Made by a program: the position numbers and the translations under genes. From assembly GCF_003173735.1 (NCBI RefSeq), contig NZ_CP029551.1, positions 3,186,001-3,250,000 on the forward strand: a stretch of 64,000 nt of DNA, given 5' to 3'. This document shows, one piece after another, positions 1-64,000 of the stretch; the first letter of the stretch is position 1; each line of letters begins with the position of its first letter. The notes under the pieces are model-generated. The model searched no databases. It had not been told where the DNA came from and saw only the letters and a program-made list of their open reading frames with translations. Origin of the DNA: Methylobacterium radiodurans (GTDB taxonomy: Bacteria > Pseudomonadota > Alphaproteobacteria > Rhizobiales > Beijerinckiaceae).

Positions 1-1
1 A

Positions 2-406
2 CACCCCTTCCTGCTCGGCTTCGACGAGATCGAGCAGGCGCTGGACCGGGTGTCGAAGGCCGCCAACGACGGCTACCCCCCCTATAACATCGAGCGCGTG
101 CCCCGCACCGAGCGGGAGCCCGAGCGCCTGCGCATCACGCTGGCGGTGGCGGGCTTCACCCGCGACCAGCTCGACGTGATGCTGGAAGAGAACCAGCTCG
201 TGGTGCGCGGCCGGCAGGTCGAGGAGCGCGAGCGGCACTTCCTGCACCGCGGCATCGCGGCGCGCCAGTTCCAGCGTGCCTTCCTGCTCGCCGACGGCAT
301 GGAGGTGCTGGGCGCCGACCTCCAGAACGGACTCCTGTCGATCGACCTCGCCCGCCCCGAACCGGAGCGCGTGGTGCGCAAGATCGCGATCTCAGCGCGG
401 GATTGA
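2..406 (+). CDS. Hsp20 family small heat-shock protein (5' end outside window)
   Basis: ATP-independent holdase chaperone of the alpha-crystallin/IbpA family, acting in the cytoplasm on unfolding proteins. The frame is open to the left edge and the residues before the first internal GTG (position 50) read HPFLLGFDEIEQALDR, a normal Hsp20 N-terminal segment, so the gene begins upstream of the window. The alpha-crystallin domain spans about visible residues 33-130, with the conserved VRGR strand, an HRGIA turn and the GLLSIDL block near the end. It is followed by a DUF1150 gene, a pairing common in Alphaproteobacteria. Family assignment is secure; the exact paralogue is not. Confidence 0.9.
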   Translation, partial: HPFLLGFDEIEQALDRVSKAANDGYPPYNIERVPRTEREPERLRITLAVAGFTRDQLDVMLEENQLVVRGRQVEERERHFLHRGIAARQFQRAFLLADGMEVLGADLQNGLLSIDLARPEPERVVRKIAISARD

Positions 407-515
407 GACGGGCGGCTTCGCGCGCGGCCCTGCCGCCGCGGGTGCCCTCTCCGGCCGGCAGCCTCAGACCGGGAAACCGCTGCCGCCCGGCGATTAAACG
501 CCCGTCAAGTGTCGA

Positions 516-543
516 GCCGGCAAGGATTGGCCGGCAAGGATTG
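516..543. repeat. 14-bp perfect tandem duplication
   Basis: GCCGGCAAGGATTG occurs twice head to tail between the Hsp20 gene and the DUF1150 gene. It sits about 100 bases before the DUF1150 start. It may simply be a slippage product; no function is evident. Confidence 0.7.
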
Positions 544-641
544 ATCGCAGAGCGCGCCGACACCACATGCGGATCAGGCCCCGCGGTCGCTTCGGGACCG
601 CACGACAGGCCTGAAGCTCTGCCTCGAAAGGAGGGCACGAC

Positions 642-926
642 ATGACCGATCTGAACCCGTCTCCCCTCACGCCGGCCGACCTCGATCCGGCCGAGTTCAA
701 CACCGCCGATCTCGCGGCGCTCGGCGAGGGCCACATCGCCTACGTGCGCCCGATCACCTCGGACGAGGTCAAGCGGATGTTCCCGCAGGCGCCCGACCTG
801 ACGCCCGGCCTCGACCTCTTCGCCCTGCTCTCGGCGAGCGGCGCCCCGATCCTGCTCGCGGATTCCCGCGAGGTCGTGCTGGCCAACGCCTTCGCGCACG
901 ACCTGCAGCCGGTCAGCCTGCACTGA
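642..926 (+). CDS. DUF1150 family protein
   Basis: Small (94 aa) soluble protein of the DUF1150 family, found downstream of Hsp20 genes in Alphaproteobacteria; biochemical role unknown. The start is set by a strong ribosome site, AAAGGAGGG, about 9 bases upstream. The recognisable family core is residues 33-85, including YVRPITSDEV, a FALLSASGAPILLADSRE strand-turn-strand and a final alanine/asparagine-rich helix. The pairing with Hsp20 hints at a role in proteostasis, but that is inference only. Confidence 0.85.
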   Translation: MTDLNPSPLTPADLDPAEFNTADLAALGEGHIAYVRPITSDEVKRMFPQAPDLTPGLDLFALLSASGAPILLADSREVVLANAFAHDLQPVSLH

Positions 927-985
927 TCCACCCTTCGGTCGCGCGTCGGCCGCGACGGGGCGCGAGCCTCGTCGGAGGCGCGCCC

Positions 986-1023
986 TGACGGCGCCAGGCT
1001 CCCCGTCCGGCGCCGTCAGACCG
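986..1023. terminator. Hairpin between convergent genes
   Basis: TGACGGCGCC (986-995) and GGCGCCGTCA (1009-1018) form a perfect 10-bp stem with a 13-base loop, followed on the plus strand by GACCGTTTCT. It lies between the stops of the DUF1150 gene and the convergent hydrolase and probably serves both. Confidence 0.5.
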
Positions 1024-1027
1024 TTTC

Positions 1028-1801
1028 TCACGCCATCTCCGCCACCGCCCCGATCAGCCGCGTGATGTCCTGCGGCCGCGAGAGGCGGTGGTCGCCGTCC
1101 GCGATCAGGGTCAGCACCGTGCCCTCCGCGGGCAGCCGGTCGAGGATCTTGAAGGCGTGCGGGTGCGGCACGTCCGGGTCGCGCATCCCCTGGAGGATGT
1201 GGACCGGGCAGCCGAGATCGAGCGGGCCGGTCAGCAGCCGGTTCCGCCGCCCGTCCGCGATCAGCGCCATGGTGACGGGATCGGGCTCCGGCGCGTAGGC
1301 GCTCTGGCGCATCCAGACCCCGTCGCGCTCCAGCGCGTCCCGCACGCCTTTCGGGAACTGGTCCCACATCAGGTCCTCGGTGAAGTCGAGGGCCGGGGCG
1401 ATCAGCACCAGCCCGGCGGCCGGCCGCCCGGCGGCGAGGCGGGCCCGTGCGGCGAGGCAGGCGATCCAACCGCCCATCGAGGAGCCGACGAGCACCGGCC
1501 GCTCCGGCGCATGGGCCGCGATCACAGCCTCGGCATCCTCCAGCCAGGTCGAGATCGTGCAGGCGGCGAAATCCCCGCCCGAGGCGCCGTGGCCCGTATA
1601 GTCGAAGCGCACGAAGCGGCGCCCCGCGCGCTCCGCCCAGTCATCGACCGCCACGGCCTTGGTGGCGCCCATGTCGGAGCGGAAGCCGCCGAGCCAGACC
1701 ACCGGCGGCCCAGCGCCGTCCCGCACCCGCAGGGCGATCTCGCGCCGGCTCCCGCCGTCCCCGACCGCGATGAACGCGGGCGCCTCATCCGTCTGCCCCA
1801 T
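1028..1801 (-). CDS. Alpha/beta hydrolase
   Basis: 257-aa serine hydrolase of the alpha/beta fold, resembling the small esterase/thioesterase group related to ABHD10. The nucleophile elbow is GSSMGG at about residue 95, an oxyanion-type GGF turn lies near residue 35, and the C-terminal part has the acid (around GMRDPDVPH) and the histidine (DGDHRLS near residue 239). The ATG at 1801 was chosen over a longer frame because AGAGGAGAAGGGG lies directly upstream and homology begins soon after. Substrate unknown. It is divergent from the next glycosyltransferase across 124 bp. Confidence 0.85.
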   Translation of the reverse strand: MGQTDEAPAFIAVGDGGSRREIALRVRDGAGPPVVWLGGFRSDMGATKAVAVDDWAERAGRRFVRFDYTGHGASGGDFAACTISTWLEDAEAVIAAHAPERPVLVGSSMGGWIACLAARARLAAGRPAAGLVLIAPALDFTEDLMWDQFPKGVRDALERDGVWMRQSAYAPEPDPVTMALIADGRRNRLLTGPLDLGCPVHILQGMRDPDVPHPHAFKILDRLPAEGTVLTLIADGDHRLSRPQDITRLIGAVAEMA

Positions 1802-1925
1802 CCCCTTCTCCTCTCGCGATGCTTCCCGGCCTGAACGCTTCAGCTTCAGGCTCCGTTTACCCGACCGTAAAGCCCGGGGCCGATCCTGTGACGATGCGTA
1901 CGAGACAGAGGGTAGCGTTCCGCAG

Positions 1926-3149
1926 ATGACCGGCGAGACGCGCAGCCCCACCGGCTTTCCCACACAGGCACCGCCGCTCGCGGGCGCCTGCGTGCTTCAG
2001 ATCATCCCCGCGCTTGACGCAGGCGGCGCGGAGCGCACCACCGTCGACGTCGCGGCGGGCCTCGCCGCGGCGGGCGCCCGGGCGCTGGTCGCCACGGAGG
2101 GCGGCCGGCTGGTCGGCGAGCTCCAGGCCAAGGGCGGCGTCTGGGTTCCGTTCCCGGCAGGCTCGAAGAATCCGCTCGCGATGGCGCTCAACGTCGGCCG
2201 CCTCGCCCGCCTCTGCCGGCGCGAAGGCGTCGGGCTGATCCACGCGCGCTCGCGCGCCCCGGCCTGGGTGGCGCTCGGCGCGGCGCGGAGGCTCAGGCTG
2301 CCCTTCGTCACGACCTATCACGGCAGCTATTCGGGCCGGACCGGTGTGAAGGTGCTCTACAACTCGGTGATGGCGCGGGGCGACGCGGTGATCGCCAACT
2401 CGCACTACACCGCCGACCTGATCCGGCGCCTGCACGCCGAGCAGGCGGGGGACCGGGTTCAGGTGATCCACCGCGGCACGGATCTCGCCGCCTTCACGCC
2501 GGTTGCGGTCGGGCCCGGGCGAGTCGAGGCCCTGCGCCGGAGCTGGGGCGTGGCGCCCCACGAGCGCGTGGTGCTGCTCGCCGCCCGGCTCACCGCCTGG
2601 AAGGGCCACCGCGTGCTGATCGAGGCCGCGGCGCTGATGCGGGGCCGCGGCGTCGGCGACCTCGCGGTGGTGCTGGCGGGCGACCCCCAGGGCCGGGAGG
2701 GCTACGTCCGCGAGATCGACGCCCTGATCGCCGCGCGCGGCCTCCAGGGCATCGTGCGACGCGTCGGGCACTGCACCGACATGCCGGCGGCCTTTCGCGC
2801 GGCGTCCGTGGTGGCGGTGCCCTCCGTCGAGCCCGAGGCCTTCGGCCGGGCCGCGGTCGAGGCGCAGGCGCTCGGGACACCCGTCGTCGTCTCCGACCTC
2901 GGTGCCGTGCCCGAGACGGTGCTGAGCCCGCCCGACGTCGAGCCTGGCCAGCGCACCGGCTGGCGCGTGCCGGCCGGGGACGCCGACGCGCTGGCCGCCG
3001 CGCTCGGCGACGCCCTCGCGCTCGGCGCCAGCGCCCGCGACGCGCTGGGCCGCCGCGCCCGGGCGCATGTCGAGGCGAATTTCTCGCTGGAGCGCATGGT
3101 CGGCGACACGCTCGACGTCTACGCGCGCCTCCTCGGACGGGCCACCTGA
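1926..3149 (+). CDS. GT4-type glycosyltransferase
   Basis: 407-aa GT-B fold glycosyltransferase of the GT4 group. The N-terminal domain opens with IIPALDAGGAERTTVDVA, the acceptor-side pattern of GT4 enzymes. The C-terminal nucleotide-sugar domain has the EX7E motif at EAFGRAAVE followed by GTPVVVSDLGAVPE. Such enzymes transfer sugars to lipid or glycan acceptors at the membrane face; donor and acceptor cannot be read from sequence. The ATG at 1926 starts just before the conserved fold; the upstream extension encodes nothing family-like. It stands alone rather than in a sugar operon. Confidence 0.88.
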   Translation: MTGETRSPTGFPTQAPPLAGACVLQIIPALDAGGAERTTVDVAAGLAAAGARALVATEGGRLVGELQAKGGVWVPFPAGSKNPLAMALNVGRLARLCRREGVGLIHARSRAPAWVALGAARRLRLPFVTTYHGSYSGRTGVKVLYNSVMARGDAVIANSHYTADLIRRLHAEQAGDRVQVIHRGTDLAAFTPVAVGPGRVEALRRSWGVAPHERVVLLAARLTAWKGHRVLIEAAALMRGRGVGDLAVVLAGDPQGREGYVREIDALIAARGLQGIVRRVGHCTDMPAAFRAASVVAVPSVEPEAFGRAAVEAQALGTPVVVSDLGAVPETVLSPPDVEPGQRTGWRVPAGDADALAAALGDALALGASARDALGRRARAHVEANFSLERMVGDTLDVYARLLGRAT

Positions 3150-3284
3150 CGGGAGCACGGCGCGACCGATCCAGACGACGGATCCGGGCGACGGATCTTG
3201 CGGCCGTGCCGGCGCGTTCTCACATCTAACGTGTCTTTCGGGAACCATCTTCGAAGAACTGCGCTTCGCACATGCCGAGGTGTG

Positions 3285-3320
3285 TTGACTTGCTGTACGC
3301 TTGAGCCAAGGTAGGTTTAT
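3285..3320 (+). promoter_or_regulatory. Possible promoter of infC
   Basis: TTGACT at 3285-3290 is followed 17 bases later by AAGGTA (3308-3313) and then TAGGTTTAT, in a locally AT-richer stretch upstream of infC. The -35 match is good and the -10 poor. The remaining 90 bases to the AUU codon would be the 5' leader. Confidence 0.35.
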
Positions 3321-3410
3321 CCGGGATTGGCCGGAGCGGCGGCGGTCAGGACATCCCTCGGAAGGATGTTCCGGGTCGCCTCTTCGTCGTTGCAGCAGGA
3401 GATAGCAGCC

Positions 3411-3953
3411 ATTCGTAGACCTATGAGAGCCATGCCGGCCCCGCAGAAGGACGGGCCGCGCGCCAACCGGGACATTCGCGGCGTCCGCGACGTGCAGCTC
3501 ATCGACGCGGAAGGCCAGAACCGCGGCGTCGTCCCGTTCTTCGACGCCCTTCAGATGGCCGAGGAGGCGGGCCTCGATCTCGTGGAGATCGCGCCGAACT
3601 CCGCGCCGCCCGTCTGCAAGCTCCTCGATTACGGCCGCTTCCGCTTCAACGAGCAGAAGAAGCAGAACGAGGCGCGCAAGCGGCAGAAGACGGTCGAGGT
3701 CAAGGAGATCAAGCTCCGTCCCGGCATCGACAAGCACGACTACGACGTCAAGATGAAGTCGGTGCAGCGGTTCTTCGAGGAGGGCGACAAGGTCAAGGTG
3801 ACCCTGCGCTTCCGCGGCCGCGAGATGGCTCACCAGGATCTCGGCCTGCGCCTCCTCGAGCGCGTGAAGCACGAGACCGCCGAGATCGCCAAGGTCGAGA
3901 GCGAGCCGATGCTCGAAGGCCGGCAGATGATCATGATCCTGGCGCCGCGCTAG
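3411..3953 (+). CDS. infC: Translation initiation factor IF-3, AUU start
   Basis: IF-3 binds the 30S subunit, proofreads the start codon and prevents premature 50S joining. Starting at the ATT codon at 3411 gives 180 aa beginning (I as M)RRPMRAM, the usual alphaproteobacterial IF-3 N-terminus and the same length as the E. coli protein. AGGAG lies 9 bases before that ATT. The N-domain has [14 protein letters not shown] and the [15 protein letters not shown] block; the C-domain has KEIKLRP and [12 protein letters not shown]. An AUU start is the known autoregulatory device of E. coli infC. The next in-frame ATGs (3423, 3432) are possible but less well placed. The gene is separated from rpmI-rplT. 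Confidence 0.93.
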
Positions 3954-3980
3954 AGGCGCCTCGGCAGTTCGATCGCGTTC

Positions 3981-4013
3981 GCGCCGTCCCCGACCGGGAC
4001 GGCGCTTTCGTTT
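3981..4013 (+). terminator. Intrinsic terminator of infC
   Basis: GCGCCGTCCC and GGGACGGCGC form a perfect 10-bp stem with a CGACC loop, followed by TTTCGTTT. It lies 28 bases after the infC stop. Confidence 0.85.
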
Positions 4014-4040
4014 GGGCAGCAGCCGGCTTATCTGCCCCTC

Positions 4041-4817
4041 ATGGCCCTCGCCCCCGAAGAGATCGAACGCTACGCCCGCCACCTCGTGCTCGCCGAGGTG
4101 GGCGGCCCCGGCCAGAACCGGCTGAAGGCCGCCCGCGTGCTGGTGATCGGGGCGGGAGGGCTCGGAGCACCGCTGATCCAGTATCTCGCCGCCGCCGGCA
4201 TCGGCACGATCGGCATCGTGGACGACGACACCGTCTCGCTCTCGAATTTGCAGCGGCAGGTGATCCACGGAACGCCCGATATCGGTCGCCCGAAGGTGGA
4301 GAGCGCGGGCGACGCGGTCGCGCGCCTCAACCCGCACGTCGCCGTGGTCGCCCATCCGCACCGGATCACGCCCGAGAACGCGGTGGACCTGATCGCGCAG
4401 TACGATCTGGTGGCGGACGGCTCGGACAACTTCGCCACCCGCTACGCCGTCTCGGACGCCTGCTTCCACGCCCGGCGCCCGCTGGTCACCGCCGCGCTCG
4501 GACGCTTCGACGGCTCGCTCACCACGATCCGGGCGCACGAGACGGGTGCGGCGGGACACCCGAACCCGACCTATCGCTGCCTGTTCCCGGAGCCACCGCC
4601 GGCGGGCTCGATTCCGCCCTGCGCCGAGGCCGGCGTGCTCGGGGCGCTCGCGGGCGTGATGGGCTCGCTCATGGCCATGGAGGTGGTCCGCGCGGTCACC
4701 GGTTTCGGCGAGCCCCTGGTCGGCCGCCTCCTGATGGTGGATGCGCGCGCGATGCGTTTCGAGACGCTGTCCTACGGCTGGGACGCCGCGAACCCGCTCA
4801 GCGGGACGGGTGGGTGA
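4041..4817 (+). CDS. HesA/MoeB/ThiF family adenylyltransferase
   Basis: 258-aa E1-like enzyme that adenylates the C-terminal glycine of a ubiquitin-like sulfur carrier (MoaD or ThiS type). It has the nucleotide loop GAGGLGAP near residue 37, the DDDTVSLSNLQRQ segment that positions ATP, and CAEAGVLG near residue 192. In zinc-bearing MoeB/ThiF proteins two CxxC pairs bind a structural zinc. Here the first pair is reduced to TYRC and the C-terminal pair is missing, so this is a zinc-less variant. No carrier-protein gene is adjacent, so the molybdopterin versus thiamine role is undecided. Confidence 0.88.
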   Translation: MALAPEEIERYARHLVLAEVGGPGQNRLKAARVLVIGAGGLGAPLIQYLAAAGIGTIGIVDDDTVSLSNLQRQVIHGTPDIGRPKVESAGDAVARLNPHVAVVAHPHRITPENAVDLIAQYDLVADGSDNFATRYAVSDACFHARRPLVTAALGRFDGSLTTIRAHETGAAGHPNPTYRCLFPEPPPAGSIPPCAEAGVLGALAGVMGSLMAMEVVRAVTGFGEPLVGRLLMVDARAMRFETLSYGWDAANPLSGTGG

Positions 4818-4820
4818 GCC

Positions 4821-5666
4821 TCAGACCGTTGCGACCTTGCCGAGGCAGCACTTCTTGAACTTCTGGCCGCTGCCGCAGGGGCAGGGATCGTTGCGGCCGA
4901 TATCCCGGTAGGGGTTCTGCTGCGGCAGCCCCGCGCCCTCCTCGGTCCAGGCGAGGTCGGCCAGCGGATCGTCCAGCGTGCCGTAGCTCCAGGCATCGAA
5001 GCGGCGCAGGTCGTCGGGCCGGTTCACCGCCTTGCGCAAAGCTTCCTTGAACCAGCCCGCATCGCTGAACTCGTCCGTGATGCGTCCGTCGCTCCGCGCC
5101 GCCTCGGCCCGGGGCGCGAGGTCACGGAAGCCGAGGAGCGCGATCGTCTCCTCCCAGCCGATCCAGGCGATGCCCTCCTCGACCGCGGCCTTGGCGTCGT
5201 CGAAGCGGACGAGGAGAGCCTGCACGGCATCCCGGTCGATCCGGCCGGTGTGGCAGAGGGTGACGCAGGCCGAGAACAGGGCCTGCCGGACGGCGTCGTC
5301 GACCGTGCTGTCGCGGATCAGCGCGAAGATCGGCTCCGGATCCCCGTCGAAAAGGCTCGCCACTACCTTCGCCAGGGTCGAGGTGACGGCGTCACCCAGA
5401 TACGCGTCGAGGGTGTCCTCGTCCTGGCGGAGCAGGCGCAGCAGCGGTGCGAGCGCCCGGGTGTCGCGGGCGTGCGCCAGCACGTGCAAGCCCCAGAACA
5501 GGAGATTGGCCTCGCCCTCCTCGAGATCGGCGCCCGTGGCGGCGACCTCAAGGAGACGCAGCGTCTCGGGCGCGACCACCTCCGGCCGCTCCAGCGCCTT
5601 CCGGAGGGCGACCTTCGGCAGATGCGTCGCGGCCGAGAGTTCAGCGATCAGGATGGCGTCGTCCAT
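4821..5666 (-). CDS. DUF1186/SEC-C metal-binding domain protein
   Basis: 281-aa protein with a helical N-terminal region (DUF1186-like, about residues 1-240) and a C-terminal SEC-C zinc motif, GRNDPCPCGSGQKFKKCC, at about 258-276, as found at the end of SecA. Two bases separate its ATG from the pheT stop codon, so it is probably the last gene of the pheST transcript. Function unknown; SEC-C motifs commonly mediate ribosome or protein contacts, which fits the translation-gene context only as inference. It converges with the ThiF-like gene, 3 bp apart. Confidence 0.85.
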   Translation of the reverse strand: MDDAILIAELSAATHLPKVALRKALERPEVVAPETLRLLEVAATGADLEEGEANLLFWGLHVLAHARDTRALAPLLRLLRQDEDTLDAYLGDAVTSTLAKVVASLFDGDPEPIFALIRDSTVDDAVRQALFSACVTLCHTGRIDRDAVQALLVRFDDAKAAVEEGIAWIGWEETIALLGFRDLAPRAEAARSDGRITDEFSDAGWFKEALRKAVNRPDDLRRFDAWSYGTLDDPLADLAWTEEGAGLPQQNPYRDIGRNDPCPCGSGQKFKKCCLGKVATV

Positions 5667-5668
5667 GC

Positions 5669-8089
5669 TCAGCCCCGCAGGGTCGCGCCGGTCTTGCGCG
5701 CGACCTCGGCCACGATCTTCTGGCTCACCGCCTCGATTTCGGCGTCGGTCAGCGTGCGCTCGGTCGGCTGCAGCCGCACGGCGACCGCCACCGACTTCTG
5801 GCCCTCGGGCACGCCCGCGCCCTCGTAGAGGTCGAACACGTCGACCCCCACCACGAGCTTGCGCTCGGCCCCTTGCGCGGCGCGCACGATCTCGCCGGCC
5901 GGGACGTCGCGGCCGACCACGAAGGCGAAGTCGCGCGCGAGCGGCTGGAGGTCGGAGAGCGCCAGCACCGGCTTCGTCTTGGTGGCCCGCTGCTTCGGCA
6001 GCGGCAGGGCGCCGAGGTCGATCTCGAAGGCCACCAGCGTGCCCTTGAGGTCGAGCGCCCTCATCACCCGCGGGTGAATCTCGCCGAAGAAGCCGACTTG
6101 GTTCTTCGGCCCGAACTGGAGCGTGCCGGAGCGGCCGGGATGCAGCCAGGCCGGGCCGCCGGCCACCACCTGCAGCCCGCCGGTCGGGACCCCGAGGGCG
6201 GAGAGCAGCGCCAGCGCGTCGGCCTTGGCCTGGAAGGCATCGACGGCGGGCGCCGCGCCGTCCCAGTTCCGGCCGGCACCGGTGAAGCCCGCCGTGCCGC
6301 GGCGCACCGCGGTCGCCCGGATGCTCTGACCCTCGGGCGCGTCGCTCGCGAAGCACTGGCCGACCTCGAACAGGGCCGCGTCCGGGTAGCCGCGGTCGGC
6401 GTTGCGCTGCGCGGCGCGGAGCAGGCCCGGCACCAGGCTCGGGCGCATGTCGGAGAGTTCGGAGGCGATGGGGTTTGCCAGCACGAGGTCGGCCCCGCCG
6501 CCGCCGAACAGCTCGGCGTCCGCGTGCGGGATGAACGACCACGTCACCGCCTCCATCAGGCCGCGGCCGGCCAGCGCCCGCCGGGCAAGCCGGGTGCGCT
6601 TCTGGATCGGGGTGAGGACGGGCTTCGAGACGCTCTCCGCGCGCGGCAAGGGCTTGGCCTCGATCCGGTCGAGGCCGGCGATGCGGATCACCTCCTCGAC
6701 GAGGTCGGCCTTGCCCTCGATGTCGGGCCGCCAGGAGGGGGTGAGCACCTTCACCCGGTCGCCCGAGCCCGCCACGTGGAAGCCGAGGGCTTCGAGGATC
6801 ACCTTCATCTCGACCCGCGGCAGGTCGATCCCGGCGAGCCGGCGCACCTCGGTCCAGGGGAAGTCGATGACCCGCTCGGTCTCGGGGAGTGCCCCCGCGA
6901 CCGTCGCCTCGGTCGGCGTGCCGCCGCAGATCTCGAGCACCAGCCGCGTGGCGTGGTCGAGGCCCGGCAGCGTGGAGGCCGGATCGACGCCGCGCTCGAA
7001 GCGGTAGCGCGCATCCGTCACAACGCCGAGGCGGCGGCCGGTCTGGGCGATGTTCTGCGGGTTCCACAGGGCCGATTCGACGAGCACGTCGGTCGTGCTC
7101 TCGTCGCAGCCCGAGGCCTCGCCGCCGATGATGCCGGCGATCGATTCGACGCCGGCCTCGTCGGTGATCACCACGGTCTCGGGGCCGAGCCGGTGCTCGC
7201 GCCCGTCCAGCGCCTTCAGGGTCTCGTCCGCGCGGGCGAGGCGGACGGTCAGGCCGCCCTTCACCTTGGCGGCGTCGAAGACGTGCAGCGGCCGGCCGCG
7301 GTCGAAGGTCATGTAGTTGGTGATATCGACGAGCGCGTTGATCGGCCGGAGCCCGATCGCGCGCAGCCGCGCCTGCATCCACTCGGGCGAGGGCCCGTTC
7401 CTCACCCCGCGCACGAGGCGGAGCGCGAAGAGCGGGGCGAGGTCGCGGTGCTGCTCGTGCAGATCGAGCGTCACCGCGACCGGGCAGGGACCCTGGCCGC
7501 GCACCGGCGGCTCGGGCGCCCGCTTCAGGGTGCCGAGGCCGGCCGCCGCGAGGTCGCGGGCGATGCCCGACACGGCCGTGCAATCCGGGCGGTTGGGCGT
7601 CAGGTTGATCTCGATGACCGGGTCGTCGAGCCCGGCATAGAGCGCGTAGGGTTGGCCGACCGGGGCATCGTCGGGAAGGTCGAGGATGCCGTCATGGTCG
7701 TCGCCGAGGCCGAGCTCAGCGCCAGAGCAGAGCATGCCGCGGCTCTCGACGCCGCGGATCGTGCCGACCGACAGGGTGATGTTCTTGCCCGGCACGTAGG
7801 TGCCGGGGGGCGCGAAGACCGAGATCATGCCGGCCCGCGCGTTCGGCGCGCCGCAGACCACCTGCAGCGGCTGACCGTCGCCGGCATCGACCGTGCAGAC
7901 GCGGAGCCGGTCGGCGTTCGGGTGCTGCTCGGCGGTCAGCACCTTCGCCACCACGTAGGGCTTCAGCGCGGCGGCCTTGTCCTCGATCCCCTCGACCTCC
8001 AGGCCGATGCGGGTCAGCGTCTCGGCGATCTCATCGAGCGAGGCGCCGGTGTCGAGGTGGTCCTTGAGCCAGGAGAGGGTGAACTTCAT
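5669..8089 (-). CDS. pheT: Phenylalanine-tRNA ligase beta subunit
   Basis: 806-aa beta subunit of the cytoplasmic alpha2-beta2 enzyme that charges tRNA-Phe. Domains in order: N-terminal OB-fold tRNA-binding domain (about 40-150, with CGAPNARAG), B3/B4 editing domain (about 200-370), B5 domain (about 400-475), the catalytic-like core, and a C-terminal ferredoxin-fold anticodon-binding domain (about 710-805, ending near [12 protein letters not shown]). Length is normal. It follows pheS with a 78-bp gap and precedes the SEC-C gene. Confidence 0.97.
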
Positions 8090-8167
8090 CGGGGTGGTCC
8101 CTCGGCCAAGCGCCGCGCGGGCGCGCCGGGCAGGATGCGCGGGCGGCGGCCTAAGCCGCCGACGGGA

Positions 8168-9256
8168 TCAGGCAGTGAGGCCAGCGACCAGGCTCGGCAC
8201 GTCGAGCGGGCGGAAGCCGTAATGGTCTAGCCAGCGCACGTCCGCCTCAAAGAAGGGGCGCAGGTCCGGCATGCCGTATTTCAGCATGGCGATGCGGTCG
8301 AGGCCGACGCCGAAGGCGAAGCCCTGGACCTCGTCCGGATCGAGCCCGCAATTGCGCAGCACGTTCGGGTGGACCATGCCGCAGCCGAGGATCTCCAGCC
8401 AGTCGGTGCCCTCGCCGAAGCGGATCTCGCCGCCCTTGCGCGAACACTGGATATCGACCTCCGCCGAGGGCTCGGTGAAGGGGAAGAACGAGGGGCGGAA
8501 GCGCATCTTCACCGCCTCGACCTCGAAGAAGGCGCGGCAGAACTCCTCCAGCACCCATTTGAGGTTGGCGATGTTGGCGGCCTTGTCGATCACCAGCCCC
8601 TCGCACTGGTGGAACATCGGCGTGTGGGTCTGGTCCGAATCGTGCCGGTAGGTCCGGCCCGGGATGATCACGCGGATCGGCGGCGCTTTCGACCGCATCG
8701 TGCGGATCTGCACCGGCGAGGTGTGGGTGCGCAGCACCTTGCGCTTTCCCTGCGCGTCGGGCGCGAGGAAGAAGGTGTCGTGCATCTCGCGGGCCGGGTG
8801 GCCGGGCGGGAAGTTCAGTGCCGTGAAGTTCAGTTCGTCCGTCTCGATGTCGGGACCTTCCGCGACCGAGAAGCCCATATCGGCGAAGATCGCGGTGATC
8901 TCCTCCATCACCTGGGAGATCGGGTGGATGCGCCCGCGGGCGTCGGGCGCCTCGCGCAGGGGCAGGGTGACGTCGATCCGCTCGGCGGCGAGCCGGGCTT
9001 CGAGCGCCGCCTCGGCCAGAGCCTCGCGGCGGCCGGCGAGCGCACCCTGCACCCGGTCGCGCAAGCCGTTAATCAGGGGGCCGCGCGCCTTGCGCTCGTC
9101 GGGCGTCATCGCGCCGAGCGTCTTCAAGAGTTCCGAGACGCTGCCCTTCTTGCCGAGTGCGGCGACGCGCACGGTCTCCAGGGCGGCCTCGTCGGAGGCC
9201 GCCTCGACCTGGGACAGGAGATCGCGTTCGAGCGTGTCGAGGTCGGTCGTCGCCAT
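8168..9256 (-). CDS. pheS: Phenylalanine-tRNA ligase alpha subunit
   Basis: 362-aa catalytic alpha subunit. An N-terminal coiled coil (about 1-90) is followed by the class II synthetase core: motif 2 around [20 protein letters not shown] and motif 3 at [13 protein letters not shown]. It pairs with pheT just downstream. The ATG at 9256 ([11 protein letters not shown]) gives the standard length. A strong terminator-like hairpin separates it from rplT, so it may have its own promoter or depend on read-through. Confidence 0.97.
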
Positions 9257-9352
9257 GGTTCCGCTGGTCTGCCGGTTCGCTGTTGCCGGGGCGTGTGCGC
9301 GTTTGCCGGAGATCGCGCAAGCGCGCAAACGCCCGAGGGCTGGCTTCGCAAA

Positions 9353-9390
9353 AGGAAAAGGCGCGGCGCTCCCGGGGAGCGCCGCGCCTT
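9353..9390 (-). terminator. Terminator or attenuator between rplT and pheS
   Basis: On the minus strand AAGGCGCGGCGCTCCC and GGAGCGCCGCGCCTT form a long near-perfect stem followed by TTCCTTTT, about 20 bases after the rplT stop. A second stem (GCGTTTGC with GCAAACGC) lies between it and pheS. This is a good intrinsic terminator for rpmI-rplT and could regulate entry into pheST. Confidence 0.75.
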
Positions 9391-9414
9391 CGCTGCATCC
9401 GTGATGCGGGTCGC

Positions 9415-9786
9415 TCAGGCGGCCTTGGCGGCCGGCAGGGCGGCCTTGGCCTTCTCGACGACGACGGCGAAGCTCGCCGGCTCGTGGATGGCGAGCTCCG
9501 AGAGCGCCTTGCGGTCGACGACGATGCCGGATTTGGCCAGGCCGTCGATGAAGCGCGAGTAGGTCAGGCCGTGCTCGCGGACCGCGGCGTTGAGGCGCTG
9601 GATCCAGAGGGCGCGGAAGGTGCGCTTCTTGTTCTTGCGGTCGCGGTAGGCATACTGCATGCCCTTCTCGACCGCCTGCTTGGCGATGCGGATCGTATTC
9701 TTGCGGCGGCCGTAATAGCCCTTGGCGGCCTTCAGAACCTTCTTGTGCTTCGCGTGACTCGTCACGCCGCGCTTGACGCGGGCCAT
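9415..9786 (-). CDS. rplT: 50S ribosomal protein L20
   Basis: 123-aa r-protein that binds 23S rRNA early in 50S assembly. The basic N-terminus [19 protein letters not shown] and the [22 protein letters not shown] helix are characteristic. A short C-terminal alanine-rich extension is present, as in relatives. It lies 51 bp downstream of rpmI. In E. coli L20 represses its own operon by binding the leader; whether that holds here cannot be read directly. Confidence 0.98.
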
Positions 9787-9837
9787 GGGATATCTCCTGG
9801 ATTACGAAAAAGACAGATCGCTCGGGTGGTGAAGGAC

Positions 9838-10041
9838 TTACCGCTGGTTGGGCAGGAAGTACTTCTTCACGTTGGCGGCATCGCCCTCGAACAGGGTCGT
9901 GGTGCCGCGCAGGTTGCGGATCTGCTTCGTGGTCCGCTTGATCATCCCGTGGCGCTTGCCGGCCTGGGCGTACATCACCTTGCCGGTGCCGGTGATCTTG
10001 AAGCGCTTCTTGGCGCCCGACTTGGTCTTCAGCTTGGGCAT
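9838..10041 (-). CDS. rpmI: 50S ribosomal protein L35
   Basis: 67-aa small basic r-protein of the large subunit, starting [15 protein letters not shown] and ending FLPNQR; normal length. The ATG at 10041 is the family start, preceded by a GGAGAG-type site. First gene of the rpmI-rplT unit, divergent from the glycosyltransferase gene 380 bp away, so that gap should hold its promoter and any L20 leader target. Confidence 0.97.
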
Positions 10042-10421
10042 TTGGCTCTCCGATGCGCAATGCCCTCCGTCCGGTGTCCGGGGAGGTGTGCGCGAAGTTG
10101 CTTCTGGTGGAGCAGCACGAGCCGCCACGGCAGCCCTACGGCCGGGCGGTTCGACGCGGGGCGGCTTATGACAGAAACGAGACGCCGCATCAATGGGCGC
10201 GCGGTCGGTCCGCCTTCGAGGTGCCTGCGGCCAAGCTCGGGAGGGTAGGGCGCCCCGCGCTGTGGGGAAAGCGGGGAGGGCGTTGCGCGGCGCACAAAAC
10301 GTCCGTGACGGGCGCGGCGGTGCGGAACCATAAACCTTGGCCGTCCGTTCTGTTCATGTCCCACTCAGGCCCGACCGGGTTAGATCCCCGCAGCATTCCG
10401 GCCTTCACAGGAGACACTTTC
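10042..10421. other. Divergent intergenic region, no gene seen
   Basis: 380 bp between rpmI (minus) and the GT4 gene (plus). It should contain both promoters. I see no convincing -35/-10 pair, no small gene with a ribosome site, and no conserved RNA. The only start-associated signal is ACAGGAGAC just before the GTG at 10422. Confidence 0.5.
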
Positions 10422-11555
10422 GTGCGCATTGCCCAGATCGCTCCGCTCTCGGAGGCTGTGCCCCCGAAGTTCTACGGCGGCACCGAGCGCGTCGTCAGCT
10501 GGATCACCGAGGAGCTGGTCCGCCAGGGCCATGACGTCACGCTGTTCGCCAGCGGCGATTCGCAGACGAGCGCCAAGCTCGCCGCGTGCACGCCGGAGGG
10601 CCTGCGCCTGCTCGGCTACCGCGACCACACCGCGAGCCACCTCGCGATGCTGCATCAGGTCCATCGCCGGGCGCACGAGTTCGACATCCTGCACTTCCAC
10701 ATCGACCTGCTTCAGTACCCGATGTTCGAGGACCTGAACCACAAGTGCGTCACCACGATGCACGGCCGCCTCGACGTGCCGGACTTCATGCCGGTCTACC
10801 GCACCTTCACGGGCATGCCCCTGGTCTCGATCTCCGACAACCAGCGCCTGCCGATGCCGCCGGACGTGAACTGGATCTCGACGATCCATCACGGCCTGCC
10901 GAAGGAGAACTGCCCGTACTACCCCGAGTCGAAGGGCGGCTACCTCGCCTTCCTCGGCCGCATCTCGCCCGAGAAGCGCCCCGACCGCGCGATCGAGATG
11001 GCGATCCGCTCCGGCACGCCGCTGAAGATCGCCGCCAAGGTCGACAAGGCCGACCAGGATTACTGGGACGAGGTGATCGAGCCGATGATCCACCACCCGC
11101 TGGTGGAGTATATCGGCGAGATCAACGAGGAGCAGAAGAAGGACTTCCTCGGCAACGCGCTGGCGCTCGCCTTCCCGATCGACTGGCCGGAGCCCTTCGG
11201 CCTGGTGATGATTGAGGCGATGTCGGCCGGCACGCCGGTGATCGCCTTCCGCAACGGCTCGGTGCCCGAGGTGATCAAGGACGGCGTCGGCGGCGTGCTC
11301 TGCGACTCGATGGACGACGCGGTCGCCGCGGTCGCAAAGGTCAAGACCATGAGCCGGGCGGGCGTGCGCCAGCACTTCGAGACCGCCTTCACGGCCGAGT
11401 GCATGGTGAAGAAGTACGTGGCCGCCTACGAGCAGCTGATCGCCCGCCAGGGCGAGGTGATCCGGATGCCGAAGGCCGCCGCCTTCACGCCGAACCTGGG
11501 CGAGCTGAACGGCACCGCGCGCCCCGGCCTCTCGGTCGCCGCCATGCCGGTCTGA
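10422..11555 (+). CDS. Glycosyltransferase family 4 protein
   Basis: 377-aa GT-B glycosyltransferase. It begins MRIAQIAPLSEAVPPKFYGG followed by TERVVSWI, the glycogen-synthase/GT4-like N-terminal pattern. The C-terminal domain has FLGRISPEKRPDRAIE and the EX7E motif EPFGLVMIE. The GTG at 10422 has AGGAG 8 bases upstream and gives the family N-terminus, so it is preferred to an upstream ATG at 10356. It sits just before a glycogen-debranching-type glucosidase, a combination seen in other Rhizobiales, suggesting a shared role in alpha-glucan or stress-related sugar metabolism (inference). Confidence 0.9.
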   Translation: MRIAQIAPLSEAVPPKFYGGTERVVSWITEELVRQGHDVTLFASGDSQTSAKLAACTPEGLRLLGYRDHTASHLAMLHQVHRRAHEFDILHFHIDLLQYPMFEDLNHKCVTTMHGRLDVPDFMPVYRTFTGMPLVSISDNQRLPMPPDVNWISTIHHGLPKENCPYYPESKGGYLAFLGRISPEKRPDRAIEMAIRSGTPLKIAAKVDKADQDYWDEVIEPMIHHPLVEYIGEINEEQKKDFLGNALALAFPIDWPEPFGLVMIEAMSAGTPVIAFRNGSVPEVIKDGVGGVLCDSMDDAVAAVAKVKTMSRAGVRQHFETAFTAECMVKKYVAAYEQLIARQGEVIRMPKAAAFTPNLGELNGTARPGLSVAAMPV

Positions 11556-11648
11556 AGACCGGCACGGCACGGGTCTCGCAAAGACGTCGGCCGGGGTGCG
11601 ATTCGCCCTGGCCGATGCCGCGGAACCGCCTAACTCAGACGGTCACAA

Positions 11649-11678
11649 GGGCCGCCGCATCGCCCGATGCGGCGGCCC
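11649..11678 (+). terminator. Strong hairpin between GT4 and glucosidase genes
   Basis: GGGCCGCCGCAT and ATGCGGCGGCCC form a perfect 12-bp stem with a 6-base loop, 48 bases before the glucosidase ATG. There is no T-tract on the plus strand, so it may be a processing or attenuation hairpin rather than an intrinsic terminator. Confidence 0.45.
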
Positions 11679-11725
11679 TGTCGATTCGCATCCTCGACAC
11701 AGGCCCGAACCGGAGAGCTGAGCGC

Positions 11726-14044
11726 ATGGCGGAGAGCGTGACGAAGGTGCAGGCGGTGACGCAGGCGGCCCTGCGCGGCTTCCAGGACGCGGACGAGGTG
11801 CTGCCGCCCTACCACATCGAGGCGCAGACCTCGCTGACGGAGCGGCCGCTCCGCTCCCTCAAGTTCGGCGAATCCTTCGCGGTGCTCGACGCCTACGGCG
11901 ATATCGGCATGCAGCCCGGCCCCGAGGGCGTGTACTTCCAGGACACCCGCTACCTGTCGCGTCTGGAGCTGACGATCGAGGACCAGCGCCCGCTGATGCT
12001 GTCCTCGGTGATGCAGGACGACAACGGCGCGCTCAGCGTCGACATGACGACGCCCGACATCCGCCTCGACGGGCAGGACGAGATCACGATCCCCCGGGAG
12101 GTGATCGCGATCGAGCGCACCAAGTTCCTGTTCCGCGGCGCCTGCTACGACCGGATCGGCCTGCGCTCCTACGATTCGCGCCACCGCACCCTGAAGATCG
12201 CGGTGGCGTTCGACGCCGATTACCGCGACCTGTTCGAGGTGCGCGGCACCGACCGGCAAAAGCGCGGCAAGCGCGCCGTGCAGGTGGCGAGCGGCACGGA
12301 GGTACAGTTCCGCTACGTCGGCCTCGACGAGATCGTGCGCACCACCTCCCTGCATTTCGGCCCGGAGCCGAAGAGCCTGGAGCCGGGCCGCGCCGTGTTC
12401 GAGGTGTCGCTGCCGCCGGGCGGGCGCTGCTCGCTCTTCGTGCGCGTGGTGTTCGAGGCGCACAAGGCCTTCACCAGCGCGCCCGCGGCCGATCAGGTCG
12501 GCGAGGACGCCGCCGCCAAGCTGTCGCTGGCGGCCGGCAGCAGCCACGCCAAGCCGCCGAAGGGCCTCTCCGAGGGCACGATCTTCGCCCGCGCCTACCG
12601 GGACACGCGGCGCGACCAGCGGGCGCTGACGGCGGGCATCACCACGATCATCTCCTCGAACGACCAGTTCAACGAGGGCGCCTGCCGGGCGACCGCCGAC
12701 CTCTACATGCTGGCGAGCCGCACCCCGGAGGGCATCTACCCCTTCGCGGGCATCCCCTGGTACTCCACGGTGTTCGGGCGCGACGGCATCATCACGGCGA
12801 TGATGGCGCTGTGGATCGACCCGAACTTCGCCAAGGGCGTGCTCGGATACCTCGCGGCAACGCAGGCCAAGGCTGTCGACCCCGCCGCCGACGCCCAGCC
12901 CGGCAAGGTGCTGCACGAGACGCGGCGCGGCGAGATGGCGATGCTCGGCGAGGTGCCGTTCCGGCACTATTACGGCACGATCGACGGCACGCCGCTCTTC
13001 GTGATGCTGGCCTGGGAGTATTATTCGGTCACCGGCGACCGCGAGACCATCGCGAAGGTCTGGCCGGCGCTCGAACTCGCCCTCGCCTGGATGAACACCT
13101 ACGGCGACCGGGACGGCGACGGCTTCGTCGAGTACGCCCGCGACACCGACAAGGGCCTTGAGAACCAGGGCTGGAAGGACAGCCACGACTCGATCTTCCA
13201 CACGGATGGGCATCTGGCCAAGGGCCCGATCGCGCTCTGCGAGGTGCAGGGCTACGTCTACGCCGCCAAGAACGGCATGGCGAAGCTGGCCGCGATGCTG
13301 GGCCACGACGACTTGGCCCAGACGCTGACGGAAGAGGCGCGCTCCTTGCGCGAAAAGTTCGACGCGGCGTTCTGGAACGAGGAGATCGGCACCTACGCGC
13401 TGGCGCTGGACGGCGAGAAGCGGCAATGCGCGGTGCGCTCGTCGAATGCCGGCCACGCGCTCTTCACCGGCATCGCGCTCCCGGAGCGCGCGGCGCGGGT
13501 CGCCGAGAACCTGCTCTCAAAGGACGGCTTCAACGGCTGGGGCGTGCGCACGATCGCCCGCGGCGAGGCGCGCTACAACCCGATGTCCTACCACAACGGC
13601 TCGATCTGGCCGCACGACAACGCGATGATCGCGATGGGGCTCGCCCGCTACGACCTGAAGCCGGAGGCGGCGCGCATCTTCCAGGGCATGTTCGAGACCT
13701 CGCTCTACCAGGATGCCAAGCGCCTGCCGGAGCTGTTCTGCGGCTTCATGCGCCGCCGCCAGCGCGGTCCGGTCTCCTACCCGGTGGCCTGCAGCCCGCA
13801 GGCCTGGGCGGCGGCCGCGCCCTTCGCGTTCCTGGCCGCCTGCCTCGGGATGGAGCTCGACCACGGGCGCAACCGCGTGCGCTTCCGCAACCCGATCCTG
13901 CCGCCCTTCCTCGACGGGATCTCGATCTTCAACCTGAAGCTCGGGGCGAGCCGCCTCGACCTGCGCCTGCAGCGGCACGAGAACGACGTGACCGTCAGCG
14001 TGCTGCGCCGGACGGGCGACGCGCAGGTGGCGATGGTGAAGTGA
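11726..14044 (+). CDS. Amylo-alpha-1,6-glucosidase (glycogen debranching type)
   Basis: 772-aa predicted cytoplasmic glucosidase. The N-terminal beta-rich GDE-N domain (about 35-290, with YFQDTRYLSRLELTIED) precedes an (alpha/alpha)6 barrel (about 310-760). Barrel features include WYSTVFGRDGIITAMM, WKDSHDSIFHTDG and NPMSYHNGSIWPHDNAMIA, where the acidic residues of the active site lie in this family. It probably hydrolyses alpha-1,6 branches or related alpha-glucosides. The ATG at 11726 opens the conserved N-terminus. It follows the GT4 gene; its last 50 bp overlap the 3' end of the convergent PilZ gene. Confidence 0.9.
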   Translation: MAESVTKVQAVTQAALRGFQDADEVLPPYHIEAQTSLTERPLRSLKFGESFAVLDAYGDIGMQPGPEGVYFQDTRYLSRLELTIEDQRPLMLSSVMQDDNGALSVDMTTPDIRLDGQDEITIPREVIAIERTKFLFRGACYDRIGLRSYDSRHRTLKIAVAFDADYRDLFEVRGTDRQKRGKRAVQVASGTEVQFRYVGLDEIVRTTSLHFGPEPKSLEPGRAVFEVSLPPGGRCSLFVRVVFEAHKAFTSAPAADQVGEDAAAKLSLAAGSSHAKPPKGLSEGTIFARAYRDTRRDQRALTAGITTIISSNDQFNEGACRATADLYMLASRTPEGIYPFAGIPWYSTVFGRDGIITAMMALWIDPNFAKGVLGYLAATQAKAVDPAADAQPGKVLHETRRGEMAMLGEVPFRHYYGTIDGTPLFVMLAWEYYSVTGDRETIAKVWPALELALAWMNTYGDRDGDGFVEYARDTDKGLENQGWKDSHDSIFHTDGHLAKGPIALCEVQGYVYAAKNGMAKLAAMLGHDDLAQTLTEEARSLREKFDAAFWNEEIGTYALALDGEKRQCAVRSSNAGHALFTGIALPERAARVAENLLSKDGFNGWGVRTIARGEARYNPMSYHNGSIWPHDNAMIAMGLARYDLKPEAARIFQGMFETSLYQDAKRLPELFCGFMRRRQRGPVSYPVACSPQAWAAAAPFAFLAACLGMELDHGRNRVRFRNPILPPFLDGISIFNLKLGASRLDLRLQRHENDVTVSVLRRTGDAQVAMVK

Positions 14045-14342
14045 GGTCGGCGCCCTGGCCGACCTCCAGCATCACGCCGGCGAAGTCGCCGTGCTGCCAG
14101 ACCCGCCGCACCCGGAAGGGGTGCTCGAACCGGGCGACCTGCAGCCGGAACGTCTCGGCGAGCGAGTGGCGGCGGGCGATCGACAGCCGCGCGCCGCCCG
14201 TCGAGATGTCGCGGATCACGCAGACCTGCACGGTGCCGTCCGGCAGCAGGGCCGAGGCCGGGATCAACGCCGGGACGCGCGGGGCGCCGCGGCGGCCCTG
14301 GCCGGCGGGATCGCGCGCGTCTCCGGTCTCGGCGGAACTCAT
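13995..14342 (-). CDS. PilZ domain protein
   Basis: 115-aa protein built round one PilZ domain, the c-di-GMP-binding module. The basic RRGAPRVP segment and the D-x-S-x-x-G motif (RDISTGGARLS) at about residues 18-55 match the ligand-binding elements, followed by a beta-barrel strand set to about residue 98. The start is uncertain: the ATG at 14342 fits the domain but lacks a clear ribosome site; an ATG at 14420 would add 26 residues. Its 3' end overlaps the convergent glucosidase gene by 50 bp. Likely a c-di-GMP effector; target unknown. Confidence 0.78.
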   Translation of the reverse strand: MSSAETGDARDPAGQGRRGAPRVPALIPASALLPDGTVQVCVIRDISTGGARLSIARRHSLAETFRLQVARFEHPFRVRRVWQHGDFAGVMLEVGQGADLTSPSPPARRPSGAAR

Positions 14343-14550
14343 GGACGGCACGTCGGGGGCGGGTCGGCGGCGGCGCTCCGGCCCCGTGCGGAACGCTGGG
14401 CTCCACACAGCACGCCGCATGTAAAGCTCGGCTTGCACCGATCGTCGAAACTCGCCCGTATCGGTCCGAAAGGCCGCGCCGTCCCGCGTCCCGGCTGGCG
14501 CCGCCGGGCCCGTCTCTCCTAAAGGGGCGGACCACCTGCGGGAAGATCCG

Positions 14551-15708
14551 ATGCCCTCCGACGCCCTCGCCCTCGCCCAGGCCCTGATCCGCTGCCCCTC
14601 GGTGACCCCGGAGGAGGGCGGCGCCCTCGCTCTCCTCGCCCGCGTGCTCGGGGAGGCGGGCTTCGCGGTGGAGCGGCCGGTCTTCTCGGAGCCGGGCACC
14701 CCGGACATCCAGAACCTCTACGCCCGCCTCGGCACCGAGGCCCCCTGCCTCGTCTTCGCCGGGCACACCGATGTCGTGCCGCCGGGCGACGCGGGCTCCT
14801 GGCGGCACGACCCGTTCGGCGGCGCGGTGGCGGACGGGATGCTCTACGGGCGCGGCGCCGCCGACATGAAGGGCGGCATCGCCTGCTGGCTCGCCGCGAC
14901 GCTGGCCCATCTGCGCGAGCACGGCGCGCCCGCGGGCTCGATCGCCGTCCTGATCACGGGCGACGAGGAGGGGCCGGCGGTCAACGGCACCGTGAAGCTC
15001 CTCGACTGGGCGCGAGCGCGCGGCGAGCGCTTCGATCACTGCGTGCTGGGCGAGCCCACGAACCCGTCGGCGCTCGGCGACATGATCAAGATCGGCCGGC
15101 GCGGCTCGCTCACCGGCAGGGTCACCGTGCACGGGCGCCAGGGCCACGTCGCCTACCCGCACCGGGCCGAGAACCCGATCCCCGGGATGCTGCGCCTCGC
15201 CGCCGCGCTGCTGGCCGAGCCGCTCGACGGGGGCACGGCGCATTTCGACGCCTCGAACCTCGAATTCACCACGCTCGACGTCGGCAACCCGGCCACCAAC
15301 GTGATCCCGGCCGAGGCGCGGGCCACCTTCAACATCCGCTTCAACGACAGGTGGACGGCCGAGACGCTCGGCGCCGAGATCCGGGCGCGCCTGGAGCGGG
15401 CGGCCGGCAACGCGGTCCGCTACAGCCTCGACCTGCTGCCCTCGAACTCACCGGCCTTCCTGACTCGGCCCGACGCCTTCGTGGACCTCGTCTCCGACGC
15501 GATCCTGGCCGAGACCGGCCGGCGCCCGGCGCTCTCGACCACGGGGGGCACCTCGGACGCCCGCTTCATCAAGGATGCCTGCCCGGTCATCGAGTTCGGC
15601 CTCGTCGGCGAGACCATGCACCAGGTCGACGAGTGCGTGGCGGTGGCCGACTTGGAGCGGCTCACCGCGATCTACCGCCGGGTGCTCGCAGCCTATTTCG
15701 CGCGCTGA
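14551..15708 (+). CDS. dapE: Succinyl-diaminopimelate desuccinylase
   Basis: 385-aa M20-family zinc hydrolase that removes succinate from N-succinyl-LL-diaminopimelate in lysine and peptidoglycan-precursor synthesis. Metal ligands appear in [12 protein letters not shown] and [10 protein letters not shown], the catalytic Glu pair in ITGDEEGPA, and a late His in [12 protein letters not shown]. The dimerisation domain lies at about 180-290. Length and motifs fit DapE well. It stands alone, divergent from the PilZ gene. Confidence 0.95.
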
Positions 15709-15739
15709 CCGGCCAGCCGCCGGGCCCGCCCGGGAGGGC

Positions 15740-16633
15740 TCAGCCCGCCGGCGCGTAGCGTCGCACCATCTCGGCGCAGAAGGCGGCGTACTCGGCCGGG
15801 TCGAGCGGCGGGCTGGTGTGGTGCGGGCTGATGCCCCGGTGCTCGGGCGTGAAGCAGAAGGTCAGCGTCACGGAGAAGTCGCGCAGGGCCGCCATCTGGC
15901 GGTCGAACCAGTCGAGCGCGTTCGGCCGGAAGCTGTCGGCCCAGGAGAGCCCGGTGCGCAGGTGCGTCACGCCGAGGCGCTTCATCCAGTCGACCGCCGC
16001 GTCGAGGCGGTGGTCCTCGAAGTGAAACCACTGGCACAGGCCGAGATCGGGCGTGTGCCGGGCGAATTCCTCCAGCGCCAGCTTCGGCGTGCCGTCCTGG
16101 CGCAGCAGGCCCATGTGGAAGTGCCGGTAGTAGGAGGAGCCCTCGGCCTCCTTGTGGCGGGTGGTGGCCTCCCATTCCCGCGGCAGGTCGTAGAGGCTGT
16201 ACCAGTGGATGCGCGGGGCCTGGCCCTTCAGCAGCTCCGCCGTGCGGGCGCAGCCCCAGGCCTGGACCTCCTCGGCACCGAAGCTCGACACGCCGACCTC
16301 CGAGACCCAGACGGGGAGCGCGGTTACCGCCCGGATCTCGGCGATCCGCGCGGGCCATTCGTGGATCTGCCAGAGGTTCCAGTCGAGCGGGAAGCCGTGG
16401 ACCGCGACCGCCTCCAGGTGCTCCAGCACGCCGCGGGACGCCATGTTGCGGATGAAGACCGGATCGATCGGCGAGATGCCGCCGAGCACCCGCGGCAGGG
16501 TCGGGTTGACCGCGCGGATCGCGCGGGCCGCCCCCTTCACCATCTCGGCGAAGAGCATCCAGTCGGGGTCGAGCTCCGGGTCCCAGTGCGACTTGTTGTT
16601 GGGCTCGTTCCAGAGCATCACGGCTTCGATCAT
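15740..16633 (-). CDS. Clan GH-A glycoside hydrolase-like protein
   Basis: 297-aa TIM-barrel protein and last gene of the twelve-gene sugar operon. LWNEPN near residue 7 carries the acid/base Glu of clan GH-A, and VWVSEVG near residue 122 carries the nucleophile Glu, as in GH39/GH5-like beta-xylosidases. No signal peptide, so it is predicted cytoplasmic. The barrel appears to start abruptly at the first Glu strand, shorter than classical GH39 enzymes. Start and the methyltransferase stop overlap as ATGA. A xylosidase-type activity would suit the UDP-xylose-synthase-like gene in the same operon, but substrate is inferred. Confidence 0.72.
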   Translation of the reverse strand: MIEAVMLWNEPNNKSHWDPELDPDWMLFAEMVKGAARAIRAVNPTLPRVLGGISPIDPVFIRNMASRGVLEHLEAVAVHGFPLDWNLWQIHEWPARIAEIRAVTALPVWVSEVGVSSFGAEEVQAWGCARTAELLKGQAPRIHWYSLYDLPREWEATTRHKEAEGSSYYRHFHMGLLRQDGTPKLALEEFARHTPDLGLCQWFHFEDHRLDAAVDWMKRLGVTHLRTGLSWADSFRPNALDWFDRQMAALRDFSVTLTFCFTPEHRGISPHHTSPPLDPAEYAAFCAEMVRRYAPAG

Positions 16634-17415
16634 CGGCCCCCCTCGGCAGCGCGTGCCGGATAGACCGCCCCCGGTGCGTAGGGGAGCGGGGCGCTGCGGC
16701 AGATATAGACCTCGGCCTCGGGCCGGCTCTCGATGCGGAACCCTGAGGCCCGCAGCATCGCCTCGATGCCGGCGCGGTTGGGGATCCACCAGTTCGTCCA
16801 GTCGTGCGCGTATTCGCGCTCGACGAAGTGCAGCCGCGGGTAACCGGGCCGCTCGAACTGGTCCATCTCCCAGAAGTCGTAATCCTCCGCCAGCGGCTCG
16901 ACCGCGGGCGAGCCGCGCAGCATCGACTGGAACACGAAGAGGTCGGCCGCGACGTGCTCGCGGATCAGGTCGAGGGCCAGCAGCGGGTGGCGCAGGTGGT
17001 AGAGCACCCCCATGAACAGCACCACGTCGAAGCGCTCGGCCAGCGCCCCGACATCGTAGACGGAGAGGATACGGAACTCGACGTCGAGCCCGAGGCGCGC
17101 GGCGGCGAAGCGGCCTTGCGCGAGGTAATGCTCGTCGGAATCGAGCCCGAGCACGCGGGCGGCGCCGCGCCGCTTCATCTCCAGGCTGTAGAAGCCGCCG
17201 TTGCAGCCGATGTCGAGCACGCTGCGGCCGGTGAGGTCCTGCGGGATCGCGTGCGCGAAGCGGGCCCACTTCACCGCCGGGTAGTCGCCGAGGAAGTGGT
17301 CGGGCGCGGTCGCGACGCCGTCGATCGCGATGTTGTGGAACCAGGGCGCGAGCGCCGCTATCTCGCGGGCGAGGGCGGATCGGTCGTCCTGCGGGCCCGA
17401 GGCGACTGCGCTCAT
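16630..17415 (-). CDS. Class I SAM methyltransferase, CmoB-like
   Basis: 261-aa SAM-dependent methyltransferase. The SAM-binding motif I is VLDIGCNGGFYSLEMKRRGA (about 69-88), with an acidic motif II at LGLDSDE. Its N-terminus (WFHNIAIDGV, HFLGDYP) resembles CmoB and the TIGR04290 methyltransferase family. CmoB itself modifies tRNA wobble uridine, but the context of sugar enzymes suggests a glycan or sugar nucleotide substrate instead (inference). Its start overlaps the phosphatase stop (ATGA), and its stop overlaps the glycoside hydrolase start. Confidence 0.82.
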   Translation of the reverse strand: MSAVASGPQDDRSALAREIAALAPWFHNIAIDGVATAPDHFLGDYPAVKWARFAHAIPQDLTGRSVLDIGCNGGFYSLEMKRRGAARVLGLDSDEHYLAQGRFAAARLGLDVEFRILSVYDVGALAERFDVVLFMGVLYHLRHPLLALDLIREHVAADLFVFQSMLRGSPAVEPLAEDYDFWEMDQFERPGYPRLHFVEREYAHDWTNWWIPNRAGIEAMLRASGFRIESRPEAEVYICRSAPLPYAPGAVYPARAAEGGR

Positions 17416-18014
17416 GCGGGGCTCCGTTCGTTCCAGGCGACGAGCCGGCCGCCGCCGGGCCAGAGCGCGAATTCGCAGAGTCCAGCCGGCGACAGGGCGA
17501 GGCTGTCGTAGGCGTCGAGCCCGAGTCCGAGCAGCGCGAGCCCGGCGATCCGGATCGGCTCGGCATGGCTCACCAGGATCACGGGCGGCCCATCATGGCG
17601 GAAGCGGTCGAGCAGGGCGCCCATCCGGGCGGCGATCTCGGCGGCGCTCTCGCCCTCGGGCGGGCGGGCGCTGCCGCGGGCGGCGTTCCAGTGCCCCCAG
17701 CCGGGTTCGCCGTGCAGCTCGGCCAGCGGGCGGCCGGTCCAGGCGCCGACATCGACCTCGTGCAGGGCCTCCTCGGTCTCGACCCCGAGCCCCAGCGCCT
17801 CCGCAACGGCCGCGGCCGTCTCCTGGGCGCGCTCCAGCGGGCTCGCGAGGAGGCGGGGGCGATCCGCCCCGTCGAGGCGGGCGGTGATCAGGCGCGCGGC
17901 GGTCCGGGCCTCGGCGAGGCCGGTCGCGCTGAGGCGGACGCCGGGCATGCGGCCGCACAGGATCCGGTCGAGCCGGTCGTGGCTGCCGTGCCGGAGAAGG
18001 AAGATCTGCCTCAT
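17412..18014 (-). CDS. Histidine phosphatase family protein
   Basis: 200-aa member of the phosphoglycerate-mutase-like histidine phosphatase superfamily. The catalytic RHG triad lies at residues 8-10 (FLLRHGSHDR), the second Arg at about 60 (SPLERAQET), the acid at the DVGAWTGR segment, and the second His at SHAEP near 148. Such enzymes remove phosphate from small metabolites. Following an inositol-3-phosphate synthase in one operon, it might release free inositol or act on another sugar phosphate; this is inference. It is separated from the synthase by a 280-bp repeat-filled gap. Confidence 0.85.
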   Translation of the reverse strand: MRQIFLLRHGSHDRLDRILCGRMPGVRLSATGLAEARTAARLITARLDGADRPRLLASPLERAQETAAAVAEALGLGVETEEALHEVDVGAWTGRPLAELHGEPGWGHWNAARGSARPPEGESAAEIAARMGALLDRFRHDGPPVILVSHAEPIRIAGLALLGLGLDAYDSLALSPAGLCEFALWPGGGRLVAWNERSPA

Positions 18015-18085
18015 GCGGCGGTCCGGGCGGTGCGGCGGCAGCGCTCATCGGTCGGGCTCTCCCCCCGATGAAGGCCACGCGCTTT

Positions 18086-18257
18086 CCCTCCCCCCTCTGC
18101 GGGGGAGGGTACCCTGCGAAGCAGGGGGGGAGAGGGGAACCCGGCTTCCGAAGAGGGCGGAGCAGGCGTGAAGGCCAAAGCTCCATTCTGCCCCGTCGCA
18201 CCCCTCACCCGACCCCTGCTGACGCAGGGGCCACCCTCCCCCGCAGAGGGGGGAGGG
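18086..18257. repeat. Mosaic palindromic element inside the sugar operon
   Basis: The arms 18086-18110 and 18233-18257 are perfect 25-bp inverted copies (each a C-rich, G-rich block around CTCTGCGGGG or its complement). Inner segments around 18111-18130 (CCTGCGAAGCAGG) and 18212-18232 (CCCCTGCTGACGCAGGGG) form further stems. The element fills the only large gap in the twelve-gene operon. It resembles dispersed palindromic repeats of GC-rich Alphaproteobacteria; a related composite lies at 54271-54466. Confidence 0.85.
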
Positions 18258-18294
18258 AGGATCACGCGGGCGGCAGTCGATGGGCCCGCTCTCA

Positions 18295-19382
18295 TCACCC
18301 CTCCTGCCCGGCGGCGAAGCGCAGCGTCCGCGCCCGCGCCTCGGCGTCGGTGAACTGCTCGGGCGGCGCCTTCATGAAGTAGCTCGATGGGCCCACCAGC
18401 GGCCCGCCGACGCCTCGGTCGAGGGCGAGGCGGGCGCAGCGCACGGCGTCGATGACGACGCCGGCCGAGTTCGGCGAGTCCCAGACCTCCAGCTTCAGCT
18501 CGATGTTCAGCGGCACGCCGCCGAAGCCCGAGCCCTCCAGCCGGATCTGCGCCCATTTCCGGTCGGCGAGCCAGGGCACGTGGTCGCTCGGGCCCACATG
18601 GATGTTCTCGGCCGGCATCGGGGCGCCGAGCTGGCTCGTCACCGCGCGGGTCTTCGAGAGCTTCTTCGATTCGAGCCGCTCGCGCTCCAGCATGTTCAGG
18701 AAGTCGGCGTTGCCGCCGAAATTGAGCTGGTAGGTCCGGTCGAGCCGCACGCCGCGCTCGCGGAGCAGGTTGGCCAGAACCCGGTGCACGATGGTGGCGC
18801 CGACCTGGCTCTTGATGTCGTCGCCGACGATCGGCAGTCCCGCCGCACGGAAGCGGGCCGCCCATTCGGGATGGGAGGCGATGAAGACCGGGATGCAGTT
18901 GACGAAGGCGCAGCCGGCAGCCAGCGCCGCCTCCGCGTAGTGCTCGGTCGCCGCCTGCGAGCCCACCGGCAGGTAGGAGACCAGCACCTCGGTGCCGGTG
19001 CGCCGGAGTTCCTCGGCGACATCGACCGGGGGCTCGGGCGCCTCCGGCACGATCCCTTCGAGGTAGCGGCCGATCCCGTCGAAGGTCGGCCCGCGCCGCA
19101 CGGTGACGCCGGTCTCGGGGACCTCGCAGAAGCGGTGGGTGTTGTTCGGCTCGGCCAGGATCGCCGCGGCGAGGTCGCGCCCGACCTTGCGGGCCGAGAC
19201 GTCGAAGGCCGCGACCACCGCGATGTCGCCGACCCGGTAGCCGCCAAGATCCGGGCTCATCAGCCCCGGCACGTCGTCCCCCGGCCCGGCATCGCGGTAG
19301 TGCCGCAGACCCTGCACTAGGGCGGAGGCGCAGTTGCCGACCCCGACGATCCCGACCCGTATGGGCGCGCGTGCCATGATGC

Positions 19383-19386
<4 letters not shown>
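18295..19386 (-). CDS. Inositol-3-phosphate synthase
   Basis: 363-aa NAD-dependent enzyme converting glucose 6-phosphate to inositol 3-phosphate, the committed step of inositol synthesis. The N-terminal dinucleotide loop is [16 protein letters not shown]; the family core includes [20 protein letters not shown] and [12 protein letters not shown]. Length matches the actinobacterial Ino1 type. A GTG at 19386 overlaps the previous stop (GTGA) and an ATG at 19377 is also possible. This gene marks the operon as making or using an inositol derivative. Such synthases are uncommon in Proteobacteria. Confidence 0.92.
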
Positions 19387-20396
<1,010 letters not shown>

Positions 20397-20407
20397 GTTC
20401 ACGCTCC

Positions 20408-21508
20408 TCAACCGGGGACGAATGCGAGATCGGCCGTGCGGCCGCGCGGCCGTGCGCGGCACGCTTCCAGGTGGTCTTCGAGCTCCCGCGCCCGGCAGGC
20501 GGCGCTGTGGCGGGCGAGCACGCGGGCGCGGGCGGCATCGGCCTGGGCGGTCCGCTCCGCCTCCGGCCGCGCCCGCAGGATCTCCAGGACGGCCTCGGGG
20601 CCGTCCGGCGTCAGGATCTCGTGGCCCGGCTCCAGCACGTCGGCGAGGCCGTCCCAGCGGTCGCTGATCAGCGGCGTCCCGCAGGCGGCGGCCTCGAACA
20701 GGCGCACGCTCGGGCTCCAGCCGGCCCGCACCATGTCGGCGCGGGTGACGTTCAGGGTGTAGCGGCTCGCCGCGTAGAAGGCCGGGTGGTCGCCGGGTGC
20801 GAGGTGCTCGATGCGCGCGACGTTGTCGGGCCAGACGAGGTCGGCCGGGTATTGCGGGCCGGCCACCGCGAAGCGGAGGTCCGGCGCGCGGAGCGCCGGC
20901 TCGAGCAGCAGGCGCTCCAGCGCCGGCTGCCGGTCGGGGCTGTAGGTGCCGAGATAGCTGAGATCGTAGCGCGCGGCCCCGCCGAGCGCCGGATAGGCCT
21001 CCGGATCGACCGAGCAGTAGAGCGCGCGGGCGGCGGGCGAGCCGTAGTCCCGCTCCAGCCGCGCCAGGGTTGGGCCGCCCGTGAAGGAGAGGTAGAGGTC
21101 GTAGAGCGCGATCTGCCGAGGGTCGAGATAGGCGCAGGTGCCGGCCTCGAGGGCTGCCAGCGTCACCGGCGTGTCGATGTCGTAGAAGGCGCGGGCGCCT
21201 CGCGCCCAGGCGAGCACCCGGTCTCCCACCGCGATCCCGTCCGGCACGTAGGAGCCGACGATGACCGCATCGGCCGCCACGATCGCCGCGCGGTAGCGCC
21301 CGAGGGCGTCGAGGTCGGCGTAGAGTTCGAGCCGGCAGAAATCCGGTTCGGCCAAGTCGCGGTGGGCGGCGTACCAGGGCACGTCGCGCTCCAGGAACAG
21401 CACCTCGTGGCCGCGCGCCGCGAAGGCCTTCAGGAGGGCACGGTAGGTGGTGGAGTGGCCGTTGCCCCAGGAGGAGGTGAGGCTGAGGCCCAGGACGACG
21501 AGCCTCAT
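20408..21508 (-). CDS. Glycosyltransferase (CgeB-like), paralogue 3
   Basis: 366-aa GT-B-type glycosyltransferase with a C-terminal domain like CgeB/GT1_2 proteins. The N-terminus (SLTSSWGNGHSTTYRALLKA, then RGHEVLFLERD) matches the N-termini of the next two upstream genes, showing tandem duplication. The C-terminal part has RLFEAAACGTPLISDRWDGL, the usual nucleotide-sugar site region. Donor and acceptor unknown. Start and upstream stop overlap as ATGA. Confidence 0.85.
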   Translation of the reverse strand: MRLVVLGLSLTSSWGNGHSTTYRALLKAFAARGHEVLFLERDVPWYAAHRDLAEPDFCRLELYADLDALGRYRAAIVAADAVIVGSYVPDGIAVGDRVLAWARGARAFYDIDTPVTLAALEAGTCAYLDPRQIALYDLYLSFTGGPTLARLERDYGSPAARALYCSVDPEAYPALGGAARYDLSYLGTYSPDRQPALERLLLEPALRAPDLRFAVAGPQYPADLVWPDNVARIEHLAPGDHPAFYAASRYTLNVTRADMVRAGWSPSVRLFEAAACGTPLISDRWDGLADVLEPGHEILTPDGPEAVLEILRARPEAERTAQADAARARVLARHSAACRARELEDHLEACRARPRGRTADLAFVPG

Positions 21509-22620
21509 GCGGTGCTCCGCTCAAGGACGAGGACGCCGCGCTCCGCCTTCTCGGCCGCCGCCTCGCGCAGGATCCGGTCCACCTCCACGCCGCGCAGCGC
21601 GTAGGTGTGCCGGTCGAGAACGCGGGCACGGGCGGCCTCGCCGATGGCGCGGGCGCGCTCGGGCGTCAGCGCCGCGACGTGGTCGGCGACGTCCCGGCCG
21701 TCGCGGGCGACAAGCACCTCGGCGTCCGGCTTCAGGAAGAGGTCGAGCCCCTCCCAGGCGTCGGTGATCAGGCAGGCGCCCGCGCCCGCCGCCTCGAAGA
21801 CCCGGGTGGCGGGCGAGAAGCCCACCGCCGCCATGCTGTCGCGGGCGATGTTGAGCACCGCGCGCGGGCTGGTGTTGAAGGCGTTGTGGTCGCGCGTGCC
21901 GACATGGCCGACGTGGCGGACGTTCGGGGGCAGGCCGCGCGTCTCCCAGCCGCTGCCGCCGAGCAGGAAGGCGCGCTCTGGCAATCGTGCGGCGGCGACC
22001 AGGAAGAAGCGCTCCACCCGCGCCTCGCGATCGGGCAGGCGGTTGCCGAGGAAGGCGAGGTCGGCCGCGAAACGGGGATCGGGCGGGACCGGATGATGCG
22101 TCGCCGGGTCGAGGGCGTTGTAGACCGGAATGCACGCGCGCGCGCCGAAGCCCTCGTAGGCGGCGATCACCGGGGGACCGCCGCCGTAGGTCAGCACCCG
22201 GTCGAGCTGGGACAGGGCCCGGTGCAGGACGTGGCCCGGATCGGCGCGCATCTCGGCGAGCGTCGCCGGGGCGTCGACGTCCCAGAAGATGCGCAGCGCG
22301 CCCGGGTTCGCGGCCGCCAGGATCCCGTCGAGCAGCTCGTCGTCGAACACGCCGACGCCGCTCGCCTTGACCACCACGTCGGCCGCCGCCGCCGCGGCGA
22401 CCACCCGCGCCAAGCCCTCCCCGGTCGCCGGGTAGACCACGACCTCGGCGTAGTCCGGCGGGTCGATGTCGCGGTGGCTCTGCCGGTCGAAGGCGTCGGG
22501 CTCGTAGAAGGTGATGCGGTGGCCGTGGCCCGCCAGGGCCGAGAGGATGCCGCGGTAGTAGGTCGCCGCGCCGTTCCAGTAGGCCGAGAGCAGGCTGGAG
22601 CCGTAGAAGGCGATTCTCAC
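21505..22620 (-). CDS. Glycosyltransferase (CgeB-like), paralogue 2
   Basis: 371-aa glycosyltransferase, paralogous to its two neighbours: N-terminus SSLLSAYWNGAATYYRGI and HGHRITFYEPD. The C-terminal domain has TRVFEAAGAGACLITDAWEG. The GTG at 22620 overlaps the previous stop as GTGA and begins exactly at the shared N-terminal strand MRIAFYG, so it is preferred to the long upstream extension. Predicted cytoplasmic, acting with membrane-bound or soluble acceptor; specificity unknown. Confidence 0.85.
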   Translation of the reverse strand: MRIAFYGSSLLSAYWNGAATYYRGILSALAGHGHRITFYEPDAFDRQSHRDIDPPDYAEVVVYPATGEGLARVVAAAAAADVVVKASGVGVFDDELLDGILAAANPGALRIFWDVDAPATLAEMRADPGHVLHRALSQLDRVLTYGGGPPVIAAYEGFGARACIPVYNALDPATHHPVPPDPRFAADLAFLGNRLPDREARVERFFLVAAARLPERAFLLGGSGWETRGLPPNVRHVGHVGTRDHNAFNTSPRAVLNIARDSMAAVGFSPATRVFEAAGAGACLITDAWEGLDLFLKPDAEVLVARDGRDVADHVAALTPERARAIGEAARARVLDRHTYALRGVEVDRILREAAAEKAERGVLVLERSTA

Positions 22621-23747
22621 GCGGTGGCCTCCAGGGATCGGGGGGCGGGGGCGCGCAGGCCGTCCACGAGGGCGAGCAGTTCCTCGGCCCGGTGGCGGCA
22701 GGTGTGGCGGGCCCGGATCGTGGCGAGGCCGCGGGCGGCGAGCGCCGCGCGCAGGTCCGCGTCCGCCCGCAGGTCCCGCAGGTGGCGCGTCATCTCGGAA
22801 CGGTCGCGGGCCACGAGGTAGTCGGCGCCGGGCGTGAACAGCCCCTCGGCGTCGCTCCAGGGGGCCGAGGCCAGCGGGATGCCGCAGGCCAGCGCCTCGA
22901 AGACCCGGATCGTCGGGATGCCGGGCAGGTGCTCGACGTAGAAGCGGCGCGGCACGTGCACGGTCGCCAGATGCCGGGCGAAGATCCCGGGGGCGGCGGC
23001 GTTCGGGGCCCAGCCGTGGTAGCGGGCACCGCGGGCGCGGAGCGTCGCCAGCGCGGTCTCGGGGTAGCGCACGCCGTAGACGTCGAGGGCTAGGCCGGCC
23101 TCGCGCGCGGGGCCGAACAGGAAGGCGTCGAGTTCCTCTGTGCGCTCGCCGTCGCCCCAGTTGCCGATCCAGACGAGGCCGTCCTGCCGGCCTTCCCGCG
23201 CACTCTCCCCGGCGGGTGGGCGGAACAGCCGGGTGTCGGCGGCCTCGTGCCAGACGAAGGCGCGGGCCCCCCAGCCCTGGCCGCGATAGACCTCCGCCAG
23301 GGTCTCGCCGAAGGCCAGCACGCCGTCGTAGCCCGAGAGATCGAAGCGGCGCATCTCGTGCGGAGCGCTCACCGCACGGTGATGGGTGTCGTGGAACAGC
23401 AGCGTGAAGCGGGCGCCCGCCGCCCGCGCCCGGCCGAGAGCGGCGACGAGGGCCGGCTCGTTCCACTCGTGGACGATGACGAGGTCGGCCTCGGCCGCGC
23501 GCGCGACCACGGGTTCGACGGCGCCGTAGCGGGCGGAGGCGAGGTCCGGATAGGCCGCCCGGTAGGCGTCGAGGCCCGCCGGGCCATGATCGGCCAGGAG
23601 GTTCGCCAAGCTCCAGGCGCCCTCGGGCTCGTAGGCCTCGACCGCGTGGCCGAGGGCGATCAGCTCGCGCAGGACGCCGCGCAGGAAATGGGCGTTGCCG
23701 TGGTTCCAGCAGGATTCGAGCGAGTGGGTGAAGTAGGCGATCCTCAT
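22617..23747 (-). CDS. Glycosyltransferase (CgeB-like), paralogue 1
   Basis: 376-aa glycosyltransferase, third member of the tandem set: N-terminus HSLESCWNHGNAHFLRGVL, then LGHAVEAYEPEG. The C-terminal donor domain has IRVFEALACGIPLASAPWSD followed by an acidic EGLF segment. It overlaps the GT4 gene stop as ATGA and ends overlapping the next GTG start, implying coupled translation. The three paralogues differ enough to suggest different acceptors or linkages. Confidence 0.85.
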   Translation of the reverse strand: MRIAYFTHSLESCWNHGNAHFLRGVLRELIALGHAVEAYEPEGAWSLANLLADHGPAGLDAYRAAYPDLASARYGAVEPVVARAAEADLVIVHEWNEPALVAALGRARAAGARFTLLFHDTHHRAVSAPHEMRRFDLSGYDGVLAFGETLAEVYRGQGWGARAFVWHEAADTRLFRPPAGESAREGRQDGLVWIGNWGDGERTEELDAFLFGPAREAGLALDVYGVRYPETALATLRARGARYHGWAPNAAAPGIFARHLATVHVPRRFYVEHLPGIPTIRVFEALACGIPLASAPWSDAEGLFTPGADYLVARDRSEMTRHLRDLRADADLRAALAARGLATIRARHTCRHRAEELLALVDGLRAPAPRSLEATA

Positions 23748-24931
23748 GCGGCGCCCCCGCGTTCGAGGATCCGCACCACACCCATCCGCGCTCTACCTTC
23801 CCCTGCAGAGGGCGCAGGAAGGGCGTCGTGGTCAGCGGAAGCCAGCAAATCGCGGAACACCGCCAGCACGCCGTCCGCCATCGCGGCGACGCCGTAGCGG
23901 GCGGCGCGCGCGCAGGCGGCCTCGCACAAAGCGGCGCGGCGGGCGGGGTCGGCCATCAGGTCCGCGACGGCCGCGGCCGCGGCGGCATCGTCCTCCGCCT
24001 CCACGAAGAGCGCGGCGCCGTCCCAGAGTTCGCGAAAGCTCGGGATGTCGGAGAGGACGAGGGCGCAAGACGCGCACGCCGCCTCCAGCACCGCGAGGCC
24101 GAAGGGCTCGTAGCGGGCGAGCGAGACGAACACCGGCCGCACGGCGAGCTGCGCGTCGATGCCGGCCTCGTCCAGCCGTCCGAGCAGGCGCAGATGGGCG
24201 GGATCGATCCGCTCGCCGTTCGGCCCCTCGACAGGGCCGGCGGCAAGGACCGGGCAGGGGAGCCGGGCGGCCATTCGGTCGAGCGTGGCGGCGTTCTTGG
24301 CCCCGTCCCAGAGCCGGCCGGCGGTGAAGGCGTGGCCGGCCGGCCCTCCCTGCGGCACGGCATCCGGTCGGTCGCGCCCGTTGCGCACCACGCGGGGCGC
24401 GCGGGCGAGGCCGTAGGCGCGGGCAGTCGCTGCCGCGAAGGCCTCGGTGGGGGCGAGCAGCGCGTCGGCGGCGCGGCAGCCCTCGGCAGCGAGATGCGCC
24501 CGCCAGGAGAGGTCGGCGGGCATCGGTCCGGCACCGCAGGCCTCCCACCACGTCGCGACACAGGAATGGCAGACCGCCACCACCGGCACGGGGAAGCCGG
24601 CGAGCGCGAGCGCCGGGGCGTGCAGGTGGACGAGGTCGGCGCCGAGCTCGCGCGCGAGCCGGGCGAGGGCGGCGGCGGCCCCGCGGACCTCCTCCGGCCG
24701 CCCGGCCGTCCAGTCGAGGGGCAGACCGGTCGGGAGGATCCGGGCGCCGGTGGCGGCCGCGGCCGCGGCGGCGCGCTCCGGCTCGGGCACGGGCCCCAGC
24801 ACCGCGACGGTGACGGCGAGCCCGCGCTGCGTCAGCGCGCCCGCGAGGTCCATGCTGTAGGGCCAGACGCCGCCGAGCGCGTCGGCGCTCATCAGGATGT
24901 GGGGGCGGGCGTGGCGGGCGTTTACCGGCAT
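23744..24931 (-). CDS. GT4-like glycosyltransferase with repeat-derived tail
   Basis: 395-aa GT-B glycosyltransferase of GT4 type: N-terminus HILMSADALGGVWPYSMDLA, C-terminal RYEPFGLAVLEAACASCALV with the EX7E motif. The ATG at 24931 overlaps the end of the radical SAM gene by 10 bp. The final 30 or so residues (after FRDLLA) are encoded by DNA that matches the palindromic element at 18233-18250 in 16 of 18 bases (23795-23812, opposite in phase), so the C-terminal tail looks like captured repeat sequence. Donor and acceptor unknown. Confidence 0.85.
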   Translation of the reverse strand: MPVNARHARPHILMSADALGGVWPYSMDLAGALTQRGLAVTVAVLGPVPEPERAAAAAAATGARILPTGLPLDWTAGRPEEVRGAAAALARLARELGADLVHLHAPALALAGFPVPVVAVCHSCVATWWEACGAGPMPADLSWRAHLAAEGCRAADALLAPTEAFAAATARAYGLARAPRVVRNGRDRPDAVPQGGPAGHAFTAGRLWDGAKNAATLDRMAARLPCPVLAAGPVEGPNGERIDPAHLRLLGRLDEAGIDAQLAVRPVFVSLARYEPFGLAVLEAACASCALVLSDIPSFRELWDGAALFVEAEDDAAAAAAVADLMADPARRAALCEAACARAARYGVAAMADGVLAVFRDLLASADHDALPAPSAGEGRARMGVVRILERGGAA

Positions 24932-26217
24932 CCGCAGGCCGCCTCCAGCTCGCGCAAGGGCAGGGGGCGCTCCTCCTGGATGTCGCTGAAACGCTCGAAC
25001 TGGCCGAGATAATGGGCGTGCGCCCGCTCCCAGGCCTCGTCGTCGGGCTCGCCCCAGAGGCGGCGGTAGTCGGGGGAGCTCGGATAGGGGTAGAGCGGCA
25101 CGGGATCGTTCGCCCAGACGCCCTGGGCGCGCAGGCGCTCGCGCCACGCGGCCACCATCCCGGGATCGTCGCCCGCCACCGCGATCAGGTTCGCCTGCAC
25201 GAAGGGCACGGTCTTGCGCGCCCGGATCAGGCGCTCGGCGAGGTCGTCGGTCGAGGCGCGGCAGCGCTTGTCCAGCGCCGCGCGGCCCTTCTCCGTCAGG
25301 CTCTCCACGCCGGCCTCGATCGAGACGCAGCCCGCCGCGCCCAGCCGGTCCAGCATGTCGGGCTTCCAGAGGTCGATCCGTGTCTGGATGCCGAAGCGGA
25401 TGTCGCGGGCGGCGAGCGCGTCGAGGAGGGGCGCCTGCGGCAGGAAGATCTCGTCGACGAAGTAGAGATAGGTCACGCCCTGGGCGATCAACCCGTCGAT
25501 CTCGTCGAGCAGGATCCCGAGGTCGCGCCTGCGATACGCGTCGCGGAAATCGATCTTCGCGCAGAAGCTGCAGGTGTAGGGGCAGCCGCGCGAGGCCTCG
25601 ACCTCGGCGCCCGGCCCGTCCGGCTCTCCGTCGAAGCGGTGGTGGTGGTGCCGGTGGCGGGCGATCCAGGCATCGGGCCAGCGGAGCGCCGGCAGGTCGG
25701 TGAAGCGGCTCGCGTGCGGGCCGCCGGTCACCGCAGACGTGCCGTCGGCCCGCCGATAGGCGAGGGCGGGTACCCGGGCGAGGTCGTCCGTGCCGGCCAG
25801 CAGCGGCAGGATCTCCTCGCACTCGCCGCGCACCACGGCGTCGCAGCCGAGCTTCTCCAGCGCCGGGCGCGGCGTCGCCGAGCCGTGCGGCCCGACCGCC
25901 ACCGTGCGCCCGCCCGCCGTGCCGAGGGCGTCCAGGAAGGCGCGGGGCACGCGCAGCTCCGGCGGGGCGCAGCGCCAGAACAGGTAGGTCGGCGCGGTCG
26001 CCACCACCGTCATGCCGGGGCCGAAGGCCGCGACCCGCCGGGCGGCCTCCTCGGCGGAGAGCCCTTCGAGATGCGCGTCGACGGTCAGCGTGTCGTGCCC
26101 GGCGGACGCCAGGAGCGCCGCGCCGTAGCCGAGTTCGAGCGGCAGATGGGGCTCGCGGCAGCCGAAATAGATGCTGTTGCGGTAGTCCCAGGGCGGGTTG
26201 ACGAGGGCGACTCTCAT
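24922..26217 (-). CDS. B12-binding radical SAM protein of a sugar operon
   Basis: 431-aa enzyme with an N-terminal cobalamin-binding domain and a radical SAM core. The DxHxxG corrinoid motif is intact (D47, H49, G52 in VDAHLEG), and the 4Fe-4S triad is C212-PYT-C216-SF-C219. Related class B proteins methylate unactivated carbons or rearrange substrates. I recall TIGR04295 as the model for the version belonging to a Rhizobiales twelve-gene oligosaccharide system; not checked here. The histidine run HRHHHHR near residue 188 is unusual. Start overlaps the epimerase stop as ATGA. Confidence 0.88.
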   Translation of the reverse strand: MRVALVNPPWDYRNSIYFGCREPHLPLELGYGAALLASAGHDTLTVDAHLEGLSAEEAARRVAAFGPGMTVVATAPTYLFWRCAPPELRVPRAFLDALGTAGGRTVAVGPHGSATPRPALEKLGCDAVVRGECEEILPLLAGTDDLARVPALAYRRADGTSAVTGGPHASRFTDLPALRWPDAWIARHRHHHHRFDGEPDGPGAEVEASRGCPYTCSFCAKIDFRDAYRRRDLGILLDEIDGLIAQGVTYLYFVDEIFLPQAPLLDALAARDIRFGIQTRIDLWKPDMLDRLGAAGCVSIEAGVESLTEKGRAALDKRCRASTDDLAERLIRARKTVPFVQANLIAVAGDDPGMVAAWRERLRAQGVWANDPVPLYPYPSSPDYRRLWGEPDDEAWERAHAHYLGQFERFSDIQEERPLPLRELEAACGCR

Positions 26218-27308
26218 TCGGCCGCCCCCGCGAAATCCACCTTGGCCGGAGCCGGCGTGGCGGGTCGCGTCTCGCGGAGCCAGCCGTAGAGGTCGGCCAC
26301 GCCCTCGCGCCAGGGCGTGGGAGCGGGCAGGTCGAGAGCCGCCCGCAGGCGCGTGGTGTCGGAGACGTAGTAGCGCTGGTCGCCGGGGCGCCAGTCGCGG
26401 AAGGCCCGCGCGACCGGGCGCCCGGTCAGGCGCTCGACATGGTCGAGGAAGGCCAGCAGGCTCACCGCGTTGGCCGGCCCGCCGCCGAGGTTGAACGCCC
26501 GGCCGGCCACCGCGTCGATCCGCCGGAGCGCGGCGCAGTAGGCGTTCACCGCGTCCCGCACGTGCAGCACGTCGCGGATCTGGCGCCCGTCGCCGTAGAT
26601 CGTGACCGGCCGGCCTTCGAGAGCCCGGATCAGGAAGTGGGCGACCCAGCCCTGGTCCTCGGTGCCCATCTGGCGCGGGCCGTAGATGCAGCTCATCCGC
26701 AGCACCGCCGCCGGGACGCGGTAGGAGCGGGCGTAGTCGAGCACGTACTGGTCGGCCGCGCCCTTGGAGCAGCCGTAGGGGGTGTAGAAGTCGAGCGGCC
26801 GGTCCTCGCCGACGCCGCGCGCGCGCACGGATTCGTCCTCCGGCAGGTAGCGGTCGCCCTCCTCCCGCAGGGCGATGTCCGGCAGGGCGCCGTAGACCTT
26901 GTTGGTCGAGGCGAAGAGCACGGGCACCGGGCGGGAGAGCGCCCGCACGGCCTCCAGGAGGTTCAGCGTGCCACCGATATTGACCTCCATGTCGGCGCGC
27001 GGGTCGGCGAGGCTCGTCGTCACCGCGACCTGGGCGGCGAAGTGGAAGCAGGCGCCCGCCTCGCGCACCGCGCGGGCGAGCTCGCCCGCGTCGCGGATGT
27101 CGGCGACGATCGCGGTGATCCGGTCCGGATGGCGCGCCTTCAGCCAAGCGAGGTTCGCCTCGACGCCCGCCCGCGCCAGCGCGTCGTAGACGATGACCGG
27201 GCGGCCCTCGCCGGCCAGCCGGTCGGCGAGGTTGGCGCCGACGAAGCCGGCCCCGCCGGTGATCAGGACCGGGCGGTCGCCGCCCGGGTTTGCCGCCCCC
27301 GCACTCAC
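26214..27308 (-). CDS. NAD-dependent epimerase, CDP-paratose 2-epimerase-like
   Basis: 364-aa extended SDR enzyme. The Rossmann loop is ITGGAGFVGANL; AAQVAVTTSLADPR, STNKVYG and YGCSKGAADQYV followed by MSCIYGPRQMGTEDQGWVAHF strongly resemble CDP-paratose/CDP-tyvelose 2-epimerases. That family inverts C2 of a dideoxy sugar nucleotide. No CDP-glucose pathway genes are nearby, so the true substrate is uncertain. The GTG at 27308 overlaps the preceding stop (GTGA) and gives a short lead to the Rossmann strand. Confidence 0.87.
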   Translation of the reverse strand: MSAGAANPGGDRPVLITGGAGFVGANLADRLAGEGRPVIVYDALARAGVEANLAWLKARHPDRITAIVADIRDAGELARAVREAGACFHFAAQVAVTTSLADPRADMEVNIGGTLNLLEAVRALSRPVPVLFASTNKVYGALPDIALREEGDRYLPEDESVRARGVGEDRPLDFYTPYGCSKGAADQYVLDYARSYRVPAAVLRMSCIYGPRQMGTEDQGWVAHFLIRALEGRPVTIYGDGRQIRDVLHVRDAVNAYCAALRRIDAVAGRAFNLGGGPANAVSLLAFLDHVERLTGRPVARAFRDWRPGDQRYYVSDTTRLRAALDLPAPTPWREGVADLYGWLRETRPATPAPAKVDFAGAAE

Positions 27309-28414
27309 GCCACCAGCCCCCGCATCTCCAGCTCGCGCCGCGCCTCGGCGACGCGGTCGATCGCCTGCTGCTCGGCGACCCAGGCGGCGAGTTCGGTGAG
27401 CCCCTCGGCGAAGTCCCGGCACGGCGCGTAGCCGAGCTCGTCCCGGATGCGGGAGATGTCGGCGATGCAGTGACGGATGTCGCCGAGCCGGGCCTGACCG
27501 GTGATCTCGGGCCCGAGATCCTCGCGGCCCATCGCGGCGGCCAGCAGTTCGGCCACCTCGGTGACGCTGCGGTCCTGCCCGCTGCCGACATTGTAGACCT
27601 GACCGGCCGCGGCCGGATGTTCGAGTGCCAGCACGAAGGCCTGGGCCACGTCCTCGACATGGACGAAGTCGCGCCGTTGCGCCCCGTCCTCGAAGACCAT
27701 CGGGCGCTGGCCGTTGTGGATGCGCGCGGCGAAGATCGCCAGCACGCCCGTATAGGGGTTCGAGAGCGCCTGGCCCGGCCCGTAGGCGTTCCAGAGCCGC
27801 AGCGCCACGCCCTCCATGCCGTAGGCCGGCGCGAGGGTGAGCGTCAGGCGCTCCTGCATGTACTTGGTCAGTGCGTAGACCGAGGCGAGGGCGGGGCGTT
27901 TGCTCTCCGGCGTCGGCACGGGGCGCATCGGCCGGCCCTCGCCGTCGAGCGGGTCCCAGGGCTCGCCGGGTCGGCGGGGTTTTCGGACGGCGTCCTCGAC
28001 GGTCCGGCCGTCCTCCGTACGGTACAGCCCCTCGCCGTAGACGCTCATCGAGGAGGCGACGACGACCCGCCGCACCGGCCGCTCGATCAGTCCCTGGAAG
28101 AGCTGCGCCGTGCCGCAATCGTTGACCGAGACGTAGCGCTCGACCGCGTACATGCTCTGCCCGACCCCGACCTCGGCGGCGAGGTGGACAACGTGGTCGG
28201 CGCCCTCGAGGGCGCGGGCGACCGCCTCCGCGTCGCGCACGTCGCCCGCGACGAACTCGACCTCGGGGGGAAGCACGGTGCCGGAGCCGCTGCCGTGCAC
28301 CTGCTCGATCAGGCTGTCCAAGACCCGAACCCGGTAGCCGCGCCGAAGCAGGGCGGTCGCGAGATGGCGGCCGATGAAGCCGGCTCCCCCTGTGATCAGG
28401 ACAAGATCTGCCAC
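27305..28414 (-). CDS. NAD-dependent epimerase, dTDP-rhamnose 4-epimerase-like
   Basis: 369-aa extended SDR enzyme, first gene of the twelve-gene operon. Rossmann loop ITGGAGFIGRHL; SSMSVYGEG and YALTKYMQE give the catalytic Ser/Tyr/Lys; GPGQALSNPYTGVLAIFAAR and FEDGAQRRDFVHVEDVA match the dTDP-L-rhamnose 4-epimerase group. The GTG at 28414 is chosen because the Rossmann strand begins immediately after it, with GGAG nearby; TTG or ATG codons further upstream cannot be excluded. Substrate is inferred. Confidence 0.85.
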   Translation of the reverse strand: MADLVLITGGAGFIGRHLATALLRRGYRVRVLDSLIEQVHGSGSGTVLPPEVEFVAGDVRDAEAVARALEGADHVVHLAAEVGVGQSMYAVERYVSVNDCGTAQLFQGLIERPVRRVVVASSMSVYGEGLYRTEDGRTVEDAVRKPRRPGEPWDPLDGEGRPMRPVPTPESKRPALASVYALTKYMQERLTLTLAPAYGMEGVALRLWNAYGPGQALSNPYTGVLAIFAARIHNGQRPMVFEDGAQRRDFVHVEDVAQAFVLALEHPAAAGQVYNVGSGQDRSVTEVAELLAAAMGREDLGPEITGQARLGDIRHCIADISRIRDELGYAPCRDFAEGLTELAAWVAEQQAIDRVAEARRELEMRGLVA

Positions 28415-28560
28415 GCGCTCCAGCCGCTCCCCATCGTGCAAGGTCGCCTCGACGACGACAATATCCAGGCAAACATTCTGACTTAACATAAGTAAGCCAG
28501 GATCATTGTCCGAATAATACGACCTTCGCGAAGCTAATGCTCCTTGCGCAGGCAATCGGG
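28415..28560 (-). promoter_or_regulatory. Probable promoter region of the twelve-gene operon
   Basis: The sequence just upstream of the first operon gene contains an AT-rich stretch (about 28465-28545) unlike the surrounding DNA, with a 10-bp palindrome CTTCGCGAAG at 28524-28533 and several TA-rich hexamers (TATTAT, TTATGT, TGTTAA on the minus strand). No single -35/-10 pair is convincing. By position it should drive the operon. Confidence 0.35.
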
Positions 28561-28688
28561 CATGGGGATCTTTGTTCCTGAGCTTCTCACACGGCCAAGC
28601 CGTGGTGCGCCTCCCGCCTCCGATAGCCCCGCGCTTCGTTCGGACGCACGGTCGAGGGCGGCGTTCCGGCCCCGCATGCCGCGGTGCC

Positions 28689-29048
28689 TCAGGCCGGCGA
28701 GAGCCAGAGAACCCCGCCGACGATCGCTGCTGCGGCGACGATGAAGGCGATGAAGGCGGGCATCACCCAGCCGCGGCGCCCGTGCGGGTCGGCCGATTCC
28801 CGCACCCGGGGCGTGGCGGCCTCGGTCGCGCGCGCCGCGGCGATCCGGTCGGGGCCCGGCGGGCGGCCCGCGGCCTCGTCGTCGGTGCCGAGCTGCGAGA
28901 GGCCCGGGTCGTAGTGCGGGATCTTGTCGCCGCTGCGGCCCGAATCGATGTCGCCCTTCAGCATCGCGGTGGTCGGGTGCTTCGCGTCGGGCGGCGTGTC
29001 GACCTTGAGGTTGGCGGGCGGCGGCGGATCTTCCGAGCGGAACACCAT
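28689..29048 (-). CDS. Small C-terminally anchored membrane protein, unknown
   Basis: 119-aa protein not recognised as a named family. Residues 1-90 are proline-, aspartate- and glycine-rich and likely disordered (EDPPPPANLKVDTPPD near the start); residues 93-116 form one hydrophobic helix (MPAFIAFIVAAAAIVGGVLWL) at the very C-terminus. The ATG at 29048 has GGGGAGA 5-10 bases upstream. The topology suggests a tail-anchored inner-membrane protein. No operon partner. Confidence 0.7.
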   Translation of the reverse strand: MVFRSEDPPPPANLKVDTPPDAKHPTTAMLKGDIDSGRSGDKIPHYDPGLSQLGTDDEAAGRPPGPDRIAAARATEAATPRVRESADPHGRRGWVMPAFIAFIVAAAAIVGGVLWLSPA

Positions 29049-29169
29049 GATTGTCTCCCCGACCCGCCGCGCGGGTCCGGACCCGACGCGGCGCTCAGCC
29101 GGGCAATGCCGCAGGCCGCGCGCTTGTTTCCGCGCGCTCCGCTTCACGGGCCGGGCGGTCGAGCCGACC

Positions 29170-29886
29170 TCAAGGCAGGGAGGCCAGGGCGCGGCGCGCG
29201 CTCGCCCGCTCGGCCGCCTCCTCCCCGCACTTGGCCGCGTGGCTCGCCCGGTTGACGACCTGCAGGTTCGGCAGGCCCCAGAAGCCGAGGAGTTCCGGCC
29301 AGGGCAGCGTCCGGTGCTCGCGCCAGACCCGGTAGAGGGGCACCCGGTGATCGACCTCGGCTGTGCGCAGCAGGCGCTTGGCGGAGGCCGCGCAGCGGTG
29401 GCGCTGGCGGGCCTTGAGCAGTTTCACCTGATCGCTCGGCGCCACCCAGAGCTTCCAGGCCGCGACGCAGGCGGCGTGCCAGCGGGCGTTGCGGTTGGGG
29501 GTGCCCGTCCCCCAGAGGTCGCGGTGCCAGCCGAAGCGGTAGACCGGCTGGCCGCAGACGCAGCAGGCGCCGGGACCCCGGGCGTGCTCCGCCTCGCGGA
29601 AAGGCGCTGGCGGCATCCGGAAGCCGGCGGCGGCCTCGGGGCCCGCCCGCCAGACCCAGCCCTCGGGCGTGCCCGATCGCGCGGCCAGCGCCCGAGCCAG
29701 CCTGTCGGCGCGCAGCACGTGGGCGCGCCAGTAGCTCTCGACGGCGAGCCGCGGCGTCGGTGGGGTCAGCGGGCGCGCCAGGGCGTGCCGCAGCACCGGC
29801 GCCGGAAAGACTGCCGGCAGGGCCCGTTCCAGCCGGGCCCGCGCCTTGACGTTGCGCGCCGCGCGCCACTCGGATGCCGCACTCAT
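29170..29886 (-). CDS. HNH endonuclease-like protein
   Basis: 238-aa protein with a C-terminal HNH-like core: VDHRVPLYRVW supplies the metal and catalytic histidines, NLQVVNRASH the Asn/His pair, followed by AAKCGEEAAER. A CCVCG pair with a downstream ARWHAACVAAW segment (about residues 107-150) looks like a zinc finger. The N-terminal 90 residues are arginine/alanine-rich. It could cut DNA or be a stand-alone accessory nuclease; no restriction, toxin or phage genes flank it. Confidence 0.7.
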   Translation of the reverse strand: MSAASEWRAARNVKARARLERALPAVFPAPVLRHALARPLTPPTPRLAVESYWRAHVLRADRLARALAARSGTPEGWVWRAGPEAAAGFRMPPAPFREAEHARGPGACCVCGQPVYRFGWHRDLWGTGTPNRNARWHAACVAAWKLWVAPSDQVKLLKARQRHRCAASAKRLLRTAEVDHRVPLYRVWREHRTLPWPELLGFWGLPNLQVVNRASHAAKCGEEAAERASARRALASLP

Positions 29887-30087
29887 CGACCCATGCCCGC
29901 AACCCGCACCGTCCGCTCCCCGCGCCGCTATCGCATCGCGCGCGGGCGCTGGCTGTAGCCGCGGTGCCGCGCTCTGCGCGCAAGCCCCGGCGGGCGGCGC
30001 CAGCCATGTCCTGGGGCGGGTTGCCCCGCGGCTTCGGGCGTTTACCCAAGCTGTGCCGTGAAATCCGCAGCAGACCGAGGAGTTCGG

Positions 30088-30273
30088 ATGACCCTGGACG
30101 CGCAGCACGACCGCACAGCCCTGCCGCCCGCCCCCGCACCGACCGACCCGATAGACCAGACCACGGATCAGGCTCCCCAGGGCCGCATCGAGGAGGCGGC
30201 GGACCGACCCGAGGCCGAGCCCGTCACGACGCCCACCAACGCCTTCGAGGGGTTCGGCTCCTTCCCCGGCTAG
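30088..30273 (+). CDS. Small disordered hypothetical protein
   Basis: 61-aa acidic, proline- and threonine-rich protein of no recognised family (APTDPIDQTTDQAPQGRIEE is typical). Start chosen at the ATG with CGAGGAG 6 bases upstream. Composition suggests intrinsic disorder. It converges on the secreted-protein gene at 30320 with a shared hairpin between them. Confidence 0.55.
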   Translation: MTLDAQHDRTALPPAPAPTDPIDQTTDQAPQGRIEEAADRPEAEPVTTPTNAFEGFGSFPG

Positions 30274-30285
30274 CACGGACCGGAA

Positions 30286-30313
30286 CCGGCGGCGGTCGCG
30301 AGACCGTCGCCGG
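30286..30313. terminator. Hairpin between convergent genes
   Basis: CCGGCGGCGGTC and GACCGTCGCCGG pair over 12 positions (one G-U type mismatch) round a GCGA loop, between the stops of the small plus-strand gene and the minus-strand secreted-protein gene. No long T-tract. Confidence 0.5.
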
Positions 30314-30319
30314 CAGCTC

Positions 30320-31084
30320 TCAATCGGGCAAGAAGATCTGCCGGTGATAGGCCGGCACGGACGCGACGGCGACGACCTGCGCGCCGTCGTCGAGCAGGCC
30401 CGAGAAGACGGGCCCGCTCGCGCCGAACGCGACTGTGCTGCCGGACGGGCCGGCCGGGCCCGCGTGGACGATCTCGGAGACCTGCTCCGCCTTGTAGACG
30501 CGGTGGAAGTCGGGCTTGGCCACCGTGTACACCTTCGGCTCGACGCGGCTGCGCGTGCCGAGGCCGCGCGCGTAGCGCGCGGCGAGGCGGAGCCTGTCGC
30601 CGTCGTCGGTCGCGAAGTCCCAGGATTCCTCAACCTGCGTGGCGCCGCCCTCGTCCGCGCGGGACGTCTTGCTCATCGTGACCCGCGCCGGCCTGTACAC
30701 GCCGTAGGCCCCGGGCGCGCCCTGCGCCGGCGCGATCAGGCCGCCCACCACCATGAAGCCGGCGGCGCCGCGATCGTTCTTCGCCGAGGTTCCCCAGACC
30801 GCGTACTTGTCTGGATAGGGGGCGGCCTCCCCCTCCGCGTCACTCTGGGCGAAACCCTCGATCAGGATCAGGACGAGGTTGGCGTCCTTGGTGGCGCCGG
30901 ATCCCGGCACGGCGGTCCAGCCCGCGGGAAGGGCCTTGGCCACCTTGTCCGGATCCGTCCTGATGAACAGGACGGTCCGCGCCTCGGTCGTCGAGAGACT
31001 GAGTCGATCCGCCTGGGCGGCGGCCACGGGCTGAAGCACGATCGCGGCGGCGATCGCGGAACGCTGAAGGCAAGCCCAATTCAT
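30320..31084 (-). CDS. Secreted hypothetical protein
   Basis: 254-aa protein with a signal peptide (MNWACLQRSAIAAAIVLQ, cleavage near AQA at about 25). The mature part is a mixed alpha/beta domain starting ARTVLFIRTDPDKVAKALP and LPAGWTAV, with no motif I can assign. The pattern of 'xxx cannot exceed' strands faintly recalls the acetoacetate-decarboxylase-like fold, but I would not name it so. The ATG has GGGAGGT upstream. No operon partners. Confidence 0.65.
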   Translation of the reverse strand: MNWACLQRSAIAAAIVLQPVAAAQADRLSLSTTEARTVLFIRTDPDKVAKALPAGWTAVPGSGATKDANLVLILIEGFAQSDAEGEAAPYPDKYAVWGTSAKNDRGAAGFMVVGGLIAPAQGAPGAYGVYRPARVTMSKTSRADEGGATQVEESWDFATDDGDRLRLAARYARGLGTRSRVEPKVYTVAKPDFHRVYKAEQVSEIVHAGPAGPSGSTVAFGASGPVFSGLLDDGAQVVAVASVPAYHRQIFLPD

Positions 31085-31687
31085 CGAGACCTCCCTCGTG
31101 CGGCGCCGGCGGATCTCGGCGCAACGCCCGCCCTGCCTCCGCGCCGGACGGCAAATCCCCCCAGGCTGAACAGTCTTGCCACAATCATCCGCCCTGGCAA
31201 GCGCGCCAGGTACTGTGCTCGCCTTCGATAACCAAGTCCCGTTCGCCGTCGAATGCAGTGCACGCGGCGCTCGTGCCGGAACCGCAAAGGGCCCGCGTGC
31301 CCGAACCTCCGGCGGCGTGGCCCCTGCCGGCGCCGCGCCCGGGCGAGACGGGCCATGGCATTTGATCCGGCGGAAAGTCGAAATCGCCTATTCACCGCCG
31401 GGGCACACGATCACCCCTTTCTAGCTTTTGAGCTTGGCAGCCAGATACAAATATATTACCAATCCTAACACACAACAAAACGTACGCGGTCGTACAAAAT
31501 CAGTTTTTGTACTCTGATATACCGGACATCCTTCTCACTTCCGGCCTCCGGCCGTCCATCAATTCCGTGTTCGACGCGGCGCCGCCCTGGGCGGCTCCGC
31601 CCGAAACGCCGTGCGCGCCCCGTGCACGGCGACGCCGGCCCCTCACGGCCAGGCATCCTCTAGGCAGAGAAAGAGACACCTCGAACG
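31085..31687. other. 600-bp intergenic region with AT-rich island
   Basis: No gene with a credible start and composition is seen. Positions about 31421-31530 are sharply AT-rich against a very GC-rich background, containing ATACAAATATATTACC and an inverted repeat at 31492-31512. The rest is GC-rich and featureless. It probably carries the promoter and control sites of the beta-helix gene. Confidence 0.6.
31492..31512. promoter_or_regulatory. Perfect inverted repeat in AT island
   Basis: GTACAAAA-TCAGT-TTTTGTAC is a perfect 8-bp inverted repeat with 5-base spacer, followed by CTCTGATATACC, a possible -10 region. It could be a regulator operator upstream of the beta-helix gene; as RNA it would be only a weak hairpin. 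Confidence 0.4.
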
Positions 31688-32917
31688 ATGCGGTTCACAG
31701 GTCACAACGACAGCCACGCCCTCGACGATTTCTGGACCCGCGTCGAGCGGGACTGGCACTTCAACGGATCCGACAGGGCGGACCCCGCCGCCTCACCGGA
31801 CGCCTCACCGGCGACGAGCCCGGCCATGGCCCAGGGCCCGGCCCCGCAGACGACCCCGCAACCGGACACGATGGAGAGCCAGCCCATGGCCGGAACCGAG
31901 CCCGCCGTCCCGACGCCCGCGGCACCGGACACGGACGCCGTCGCCCTTCTGACCGGTGTGGACACCGCCGCGAGCGCGGTTACGGCCACGCTCACCCGGC
32001 ACGACGGCACGATTCAGGCCCAGAGCGGCGACGTGATCGAGAACCTCGACATCTACGCCGACGGGGCGGGCATCGAACTCGACGGCGACGCGAACGTCAC
32101 CATCCGCAACGTCCGCATCCACTACAACGGGGCCGACCAGGGCGGCACCGGTATCGAGGCGATCGGCGCGCAGAACCTCACGGTCGACGGCGTCGAGATC
32201 ATCAATGCGGGGGCGCCGGCCTCCGGGCCCAACAGCGATCCGGAGCAGTACGGCATCGGGCTGTTCGAGACGCCCGGGGCGGCGGTCAGCCACGTCACGG
32301 TGCGCGACGCCTCGACGGGCGTCTACCTCCAGGACTCGCCGAACGCGACGCTCCAGGGGATCGAGGGCTACAACATGCGCGGCCCCTATCCGCGCGGGCA
32401 GCTGGTGCAGTTCAACCGCTCGGATAACAGCAGCCTGACCGACTTCTACAGCTACAACGATCTGGCGACCTCCTGGACGGAGGATAACGTCAACATCGGC
32501 AGCAACAACGTCACGGTCGCCAACGGCCTGATCGACGGCAACAACTCGCCCTCCGGCGTCGGCGTGATCATCGAGGGCGGCACCGGCGTCCAGGTGAGCA
32601 ACGTCGACACCGTGCGCATGGGGGACGGCGCCTTCTCGGATTACGGCAGCGGCAACACCTTCGACGACGTGCGCGCGTTCGACAACTTCGCGGACAGCCA
32701 AGCCGGTCGCGGCACGCCGATGTCGGGCTCGCTGATCTTCATGCTGGCCGCCGACTCGACCGTCACCAACGCCGCCTACCAGAACGCGGCCGCGCCCGGG
32801 AACGTCGTCTACGGCGGCGGCATCCAGGACGAGGCCTTCGGCGGCACCTTCCAGGTGAGCGAGATCACCGGCGAGACGCCGATGGCCGCCTACCACAACA
32901 CCTTCGCCTGGAGCTGA
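31688..32917 (+). CDS. Right-handed parallel beta-helix protein
   Basis: 409-aa protein. Residues 1-85 are a proline/alanine-rich linker with no signal peptide; residues 95-400 are beta-helix coils with repeated patterns such as NVTIRNVRIHYNGAD, NLTVDGVEIINAG and NVTVANGLIDGNN, the pectate-lyase-like solenoid. Such folds occur in polysaccharide lyases, hydrolases and tail-spike-like proteins; no catalytic signature is clear here. The lack of a Sec signal suggests either cytoplasmic location or non-Sec export. AT-rich control region upstream. Confidence 0.78.
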   Translation: MRFTGHNDSHALDDFWTRVERDWHFNGSDRADPAASPDASPATSPAMAQGPAPQTTPQPDTMESQPMAGTEPAVPTPAAPDTDAVALLTGVDTAASAVTATLTRHDGTIQAQSGDVIENLDIYADGAGIELDGDANVTIRNVRIHYNGADQGGTGIEAIGAQNLTVDGVEIINAGAPASGPNSDPEQYGIGLFETPGAAVSHVTVRDASTGVYLQDSPNATLQGIEGYNMRGPYPRGQLVQFNRSDNSSLTDFYSYNDLATSWTEDNVNIGSNNVTVANGLIDGNNSPSGVGVIIEGGTGVQVSNVDTVRMGDGAFSDYGSGNTFDDVRAFDNFADSQAGRGTPMSGSLIFMLAADSTVTNAAYQNAAAPGNVVYGGGIQDEAFGGTFQVSEITGETPMAAYHNTFAWS

Positions 32918-32940
32918 CAGGCTCCGCACTCTAGGGCGGC

Positions 32941-32956
32941 CGCCGGAGACCCGGCG
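32941..32956. terminator. Short hairpin between convergent genes
   Basis: CGCCGG-AGAC-CCGGCG, a 6-bp GC stem between the beta-helix gene and the convergent small gene; weak evidence, no T-tract. Confidence 0.3.
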
Positions 32957-32989
32957 ACCGTCAATCGGCTGTGCCCGGCGATACTTGGC

Positions 32990-33271
32990 TCAGCCGACGA
33001 GGTCGGCCTGCTCCTCGATCAGCGCTTCGAGCGCCTGCGCGAGGGCGCGGTTGAGCACGGCGGCGCGCCGCTCGTGCTGCAGGATGCGCCGGGCGGCGGT
33101 GCGGGCGGTGGCCGCCCGCATCGCGCCGTGGGGCGCCCCGTCCCGCAGGGCAGCCCAGGCCAGGGCGCGGAGCTGGTTGGCGTGCGCGACGGCCTTGGCG
33201 CGGCGCTCGCGCGGCGTCGTCTCGCTCTGGATCGGCTCGCGCGAGGACCCGCGCCATTCAACGACAGACAT
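32990..33271 (-). CDS. Small helical hypothetical protein
   Basis: 93-aa basic, alanine- and arginine-rich protein predicted to be nearly all helix (AVAHANQLRALAWAALRDGA; a C-terminal ALAQALEALIEEQADLVG helix). No family recognised. The ATG at 33271 has GGAGG 9 bases upstream. The N-terminal MSVVEWRGSSREP is polar. Stand-alone gene next to a LysR regulator. Confidence 0.6.
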   Translation of the reverse strand: MSVVEWRGSSREPIQSETTPRERRAKAVAHANQLRALAWAALRDGAPHGAMRAATARTAARRILQHERRAAVLNRALAQALEALIEEQADLVG

Positions 33272-33402
33272 GGGAGCTTGCCTCCATCGCCCGGCGATTC
33301 GGCGTTCGTCGCGATACTGCAACGCTTTTCGCACTGTGGCAAGAATACGGCACGCAAGAATTGTCTTTCGTGCCGCCTCCACGTTGAGGCCGCAATCCGG
33401 CC

Positions 33403-34311
33403 TCAATCGGGCAGCGCAGCGAGGTGGCGGAGCAGCAAGCTCGCCGCCGGCGTGAGGGGCCCCGGCCGGGTCACGATCTGCAGCGTGCGCAGCGCCCAGG
33501 GGTCGGAGAGCGGCACGGCCACGAGGTCCGTGGCGCCGCCGAACAGGCCGAAGACGCCCTGCGGCACCACGCCGAGGCCCATATCGGCCTGAACCATCCG
33601 GCAGACCGCGTCGAAGCCCGGCACGTGCACGCGTAGGCGCAAGGGGCGGCCGGCGCTCAGCGCCTCCGCCTGGACGCTGCCATGGATGGAACTCTCGGCG
33701 TGCAGGCCGACGAAGTCGTGGTCGAGGGTCTCGGCGAAGGCGAGGATATCCCGTCCGGCCAGGGGGTGATCGCGGCGCATCACCACGACGAGCCGGTCGC
33801 GGCGGTAGAGGGTGCGGTCGAGTCCCGCGGCCGGGACGCTGCCGGCACAGATGCCGATCTCGGCCGCCCCTTCGGCCACGCCCTGCACGACCCCGCCGCT
33901 CGGCCGCTCCTCCAGGTCGATCTTGATCGCGCCCTGGCTCGCCAGGAAGGCGCGCAGGTCCTCGGGCAGGAACTGCACGATGGCCGAGAGGTTGGCGAGC
34001 ATCCGCACGATGCCCCGAACGCCCTTGGCGTGCTCGGCGAGTTCGAGGGCGATCTGCTCGGCGTTGCGCAGCATGCGCCGAGCGTGGTGCAGCAGCGTCT
34101 CGCCCGCGGGCGTCGCCGTCATGCCCCGCGCGCCGCGCTCGAGGAGCTGGACGCCGAGCGCCTGCTCCAGCTCGACCAGCCGCTTGCTGACGGCGGAGGG
34201 CGCGGTCGCGGCGTGCCGGGCGGCACGGGTCAAGCTGCCCTCCTCACACACGGCCACGAACAGGCGCAGCGTCGTCAGGTCGAGCCGCCGCAGGGTGGCA
34301 GGCGCCAGCAT
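33403..34311 (-). CDS. LysR family transcriptional regulator
   Basis: 302-aa LTTR. The N-terminal winged HTH (about 10-68) has LRLFVAVCEEGSLTRAARHA and SAVSKRLVELEQALGVQLLE; the periplasmic-binding-protein-like effector domain follows (about 95-300). The ATG at 34311 starts ten residues before the HTH. LTTRs usually regulate a divergent neighbour; the divergent gene here is a PAS-HTH protein 312 bp away. Effector unknown. Confidence 0.9.
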   Translation of the reverse strand: MLAPATLRRLDLTTLRLFVAVCEEGSLTRAARHAATAPSAVSKRLVELEQALGVQLLERGARGMTATPAGETLLHHARRMLRNAEQIALELAEHAKGVRGIVRMLANLSAIVQFLPEDLRAFLASQGAIKIDLEERPSGGVVQGVAEGAAEIGICAGSVPAAGLDRTLYRRDRLVVVMRRDHPLAGRDILAFAETLDHDFVGLHAESSIHGSVQAEALSAGRPLRLRVHVPGFDAVCRMVQADMGLGVVPQGVFGLFGGATDLVAVPLSDPWALRTLQIVTRPGPLTPAASLLLRHLAALPD

Positions 34312-34623
34312 CGTGCAGGATCCCGGATCGCGGGCGCGCCCGCACGGCTCTCCCCTACCGCGGCGCGGCGGCGCGTCCCAGGTCCTGCCGCACGGACCGC
34401 CGCAGGCCGGGCGCGGGATGTCACGCGGCCGCGTCACCCGGATCGTGCGAGCTGGCCCGGATCCGGCGCAATCGGCGAGGCGGCGACGCCCACGGGAAAC
34501 AGAGGAGATTTACGGATTTCCCGCACACGAGAGACCGCCTAGGCTCGCGCCCGATCCACGCCCCTCGATCACGCGCGTCCGGCGACCGACACGCATCCCA
34601 AGCCTTTCGACAAGCCTTTCGCC
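34312..34623. other. Divergent intergenic region, nothing specific seen
   Basis: 312 bp between the LysR regulator and the PAS-HTH gene. GC-rich, with only a short tandem CAAGCCTTTCG duplication just before the PAS-HTH start. A T-N11-A type LysR site was not identified with confidence. Confidence 0.4.
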
Positions 34624-35706
34624 ATGCAGCCGGACCGCGCCATCACCCCACAGGAGGACACCCCGGCTGTCCTAGCCGGACTATCACCGGGACAGGTCCT
34701 GCGGATGGTCGAGGGCTTCGGGCTGACGGGCACGTGGTCGTGGAGCTTCGCGACCGGCGCGCATGTCTGGTCGCCGGGCCTGTTCCGGATCCTGGGCCTG
34801 GAACCGGACCGCGCGCGGGCGGAGTACGGGCTCCTGCTCGCACTGGTCCATCCGGACGACCGCGCAGGCGTCACCTCCGCCTCGGAGATGCTGCAGACCG
34901 GCCGGGTGGCGCAAGCCACCTTCCGGGTGGTCCGCCCGGACGGGACCCTGGGCACCGTGATGAGCCGCGGCGAGGTGATCGTGGCGCCGGACGGGCGTCC
35001 GCGCCGCGCTATGGGCGTGCTCATCGACGTGAGCGACCGCGAGGCGCTGGCGCGCGCCAGCGAGGTCGACCGGCGGCGCCGGCGCGCGATCTTCGAGCAG
35101 GTCGGCGCCTTCACCTCGTCGAGCCGGGTCTACCCCTACACCGACTTCTCCGCGGAGTGGCTGGAGCTCGTGGGGCTGCCCAAGGCCGAGCTCCTCGGCG
35201 AGCCGACCCTGCCGGTGCTGAAGGAGGAGCGCGCGCGCTGGCGCGACCACGGCCGCGCGCTCTACCTCTCGAAGCAGGTCGTGCACACGCAGCCGCGCCT
35301 CGTCCTGGCTGGCGGCGCGATCGTGCCCTACCGCTTCGTGATGGTGCCGATGCGCGACACGTCCGGAGCGATCGAGAGCTGGACGAACTACGTCGCGCCC
35401 CTCGCCCTTGCCGGGGGCGGGTCCGTGCTGGCGAGCATGCCCGGGAGCATGACGGCGCCGGTTCAGGAGGGTCTGGATCAGTTCCTCGCGGGCGCGCATC
35501 TGCGGGCCGGCCGCGCCCTGCTCGGCTGGTCGATGCAGCAGCTCGCCGGGGCGAGCGGGCTCTCCTTCTCCACCGTCCGCCGCCTGGAGGACGGGGAGAG
35601 CGGGGCCTCCGGCCGGGCCCGGTCGGCGGCGGCGGCGGCCCTGCGCCGGCACGGCATCGTCTTCACGCTCACGAATGACGGTGCCATCGCGCTGTCCCGG
35701 CGTTGA
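34624..35706 (+). CDS. PAS sensor with C-terminal HTH domain
   Basis: 360-aa one-component-type regulator. An N-terminal PAS fold (about 28-140: GTWSWSFATGAHVWSPGLFR, VHPDDRAGV) is followed by a second PAS-like region (about 155-265) and a C-terminal XRE-type HTH (about 287-350: RAGRALLGWSMQQLAGASGL, STVRRLEDGE). So a sensory module appears fused directly to a DNA-binding domain, without kinase. Ligand unknown. Three small disordered-protein genes follow. Confidence 0.8.
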   Translation: MQPDRAITPQEDTPAVLAGLSPGQVLRMVEGFGLTGTWSWSFATGAHVWSPGLFRILGLEPDRARAEYGLLLALVHPDDRAGVTSASEMLQTGRVAQATFRVVRPDGTLGTVMSRGEVIVAPDGRPRRAMGVLIDVSDREALARASEVDRRRRRAIFEQVGAFTSSSRVYPYTDFSAEWLELVGLPKAELLGEPTLPVLKEERARWRDHGRALYLSKQVVHTQPRLVLAGGAIVPYRFVMVPMRDTSGAIESWTNYVAPLALAGGGSVLASMPGSMTAPVQEGLDQFLAGAHLRAGRALLGWSMQQLAGASGLSFSTVRRLEDGESGASGRARSAAAAALRRHGIVFTLTNDGAIALSRR

Positions 35707-35766
35707 TCCTACGGCCCCATGAGGCCGCGTGAGGCCCCTTGAGGCCGGAGGAGCGGAGGGAGCGGG

Positions 35767-36006
35767 ATGAGCGCGTTGCGGGAGAAGCGGGCGGCGATCG
35801 CCGGGGCGGTCGCGGCGGAGGGCCGAGACGGGGCCGAGACGGAGGCGCGGGTCGCCGCGCTCCTGGCCGGGCGCGCGGAGCCGGAGACGGCGGAGCTGCG
35901 CCATCTCCTCACGGAGTACCGCGACCTCGAAGCCCTGCCCGCCGACGAGGCAGACGTGCGGCTGGCCGAGCAGGGCGAGGTCTTCGCGCGGGAGGACGAC
36001 GCCTGA
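35767..36006 (+). CDS. Small acidic hypothetical protein
   Basis: 79-aa glutamate/alanine-rich, predicted helical protein (LREKRAAIAGAVAAEGRDGA, HLLTEYRDLEALPADEADV). No family recognised. A purine-rich GGAGGAGCGGAGGG lies just before the start. First of three small genes after the PAS-HTH regulator. Confidence 0.55.
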   Translation: MSALREKRAAIAGAVAAEGRDGAETEARVAALLAGRAEPETAELRHLLTEYRDLEALPADEADVRLAEQGEVFAREDDA

Positions 36007-36065
36007 GGCCGGGGACCGCTCGCGCGTCTCGGCCGTTGTCCAGGCAGGACAGTACGGAGACCAGC

Positions 36066-36275
36066 ATGCGCGACGACACCGACGATCAGGCCCGCACGCC
36101 GACGCGGCGCGGGCCCGCAGGGACGCCCGAGGCCGAAGGAGCAGCGGTCACGCCGCGGGATACCGCGACCGGGCAGGTGCGCCCGACCGACGGCCCGATG
36201 GAGCGGGCCGGCACGGAGGCCGAGGCGCGCGAGCGGGGCGAGGCCGGGCCCTTCGAGGGGCGTCGCGAGAGCTAA
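36066..36275 (+). CDS. Small disordered hypothetical protein
   Basis: 69-aa charged protein rich in Arg, Glu, Thr, Pro and Gly (MRDDTDDQARTPTRRGPAG), predicted disordered; GGAGA lies 5 bases before the ATG. Shares composition with its two neighbours. No function known. Confidence 0.5.
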   Translation: MRDDTDDQARTPTRRGPAGTPEAEGAAVTPRDTATGQVRPTDGPMERAGTEAEARERGEAGPFEGRRES

Positions 36276-36292
36276 GCCGGACGGCCGCAGCC

Positions 36293-36508
36293 ATGACCCG
36301 AACCCGCATCACCCGAACCCGCACCGCCGACGCGGACCCGCCCGAGCCCGCCGGACCGCTCCCGGACGGGAGCCCGCGCAGGCGCCGGACCGGCTCTGCC
36401 GAGCCACCGTCCAACGAACCCCTCGGCCCGGACGACCGCCCCGATGTCGGTCTCGCCCAATCCGGCAGCGGCGAGGACGCGATCGTCCGCCGCGAGACCG
36501 AGATCTGA
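36293..36508 (+). CDS. Small disordered hypothetical protein
   Basis: 71-aa protein rich in Arg, Pro, Asp and Thr (MTRTRITRTRTADADPPEP), ending GEDAIVRRETEI. The C-terminal half resembles in composition small stress-associated hydrophilic proteins of Methylobacterium, but no family is recognised. It begins 17 bp after the preceding gene. Weak ribosome site. Confidence 0.4.
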   Translation: MTRTRITRTRTADADPPEPAGPLPDGSPRRRRTGSAEPPSNEPLGPDDRPDVGLAQSGSGEDAIVRRETEI

Positions 36509-36668
36509 GGTTCGGCAGCCGCTTCACTTAGGACTAGCTTCGGGCCGATGCGGGCCGCGGGGGAGACGATTGCCCTCTGCGCCAGCATCGCGCCGACACG
36601 TCCTGGGGACCGCAGGCATCCGGAAAATCCGGAGACGAATCGAGATCTCTCGGTCAAACGGACCTGCC

Positions 36669-36697
36669 TTGTGTGCATGCACACAATGCCCCAATAA
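36669..36697 (+). promoter_or_regulatory. 18-bp perfect palindrome overlapping a possible promoter
   Basis: TTGTGTGCATGCACACAA (36669-36686) is a perfect palindrome in an AT-rich island. Its first six bases (TTGTGT) lie 17 bases from CAATAA (36692-36697), a plausible -35/-10 pair, so a dimeric repressor bound here would block the promoter of the secreted-protein gene at 36780. Confidence 0.45.
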
Positions 36698-36779
36698 CGA
36701 TCATTTTGGTCTGTGAATACGCACGCCCTTCCCAGCGTTGACCTTGATGTAGGCCAACATTGCATGAAAGGGCGTCAAT

Positions 36780-37076
36780 ATGATCGTCAGAGCGGCACTC
36801 GTGGCAGTCTCCGTCCTCGCACTCGGTCCGGGCCTCGCGGTCGCGCAGAGTGGTCGGTGGAGTGGCTACGGCGACAGCCGAGGCATCGTGGCGCCGCCCC
36901 AGACCGTCGAGATCGGGCGGGCGACCGATCCGCGCGATCCGACCGGCATCCTGCGCGGCCAGGGGATCAGCAGCCGCTACGGCGGCATCGGCAACATGGG
37001 CGGCGGCTCCGGCCGGAGCGCCAACACGGGCGTCGGCCTCGGCGGGATCGGCGCCAACCAGGGCGCCCGGTTCTGA
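36780..37076 (+). CDS. Small secreted glycine-rich protein
   Basis: 98-aa protein with a clear signal peptide (MIVRAALVAVSVLALGPG, cleavage near AVAQ at about 23). The mature part is rich in Gly, Arg and Ser (SRYGGIGNMGGGSGRSANTG). AAAGGG precedes the ATG. No family recognised; likely periplasmic or exported. A palindrome-overlapped promoter lies about 90 bp upstream. Confidence 0.65.
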   Translation: MIVRAALVAVSVLALGPGLAVAQSGRWSGYGDSRGIVAPPQTVEIGRATDPRDPTGILRGQGISSRYGGIGNMGGGSGRSANTGVGLGGIGANQGARF

Positions 37077-37086
37077 GCCGGCGGCG

Positions 37087-37111
37087 CAGCGGCTCCGGTC
37101 AGGAGCCGCTG
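37087..37111. terminator. Hairpin between convergent genes
   Basis: CAGCGGCTCC-GGTCA-GGAGCCGCTG, a perfect 10-bp stem, lies between the secreted-protein stop and the convergent hypothetical gene and includes the latter's stop codon. No T-tract. Confidence 0.5.
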
Positions 37112-37476
37112 CGCTCCCCCACGGCCCCCCCGGCCGTGCCGAGTCCCGCCTTGGCGGCCCGGCGGTTGACGATGCCGAGGCGCAGCACGGCCTGCTCAAG
37201 GTAGTCGAGCGCGTCGATGAGCCCCGCGCGGGCCCGCTCCACGGCCTCGTCGCCCTCTTCGGGGGGCGTCTCGGCGAGTTTCACGGCGGCGATCAGAACC
37301 CGGTCGCGCTCGTCCTCGATCCGGCGGTCGCGCTCGACATGGCCGCGGATCTCGGCGTCGAAGGCCTCCAGGACCGCGAAGGGGAGGGCGTCGCGTCCGA
37401 TCCGGCCGGGAAAGCCCCGGGCACGGCGCCGTCCCTCGTCGGCGGCGCGGGCGAGATGGTCGGCGAGGGTGTCCAA
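37099..37476 (-). CDS. Helical hypothetical protein, TTG start
   Basis: 125-aa protein predicted mostly helical (LADHLARAADEGRRRARGFP; DEAVERARAGLIDALDYLEQ). The start at 37476 is a TTG with GGAG six bases upstream; no ATG fits. No family recognised. Codon use is normal for the window. It is divergent from the sensor kinase gene, the two being separated by the kinase's problematic 5' region. Confidence 0.5.
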   Translation of the reverse strand: MDTLADHLARAADEGRRRARGFPGRIGRDALPFAVLEAFDAEIRGHVERDRRIEDERDRVLIAAVKLAETPPEEGDEAVERARAGLIDALDYLEQAVLRLGIVNRRAAKAGLGTAGGAVGERSGS

Positions 37477-37910
37477 GGGCTACTCCGGGACGGCGGGGAT
37501 CGCTCGGGGCATCGCGGACCGCAACGCCCCGAGCGGCCTGCGGGCTGCGCGCCCCGCCGTCCACCATACCGGAGGATCGACGCTGGCGCTCGGTCCGCCG
37601 AGATGGCAGAGAGCGGCACCACGATTCCGAGCCCCAGGACCGCGCCATCCCGCCCGCCACGCCCTCCGGAACCCCGGCGCCGCGCAGGGCGGCCGCGTCC
37701 CGGCACTTCTCCCTCCCGCTGGTCGTCCTGCTCGTCGGTCTCCTGGCCGCCGGGGGTGCGGCGCTGCAGCTCAAGGCCGCGAGCGAGCGGCGCGACCACG
37801 AGCGCTTCGAGCGGCTGGCCAATCAGCAGGCCAACCGCGTCCGCGAGCGGCTGGACACCTACGTCGCGCTCCTGCGCGGCGCGGCCGGGCTGCTCGCCGC
37901 GAGCGAGCGG

Positions 37911-40397
37911 GTGACGCAGCAGGAATTCGCCGCCTTCGTGGGCCGCCTGCGCATCGCCGACCTCTACGGCGGGACTCGCGGTATCGGCTACGCCCGCCGC
38001 TTCCGGCCTGAGGAGGCGGACGCGCTGGTGGCCGAGATGCGCGCGCAGGGGCTGCCCGACTTCCGGCTCCGGCCCGAGCCGCCGGGCCCGGACCCCACTG
38101 CCATCGTCGCTCTGGAACCGCTGGACCTGCGCAACGCGGCCGCGATCGGCTTCGACATGTTCTCCGAGCCGGTGCGCCGGGCCGCGATGGCGCGGGCGCG
38201 TGACACGGGCGAGCCGGCCCTCTCGGCCCGCGTCGAGCTGGTGCAGGAGATCGATCGCGACAAGCAGGCGGGCTTCCTCGTCTACCTGCCGGTCTACGCG
38301 GGCGGCGCGGTGCCGGCGACCGTCGAGGAGCGGCGGCGCCTGCTGACGGGCTGGGTCTACAGCCCCTTCCGGGCTGGCGACCTGTTCTCGCGCGTCGCCT
38401 CCCCGCTCAATCCCGGTGGCGTGCCGGAGGTGACCTATCGCATCCAGGACGGGGCGGTGCTTGGGGAATCACCCGGGAGTGCGACGCTTTACGAGTCCGG
38501 CCCCGCGGAACAGCCCTCCGATCGCAGGTTCGCGGCGCGGCGCGACCTCGACATCGCCGGCCACACCTGGACCCTTTTCGTCACCGCAGCCCCCGGCTTC
38601 GCGCGCGATGCCGGAGGCGACGTCTGGCCCTACGTGCTCGGCGTCGGCTCGCTCGTGACCCTGCTGCTCGCGGGCGCCGCGCTCGCCCAGGCCGGGGCGA
38701 GCCGCCGCTCGGAGATCGCGCGGCGCGGCCTCGAGGATGAGACCGCCCGGCTGGAACTGCTCAACCGGGCCGGCGCGGCCCTGGTGGCCGAGCACGACAT
38801 CGAGCGTCTCGTCCAGACGGTGATCGAGGCCGCCACCGAACTCGTGGGCGGCGCCTACGGGGCCTTCTTCGAGCGCGTGCCCGTGGGCCAGGAGGGCAAC
38901 GATGAGGAAGTCTGGCGCCTGTTCAGCCTGACGGGTGGCCCGCGCGAGGCCTTCACCCGCTTCGGCCTGCCGCGGGCGACCGGCCTGTTCCAGCCGACCT
39001 TCCTGGCCGAGGGCGTGGTGCGCTCCGACGACGTCGCGAAGGACCCCCGCTACGGCTCGCACGGCGGCATGCCGAAGGGCCACCTTCCGGTGCGCAGCTA
39101 CCTCGCGGCGCCGGTGGTCTCGGGCACCGGCGAGCGGCTCGGGGCGCTCCTGTTCGGGCACCCGCAGCCCGGCCGCTTCGGCCCGCGCGAGGAGCGGCTG
39201 ATCACGGGCTTCGCCGCACAGGCCGCGGTCGCGATCGACAACGCCCGCCTCCTCGCCTCCGTGCGGCGCAAGCGAGACCGCTTCTTCGGCGCCATGCGGG
39301 CGGTGCGCGGCGTGCTCTGGACGAACGATGCCTCCGGCCGCATGGTCGGCGAGCAGCCAGGCTGGGCGGCCATCACCGGCCAGAGCCGGCCCGAATATGA
39401 GGGCTACGGCTGGGCGAACGCGGTCCACCCGGAGGATGCGCAGGCCAGCGTAGAGGCCTGGAACGCGGCGGTGGCGGAGCGGCGCACCTTCGTGTTCGAG
39501 CACCGGGTGCGCACGCGCGACGGGAGCTGGCGCACCTACGCGATCCGCGCGGTGCCGCTCTTCGACGAGCGGGGCGAGATCGTCGAGTGGGTCGGCGTCC
39601 ACACCGACATCACCGAGCAGCGCGAGGCGGAGGCCGAACTCCGCGAGTCGAACGAGGAGATTCAGCGCTACGCCTACATCGTCAGCCACGACCTGCGGGC
39701 GCCGCTCGTCAACGTGATGGGCTTCACGAGCGAGCTGGAGGCCGCGCGCGAGGACGTGCGGGCGGCGCTCGGGGCCCATGCCGAGGCCGCGCGGATCGAC
39801 GCCGACATGGAGGAGGCGCTGGGCTTCATCCGGGTGGCGATCACCAAGATGGAGGCGCTGATCGCCGCCATCCTGAAGCTGTCGCGGGAGGGGCGGCGCA
39901 CCTTCCGGCCGGAGCCCCTCGACATGCGCGCGCTGGTGCAGGGGCTGGCCGACGCGCAGCGCCACCAGGCGGATGCCGCCGGCGCCCGGGTCGTGATCGC
40001 CGACGACATGCCGGAGATCACCGCCGACCGGCTGGCCGTCGAGCAGATCTTCGGCAACCTGATCGACAACGCCCTGAAATATCTCGCGCCGGGCCGGCCG
40101 GGCCTGATCACAATCGAGGGCCGGTCGGTCGCGGGCGGGCGGGTGCGCTTCACGGTCACCGACAACGGGCGGGGCATCGCGCCCCAGGACCACGCCCGCA
40201 TCTTCGAGCTGTTCCGGCGCTCCGGTGCCCAGGACAGGCCGGGCGACGGGATCGGTCTCGCGCATGTCAAGGCGCTGGTCCGTTCCTTGGGCGGCCGGAT
40301 CGAGGTATCGTCGGAGCTCGGGCAGGGAACGACGTTCAGCGTCACGCTGCCGCGCGAGGCGCAGAGCCCAGGCGCGCCGCACCGCGCGGCCGCGTGA
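37911..40397 (+). CDS. CHASE-GAF-PAS sensor histidine kinase (N-terminus unresolved)
   Basis: Membrane sensor kinase. From the first ordinary start (GTG at 37911) 828 aa: rest of the CHASE sensor domain (about 1-205), a membrane helix at YVLGVGSLVTLLLAGAAL, GAF (about 285-440), PAS (about 450-565), HisKA with H593 in VSHDLRAP, and HATPase (NLIDNALKYL, GRGIAP). The frame stays open upstream to at least 37647 and encodes the first transmembrane helix (FSLPLVVLLVGLLAAGG) and the CHASE start, with no ATG, GTG or TTG. So either a rare start, for example ATC at 37647, or a one-base frameshift after an ATG at 37603, is likely. Confidence 0.85.
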   Translation: MTQQEFAAFVGRLRIADLYGGTRGIGYARRFRPEEADALVAEMRAQGLPDFRLRPEPPGPDPTAIVALEPLDLRNAAAIGFDMFSEPVRRAAMARARDTGEPALSARVELVQEIDRDKQAGFLVYLPVYAGGAVPATVEERRRLLTGWVYSPFRAGDLFSRVASPLNPGGVPEVTYRIQDGAVLGESPGSATLYESGPAEQPSDRRFAARRDLDIAGHTWTLFVTAAPGFARDAGGDVWPYVLGVGSLVTLLLAGAALAQAGASRRSEIARRGLEDETARLELLNRAGAALVAEHDIERLVQTVIEAATELVGGAYGAFFERVPVGQEGNDEEVWRLFSLTGGPREAFTRFGLPRATGLFQPTFLAEGVVRSDDVAKDPRYGSHGGMPKGHLPVRSYLAAPVVSGTGERLGALLFGHPQPGRFGPREERLITGFAAQAAVAIDNARLLASVRRKRDRFFGAMRAVRGVLWTNDASGRMVGEQPGWAAITGQSRPEYEGYGWANAVHPEDAQASVEAWNAAVAERRTFVFEHRVRTRDGSWRTYAIRAVPLFDERGEIVEWVGVHTDITEQREAEAELRESNEEIQRYAYIVSHDLRAPLVNVMGFTSELEAAREDVRAALGAHAEAARIDADMEEALGFIRVAITKMEALIAAILKLSREGRRTFRPEPLDMRALVQGLADAQRHQADAAGARVVIADDMPEITADRLAVEQIFGNLIDNALKYLAPGRPGLITIEGRSVAGGRVRFTVTDNGRGIAPQDHARIFELFRRSGAQDRPGDGIGLAHVKALVRSLGGRIEVSSELGQGTTFSVTLPREAQSPGAPHRAAA

Positions 40398-40422
40398 CGA
40401 CAGGGGATTGGGGGACTTGGAC

Positions 40423-40857
40423 GTGCATCCCGTGTGCATCGTGATGATCGAGGACGACGAGGGCCACGCCCGCCTCATCGAGCGCAATATCCGGCGCGCG
40501 GGCGTCAACAACGACATCGTGCCGTTCCGCAACGGCACGGACGCGCTGGCCTACCTGTTCGGCCCGGACGGGACCGGGGAGGCGAGCGCCCGGCGCCACC
40601 TCCTCATCCTGCTCGATCTCAACCTGCCGGACATGACCGGCATCGACATCCTGGAGCGGATCAAGGCGAACCCGCATACCAAGCGCTCGCCGGTCGTCGT
40701 GCTCACCACCACCGACGACGCGCGCGAGATCCAGCGCTGCTACGATCTCGGCGCCAACGTCTACATCACCAAGCCGGTGAACTACGAGGGCTTCTCGCAC
40801 GCGATCCGCCAGCTCGGACTGTTCTTCTCGGTGATGCAGGTGCCCGAGAACTCATGA
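40423..40857 (+). CDS. Single-domain response regulator (Rcp1-like)
   Basis: 144-aa stand-alone receiver. Acidic pair EDDEGH near the start, phospho-Asp D65 in LLDLNLPDM, Thr in LTTTDD, Lys in ITKPVN. It resembles the Rcp1 type that accepts phosphate from phytochrome-like kinases. GGGGG lies 8 bases before the GTG; a TTG at 40417 is an alternative. It lies 25 bp after the sensor kinase and overlaps the next gene (ATGA), so the three probably form one relay. Confidence 0.88.
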   Translation: MHPVCIVMIEDDEGHARLIERNIRRAGVNNDIVPFRNGTDALAYLFGPDGTGEASARRHLLILLDLNLPDMTGIDILERIKANPHTKRSPVVVLTTTDDAREIQRCYDLGANVYITKPVNYEGFSHAIRQLGLFFSVMQVPENS

Positions 40858-41921
40858 GCGCGTCGCCTCCGTCCGCGCCGCCGGGCGGCGCGCCCGCGCG
40901 CGGGCGCATCCTCTACATCGACGACGATCCGGGCCTCGCCCGCCTCGTGCAGCGGGGCCTGAAGGCGCGCGGCTACAGCGTCGAGACGGCGCTGGACGGT
41001 GCGGCGGGCCTCGCGCGGCTCGCGCAAGGGGGCATCGACGCGGTCGCCCTCGACCATCACATGCCGGGCCAGACCGGGCTCGACCTGCTGCCCGAGATCC
41101 GGGCGCTGCCCGACGCGCCGCCGGTGATCTACGTCACCGGATCGGAGGACAGCCGCGTGGCGGTGGCCGCCCTGAAGGCGGGCGCGGTCGACTACGTCTG
41201 GAAGGACCTCCAGGGCCAGTTCCGGGAGTTGCTCGGCGAGGCGGTCGACACGGCACTCCGCCAGGAGGCCCTGCGCCGCGACAAGGAGCGGGCCGAGGCC
41301 GCGGTGCGCGAGGCCCGCGACCGGGCCGAGTTGCTGCTGCGCGAGGTCAACCACCGGGTCGCCAACTCGCTGGCGCTGGTGGCCGCGCTCGCCCGCATGC
41401 AGACCAACGCCGTCGCGGATCCGGCCGCCAAGGAGGCGCTGGAGGAGATGCAGGCGCGCATCTCGGCGATCGCCGGCATCCACCGGCGCCTCTACACCTC
41501 GCAGGACGTCGAGGCGGTCGAACTCGACGCCTATCTGGCGAGCCTCGTGGAGGAACTCCAGGCCTCGATGAAGGCGGCCGGCCGCGACCACTCGATCCGC
41601 CTCAGCGCCGAGCCCGTGCGGCTCGCGACCGACAAGGCGGTGTCGCTCGGCGTGGTGGTGACCGAACTCGTCACCAACGCCTACAAGTACGCCTACCCGT
41701 CCGAGGTGCCGGGGGAGATCCGGGTCGCGGTGAGCCGCGCGGCCGAGATGCTGACGCTCAGCGTCGAGGACGACGGCATCGGCTGGACCGGTGAGGGGCG
41801 CCCGCGCGGCACCGGCCTCGGCGCCCGCATCATCCGGGCGATGGCCACGAACCTGCGCTCGCAGATCGCCTACGACGCCGGCCGGCCGGGCACCCGGGCG
41901 GTGCTGTGCTTCCCCGTCTGA
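40854..41921 (+). CDS. Receiver-HisKA_2 (HWE-like) hybrid kinase
   Basis: 355-aa soluble protein: N-terminal receiver (about 18-135; D67 in ALDHHMPG) and a C-terminal HisKA_2/HATPase kinase (about 150-355; phospho-His H167 in LREVNHRVANSL, ATP-binding site in VVTELVTNAYKYA and GTGLGARI). This arrangement lets phosphorylation of the receiver switch a second kinase, so it could pass the signal on from the upstream CHASE kinase. Its output regulator is not in the window. It overlaps the previous gene by ATGA. Confidence 0.9.
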   Translation: MSASPPSAPPGGAPARGRILYIDDDPGLARLVQRGLKARGYSVETALDGAAGLARLAQGGIDAVALDHHMPGQTGLDLLPEIRALPDAPPVIYVTGSEDSRVAVAALKAGAVDYVWKDLQGQFRELLGEAVDTALRQEALRRDKERAEAAVREARDRAELLLREVNHRVANSLALVAALARMQTNAVADPAAKEALEEMQARISAIAGIHRRLYTSQDVEAVELDAYLASLVEELQASMKAAGRDHSIRLSAEPVRLATDKAVSLGVVVTELVTNAYKYAYPSEVPGEIRVAVSRAAEMLTLSVEDDGIGWTGEGRPRGTGLGARIIRAMATNLRSQIAYDAGRPGTRAVLCFPV

Positions 41922-41984
41922 GGGCGGGTCACGCGGGCGTCACGGCGCGGGACTAGCAGGGCCGGGAGCCCTCGGAGAGCCCGC

Positions 41985-43208
41985 ATGCGCGTCCGTTCCG
42001 CCCTCGCCCTGATCCTGGCGCTCGCGGGCGCCGCCGCCGCGGAGCCCGCGCAGATCGGGCCGCGGCCCTTCCATCTGGTCGACACGATGAAGCCCGGCCC
42101 ACTGCAGGACCGGCTGAAGGCGTGCGGGGCCGACCGCCCCTACGTCGCGAAGCAGTTCTCGATCTCGCACCGGGGCGCGCCGCTGCAATTCCCCGAGCAT
42201 ACCCGCGAGGGCGTGCTGGCCGCCGCCCGGATGGGGGCCGGGATCATCGAGTGCGACGTCACCTTCACGCGGGACCGCCAGCTCGTCTGCCGCCACGCAC
42301 AGTGCGACTTGCACACCACCACCGATATCCTGGCCCGGCCGGAGCTGGCCGCGAAGTGCACGGCGCCCTTCACACCGGCGGACCCCGCGACCGGCCGCAA
42401 GGCCTCGGCGAAGTGCTGCACCAGCGACCTGACGCTCGACGAGTTCAAGACGCTGAAGCCCAAGATGGACGCCGCCGACCCGGAGGCCACGACGCTCGGC
42501 GCCTACATGAACGCGACGCCGCGCTGGCGCACCGACCTCTACGTCGACGGGGCCACGCTGATGTCGCACCAGGAGTACATCGCGCTGGTGAGGTCCCTCG
42601 GCCGCAAGTTCACCCCCGAGCTGAAGGCGCCGGAGGTGCCGATGCCGTTCGAGGGCACCTACACGCAGGATCGTTACGCCCAGCAGCTCATCGACGCCTA
42701 CCGCGAGGCCGGCATACCACCCGAGGACGTCTTCCCGCAGAGCTTTCAGCTGCGCGACGTGCTCTACTGGCTGGCGAAGGAGCCCGCCTTCGGCCGCCAA
42801 GCGGTCTTCCTCGACGACCGCGACGAGACCGCGCCGGGTTTCGACCCGATGCGGCCGGAGACCTGGAACCCCGGCATGGAGGCGCTGCGGGCGCAGGGCG
42901 TGCGCATCCTCGCGCCGCCGCTCTGGATGCTGGTGACGACGGATGCCCAGAACCGCATCGTGCCCTCGCCCTACGCCCGGGCGGCGCGGGCAGCCGGGCT
43001 CGACCTGATCGCGTGGTCGCTGGAGCGCTCGGGACCCCTCAAGGGCGGCGGGGGCGGCTACTACCGGTCGGTGCGCCCCGCGATCGACCGCGACGGCGAC
43101 GCGCTCACGCTCCTCGACGTGCTCCACGGCGAGGTCGGCGTGCGCGGCGTGTTCTCGGACTGGCCCGCCACCACGACGTTCTACGCGAACTGCGTCGGTG
43201 CGGAGTGA
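41985..43208 (+). CDS. Glycerophosphodiester phosphodiesterase family protein
   Basis: 407-aa exported protein with a signal peptide ([20 protein letters not shown]). The GDPD barrel opens with [18 protein letters not shown] (catalytic His and Glu), followed by [20 protein letters not shown], where the metal-binding Glu/Asp and second His sit. An insertion with several cysteines ([15 protein letters not shown]) makes it longer than cytoplasmic GDPDs. It probably hydrolyses glycerophosphodiesters in the periplasm to glycerol 3-phosphate. GGAGAG precedes the ATG. Confidence 0.88.
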
Positions 43209-43310
43209 GGCCGACGGCCCGCGATCCCTTCGATGCGGGCGCGCTTGCCCCCCGGGGCCGGGCTTGCCAGAAGGGCCTCCCCGAGACGCGTGCACGAGGA
43301 GGCTGAGGAC

Positions 43311-43583
43311 ATGGCGGATTTCTCCGAACTCGTCGCCCAGGCGGTCAACCCGGCCATGTCCCGTGCCGAGCGCGAAGCAGTCTACACCGTGGTGCGCCAA
43401 GCGGTGCAGCGCCTTCAGGAGCGCGAGGCGCTCGCGCCAACGGACGCGCGCTATAGCCTGCAGAACCACCTCGTCGAGGAGACGATCCGCGACGTCGAGG
43501 GCGAGATCGCCCGCACCGCGGCCCTGCGCAAGCTCGACGCGGCGCTGGCCGCGCAGAACAAGGCCTACAACGAGCGGCGCTGA
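43311..43583 (+). CDS. Small helical hypothetical protein
   Basis: 90-aa predicted helical protein (SELVAQAVNPAMSRAEREAV; QNHLVEETIRDVEGEIARTA). The ATG at 43311 has GAGGAGG upstream. No family recognised. It converges on ccmG with 34 bp between. Confidence 0.6.
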   Translation: MADFSELVAQAVNPAMSRAEREAVYTVVRQAVQRLQEREALAPTDARYSLQNHLVEETIRDVEGEIARTAALRKLDAALAAQNKAYNERR

Positions 43584-43617
43584 GGAATTGCGGCGCTCGT
43601 CCGCGGCCCGATGCGCC

Positions 43618-44211
43618 TCAGCGCGCCGCCGCGACCTGCCCGGCGCGGCGGATCTTCTCCAGCACGTCCTTGAGGTTCTCGGGCGTAACGATGCCGACGA
43701 GCTTGTCGCGGATCACGCCGTCCGGGCCGATGATGAAGGTCTCGGGCACTCCGTAGACGCCGAAATCGATGCCGACGCGCCCCGTCTCGTCGAGGCCGAC
43801 TGCCCGGAAGGGCACCCCGTGCCTGCCTAAGAAGGCGCGCGCCTTCTCAGGGGCGTCCTTGTAGGCGATGCCGACGAGGCGAAAGCCCGATTCGCGGGCC
43901 AGCCGCATCAGCATCGGGTGCTCGACCTGACAGGGTGCGCACCATGAGGCCCAGACGTTCAGCACCGTGACCTGGCCCTTGAGGTCGGCGGAGGTCAGGC
44001 CAGGCACGGGGGCGCCGTCCGCGGTCACGCCCGGCACCGGTGGCAGCGCGAAGGCCGGCACCGGCTGTCCTACGAGCGCGGAGGGGAGGGCGGCCGGGTC
44101 GACGCCCGAGCGCAGGCGCAGGAAGAACACGCCGGCCAGCACCGCGAAGGTGACGAGCGGCAGGATCAGCAGGAGCGAGCGGCGGGCCGGCGCGGGAGCC
44201 TCGGCGCTCAC
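43618..44211 (-). CDS. ccmG: Cytochrome c biogenesis thioredoxin CcmG/DsbE
   Basis: 197-aa membrane-anchored thioredoxin-like protein that keeps apocytochrome c cysteines reduced for heme attachment in the periplasm. N-terminal anchor helix (LLLILPLVTFAVLAGVFFL), active site WCAPC, and the conserved GVPETFIIGPDG loop with cis-Pro. It starts at GTG 44211 overlapping the ccmD stop (GTGA). Last gene of the ccm group here. Confidence 0.93.
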   Translation of the reverse strand: MSAEAPAPARRSLLLILPLVTFAVLAGVFFLRLRSGVDPAALPSALVGQPVPAFALPPVPGVTADGAPVPGLTSADLKGQVTVLNVWASWCAPCQVEHPMLMRLARESGFRLVGIAYKDAPEKARAFLGRHGVPFRAVGLDETGRVGIDFGVYGVPETFIIGPDGVIRDKLVGIVTPENLKDVLEKIRRAGQVAAAR

Positions 44212-44387
44212 CGCCGCTCCTCCCCGGAGGCGCGCAGCGCCTCTGAGCCGCGCAGCGCCTCGAAGCCGCGGAGCGCCCGGCTCTGCGCGCGCCGGTCGCG
44301 CACGGCGTTGAGCACCAGGGCGCCCATCACCAGCGCCGTGAAGGCGTAGGACGCGAGGATGAAGCCCGCATGGGGTCCGAGATCCAT
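44208..44387 (-). CDS. ccmD: Heme exporter protein CcmD
   Basis: 59-aa small membrane protein of the heme-export complex that helps release holo-CcmE from CcmABC. It begins MDLGPHAGFILASYAFTALV, the family's single transmembrane helix, then a basic cytoplasmic tail with a repeated ALRGFEALRGSEALR pattern. It sits between ccmC (10 bp) and ccmG (GTGA overlap), exactly where ccmD belongs. Confidence 0.88.
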   Translation of the reverse strand: MDLGPHAGFILASYAFTALVMGALVLNAVRDRRAQSRALRGFEALRGSEALRASGEERR

Positions 44388-44397
44388 GGTCGGGTCC

Positions 44398-45213
44398 TCA
44401 GAGCGCCTGGCCGAGGGGGAGGGCGGCGGGATTGGCGGCGGGCGCCGCCACGCCGACGCGGCCCGCGTCCAGCCGCTCGGCCTCGCGGATCGTCAGCGTG
44501 CGCACCCGGCGGCGCATCACCTCGGTGCGCATGGCGTAGAGGTGGAGCGTGGTGCCGCCGAGCGTCGCCGCGAAGATCATCAGGAGGAGCGGGTAGAGCA
44601 TCGAGGGGTCGATGGTCGGGCCGCCCATGCGCAGGATCGAGGCCGGCTGGTGCAGGGTGGACCACCAGTTCACCGAGAACTTGATGATCGGCAGATTGAC
44701 GGCGCCGACCAGCGTCAGGATCGCCACCGCGCGCGCGGCCCGGTTGGGGTCCTCCATCGTGCGCCAGAGCGCGACGATGCCGCAGTAGATCAGGAACAGC
44801 AGCAGCATCGAGGTCAGCCGCGCGTCCCAGACCCAGTAGGTGCCCCACATCGGCTTGCCCCAGAGCGAGCCGGTGACGAGGCAGATCAGCGTGAAGGCCG
44901 CCCCGATCGGCGCGGCGGCGCGCTGGGCCACGTCCGCCAGCGGGTGGCGCCAGACCAGGGTGCCCACCGCCGACAGGCTCATGGCGCCGTAGAAGAACAC
45001 CCCGAGCCAGGCCGCCGGCACGTGGATGAACATGATCCGCACCGTCTCGCCCTGTTGGTAGTCGGGCGGGGCGACGAACCACGCGAGATAGAGCCCGAGC
45101 GCGAGCGCGAGGGCGGAGAGGCCGGCGAGCCAGGGCACGAGCCTGCCCGACCAGCGCATGAAGTGGCTGGGGTTGGACAGCCGGGTCCAGAGGGAGATCG
45201 GGGCCGAGGACAT
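44398..45213 (-). CDS. ccmC: Heme exporter protein CcmC
   Basis: 271-aa inner-membrane protein (six predicted helices) that loads heme onto CcmE. The periplasmic tryptophan-rich WWD motif is present as WGTYWVWDARLTSMLLLF (about 123-140), flanked by the two conserved His ligands in IHVPAAW and NWWSTLHQP. The C-terminal cytoplasmic tail is longer than in E. coli CcmC. A 143-bp gap and a GT61 gene separate it from ccmB. Confidence 0.95.
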   Translation of the reverse strand: MSSAPISLWTRLSNPSHFMRWSGRLVPWLAGLSALALALGLYLAWFVAPPDYQQGETVRIMFIHVPAAWLGVFFYGAMSLSAVGTLVWRHPLADVAQRAAAPIGAAFTLICLVTGSLWGKPMWGTYWVWDARLTSMLLLFLIYCGIVALWRTMEDPNRAARAVAILTLVGAVNLPIIKFSVNWWSTLHQPASILRMGGPTIDPSMLYPLLLMIFAATLGGTTLHLYAMRTEVMRRRVRTLTIREAERLDAGRVGVAAPAANPAALPLGQAL

Positions 45214-45356
45214 CCTGCCTGCCTGAGGGCACGCGCGGGCTGTCCCGGCGGCCTGCCTGATACCGTGACGTCCCCGCGCGGTGCGGGGCTCTCGGCCCGG
45301 CTTTTAGCGTCGAGTGCGGTGCAGCGGCAATGCGGGGCGGGCGCGCACCCGGGCGG

Positions 45357-46478
45357 TCAGGACGAACGGAGGCGCAGGAGCCGGCGCATCCCGGCGCGGG
45401 CCCGGTGGGCGGAGCGCGCGAAGAGCCCCCGCGGCACCGCCTCCCGCGCATCCCGCGCGGCGATGCCGTCGAAATCCGCCGCGCGCTCGACCAGGGCGGC
45501 GGCGACGGAAGCCGGGTCGGGCAGCGACCAGCGCAGGAAGTAGTCGCGCTCCGCCGCGTAGGCGTCGTTGCGGACCCAGGTCACCCCGTCGGCGAAGTAG
45601 TAGTGCGCCCGGTTGCCGTTCAGCGCGTCGAAGAGCAGGAGGTTCGAGTTGAGGTTGCGGCACCAGTTGAGGCCGAGGATCCGCCGCTCGGGCGCGGCGA
45701 AGAGCGAGACGTGCAGGGCCGAGCCGGTGACGCCCAGGATGTGCCGCCGCTCGGCGAAGAGCCGGACCTGGGCGCGGAGATCGAGCTCTTCCGGGAAGAC
45801 GATGTCGACGCCCCGTCGCTCAAGCTCGCGCACCAGGGCAGCCTCATTCTCCAGCTTGTGCAGGCTGCCCGGAGGTAGCTTCAGCTTCGAGAGGTAGGCC
45901 GGCCGCCGATCGCCGTCGACCGCGACGCCCTTGAGCCAGGGACGCCCGATCGCCTTGCAGAGCCCGTCATAGGCCCGGCTCGCCGAGCGGTTCTCCCGGA
46001 AGGCGCGCTCGGCCACGGTCACCTCGGCGAGCCGGACGGGGGTGTGGAAATTCCGCATCGCCTCCAGCCCGCCCCCCAGCGATCCGAGCATGGGCTCCAG
46101 GAAGCCCAGGCCGCGGAGCCGCTCGCGGTCCTGCGCGCCGTGGTAGAGCAGGGCGGTATCCGCACCCGCGGGCAGCGCCCAGAGGCGCGACAGGCTGCCG
46201 ACGACGAAGTGGCCAAAATGCTCGACCACGTCGCCCAGATAGTGGAAGCGTCCGTCGATCCGGGGGGCGGCGTCGCGGAGATCGGCGACCTGCCGCGCCG
46301 CCTCCGCGTCGAGCGGGTCGTCCCGGTCGATCCGAACCCCGCCTGCGTAGAGGCCCCAGAGGGCGCCGTACTCCACCGGCACGTAGAGCAGGTCGGCGTG
46401 GACCCGGATCTCCGGCGGCGCCTCGTGGATCGCGCAGGCGCCCTCAACCTCGGTGCAGCGCCTGATACCGGCCGGCAT
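45357..46478 (-). CDS. GT61 family glycosyltransferase inserted among ccm genes
   Basis: 373-aa cytoplasmic protein of the glycosyltransferase 61 (DUF563) family. The family core shows FHYLGDVVEHFGHFVVGSLS near residue 77, YLSKLKLPPG near 195, and the block LFAERRHILGVTGSALHVSL near 239, where DUF563 proteins have their most conserved motif. Donor and acceptor unknown. It splits the otherwise contiguous ccm genes (ccmB upstream, ccmC downstream) and has no other glycan gene beside it, so it looks like an insertion. Confidence 0.8.
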   Translation of the reverse strand: MPAGIRRCTEVEGACAIHEAPPEIRVHADLLYVPVEYGALWGLYAGGVRIDRDDPLDAEAARQVADLRDAAPRIDGRFHYLGDVVEHFGHFVVGSLSRLWALPAGADTALLYHGAQDRERLRGLGFLEPMLGSLGGGLEAMRNFHTPVRLAEVTVAERAFRENRSASRAYDGLCKAIGRPWLKGVAVDGDRRPAYLSKLKLPPGSLHKLENEAALVRELERRGVDIVFPEELDLRAQVRLFAERRHILGVTGSALHVSLFAAPERRILGLNWCRNLNSNLLLFDALNGNRAHYYFADGVTWVRNDAYAAERDYFLRWSLPDPASVAAALVERAADFDGIAARDAREAVPRGLFARSAHRARAGMRRLLRLRSS

Positions 46479-46565
46479 ATGCCCCTCGACTGCCCTTCGA
46501 CTGCCCTTCGACGAGCCGCGTGAAGCGGCCGGATACGCCCTCCACCGGGGAGCGTAAAGGACGCG

Positions 46566-47234
46566 CTACTCCGACCAGCGCAGGGCGGCGGCAGCCGCCA
46601 GGGTGCCGACCACCGCCGCGATCAGGCTGAGGGCCCCGAGGACCGCGAGCGGCGTCGTGAAGGGCACCGTGCCGCCCGCGGCCGCCTCGGTCGCCGAGAC
46701 GCCGAAGATCAGGGTCGGCACCATCAGGGGCAGCACGAGCACCGCGAGGATCAGCCCGCCCCGGCGGATCGAGGCGGTGAGTGCCGCGCCGACCGCGCCG
46801 ATGAAGGTGAGCGCCGGGGTGCCGACGAGGAGGGTCAGCGCGGTCGCCCCCATGGCGGTGCCGTCGAGGGCGACCAGCAGGCCGAAGAGTGGCGAGGCCA
46901 GCGCGAGCGGCAGGCCGGTGGTCAGCCAGTGCGCCGCGACCTTGGCCAGCACCACGAGTTCGAGGGGTGCCGGCGCGGCGGTCATCAGGTCGAGGGAGCC
47001 GTCCTCCTCGTCGGCCTGGAACAGGCGGTCGAGGCCGATGAGCGTCGCCAGCACTGCCGCGAGCCAGAGGATCGCCGGGCCGATCCGCGCGAGCAGGTTG
47101 AGATCGGGCCCGAGCGCGAAGGGGATTAGCGCCACGATCATCAGGAAGAAGACGAGCGAGAGCGCGCCGGAGCCGCCGACGCGGGCGGCCAACGCGAGGT
47201 CGCGGGCGACGAGGGCCGAGACGATGCCGATCAC
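46566..47234 (-). CDS. ccmB: Heme exporter protein CcmB
   Basis: 222-aa inner-membrane permease subunit of the CcmAB heme-handling ABC transporter. About six hydrophobic helices; the LDRLFQADEEDGSLDLM segment after helix 2 is the family's signature cytoplasmic loop. It starts at a GTG (47234) overlapping the ccmA stop (GTGA). Confidence 0.94.
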   Translation of the reverse strand: MIGIVSALVARDLALAARVGGSGALSLVFFLMIVALIPFALGPDLNLLARIGPAILWLAAVLATLIGLDRLFQADEEDGSLDLMTAAPAPLELVVLAKVAAHWLTTGLPLALASPLFGLLVALDGTAMGATALTLLVGTPALTFIGAVGAALTASIRRGGLILAVLVLPLMVPTLIFGVSATEAAAGGTVPFTTPLAVLGALSLIAAVVGTLAAAAALRWSE

Positions 47235-47881
47235 GCCCAGTCCTCCGGATCCGCGTCCAAGGTCGAGGGCGCCGCGCCAGGCTCCGGTGCGGCGAGCGCC
47301 AGGGTGCGGGCGTCCTCCAGGCCCAGCGCCTGGTGGGTCGCCGCCACGACGAGGCCGCCCGAAGCCCGGTGCTCGGCCATCAGCCCGGCGAGCAGGCCCT
47401 GCGAGGCCGTGTCGAGGGCCGCCGTCGGTTCGTCGAGGAGCCAGAGCGGCCGGTGGCAGACGAGGAGGCGGGCAAGCGCCACCCGGCGGCGCTGCCCGGC
47501 CGAGAGATAGGCCACCGGCAGGTCGTGGGCGTGGCCGAGTCCGAGGCGCTCCAGGGCCTGCCGCGGCGCGGTCCGGGGCGCCCCGAGCAGCGCCTGCGCG
47601 AAGGCGAGGTTCTCGCCCGCCGTCAGCGCCGCCTTCAGCCCATCCCGGTGGCCGACCGCGTGCAGGCACTCGGGCAGGCTCGCCTCACCGACGTCTGCGG
47701 CCCGTACCCGGCCAGCGTCCGGCCGCAGCCGGCCCGCCAGGATCGCCAGCAGGCTCGACTTGCCGGCCCCGTTGCGCCCGGTCACCGCCAGCGCCTCGCC
47801 GGGGCCGAGCGCGAACGACAGGCCCGCGAAGACGCGCCGCCCCGAGCGCCGGCAGGCCAGATCCTCGACGCTGAGCCGCAC
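47231..47881 (-). CDS. ccmA: Heme exporter ATP-binding protein CcmA
   Basis: 216-aa ABC ATPase that powers release of heme-loaded CcmE. Walker A GRNGAGKSS, signature YLSAGQRRRVALARL, Walker B LWLLDEPT with the downstream ATHQ switch. The GTG at 47881 (RLSVEDLAC) is preferred: it has AGGGGGA upstream and gives the normal length, whereas the ATG at 47941 has no ribosome site. First gene of the ccm group. Confidence 0.93.
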   Translation of the reverse strand: MRLSVEDLACRRSGRRVFAGLSFALGPGEALAVTGRNGAGKSSLLAILAGRLRPDAGRVRAADVGEASLPECLHAVGHRDGLKAALTAGENLAFAQALLGAPRTAPRQALERLGLGHAHDLPVAYLSAGQRRRVALARLLVCHRPLWLLDEPTAALDTASQGLLAGLMAEHRASGGLVVAATHQALGLEDARTLALAAPEPGAAPSTLDADPEDWA

Positions 47882-48051
47882 GGCCCGTCCCCCTTTCGCG
47901 CGGGCCGGACGCCCCGTCCGACCCTTGAGCCCACGCCTCATGCCCGATCGCGCGGCGGAACGGAACGGCGCGGCCCGGCGTAAGTGGTCTGCGGCAACGG
48001 ATGGGCGCCAGACGCCCGCGGGCCGCGTGGGGGTACCGGAGGGCTCACGTC

Positions 48052-48237
48052 ATGCCGACGACGACCGCACACCGCGCCCCGAGCGAGGCGGAGATTCGCG
48101 AGAGCCCGGACGCCGCCGCGGGCCTGCGCCTCGTGCGGGCGCGCCTCGACCTGTGCACGCCCGACGAGCGGCAGGCTTTCTGGGAGGCGGTGCGCCGCTG
48201 CTTCGGCGGGCCGGCGCCGGAGGAGGCGGGCACGTAG
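48052..48237 (+). CDS. Small hypothetical protein
   Basis: 61-aa protein (MPTTTAHRAPSEAEIRESPD ... PDERQAFWEAVRRCFGG) with one predicted C-terminal helix. GGAGGG lies 8 bases before the ATG. No family recognised. It precedes cckA by 155 bp. Confidence 0.6.
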   Translation: MPTTTAHRAPSEAEIRESPDAAAGLRLVRARLDLCTPDERQAFWEAVRRCFGGPAPEEAGT

Positions 48238-48325
48238 TCCGCCGCGGACCCCGTCCCGCCGCCCAGGGGCCGCGCGGGCCCCGCAAAGCTACCGCCCATG
48301 CACACTTTTCCCGTAAGACGGGCGC

Positions 48326-48377
48326 GGTGACGGCCCCCTTGCCGTCACCGGGCCCGGGGCCTAACCGGGTCCGGTTA
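48326..48377 (+). promoter_or_regulatory. Two inverted repeats in the cckA leader
   Basis: GGTGACGGC-CCCCTT-GCCGTCACC (48326-48349) is a perfect 9-bp stem, and TAACCGG-GT-CCGGTTA (48362-48377) a perfect 7-bp inverted repeat, both within 70 bases of the cckA start. They could be an operator plus a leader hairpin, or a terminator of the small gene plus an operator. Confidence 0.4.
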
Positions 48378-48392
48378 CTGGATTGATGCGTG

Positions 48393-51137
48393 ATGGCCGA
48401 GTTGTCAGGACCCACGACGCCCGTCGCGACGCCCGTGCCGGGCTCGATCGACCGGTCCGAGCGGCCGGGCCGGGTCGGGCTCCTGCTCGTTCTGGCGGGG
48501 CTCCTCGTGGGCGCGGCCATCGGCCTCTCCTTCGTCGCCAACGAGCAGGCGCAGTCGCTCATCGTCTGGCTGCTGGCGCTGCTCGCCATGGCGGGCGTGT
48601 TCTTCCTGTTCGCCCTGGCGATCGGCGCGATCCAGCTCGCGGGGCAGGGAGCGCGGGACGACATCACCAAGGCGATCGTGGACGGCTCGCCGGACGCCGC
48701 CCTGGTGGCGGAGGAGGGGGGCCGCCTGATCTACGCCAACGAGGCCTATCTGCAGGTCGCGGGCGGCGACAGCTTCTCGAACCTGCGCTCGGTCGAGCGG
48801 GTCTTCGTCGGCTCGCCGGAGGTGTCGGAGGCGGTCTACCGCCTGTCCCAGGCCTCCCGCGACGGGCGCAGCCACACCGAGGAGATCCGCATGGCGCCCC
48901 CGCCCCGGGGCGGCGCCCGGGACTTCGCGTGGTACCGCATCCACGTGCGCCCGCTGCCCCGGCCGGGCCGGGCCGCCGCGCTCTGGACGGTCTCCGACAT
49001 CACCGCCGAGCGCGAGCGCCAGGAGAACGTCTTCCAGGAACTCCAGCACGCGATCGACTATCTCGACCACGCGCCGGCGGGCTTCCTGTCGATCGATCCG
49101 CAGGGAGCGATCGTCTACATGAACGCGACGCTCGCGGCCTGGCTCGGCTACGACCTCGCGACCGTGGGCTCGGGCGGGCCCCACCTCTCGGAGATCGCAC
49201 CCGGCGCCGAGGCGCTGACCCGCAGCGTCGGCCTGCCGGGCGAGGTGCGCACCGACCGGTTCGACCTGGACCTGCGCCGCCGCAACGGCCACCCGCTGCC
49301 GGCCCGGCTCTACCACCGCATCGCCTTCGGCAAGGACGGCAAGCCCGGTGCCTCGCGCACCTTCGTGATCAACCGCTCGGCGGGGGCCGAGTTCGACGAG
49401 CCGCAGCGCGCCGCCGAGGTGCGGCTCGCCCGCTTCCTCAACAACTCGCCGATCGCCATCGCGACGCTCGACCGCTCGGGCCGGATCGCCCGGGCCAACG
49501 CCTCCTTCGCGCGGCTCTTCGGCACCCTGCCGAGCCACACCGTCGAGGAGGCGGGCGAGACCGCTCAGGACGCCACCGTCCACGAGCCGAACGTCACCGA
49601 CGCGCTCACGGATCGCGAGGGCGTGGACGCGGCGCTCGCCAAGGCGGCGGGCGGCCTCTCCGAGATCGCGCCGATCGAGGTGAGCCTGAAGGGTCCGGGC
49701 AACCGCTCGGCCCGGGTCTGGCTCATCACCGCCGGCGGCACCGGCGAGGCGCTCGACGAGGACGAGCGCGAGTCGGTGATCCTCTACGCACTCGACACCA
49801 CGGCGCAGCGCCAGCTGGAACAGCAGGTAGCGCAGTCGCAGAAGATGAACGCGGTCGGCCAGCTCGCGGGCGGCATCGCGCACGACTTCAACAACGTGCT
49901 GCAGGCGATCATCGGCTACTCGGACCTGCTGCTGGCGAGCCACCGGCCGACCGACCCGGCCTTCCAGGACATCATGCAGATCAAGCAGAACGCCAACCGG
50001 GCCGCGGGCCTGGTGCGGCAGCTGCTGGCCTTCTCGCGCCGCCAGACCCTGCGGCCGGAGGTGATGAATGTCGGCGAGTCGCTCTCCGAATTGACCCTGC
50101 TGCTCAAGCGACTGCTCGGCGAGCGGGTCGGGCTGGAGCTGAAGCACGGCCGCGAGGTCTGGCCCGTCAAGGCCGACGTCAACCAGTTCGAGCAGGTGAT
50201 CGTGAACCTCGCGGTCAACGCCCGCGACGCGATGCCGGGCGGCGGCAAGCTCTTTATCCGCACCACCAACGTGGCCGATCCGGGCCCCGACGCCGTCGCG
50301 GACGGCCGCGGCGGGCCGCCGCCGGGCGACCACGTGTTGATCGAGGTGCAGGACACGGGCGAGGGCATCCCGCCCGAGATCATGGAGAAGATCTTCGAGC
50401 CGTTCTTCACCACGAAGGAGATCGGCAAGGGCACGGGCCTCGGGCTCTCGACGGTGTTCGGCATCGTCAAGCAGTCGGGCGGCACGATCGACGTGCAGTC
50501 GGTCGTGGGCGAGGGCACCGTCTTCAAGATCTACCTGCCGCGCCACGTGCCGGAGGCGCTGCCCGAGCCCGCTCCGGAGACCGCGCCCGAATCCGGGCCC
50601 AGGGCGGCCGAGACCGCCGCGCCGGCCCTGCCGCCCGCAAGCTACCCGCCGGCCAAGGGCGCCGAGGCCGCGTCGGCCGCGGCCCCTGCATCGGAGGTCG
50701 AGCGCGCCGCCCCGCCGGCCGCGGCCACCCCCAAGCCCGCTCCGCGCAAGCCCTCGGCGGACCATACCGGGCAGGGCACGATCCTGCTGGTCGAGGACGA
50801 GGATCCGGTGCGGGCGGTCAACAGCCGGGCGCTCTCGGCCCGCGGCTACACGGTGCTGGAGGCGGCCTCCGGCATCGAGGCGCTGCAGATCGTGCGCGCG
50901 GGCGACCACGTCATCGACCTCATCGTCTCAGACGTGGTGATGCCCGAGATGGACGGGCCGACGCTGCTCGGCGAGGTGCGCAAGCACCTGCCGGAGCTGA
51001 AGGTCATCTTCGTCTCGGGCTACGCGGAGGACGCCTTCCGCAAGAACCTGCCGGAGGGCGAGGCCTTCAACTTCCTGCCCAAGCCCTTCAGCCTGAAGCA
51101 GCTCGTCGAGACCGTGAAGAAGACGATGGCGGCGTAG
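48393..51137 (+). CDS. cckA: Cell-cycle hybrid histidine kinase CckA
   Basis: 914-aa hybrid kinase at the top of the phosphorelay to ChpT, CtrA and CpdR that controls cell cycle and development in Alphaproteobacteria. Two N-terminal membrane helices (about 30-80), PAS-type domains (about 95-470), HisKA with H497 in [13 protein letters not shown], HATPase ([21 protein letters not shown]), a proline/alanine-rich linker (about 720-785), and a C-terminal receiver with D847 in [11 protein letters not shown]. The arrangement is diagnostic. The ATG at 48393 follows an in-frame GTG at 48390, either of which could start it. Confidence 0.93.
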
Positions 51138-51164
51138 CCGCGCCGCGCCGTCCGAAAGCTCACC

Positions 51165-51200
51165 CCCCGGCCTTCCGCCATGCGCGGCGGAAGGCCGGGG
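51165..51200. terminator. Hairpin between convergent cckA and ybaB
   Basis: CCCCGGCCTTCCGCC and GGCGGAAGGCCGGGG form a perfect 15-bp stem with a 6-base loop, midway between the convergent stops. No T-tract on either side, but position and strength suggest termination for both. Confidence 0.5.
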
Positions 51201-51210
51201 TCGGCCGCGC

Positions 51211-51534
51211 CTAGAACGGCAGCTTCATGCCGGGCGGCAGGGGGAGGCCCTTGGTCAGCTCGGCCATGCGCTCCTGCGCCACCTGCTCGGCCTTGCCGCG
51301 GGCGTCGTTGATCGCGGCGACCACCAGATCCTCCAGGATCTCGCGCTCGTCGGCGACCATCAGGCTCGCGTCGATCTGCACCGCCTTGGCCAGGCCCTTG
51401 GCGGTCATCGTGACCCGCACGGCGTCGCCGCCGGCCGCGCCCGTGACCTCGACGGCGTCGAGTTCGGATTGCAGGTTGGCCATCTTCTCCTGCATGGCCT
51501 GGGCCTGCTTCATGATGCCCATGAGGTCGCGCAT
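51211..51534 (-). CDS. ybaB: YbaB/EbfC family nucleoid-associated protein
   Basis: 107-aa DNA-binding protein of the YbaB/EbfC family, which forms dimers resembling tweezers. MGIMKQAQAMQEKMANLQSE and the C-terminal LPLPPGMKLPF are typical. It is the conserved partner downstream of dnaX (59 bp apart). Bacterial recR often follows; it does not here. Confidence 0.93.
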   Translation of the reverse strand: MRDLMGIMKQAQAMQEKMANLQSELDAVEVTGAAGGDAVRVTMTAKGLAKAVQIDASLMVADEREILEDLVVAAINDARGKAEQVAQERMAELTKGLPLPPGMKLPF

Positions 51535-51592
51535 GCGGCTCGTCCCGTCTCTCTGATGATGGCCCGGATGTAAGGCGCCGCCGCGCGCGGCG

Positions 51593-53473
51593 CTACGCCT
51601 CGTCGTCGGCGCCCTCCGCCTCGGCGGCGTCGGCCTCGCCCAGGATCTCGACCTCGGCGGTCGCCGCGCCCTCGGGCGCGAGATCGCGCACGTCGACGAT
51701 CTGCGCGCCGGGGAAGCGGGCCATCACCTCGCGCACCAGCGGGTGGGCGGCGGCGCTCTCGCGGCGGCTGGCGTCGGCGGCGCGGCTCTGCTGGTCGAGG
51801 GTGGAGGCTCCCTCCTCGCGGGCGAGCGTGACGACCCAGCGCTGGCCGGTCCAGGCCTCGATCGCGCGGGCGAGGTCGGTCGCGAGCGTCTTGCGCCCGC
51901 CCTCGGCGAGACGGAACTCGATGCGGCCCGTCTCGAAGCGGACCAAGTGGACGTCGCGCTCCAACGCCGCCTTCAACAAGATGTCGCGGCGCTCGCCGGC
52001 CAGCGCGACGACGTCCTCGAAGCGGGCGAGCCGGGGGCCGGCCGTCTCGACCGCGCGCACGGGCGGTACGGCAGGCGAAGGGGCCGACTCCGGCGCCGGC
52101 ACCAGCGGCTGGCGGGCGGGGGCCGCCCCGCCCTGCGCCGCCCGCGACGGGGTCGGACGCTCGGGCTGCGCCTCCGCGGCGAGCGCGGGCGCCGGGGGCG
52201 GGGATGGACGGACGGCGGGGGTGCCCGCGGGCTCGCCGCCGGCCAGGGCCTCGGCGCGGAGCTGGCGCAGGGCCTCGTCAGGCGTGGGCAGGTCGGCCGC
52301 GTAGGCGAGGCGGACCAGCGCCATCTCGGCCGCCGCCAGCGGACGGGGCGCGGCCTGCACCTCGGGCAGCGCCTTGAGCAGGATCTGCCAGGCCCGCGAG
52401 AGAGCCCGCACCGAGAGCCGTTGCGCGAAGGCCGCCCCGCGGGTGCGCTCGACCTCGCTCAGCGTCGGGTCGGCGGCGGCCGCCTCCGGCACCAGCTTCA
52501 GGCGGGTGACGAGGTGGGTGAAGCCGGCGAGATCCGAGAGCACCACGGCCGGGTCGGCGCCGGAATCGTACTGCGCGCGCAGCTCCGCGAAAGCCGCCGG
52601 TACGTCGCCGCGCATCGCCGCCTCGAACAGGTCGACGATGCGGCCCCGGTCGGCGAGCCCCAGCATGTCGCGCACGCCGGCACCCGTGACCGTGCCCGCC
52701 CCGTGCGCGATCGCTTGGTCGAGCAGCGAGAGCGCGTCGCGCACCGAGCCCTCGGCGGCGCGCACCAGGGCGGCGAGCGCCTCGTCCTCGACCGCGACGC
52801 CCTCGGCGGCGCAGATCTTCCGGAGATGGCCGGAGAGCACGTCGGCCTCGACCCGGCGCAGGTCGAAGCGCTGGCAGCGCGACAGGATCGTGACCGGGAC
52901 CTTGCGGATCTCGGTCGTCGCGAACACGAACTTGGCGTGTGGCGGCGGCTCCTCCAGGGTCTTCAGGAAGGCGTTGAAGGCCTTCTCCGAGAGCATGTGG
53001 ACCTCGTCCACGATGTAGACCTTGTAGCGGGCCGACACGGGCGCGTAGCGGATGCCGTCGATGATGCCGCGCACGTCGTCGATGCCGGTATGCGAGGCGG
53101 CGTCCATCTCCAGCACGTCCATGTGCCGGGATTCCATGATGGCCTGGCAGTGGGTGCCGAGTTCCGGCATCGTCACAGTGGGGCCCGTATCAGGCACGCC
53201 CGCGCGGAGGTAGTTCAAGCCGCGGGCCAGGATGCGGGCCGTGGTGGTCTTGCCGACGCCGCGCACGCCGGTCAGCATCCAGGCCTGCGGGATGCGGCCG
53301 GCCGCGAAGGCGTTGGCGAGCGTGCGCACCATGGCACCCTGGCCGATCAGGTCGTCGAAGTTCTGGGGACGGTACTTGCGGGCGAGCACCCGGTAGGGCG
53401 CGGCCGCCGCGGGGGCGGCGGGAAATCCGGGAAGCCCCGGCTCGTCGTCAGGGGTGCCCGTGCGCGCGTCCAT
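51593..53473 (-). CDS. dnaX: DNA polymerase III subunit gamma/tau
   Basis: 626-aa clamp-loader ATPase of the replicase. N-terminal AAA+ module: Walker A GVRGVGKTT (about 69-77), Walker B VYIVDEVHMLS, sensor TTEIRKVPVTILSRCQRFDLR. The middle helical domain III (about 240-390) is followed by a proline/alanine-rich linker (about 405-490) and a C-terminal tau-like domain. The usual zinc cysteines of enteric DnaX are not conserved, as in other Alphaproteobacteria. It lies just after the SRP RNA gene. Confidence 0.95.
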   Translation of the reverse strand: MDARTGTPDDEPGLPGFPAAPAAAAPYRVLARKYRPQNFDDLIGQGAMVRTLANAFAAGRIPQAWMLTGVRGVGKTTTARILARGLNYLRAGVPDTGPTVTMPELGTHCQAIMESRHMDVLEMDAASHTGIDDVRGIIDGIRYAPVSARYKVYIVDEVHMLSEKAFNAFLKTLEEPPPHAKFVFATTEIRKVPVTILSRCQRFDLRRVEADVLSGHLRKICAAEGVAVEDEALAALVRAAEGSVRDALSLLDQAIAHGAGTVTGAGVRDMLGLADRGRIVDLFEAAMRGDVPAAFAELRAQYDSGADPAVVLSDLAGFTHLVTRLKLVPEAAAADPTLSEVERTRGAAFAQRLSVRALSRAWQILLKALPEVQAAPRPLAAAEMALVRLAYAADLPTPDEALRQLRAEALAGGEPAGTPAVRPSPPPAPALAAEAQPERPTPSRAAQGGAAPARQPLVPAPESAPSPAVPPVRAVETAGPRLARFEDVVALAGERRDILLKAALERDVHLVRFETGRIEFRLAEGGRKTLATDLARAIEAWTGQRWVVTLAREEGASTLDQQSRAADASRRESAAAHPLVREVMARFPGAQIVDVRDLAPEGAATAEVEILGEADAAEAEGADDEA

Positions 53474-53554
53474 GCGACCATCTGGAGAGGCGCCGGGCGA
53501 CCGCTCCCGACCGCGCGGGTCGCAGCGGTCCGCGATGCGCGGCGCATCGGAAAA

Positions 53555-53652
53555 GGGTGGGAGGCTGGACGAAGACCCGCTCGGGCTCGTTAGGGCTGCT
53601 TCCTTCCGGACCTGACCCGGTTGGCGAGTGATACGTCCCTCACCAACCCCCC
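53555..53652 (-). ncRNA. ffs: Small signal recognition particle RNA (4.5S-like)
   Basis: RNA of the bacterial SRP that binds Ffh and targets membrane proteins. On the minus strand the universally conserved apical segment GGTCAGGTCCGGAAGGAAGC (with AGCC after it) is present. The 5' GGGGGG and GGACG segments pair with 3' CGTCC and CCCACCC to close the helix. A T-run (TTTT, on the minus strand at 53551-53554) marks the end. The ends are estimated to within a few bases. It lies directly upstream of dnaX, the usual alphaproteobacterial position. Confidence 0.93.
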
Positions 53653-53758
53653 GCCGCCTATATGGCCGGACGGTTCGCCGGATGCAAGCCGGGCCCGGGT
53701 TGAGCCGGCGCGCGGGGGCGGCCATGCTGCACCGGAGCGACAGCCGGGGAGGGGGCGG

Positions 53759-54223
53759 ATGCGGATCGACCGGGGCCGGACGATGGCCGCCGCGCTGGCG
53801 AGCGTGCTGCTCGCGGGCGGCGCGGGCGCGGCCGGGGATTGGCAGGGCCGCTACCGCTGGGAGGCGGTGGGCGGCCGGACCGCGGGCGGCACGGGAATCG
53901 CCGTCACCTACGACCTCGCGATCGGGCCGCCGGGCGCGCGGGGCGGCTGCCTGCTCACCGCGCAGGGCTTCCAGACCGACGAGCGTATCCTCTGCAAAGC
54001 GGAGGCCGGCGCGCGGGGCCTGACGGTCGCCTTCCACAGCTACGCGGACGGGCGGACGGTGAACCGCTACGGGGTCGCGGTGCACCAGCCGGGCGAGCCG
54101 CTGTTCACGCTGACACGCGAGGCGACACGCGGGGAGAGCGGGTTGATCACCCGCCTGCAGGGCCTGCGCCCCTTGAACGAGGGCGCGCCGGTGTCCGGCA
54201 CCTTCTTCGCGCGGGTGCCGTAG
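53759..54223 (+). CDS. Secreted DUF5991-like protein
   Basis: 154-aa protein with a signal peptide (MRIDRGRTMAAALASVLLAG, cleavage near AGA at about 25). The mature part is a beta-rich domain (WQGRYRWEAVGGRTAGGTG; GGCLLTAQGFQTDERILC) that I would place with DUF5991-type proteins. One Cys pair may be disulfide-bonded. Function unknown. GGAGGGGGCGG precedes the ATG. Confidence 0.65.
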   Translation: MRIDRGRTMAAALASVLLAGGAGAAGDWQGRYRWEAVGGRTAGGTGIAVTYDLAIGPPGARGGCLLTAQGFQTDERILCKAEAGARGLTVAFHSYADGRTVNRYGVAVHQPGEPLFTLTREATRGESGLITRLQGLRPLNEGAPVSGTFFARVP

Positions 54224-54270
54224 TGCCCAAACGCGCGGCCTTCGCCCGGGCGGGCCGATCGGGTTGCATC

Positions 54271-54466
54271 CCCTCTCCCCGCCGTGCGGGGAGAGGGCCA
54301 CGTCTCCCCCAGGTCGGGAAGCGTGGCGAGGCAGAAGCCGATGGTGGGGAGGCTTCTCCGGAAGAGACTCCTGCGTGAAGCCCCCTCACCGCCGCTCCGG
54401 CTTCGCCTGCGCTTCCTGTCCGCACGACAAGGTGCGGACTGGCCTCTCCCCGCAAGCGGGAAGAGG
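54271..54466. repeat. Mosaic palindromic intergenic element
   Basis: The element begins with CCCTCTCCCCGC-CGT-GCGGGGAGAGGG (54271-54297, perfect 12-bp stem), contains GTCCGCAC-GACAAG-GTGCGGAC (54418-54439) and ends with CCTCTCCCCGC-AA-GCGGGAAGAGG (54443-54466, one mismatch). It fills the space between two convergent genes. Same style of C/G-rich palindromes as the element at 18086-18257. Confidence 0.75.
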
Positions 54467-54477
54467 GGGAGCCCGTC

Positions 54478-54735
54478 TCACTCGGCCTTGCGCTTGACGA
54501 TGGCGAGGCTCTGCGGATCGAGCTTGAGGTCGAACTTCTTGCCGGCGGCGTCGATCGCGTCGTCCACCTCGATCATGCCGTCGTCGAGCTCGATCTCGTC
54601 CCATTTGGTGAAGCCCTCCTGCCGCAGCATGGCCTCGACCTTGGCCTGCTGATCGGGAGGCAGCTTCTGGTCGGCTCGCGCCAGGGTGCAGAGGCCGAGC
54701 GAGAGGGCGGCGGCGAGGATGAGGGTCGGGCGCAT
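54478..54735 (-). CDS. PepSY domain secreted protein
   Basis: 85-aa protein with a signal peptide (MRPTLILAAALSLGLCTLA, cleavage near ARA at about 21) and one PepSY-type domain: EGFTKWDEIELDDG and EVDDAIDAAGKKFDLKLDP. PepSY domains are periplasmic inhibitor or binding modules. AGGAGACG before the ATG at 54735 fixes the start against a longer version. Function unknown. Confidence 0.8.
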   Translation of the reverse strand: MRPTLILAAALSLGLCTLARADQKLPPDQQAKVEAMLRQEGFTKWDEIELDDGMIEVDDAIDAAGKKFDLKLDPQSLAIVKRKAE

Positions 54736-54910
54736 GCGATCGTCTCCTGGCATGTCGTTCGAGAGCCGGATCTCGCGCTGGCCGCGCAGGTCCGGACCCG
54801 GTGAACGGACCGGCGGCCTGCCTGTTCCTGGGCCCTCCCAGCGACGACTCCAGATTGTCAGCGGCCACGCTCAAGCTTAGGCTTATCCTCCCGGTCCGAG
54901 GATTTCCCAC

Positions 54911-56446
54911 ATGGTCACCCGCGTCGCCACCGTCGCCTTCGAGGGGATCGAGGCGCGGGCCGTCGACGTCCAGGTGCAGATCATCCCGGGCACGGTGCAG
55001 TTCGCGGTCGTCGGCCTGCCCGACAAGGCCGTGGCCGAGTCGCGCGAGCGGGTGCGGGGCGCGCTGATCGCCTCCGGGCTGGCGCTGCCGGCCAAGCGCA
55101 TCACCGTCAACCTCGCGCCAGCCGACCTGCCGAAGGAGGGCTCGCACTACGACCTGCCGATCGCGCTGGGCGTGATGGCGGCGATCGGCGCGATCCCGGT
55201 CGACGCGCTCGGCGGCTACTGCGTGCTCGGCGAACTCGCCCTCGACGGCACGATCACGGCGGTGAACGGGGTGCTGCCGGCCGCGATCGCGGCGGGGGCC
55301 CGCGGCCTCGGGCTGATCTGCCCCGCTCCCTGCGGCCCGGAGGCGGCATGGGCCGGCGGCGACCTCGACGTGCTGGCGCCGCGCTCGCTGATCCAGCTCG
55401 CCAACCACTTCAAGGGCAGCCAGGTCATGGCCCGGCCGGAGCCCGCGATCGCCGCACTGACCGGACCGCTGCCGGACCTGCGCGACATCAAGGGCCAGGA
55501 GGGCGCCAAGCGCGCCCTGGAGATCGCCGCGAGCGGCGGCCACAATCTCCTGATGAACGGCCCTCCGGGCGCCGGCAAGTCGATGCTGGCGGCACGGCTC
55601 CCCTCGATCCTGCCGCCGCTCACCCCGCGCGAACTCCTCGACATCTCGATGATCCAGTCGGTGGCCGGCGAGCTGCGCGGCGGGGCGCTCTCGACCCGGC
55701 GCCCGTTCCGTCAGCCGCACCACTCGGCCTCGATGGCCGCGCTCGTGGGCGGGGGCCTGGGTGCGCGGCCGGGCGAGGCCTCGCTGGCACATGGCGGGGT
55801 GCTGTTCCTCGACGAATTGCCCGAGTTCACCCCGCAGGTGCTCGACTCGCTGCGCCAGCCGCTCGAGACCGGCGAGATCATGATCGCGCGGGCGAACCAC
55901 CGCGTGGTCTACCCGGCCCGCTTCCAGCTGGTGGCCGCGATGAATCCCTGCCGCTGCGGGCAGGCGCTGGAGCCGGGCTACGCCTGCCGCCGGGGGCCGA
56001 ACGCGCGCTGCATGGCCCAGTACGGCGCCCGGATCTCGGGCCCGCTCCTCGACCGGATCGACCTGCGCATCGAGGTGCCGGCGGTGAGCGCCGCCGACCT
56101 GATCCTGCCGCCGCCGGAGGAGGGCTCGGCCGAGGCCGCCGCCCGGGTCGCGGCAGCGCGCAAGCTTCAGGGGGAGCGCTACGCGGCGCGGGGCCTGTCG
56201 GCGGCCACCACCAACGCGACCTGCCCGGCGACGCTGATCGAGGAGGTGGCGCGGCCCGATGCGGAGGGGGCGGCACTGATCCGCTCGGCGGCCGAGTCCT
56301 TGTGCCTCTCCGCCCGGGGTTTCCACCGGACGCTGCGCCTCGCCCGCACGCTCGCCGACCTCGACGGCGAGGCGACGGTGCGCCGGCTGCATCTGGCCGA
56401 GGCTCTGTCCTATCGCGGTCGGGCCGATCGGCCGGAGGCGGCCTGA
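54911..56446 (+). CDS. comM: YifB/ComM family Mg chelatase-like AAA ATPase
   Basis: 511-aa AAA+ protein. N-terminal S5/Lon-like domain (about 20-150), ATPase core with Walker A GPPGAGKSM (about 217-225) and Walker B GVLFLDELPEF, and a C-terminal Mg-chelatase-type domain with NPCRCGQ. In naturally competent bacteria ComM is a helicase that promotes branch migration during transformation. Most bacteria carry it whether or not transformation is known. It is divergent from the PepSY gene. Confidence 0.93.
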   Translation: MVTRVATVAFEGIEARAVDVQVQIIPGTVQFAVVGLPDKAVAESRERVRGALIASGLALPAKRITVNLAPADLPKEGSHYDLPIALGVMAAIGAIPVDALGGYCVLGELALDGTITAVNGVLPAAIAAGARGLGLICPAPCGPEAAWAGGDLDVLAPRSLIQLANHFKGSQVMARPEPAIAALTGPLPDLRDIKGQEGAKRALEIAASGGHNLLMNGPPGAGKSMLAARLPSILPPLTPRELLDISMIQSVAGELRGGALSTRRPFRQPHHSASMAALVGGGLGARPGEASLAHGGVLFLDELPEFTPQVLDSLRQPLETGEIMIARANHRVVYPARFQLVAAMNPCRCGQALEPGYACRRGPNARCMAQYGARISGPLLDRIDLRIEVPAVSAADLILPPPEEGSAEAAARVAAARKLQGERYAARGLSAATTNATCPATLIEEVARPDAEGAALIRSAAESLCLSARGFHRTLRLARTLADLDGEATVRRLHLAEALSYRGRADRPEAA

Positions 56447-56449
56447 GTC

Positions 56450-56872
56450 TCAGTGCGCGGCGGTCTCCTCGGGCTCCGCCTTCTCGGCGGGCGGCTCGGC
56501 GCTGGCGACCGCCTTGCGATCCAGCATCGGCTGGAGGCGGGCGGCCAGCTGCCGGTCGAGATGCCGGGCATAGGCACCCTTGAAGTAGCGGTCGCCGGTG
56601 CCGGGTCCGTAGGCGCGGTCATGCGCCATCACCATGGCGTCGACCTCGGGCCGGCACAGGAAGCCGATCACCCCGGCGGCCTGAAACCAGCGCCCGGCAC
56701 GGGCATGGTTCATGGCGCCCGGATTGGACATCACGGTCTCGGCGAAGCAGTCGGTGGCGGCCTGGCGCAGCGGAGCCAGCGTCGCCTCCGCATCGACCTT
56801 GGGCCGGGGCCGGGCCTCGGCCGCGGCGACGAGGGCGAGGACGGCGAGGGAACCGAGAAGCGCGATCTTCAT
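56450..56872 (-). CDS. Secreted hypothetical protein
   Basis: 140-aa protein with a signal peptide (MKIALLGSLAVLALVAAAEA). The mature part is helical with two cysteines (AATDCFAETV, IGFLCRPEVD) and a glutamate-rich, probably disordered C-terminus. No family recognised. Start at the ATG before the signal peptide, with GGGAGG-like sequence upstream. Its stop is 3 bp from the convergent comM stop. Confidence 0.68.
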   Translation of the reverse strand: MKIALLGSLAVLALVAAAEARPRPKVDAEATLAPLRQAATDCFAETVMSNPGAMNHARAGRWFQAAGVIGFLCRPEVDAMVMAHDRAYGPGTGDRYFKGAYARHLDRQLAARLQPMLDRKAVASAEPPAEKAEPEETAAH

Positions 56873-57040
56873 GCGGGAGGTCTCGAGGGGCACCGGACAG
56901 CCCGGATCCTCCCACCCGATTGCGACCGGAACAGGGCTCCGGACGCCGCGGCGCAGCATTCCGGAGCGGGCGGTACGGCGTCCGCCTTGACCGAACGAAG
57001 GCCTGCGACGCTCTGCCGCAGCGTGCGAACGGAACCGTTT

Positions 57041-57427
57041 CTAGCTGCGCCGTTCGGCGTTCCAGCGCCCGCGGCACTGGCTGCTGCCCGAGGCCGTCCA
57101 GGTGCCACGGCCGTAGCCGTCCTTGGCGAGGCGACCGACCACGTTGGCGCTGCCGAGCGCGTTGGAGATGGTGGCCCGCACCTGCCCGTTCGGCGCGACG
57201 CGGCCGCTCACCTGGAAGTCGCCGCCCGGGTAGCTCGCCTCGCCCCGGTTGATGCGCACGCCGTAGCGGTAGGCCCGGTCGCAGGAGCCCGACTCGGTGA
57301 CGACCTCGATGCTCCAGTTGCCGTCGAAGCGGTCCGGCACCTGGGCCGAACGCCGCGCGGCGTCGGCCGAGCCGATGCCCGCTGCGGCGAGCGTCAGGAC
57401 GGCGGCGGCGAGGGCGAAGTGCTTCAT
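57041..57427 (-). CDS. Secreted hypothetical protein, beta-rich
   Basis: 128-aa protein with a signal peptide (MKHFALAAAVLTLAAAGIG, cleavage near ADA at about 23). The mature domain reads as short beta strands: DGNWSIEVVTESGSCDRAYR and GRGTWTASGSSQCRGRW, with a likely Cys-Cys disulfide. This is a common alphaproteobacterial extracytoplasmic protein type of unknown role. No operon partners. Confidence 0.7.
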   Translation of the reverse strand: MKHFALAAAVLTLAAAGIGSADAARRSAQVPDRFDGNWSIEVVTESGSCDRAYRYGVRINRGEASYPGGDFQVSGRVAPNGQVRATISNALGSANVVGRLAKDGYGRGTWTASGSSQCRGRWNAERRS

Positions 57428-57535
57428 CGTGGGATGTCCGACTGATCCGGTCCAAGCTCCCCGACGCGGTGCGCGCGGAGCGTGGCTGAAACTCGTCAGA
57501 GCGGTTTCGGTTGCGCGCGGGCCGCGCCGGCCGCC

Positions 57536-59401
57536 TCAGCCCTTCACCGCCCGCCGCAGGGCCTCGCTGAGGAAGGCCAGCAGGTCGCCGCCCGCCTGGA
57601 GGAAGCCATCGACGCCTGCCGCCTTCAGCGCGTCCGGATCGGCCGGCTTGCCGGCGAGGTAGACCGTGCCGGCCCCCGCCTCCTTGAGGGCGCGGGCCGC
57701 CCCGACCGCGCGCTCGGCGTAGACCGCGTCCGACGAGCAGATGCAGGCGATCCGGGCGCCCGAGGCGTGGAAGGCCTCGGCGAGCGCCGCCTCGTCCGCG
57801 AACCCGTCGTTCGACAGGGCCTCGATGCCGCCCGCCGCGAAGGCGTTGGCCGCGAAGGTGGCGCGGGTGTTGAAGGCCGAGAGCGCCCCGAGATTGGCCA
57901 GGAACACGGCCGGGCGCGCGCCCGCTTTGGCGAGCACCGCGTCGGAGGCGTCGCGGAGCGCCTCGAAGGGCTCGGCGAGGCGGCCCGAGGGCAGGGGATC
58001 GCAGGCGACCGCCGCGCCCGCGCCGAAATCCGAGGCCGCGGGCGCCGCCGCGGGAGCGACGTCCAGCACCGTCACGGGCTTCTCGGCGAGGTGCGGGAAC
58101 TCGGTCGCGCCGGTCAGCGGCTCGCGGCGGGTGGCGACGTTGCGGGCCCGGGTCTCGCGCACCGCCTCGATGCGGCGCTGCAGCTTGCCGACGCTGAGCG
58201 AGGCCACGATGCCGCCCTCGCGCTCGATCGCCTGGAAGGCCTCCCAGGCCCGCTCGGTCAGGTCGGCGGTCAGCGCCTCGAACCCGCCCGCGCCCGCGGC
58301 CGGATCGGCGACCCGGGCGAGGCCCGACTCCTCCAGGAGCACGATCTGGCTGTTGCGGGCGACGCGCCGCGCGAAGGCGTCGGGCAGGCCGAGCGCCTGC
58401 GTGTAGGGCAGGGCGGCCACGCTGTCGGCGCCGCCGAGCCCGGCGGCCGCCGTCGCCATGGTGGTGCGCAGGATGTTCACGAAGGGGTCGCGCCGGGTCA
58501 TCATCCGCCACGCGGTCTCGGCGTGGAGGCGCAGCGGCTTGGGGTCGAGCCCGCAGGCCTGCTCGACCCGGGCCCAGAGCCGGCGCATGGCGCGGAACTT
58601 GGCGAGCCCCAGGAACTCGTCGGCGTCGGCGGCGAGCAGCACGGCGACAGCGTCGCGGGCCCGCTCCAGCGTGTGCCCCTCGGCCTCGAGCGCCCGCAGG
58701 TAGGTGACGGCGGTGGCGAGCACCGCGGCGAGCTCGTCCACCTCGCCCGCGCCGCCCTCGTGGTAGGGCCGTCCGTCGGCGAGCAGCGCCCGGCCCCTGA
58801 AGCCCGCGGCATCGAAGTCGCGCAGTGTCGCGCCGAGCTTCGGCACGATGTCGGACCAGACCGCACCGAGGCTGCCGGTGGCGGCGAGCTTGCCGACCGG
58901 GTCGATGCCGAGATCGAGGTCGAGGGCGGCCAGATCCTCGCCGCGCCGCTCGGCCAAGCCCTTGATCAGGCCGGCGGCCTCCAGCGCCTGCCCCCCCGCC
59001 TCCAGCCGCAGGGCGATCAGCGGCAGCATCACGCCCTGGAGAACCGCGTCGAGCTCATCCACGCTCGCGGCGGCGAGGCCGTAGCCGCGGGCGGTCGGCG
59101 CCGCCGCGAAGACCAGGGTCAGCGCGTCGGCGCCGCCCTCGAGGTCGGTCAGCGCCTGGGCGTTGGCGGAAGCGGCGTCCGGATGATCGACCCGCTGCAC
59201 GACGCGCCAGGGGCCGGGCGCGCGCACCGGCTGGGACGCGGGCTCGGCCGGATCGTAGAGGGGCTCGATGCGCAGACCGTCCGCGCTCTTCGAGACGAGG
59301 CGCTTCTCGAAATCCGCGCCCTTGAGCACGCCCTCGACGAGGCCGAGCCAGCGCTCGCGGGTCGCGGGCTCGAAGAGGTCGGCGAGCGGTCTGTCTTCCA
59401 T
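57536..59401 (-). CDS. mcmB: Methylmalonyl-CoA mutase small (beta) subunit
   Basis: 621-aa non-catalytic partner of the B12-dependent methylmalonyl-CoA mutase, which converts (R)-methylmalonyl-CoA to succinyl-CoA in propionate use and the ethylmalonyl-CoA pathway of C1 and C2 assimilation. The TIM-barrel part includes AETAWRMMTRRDPFVNILRT. The C-terminal flavodoxin-like domain has lost the cobalamin DxHxxG motif (NTRATFAAN instead), as expected for the small subunit. The large subunit gene is not in the window. Normal length. Confidence 0.93.
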   Translation of the reverse strand: MEDRPLADLFEPATRERWLGLVEGVLKGADFEKRLVSKSADGLRIEPLYDPAEPASQPVRAPGPWRVVQRVDHPDAASANAQALTDLEGGADALTLVFAAAPTARGYGLAAASVDELDAVLQGVMLPLIALRLEAGGQALEAAGLIKGLAERRGEDLAALDLDLGIDPVGKLAATGSLGAVWSDIVPKLGATLRDFDAAGFRGRALLADGRPYHEGGAGEVDELAAVLATAVTYLRALEAEGHTLERARDAVAVLLAADADEFLGLAKFRAMRRLWARVEQACGLDPKPLRLHAETAWRMMTRRDPFVNILRTTMATAAAGLGGADSVAALPYTQALGLPDAFARRVARNSQIVLLEESGLARVADPAAGAGGFEALTADLTERAWEAFQAIEREGGIVASLSVGKLQRRIEAVRETRARNVATRREPLTGATEFPHLAEKPVTVLDVAPAAAPAASDFGAGAAVACDPLPSGRLAEPFEALRDASDAVLAKAGARPAVFLANLGALSAFNTRATFAANAFAAGGIEALSNDGFADEAALAEAFHASGARIACICSSDAVYAERAVGAARALKEAGAGTVYLAGKPADPDALKAAGVDGFLQAGGDLLAFLSEALRRAVKG

Positions 59402-59533
59402 GCGCGTCGGGCCCTGCGAATCCTCAGGCCGGCGGTTACACCCGCCCGTTCTCGTCACTTGCCCTCGCACACCCGCAGAAGCGTGGCAATCGTCCGATGG
59501 GCCGAGCCGGCCCGAACGGTCCCAATCCAGGAC

Positions 59534-59571
59534 GATCGGCCCATGAGGATCGGCCCATGAGGATCGGCCCA
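59534..59571. repeat. 14-bp tandem repeat, 2.7 copies
   Basis: GATCGGCCCATGAG repeats twice with a third partial copy (GATCGGCCCA) just before the uppP stop region, between mcmB and uppP. Probably a slippage-prone minisatellite; no function evident. Confidence 0.7.
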
Positions 59572-59577
59572 AGCACG

Positions 59578-60381
59578 TCACCCCAGGATGATCAGCCCCA
59601 CGAACCCGAGAGAGCCAACGATGATGCGCCACCACCCGAACAGCCAGAAGCCGTGGCGGGCGACGTAGTCGAGCACCGTCCGCACCACGACCAGCGCCGC
59701 GAAGAAGGCCACCACGAAGCCGATCACGATCAGGCCGGCATCGTTGGCGCTCAGGTTCTTGTAGTTGTCGAGCAGGTCCTTGGCGAAGGCGCCCGCCATG
59801 GTTGGCATGGCGAGGTAGAACGAGAACTCGGTGGCCGAGCGCTTGTCGGCGCCCATCAGCATCGCGCCGACGATCGTGGCGCCCGAGCGCGACACGCCGG
59901 GGATCATGGCGAGGCACTGGAACACGCCGATCTTCAGCGCCATCGGCAGGCTGAAATCGTAGACGTCGGTCTTCTCGACCTCGAGGTCCGTGTCGTCGAG
60001 GACGAGGAGGACGAGGCCGCCCGCCACAAGGGTGGCGCAGACGATCCAGGGATTGAACAGGTAGGCCTTGATCACCTTCGAGAAGAGGCCGCCGATGATC
60101 GCGGCCGGCAGGAAGGCCAGCAGGATCGCCAGCACGAAGCGGCGCGCGTTCGGGTCACGCGGCAGCGCGAGGGCGACGGCGAGCAGCCGGCGGAAATAGA
60201 CCGCCAGGATCGCCAGGATGGCGCCGAGCTGGATCAGCACCTCGAAGGTGTTGTTGGGCGAGTGGAAGCCGATGAAGTGCCCGACGAGGAGTTGGTGCCC
60301 GGTGGAGGAGACCGGGATGAACTCGGTGGCGCCCTCGACGAGCGCGAGAACCACCGCCTTCACGATGCTCGTCGCATCCAT
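59578..60381 (-). CDS. uppP: Undecaprenyl-diphosphatase
   Basis: 267-aa integral membrane enzyme (BacA/UppP) that dephosphorylates undecaprenyl pyrophosphate in the lipid carrier cycle for peptidoglycan and other glycans; overproduction gives bacitracin resistance. Both motifs are present: [14 protein letters not shown] (about 16-29) and [10 protein letters not shown] (about 162-171). About eight hydrophobic helices. Normal length. It precedes a divergent FzlA-like gene. Confidence 0.96.
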
Positions 60382-60608
60382 TCTGTCAGCCTCGGTTGCC
60401 AGGAGTGAGCGGGCCCGACTAGCCCGAAAGATCGCGCGGCCGCCAGGACGACGTGATCGGCCGCCAAGGTTGACGGGCGGTTACCGGCGCCGGCCGAGCG
60501 TGTTAAGGGCTCGGCAACGATCGGGCCATATCTGATCATGCCTGCCCGGTCCCGCGAACTTTCGTGCGGTGCGTCCGGCCGGCACCCCGCCCGTTCCGAA
60601 CGGCCTCG

Positions 60609-61301
60609 ATGGCGACGCTCTATCACTTCCCCTTCTGCGCCAATTCCCGCTTCATCCGGCTCGTGCTCGCCGAGATGGGCATGGAGCCGGTGCTCGCCGA
60701 GGAGAAGCCCTGGGAGCGGCGCGACGCGTTCCTGATGCTCAACCCGGCCGGCCAGACGCCGGTGCTGCTGGAGCAGGGCGGGCTCGTGGTGCCGGGCGCG
60801 GGCATCATCGCCGAGTATCTCGACGAGACCCGGGGGCTCGGCCTCACGGGCCGGCGGATGATGCCGGAGGCGACCGCCGACCGGGTCGAGGTGCGCCGCC
60901 TGCTCGACTGGTTCCTCGTCAAATTCGACCAGGAGGTGACGGGCTACCTCGTCACCGAGAAGATCTCGAAGCGCTTCATGTCCAGCCGGGACGGTGGCGG
61001 GGCGCCGGACATGAACGCGATCCGGGCGGCGCGGATCAATGTGGGCTACCACCTCAAATACATCGGCTACCTGATCGCCCGGCGCCGCTGGATCGCGGGC
61101 GACCACCTCACCTACGCGGATCTGGCCGCCGCGGCGCATCTCTCCTGCGTGGACTATCTCGGCGACGTGCCCTGGGACGACGACGAGACCGCGCGGGACT
61201 GGTACGCCCGGGTGAAGTCCCGCCCCTCCTTCCGCAGCCTGCTCGCCGACCGCGTGCCCGGCATGCCGCCGGCCCCGCACTACGCGGACCTGGATTTCTA
61301 G
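60609..61301 (+). CDS. GST-fold protein, probable FzlA homologue
   Basis: 230-aa glutathione-S-transferase-like protein. N-terminal thioredoxin-like domain (LYHFPFCANSRFIRLVLAEM; NPAGQTPVLL), all-helical C-terminal domain ending RPSFRSLLADRVPGMPPAPH. The helices GYLVTEKISKRFM and GGGAPDMNAIRAARIN and the C-terminus agree with what I remember of FzlA of Caulobacter, which binds curved FtsZ filaments and is needed for division. The start is the ATG at 60609. Pairing with uppP supports a cell-envelope or division role. Confidence 0.8.
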   Translation: MATLYHFPFCANSRFIRLVLAEMGMEPVLAEEKPWERRDAFLMLNPAGQTPVLLEQGGLVVPGAGIIAEYLDETRGLGLTGRRMMPEATADRVEVRRLLDWFLVKFDQEVTGYLVTEKISKRFMSSRDGGGAPDMNAIRAARINVGYHLKYIGYLIARRRWIAGDHLTYADLAAAAHLSCVDYLGDVPWDDDETARDWYARVKSRPSFRSLLADRVPGMPPAPHYADLDF

Positions 61302-61353
61302 GACGGGGCAGAGCACCATCCCGGCCGTGACGGCGCGGATCGAGGAGGCCGGA

Positions 61354-61707
61354 ATGAACTTCCAGAGCACCCGCCACACCGACGAGCCGCAGGGGCGGGC
61401 GACATTCGGCATGGCCAAGCTGCGGTCCCGGAGGACAGGCCTGCCCTTCATCGTCTTCATCTCGCGGCGCGACGGCGCCCGGCACGATGTCCGCGGAAAG
61501 GTCTCTCCCAACCCGAAGGTGCGCAACCCCCAGATGGGCTCCCACGCGCTCCGGCCCTACCGGTTCGTGGACGGGTGCCGCCTGAACCCGGGCGAGGAGC
61601 GAGCCCCGGAAGCCTGGGTCGGCAAGAACCTCGACGTCCTCGTCCGCTACTGGAACGGGGATATCGAGTACACCGAGGACGCGCTGGGACTGCTCGAAGC
61701 GATCTGA
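61354..61707 (+). CDS. Hypothetical protein
   Basis: 117-aa soluble protein (MNFQSTRHTDEPQGRATFGM; LPFIVFISRRDGARHDVRGK). No family recognised; the sequence suggests a beta-rich domain. The ATG at 61354 has GAGGAGG close upstream; a GTG at 61327 is an alternative. It ends 4 bp from the convergent ThDP-enzyme stop. Confidence 0.6.
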   Translation: MNFQSTRHTDEPQGRATFGMAKLRSRRTGLPFIVFISRRDGARHDVRGKVSPNPKVRNPQMGSHALRPYRFVDGCRLNPGEERAPEAWVGKNLDVLVRYWNGDIEYTEDALGLLEAI

Positions 61708-61711
61708 TCTC

Positions 61712-63397
61712 TCACGTCGCCTGAACCACCACCTCCACGAGGTTCGGCTTCCCCGATCGGATGCCCGCCTCGATCGCGGGCGCGATGTCCCCGGCCCGCT
61801 CGATGCGGCGCGCCGGCACGCCCATCGAGGCGGCGAGTGCCGGGAAGTCGATGCGCGGATCGACGAGGTCCATGGCGATGAAGCGGTTGGCCCGCACCGA
61901 CGCGTAGTGGTCCTGCGATTTCATGAACCGCTTCAGGATGTTGTACTCGGCATTGTTGATCACCACGAAGGTGACCGGCAGGCCCTCGTGCGCCGCTGTC
62001 CAGAGCGCCTGGGGCGAGTACATCGCCGCCCCGTCGCCGACGACGCAGACCACCGGCCCCCGGTCGAGACCGAGCGAGAATCCGACCGCGGCCGGCATGC
62101 CCCAGCCCAGCACGCCGCCGCGCATGGCCGCGTACTGGTGGGTGTTCGGGCTGTCGAGGAAGGTGCGCAGATGGGTCAGCGTGGCGGGCGCCTCGTCCAT
62201 GATCGCGACATCGTGACCGACCGCGCGCGCCACCTCGCGGGCCGCCACCAGCGGCGCGATCACCGGGTCGGCGAAGGCGGCCTCGGCCGCCGCAGCGAGC
62301 CGGGCGCGCCGCTGGTGGCGCGCCGCGGCAGCCCGCGCCCGCAACTCCGCATAGGCCTCGGCCCGGCCGGCCAGGCGGGGCTTCAGGAGCGGGAGCAGCG
62401 CGTCGAGGGAGGCGCGGATGTCGCCGACCATCGAGAGCGTCGTGGTGTAGGTGCGCCCGAGGTCGCGCACGTCGGCCGAGAGCTGGAACACCTGCGTGGC
62501 GGCCGGGACCGCCGAGCCCTCGGTGTACAGGATCGTGATCAGCGACTTGCCGCCGAGCGCGAAGATCGCGTCGTAGGCGCCGAGGATATCGGCGATCTCC
62601 GTGGCCTTGGTCGGCAGGTTGCCGGCCCAGAGCGGGTGCGCGGTCGGGAAGGGGATGTGGGCCGGCCAGGACGAGCCGTAGACCGGCGCCCCGAAGAGGT
62701 CGGCCAACGCCACCGCCTGGGCCGAGGCGTCGCTCGAGTCGATCTCGTCGCCCGCGATGATCGCGAGCCGGCCGGGCGGGACCGCCGCGAGGTAATCGGC
62801 CAGCCGGTCGAGCGAGCCGGCCGTGGCGCAGCGGTCGATCTCCGAGAGCGCGCCCGCGGGCGCCGTCGTCATCGCTTCCATCACGTCCATCGGGAGCGAC
62901 AGGAAGACGGGTCCGGCCGGCGCGGCGCTGCAATCGTGGAAGGCCCGCCGCAGCAGGATCGCGAGCTGGTCGGCGTTCGTCACCTCGCGGGCCCATTTCA
63001 CCGCGGGCGTCGCGATCGCGACGAGGTCCCCCGAGAGCAGCGGGTCGGTGATGGCGTGCCGCGAATCCTGCTGGCCCGCCGTCACCACGAGCGGCGTGCC
63101 CGAGACGTGGGCGTTGATCAGGTTGCCGAAGCCGTGCCCGAGCCCGCCCGCCGTGTGCAGGTTGAGGAAGGCCGGGCGCCGCGCTCCTTGCGCGTAGCCG
63201 TCCGCCATCGCCACGGCGCTCGCCTCCTGCAGGGCCAGGATATAGGCGATGTCCGGCGTCTCGGTGAGCGCGTCGATGAGGGGCAGCTCCGTGGTGCCCG
63301 GATTGCCGAAGATGTAGCGCACGCCCTCCGAGCGCAGCACCTCGAGCAACAGCGCCGCCCCGCGCCGCGGAGCCACCGAATCCATCGTCGCGATCAC
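61712..63397 (-). CDS. ThDP-binding enzyme, benzoylformate decarboxylase-like
   Basis: 561-aa thiamine-diphosphate enzyme with three domains. The N-terminal domain has the catalytic Glu (E58 in LALQEASAV) and His (H81 in LNLHTAGGLG) that resemble benzoylformate decarboxylase. The C-terminal PP domain has the ThDP motif VCVVGDGAAMYSPQALWTAA. The GTG at 63397 with GAGGGAG upstream is chosen over an ATG at 63385. Relatives decarboxylate 2-keto acids; the real substrate is not evident, and no pathway partner is adjacent. Confidence 0.85.
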   Translation of the reverse strand: MIATMDSVAPRRGAALLLEVLRSEGVRYIFGNPGTTELPLIDALTETPDIAYILALQEASAVAMADGYAQGARRPAFLNLHTAGGLGHGFGNLINAHVSGTPLVVTAGQQDSRHAITDPLLSGDLVAIATPAVKWAREVTNADQLAILLRRAFHDCSAAPAGPVFLSLPMDVMEAMTTAPAGALSEIDRCATAGSLDRLADYLAAVPPGRLAIIAGDEIDSSDASAQAVALADLFGAPVYGSSWPAHIPFPTAHPLWAGNLPTKATEIADILGAYDAIFALGGKSLITILYTEGSAVPAATQVFQLSADVRDLGRTYTTTLSMVGDIRASLDALLPLLKPRLAGRAEAYAELRARAAAARHQRRARLAAAAEAAFADPVIAPLVAAREVARAVGHDVAIMDEAPATLTHLRTFLDSPNTHQYAAMRGGVLGWGMPAAVGFSLGLDRGPVVCVVGDGAAMYSPQALWTAAHEGLPVTFVVINNAEYNILKRFMKSQDHYASVRANRFIAMDLVDPRIDFPALAASMGVPARRIERAGDIAPAIEAGIRSGKPNLVEVVVQAT

Positions 63398-63744
63398 GCC
63401 AGCACTCCCTCGCCCGACAGTCGCGTCCAGGCTACGCCAAGCCGACGCGCCTGCCCACAGCGAGCGCCCCGCCGTCCCCGCTGCTACCGCTCGCCGCAGG
63501 CGGCCCGCGTGCCGCGCCGCCCGTGCCGAGGGGACCGAGTCGGGCCGCTGCGGATTCCATCAGACGCCTCAGATGTTTCCGATCGCGCCGAGCGCGCGAG
63601 CGAGATTCGACGCCGTCGATCAAGCCGTCTGAATGTCGCACCCCAGTCGAATTCAAGCACAGGAAATCCCGGAACCGCATCGCGGCGAGCCTGTTGATCG
63701 GACAGTCTCGGCGCTTTGCCGGGTCAACTGGGAGATAATCCTGA
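63398..63744. other. Divergent intergenic region, no gene seen
   Basis: 347 bp between the ThDP enzyme (minus) and the small-protein gene (plus). GC-rich in the first half and more balanced after 63640. No convincing promoter hexamers, RNA or extra gene. Confidence 0.4.
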
Positions 63745-63906
63745 ATGACCGACCGCAAGCAGCAGAACCAGTCCACGAATACTGATCATTCGCGCCAGAA
63801 TCACAAGAATCCCGACACACCGCAGCAGGGCTCCGTGCAGCACTCGGACGACGGCCGCCTGAAGGAGAACCGCGAGAAGGGCGTCCATCGCGGCGACAAG
63901 GAGTAG
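63745..63906 (+). CDS. 53-residue hydrophilic small protein
   Basis: 53-aa protein, very hydrophilic and rich in Gln, Asn, His, Lys and Asp (MTDRKQQNQSTNTDHSRQ ... EKGVHRGDKE), predicted disordered. GGGAGA lies 10-15 bases before the ATG. Its codon use is less GC-rich than its neighbours. Small Gln/Asn/Lys-rich proteins of this kind are typical of stress-related hydrophilic peptides, but no family is recognised. A hairpin terminator follows. Confidence 0.6.
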   Translation: MTDRKQQNQSTNTDHSRQNHKNPDTPQQGSVQHSDDGRLKENREKGVHRGDKE

Positions 63907-63916
63907 GTCTTCCTGA

Positions 63917-63942
63917 GGGGCTGCCGCGAGGCGGCCCCTTCT
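63917..63942 (+). terminator. Hairpin terminator
   Basis: GGGGCTGCC-GCGA-GGCGGCCCC (one G-U pair) followed by TTCT, 10 bases after the small protein stop and before the convergent partial gene. Confidence 0.5.
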
Positions 63943-63957
63943 CCATGTCATGCCGTG

Positions 63958-64000
63958 TCACGCCCGCAGATGCGCGACGAAGGCCCGTGCGAAGGCCGGG
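63958..64000 (-). CDS. C-terminal end of a minus-strand gene (partial)
   Basis: A TGA at 63958-63960 on the minus strand closes a frame open to the window edge, reading PAFARAFVAHLRA at its end. The ending resembles those of alpha/beta hydrolases, but 13 residues are too few to name it. Confidence 0.35.
   Translation of the reverse strand, partial: PAFARAFVAHLRA

Follow-up and report, generated by a model that had tools for sequence, protein, structure and literature searches.

There is a precedent for a radical SAM enzyme standing in for a dehydrogenase on a cyclitol: in the 2-deoxystreptamine pathways BtrN, which has no B12 domain, takes the place of a NeoA-type zinc dehydrogenase. Methylases make up most of the characterised B12-radical SAM families, and the DxHxxG lower-ligand motif is absent from some cobalamin-dependent radical SAM methylases. 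Amongst glycosidases, GH70 and GH13 represent a known natural circular permutation of the barrel, whilst many of the genes controlled by the general stress response of Alphaproteobacteria lack a known function. The families TIGR04295 and TIGR04290 mark a gene neighbourhood that we take to be the one named 'rhizo-twelve'; a literature search under 'rhizo-twelve', TIGR04295 and TIGR04290 found no paper. An intracellular methylated oligosaccharide is made by the mycobacterial 3-O-methylmannose polysaccharide cluster (MeT1, pMeT3, ManT, MmpH), in which the cluster hydrolase recycles the product into primers (excerpt of PMC9883506).

Here we analyse an operon in a 64,000-nucleotide stretch of DNA from Methylobacterium radiodurans (the window), which probably builds a sugar compound inside the cell. 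Our main reading, to which we assign a probability of slightly under one half, is that of a cytoplasmic operon whose oligosaccharide or glycoside product would be small, soluble, intracellular and inducible through the general stress response of Alphaproteobacteria; its synthesis would include an isomerisation step performed by the radical SAM protein g10.

Results

An initial annotation of the window had proposed twelve consecutive minus-strand genes, with eight of eleven junctions overlapping by four bases as ATGA or GTGA. Twelve open reading frames were confirmed at 15740-28414 and their coordinates bear out the overlaps, with the remaining three junctions comprising one 10-base overlap, one 5-base gap and one 280-base gap. 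Profile and PDB-sequence scores agree with the annotated four glycosyltransferases, UDP-xylose-synthase-like enzyme, inositol-3-phosphate synthase and histidine phosphatase, the two epimerases (g12 and g11) are both extended SDRs and, as annotated, there is no exporter or polymerase among the twelve genes. In order of transcription the features are:

28553..28578, minus strand: EcfG-like site GGAACAAAGATCCCCATGCCCGATTG, 164 nt upstream of g12; the -35 element fits, the -10 element misses the GTT consensus
27305..28414, minus strand: g12, first gene, extended SDR (NAD-dependent epimerase/dehydratase; PF01370, 186.1 bits; best PDB match 6wjb, 158 bits)
26214..27308, minus strand: g11, nucleotide-sugar C2-epimerase-like SDR (1orr, 261 bits)
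24922..26217, minus strand: g10, B12-binding-domain radical SAM protein (TIGR04295, 713.9 bits)
23744..24931, minus strand: g9, GT4-type glycosyltransferase (PF13439, 67.5 bits; PF00534, 42.7 bits)
22617..23747, minus strand: g8, glycosyltransferase (PF13524, 120.2 bits)
21505..22620, minus strand: g7, glycosyltransferase (PF13524, 129.2 bits)
20408..21508, minus strand: g6, glycosyltransferase (PF13524, 131.5 bits)
19383..20402, minus strand: g5, UDP-glucuronate decarboxylase (UDP-xylose synthase, UXS)-like SDR (4gll, 351.9 bits; next class 155 bits)
18295..19386, minus strand: g4, inositol-3-phosphate synthase (MIPS), actinobacterial type (PF01658, 121.8 bits, cut-off 27; 1gr0, 469 bits)
18015..18294, minus strand: 280-base gap between g4 and g3, with a 26-nt perfect inverted repeat (18085-18110 / 18233-18258)
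17412..18014, minus strand: g3, histidine phosphatase superfamily, branch 1 (His_Phos_1, PF00300, 133.2 bits)
16630..17415, minus strand: g2, methyltransferase (TIGR04290, 377.4 bits)
15740..16633, minus strand: g1, putative circularly permuted clan GH-A / PslG-like hydrolase (beta-4 to beta-8, then beta-1 to beta-3)

Judged by its scores against the CDP-tyvelose 2-epimerase family (261 and 250 bits, the former for 1orr, compared with 131 bits for the next SDR class), g11 is closer to this family than to other SDR epimerases; g12 adjoins g11-g10 in most loci.

The profile searches proposed with the annotation place g10 in TIGR04295 (cut-off 400; model positions 1-422 of 422) and g2 in TIGR04290 (cut-off 300; model positions 2-226 of 226), and all twelve 'rhizo-twelve' genes are present in the window. 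The proposed neighbourhood comparison, for which we used the 53 of 80 named loci that hold more than 20 kb, revealed that the twelve genes do recur together, but as modules and not as a strict set: g12 and g8 are each present in 53/53 loci, g9 in 51/53, g11 in 49/53, g7 and g6 in 47/53 each, g1 in 44/53, g4 in 43/53, g2 in 42/53, g3 in 40/53 and g5 in 29/53. Strict co-conservation is ruled out by these counts; as the gene set is conserved across loci, the grouping is nevertheless not due to chance. The annotated restriction to Rhizobiales proved too narrow: the system also occurs in Azospirillum, Acetobacteraceae, Caulobacteraceae, Sphingomonadaceae (Sphingomonas) and Geminicoccaceae, and Xanthomonas carries a locus without the radical SAM gene. 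Judging by record names, the carriers include phyllosphere, lichen, desert and root-nodule bacteria, Sinorhizobium meliloti amongst them. A viral home for the system was also considered and rejected, with one scan of viral contigs giving no relative of the radical SAM protein. An additional recurrent gene, hyp579, was found in 25/108 loci with and 6/12 loci without the radical SAM gene; it has no Pfam or NCBIfam match and, because a search of the window genome (run without positive control) gave no match, it was left out of the operon parts.

The radical SAM gene had been annotated as the marker of the system, yet it is not obligate. Relatives without it carry a zinc-binding dehydrogenase together with a Gfo/Idh/MocA oxidoreductase (Sinorhizobium pSymB, where the S. 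meliloti 1021 locus lies within 239,009-275,896 of NC_003078.1, Rhizobium, Paracoccus, Roseomonas and Xanthomonas), and in Xanthomonas sacchari this pair occupies the very slot of the radical SAM gene, between g11 and g9. In the class sample the radical SAM and methyltransferase genes had looked inseparable (13/13 radical SAM genomes; 14 methyltransferase genomes), which was ruled out by the plasmid loci lacking the former and then by the order sample (radical SAM in 11/22 methyltransferase genomes). Across 35 genomes positive for the TIGR04290 methyltransferase, 23 have the radical SAM gene, 10 the oxidoreductase, none both and 2 neither (G793, G137): a Gfo orthologue (at least 370.9 bits) was found in 0/23 genomes with and 10/12 genomes without the radical SAM gene (Fisher test, 3.6e-7), where the genome-level exclusion rests on the Gfo search and the dehydrogenase partner is seen at locus level. 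The same pattern holds for individual loci, sampled separately from these whole genomes: there is no Gfo gene in 108 fetched radical SAM loci (which occupy 104 distinct places, 8 of the loci being shorter than 10 kb), whilst dehydrogenase and Gfo are both present in 11/12 loci without the radical SAM gene, these twelve being hand-picked from 146 plasmid records (fetched along with L175, which does have the gene) in a search confined to plasmids. On the glycosyltransferase tree (59 rows; odd-numbered loci with neither the dehydrogenase pair nor the canonical hydrolase were left out) there are at least four switches between the radical SAM gene and the pair. Among protein families, the oxidoreductase scores best with IolG (92.5 bits), and for the dehydrogenase IolM (76.1 bits) ranks second; both scores are below cut-off.

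Since the radical SAM gene is exchanged for a dehydrogenase/oxidoreductase pair, g10 more likely performs a redox isomerisation than a C-methylation. The proposed step is one isomerisation, redox-neutral and most likely an epimerisation, whose substrate would be a sugar or cyclitol and which elsewhere would be carried out by the zinc-binding dehydrogenase and the Gfo/Idh/MocA oxidoreductase in combination. Mutual exclusion could, however, also reflect different products instead of the same step: g10 would then be a cobalamin-dependent C-methyltransferase, with the dehydrogenase-pair lineages making a differently tailored, unmethylated product and the two gene sets competing for the same sugar position. 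The predominance of methylases amongst characterised B12-radical SAM families speaks for this, as do several features of g10 and its relatives. Both the DxHxxG (D47, H49, G52) and the CxxxCxxC motifs are intact in the window's protein, as had been annotated; in an alignment of 52 family members the cluster cysteines C212, C216 and C219 and D47 are invariant (52/52) and H49 is kept in 39/52. There is also a match to the B12-binding domain, albeit at 24.2 bits against a cut-off of 32.1, and the methylase HpnR (49.8 bits) is found among the relatives. On the other hand, DxHxxG is complete in only 24/52 members, among the other curated families the oxidative cyclase BchE (67.9 bits) comes closest, the nearest solved structure is an apramycin-pathway enzyme (6fd2, 26.7 bits, presumably AprD4), and the replacing pair comes from dehydrogenase families. 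We therefore consider C-methylation by g10 rather unlikely. In the tree of the radical SAM proteins L106 and L058 were dropped, and L017 is a fragment row.

The annotation of g1 as a clan GH-A hydrolase stands insofar as the protein is GH-A-like, but had missed that it is, by sequence, a circularly permuted barrel with beta-4 at its start and beta-1 to beta-3 at its end, departing from the clan's beta-1 to beta-8 strand order. Comparison of profiles with PDB sequences matches g1 to PslG (5bx9) as two pieces in swapped order. Against relatives with the canonical order, g1 has to be rotated before it aligns as a single piece. PslG is the best solved relative, with both halves aligning; it has canonical strand order, whereas g1 is permuted, shorter and begins at beta-4. 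Of the 56 homologues in named loci, 55 are complete and have WNEPN equally far from their start; the remaining one is cut by a contig end. E10 (WNEPN, the N-E-P acid/base after beta-4) and E112 (the beta-7 nucleophile) are invariant (30/30) and kept in five canonical relatives, their catalytic roles being predicted by homology. In other genomes the same hydrolase domain occurs in canonical order, fused to a C2-epimerase of the g11 type (12/12 distinct loci); the fusion protein of Tistrella has 682 aa. No Pfam family scores above cut-off for g1 (GH39, PF01229: 12.5 bits, gathering cut-off 26), and the source annotation 'beta-xylosidase' was set aside in favour of GH-A/PslG-like. Among the matches listed in a search of the literature on circular permutation, no permuted clan GH-A enzyme appears by title or abstract start.

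EcfG-type general-stress promoters are enriched upstream of the orthologous operons. The EcfG consensus of M. extorquens is given as GAAC-N16,17-C/GGTT (excerpt of PMC4814048). In the window, the site upstream of g12 has the -35 element but departs from the consensus at -10, with GATT in place of GTT; in aligned Methylobacterium upstream regions a full match is present in only 2/18 (L027, L038), and only a minority of named loci carry the consensus upstream. GGAAC-N15-18-GTT nevertheless occurs upstream of g12 in 14/73 and of g4 in 9/55 loci (counts that leave out the window itself) versus 1.4% of 57,002 background stretches. In L163-L175, among which are one radical SAM locus (L175) and loci from two strains of S. 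meliloti, an EcfG-type site is found at g12 in 8/12, at the dehydrogenase in 8/10 and at g4 in 5/8 versus a background of 4.1% that includes the sites themselves; upstream of g2 and hyp579 it is found in 1/6 each. The internal control g8 gave 7/72, all at 141-144 nt in Roseomonadaceae loci and probably one inherited coincidence: related loci therefore inflate such promoter counts, and binomial p-values, which treat related loci as independent, were not used. Neighbours in some loci encode topoisomerase IB, Ku/LigD, an EcfG-like sigma factor and Mn-catalase. In Sphingomonas melonis, topoisomerase IB, Ku and catalases depend on EcfG (excerpt of PMC6599016).

Discussion

All twelve proteins look cytoplasmic: none contains a 19-residue stretch above 1.91 on the Kyte-Doolittle scale, and g1 has no signal peptide, the protein starting directly at beta-4. 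Fusion of the canonical hydrolase to an NAD-dependent epimerase (12/12 loci) was counted toward this location. The intracellular product offered as one option by the initial annotation is thus favoured. Alternatively, the operon could contribute to a surface glycan, capsule or glycolipid that leaves the cell via a general exporter encoded elsewhere. Homology of g1 to PslG, which we take to be part of the Psl exopolysaccharide system, and the four or five glycosyltransferases are in keeping with this, and a hint of surface polysaccharide comes from the neighbours: in several rhizobial loci the hydrolase has polysaccharide pyruvyl transferase and FrhB-like genes next to it, such genes are also nearby in Paracoccus, and the Rhizobium etli locus is followed within a few kb by a lipopolysaccharide-biosynthesis gene group. 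However, the twelve genes include no flippase, polymerase, exporter or lipid-phosphate transferase, and the annotated plasmid loci show none for the system either; the 9 of 59 recurrent neighbour clusters that were scanned contain no exporter (the wider neighbourhood being partly identified), and the twelve proteins are devoid of membrane-like segments and the hydrolase of a signal peptide. A surface product hence appears unlikely.

For the intracellular product, we infer the reactions, structure, location and stress role as follows. MIPS (g4) would supply inositol phosphate, to be glycosylated by g9 or another glycosyltransferase before the g3 phosphatase strips the phosphate to yield a primer; g5, the g11 C2-epimerase and the g12 SDR would provide UDP-xylose and an unusual nucleotide sugar for chain extension by g6-g9; g2 would O-methylate or cap the chain; and g1 may cut the product for recycling or chain-length control. 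Our best reading of the product is accordingly xylose-bearing, O-methylated and, where MIPS is present, inositol-based. MIPS is absent genome-wide from 6/6 canonical-hydrolase genomes and from G147, so that inositol cannot be universal, and as an obligate component it was rejected for the canonical-hydrolase type. The operon's combination of an actinobacterial-type MIPS with a GT4-type enzyme and a phosphatase, together with the stress promoters and a neighbour cluster that occurs near four loci and has a PIG-L deacetylase as its single scanned member, could also indicate a glycosyl-inositol cofactor or redox buffer in the manner of mycothiol. Such a product is highly improbable: no MshC/MshD-like ligase or acetyltransferase is among the twelve genes, PIG-L is rare, MIPS is absent from the fused-hydrolase type and the glycosyltransferases are too many for a pseudodisaccharide. 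Returning to the intracellular oligosaccharide, its most extended form combines TIGR04295 as a new type of radical SAM B12-domain epimerase/isomerase of a sugar or cyclitol, a widely shared, intracellular inositol/xylose oligosaccharide protective in the stress response, and a permuted GH-A hydrolase coexisting with a canonical epimerase fusion; taken as a whole, we regard it as doubtful.

Comparison with known systems

New here are the permutation of g1, the replacement of the radical SAM protein by a pair of enzymes, the enrichment of EcfG-type promoters and the cytoplasmic look of the twelve proteins. A gene cluster without a named product thereby becomes a testable pathway in the genetic model strain S. 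meliloti 1021, and comparative genomics alone yields a predicted reaction class for an orphan family of B12 radical SAM proteins. The permuted g1 and the canonical fusion form a natural before/after pair in which the permutation of a TIM-barrel glycosidase can be studied; the stress link, if true, would give the general stress response of Alphaproteobacteria a protectant of a new kind. With GH70/GH13 g1 shares a natural barrel permutation, the difference being that GH70 enzymes are clan GH-H glucansucrases. In the BtrN/NeoA precedent, one radical SAM enzyme stands against one dehydrogenase, whereas here it stands against a pair of oxidoreductases. The mycobacterial methylmannose cluster likewise unites a glycosyltransferase, methyltransferases and a dedicated hydrolase, a likeness in logic only; unlike that cluster, this operon has UXS, two epimerases, a radical SAM protein or dehydrogenase pair, MIPS and a phosphatase. 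Compared with the 'rhizo-twelve' neighbourhood, both marker families are present and the twelve-gene content recurs, but the system seen here is modular, extends beyond Rhizobiales, partly does without the radical SAM protein, has its hydrolase permuted or fused and carries EcfG-type promoters.

Operon organisation and conservation

The genome that holds the window is a single contig of 5.54 Mb. The twelve consecutive minus-strand genes described in the initial annotation were confirmed from 28414 down to 15740, with ATGA or GTGA overlaps at 8 of the 11 junctions. Its family calls (an epimerase, a B12-binding radical SAM protein, four glycosyltransferases, a UDP-xylose-synthase-like enzyme, an inositol-3-phosphate synthase, a histidine phosphatase and a methyltransferase) all stood, and the two HMM checks it proposed (g10 against TIGR04295, g2 against TIGR04290) both scored above cut-off, with the following assignments:

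27305..28414, minus strand: g12, first gene, SDR
minus strand: g11, SDR, groups with CDP-tyvelose 2-epimerases (261 bits vs 131 for the next class)
24922..26217, minus strand: g10 (hereafter rSAM), B12-binding-domain radical SAM protein, TIGR04295 (713.9 bits, cut-off 400)
minus strand: g9, GT4-type glycosyltransferase
minus strand: g8 to g6, PF13524 glycosyltransferases
minus strand: g5, UDP-glucuronate decarboxylase-like SDR (351.9 bits)
minus strand: g4, inositol-3-phosphate synthase (MIPS), actinobacterial type (469 bits to 1gr0)
18085-18258: 26-nt perfect inverted repeat, arms 122 nt apart, in the 280-base g4-g3 gap, the operon's only large gap; no further copy within the window
minus strand: g3, histidine phosphatase, His_Phos_1
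minus strand: g2, methyltransferase, TIGR04290 (377.4 bits, cut-off 300)
15740..16633, minus strand: g1, last gene, hydrolase

The rSAM of Methylobacterium gregans is 95% identical to that of the window. A second inositol-3-phosphate synthase gene lies elsewhere in the window genome (G000:C1:3492118-3492435), and a congener without rSAM (G283) has one MIPS gene too.

Scanning named species genomes for rSAM relatives gave 454 stretches (tblastn E up to 1e-3, which admits stretches possibly outside TIGR04295), the best 80 of which were kept as the named loci. Among the 53 of these best 80 that exceed 20 kb, per-gene presence ranged from 53/53 (g12 and g8) down to 29/53 (g5), and two modules, frequently divergent, are apparent: [g12 g11 g10 g9 g8 g7 g6 (g5)] and [g4 g3 g2 g1]. 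The genes found together in six Methylobacterium loci of more than 20 kb (L042, L043, L046-L049) were limited to g12-g8. Of 289 genomes sampled across the class, 13 carried the rSAM, 14 the methyltransferase, covering all 13 rSAM genomes, and 12 the hydrolase, every one among those 13; many sampled genomes are drafts, and absences may therefore be gaps.

Some loci carry an extended form, with a fifth PF13524 glycosyltransferase and a sugar nucleotidyltransferase (L107:6807-11624; L070:1027-1947); in Bradyrhizobium this form also has a phosphopentomutase (510.5 bits), which suggests a nucleotide-activated pentose. A recurrent extra protein of ~580 aa (hyp579) adjoins the system in 25/108 rSAM loci and 6/12 rSAM-less loci (e.g. 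L093:3284-5050 and L169:9397-11130, both minus strand). It has no Pfam or NCBIfam match and none in the window genome; by eye, a phosphoribosyltransferase-like part is followed by a kinase-like part.

Exchange of the rSAM for a dehydrogenase pair

A search of plasmids with g1 returned 146 records, chiefly from Sinorhizobium and Rhizobium, but the rSAM (E up to 1e-40) returned only 11, with neither genus among them. Eleven of the 12 rSAM-less loci fetched contain a pair of genes, for a zinc-binding dehydrogenase and a Gfo/Idh/MocA oxidoreductase, near the same SDR, glycosyltransferase and hydrolase genes; the twelfth (L174) holds the MIPS-side module alone in the stretch fetched. In Xanthomonas sacchari, the pair occupies the exact rSAM slot, between g11 and g9. 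The 108 rSAM loci fetched (from 104 distinct places; 8 of the loci shorter than 10 kb) contain no Gfo gene and one weak dehydrogenase match (63 bits). At genome level we compared 35 methyltransferase-positive genomes (22 from an order sample of 234 and 14 from the class sample, one shared), 23 of which carry the rSAM: a Gfo orthologue was found in 0/23 rSAM genomes (best stray match 90.9 bits) vs 10/12 rSAM-less genomes (370.9-418.6 bits; Fisher 3.6e-7), a count that covers the Gfo member of the pair, its dehydrogenase partner being seen at locus level. The other two genomes, G793 and G137, have neither rSAM nor Gfo orthologue. On a g7 tree of 59 rows, four switches of the rSAM/pair label are required, and four are imposed by the well-supported branches. 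As a fact of gene content, the exchange is virtually certain.

Methyl transfer would not be expected of a dehydrogenase pair; given this and the repeated exchange, the rSAM is best explained as an isomerase of the oxidation-reduction type, and a non-methylating role is fairly likely. Alternatively, the rSAM and pair gene sets may yield different products. The isomerisation reading agrees with BchE as the nearest other curated family (67.9 bits), with 6fd2 as the nearest solved structure and with a DxHxxG motif that is loose in the rSAM family (24/52). An unusual cluster of histidines precedes the radical SAM domain (rSAM residues 188-194): H188, H191, H192, H193 and R194 are kept in 52/52 sequences and H190 in 49/52.

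A circularly permuted hydrolase

The N-terminus of g1 starts with MIEAVMLWNEPN, an acid/base motif placed after strand beta-4 in clan GH-A barrels, and the C-terminal segment resembles beta-1 to beta-3. Compared with the PDB, a 30-sequence g1 profile matched PslG as two swapped pieces: profile 3-185 with PslG 132-320, and 197-295 with PslG 21-130, the latter weak alone (7.4 bits). This permuted order (beta4-8, then beta1-3) is present in 56/56 homologues from the named loci (best 80 of 454), of which 55 are full-length with WNEPN at a constant offset from the start and one is truncated where its contig ends. The canonical order was found in six class-sample genomes, and these, together with two plasmid records, proved once fetched to be N-terminal fusions to g11 (e.g. 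Tistrella TMO_RS19500, 682 aa; Geminicoccaceae P4R82_23805). When aligned with five canonical proteins, g1 matches as two swapped pieces in its native form and as one after rotation, with both Glu residues and NEPNN retained. On these alignments g1 is almost certainly circularly permuted, and we infer that it would form a closed permuted barrel.

Over all fetched loci, the canonical order is fused in 12/12 distinct loci, with g4 and g3 not in the stretches fetched, and the permuted order is unfused in all 18 loci checked; genome-wide, MIPS occurs in 0/6 canonical vs 5/6 permuted genomes (Fisher 0.015). Since the rSAM and the pair each occur with either form of the hydrolase, permuted or canonical-fused, giving four combinations, the modules assort independently. 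A polysaccharide pyruvyl transferase gene and an FrhB-like gene lie near the permuted hydrolase in L163, L165, L168, L169, L171 and L174; neither was seen in the 108 rSAM loci.

Putative stress-type promoters

The motif GGAAC-N15-18-GTT, which corresponds to the EcfG consensus (PMC6599016, PMC4814048), lies upstream of g12 in 14/73 named loci and of g4 in 9/55, against 1.4% of 57,002 background stretches; internal controls gave 0/78 (g10), 1/50 (g2) and 7/72 (g8). All seven g8 matches sit at the same position in loci of Roseomonadaceae (Belnapia in four cases) and look like one inherited coincidence: related loci are thus not independent in these counts. In further loci, 5/18 upstream stretches hold an EcfG-type match, and in L163-L175 matches precede each of the three transcription units (g12 8/12, dehydrogenase 8/10, MIPS 5/8; background 4.1%; controls g2 1/6, hyp579 1/6). 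Upstream of g12 in the window the -35 element is present, with GATT where the consensus has GTT, and GGAACAAAG is common to 12/18 aligned Methylobacterium upstreams. Directly upstream of the Tistrella operon (plasmid pTM1) an EcfG-like sigma factor is encoded, which matches the PhyR-sigma2 domain at 53.7 bits (L143:7866-8636). Neighbours in some loci include topoisomerase IB, Ku/LigD, Mn-catalase and DUF1003 genes; of these, Topo IB, Ku and catalases are described as EcfG-dependent in Sphingomonas melonis (PMC6599016). Judged from sequence, the operon family is probably under general stress control, a reading only slightly favoured for the window's own copy.

A nine-locus cluster, whose scanned member is a DNA topoisomerase IB, adjoins the operon (L068:2995-4173 and eight further loci), and in Tistrella a topoisomerase IB lies inside it (L143:18969-20045).

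Proposed product and comparison with known systems

None of the twelve proteins (0/12) contains a membrane-like stretch, and the hydrolase g1 has no space for a signal peptide; taken together with the epimerase fusion, these features point to assembly and cleavage that would both take place in the cytoplasm. The product would be an intracellular oligosaccharide, methylated and xylose-containing, started from an inositol primer in systems that have MIPS and the phosphatase, and synthesised under general stress. We give this whole chain a probability of roughly 0.48. An intracellular location, taken alone, is modestly favoured. The proposal is countered by a pyruvyl transferase gene and genes of lipopolysaccharide type close to some of the loci in rhizobia.

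In a few loci the neighbourhood of the hydrolase includes a PIG-L (GlcNAc-PI de-N-acetylase) family gene together with one of GT4 type (L083:11618-12700; L092:1312-2169), which recalls mycothiol genes. Closest in logic, though not in homology, is the mycobacterial methylmannose polysaccharide cluster, in which the cluster's own hydrolase recycles the product into primers (PMC9883506).
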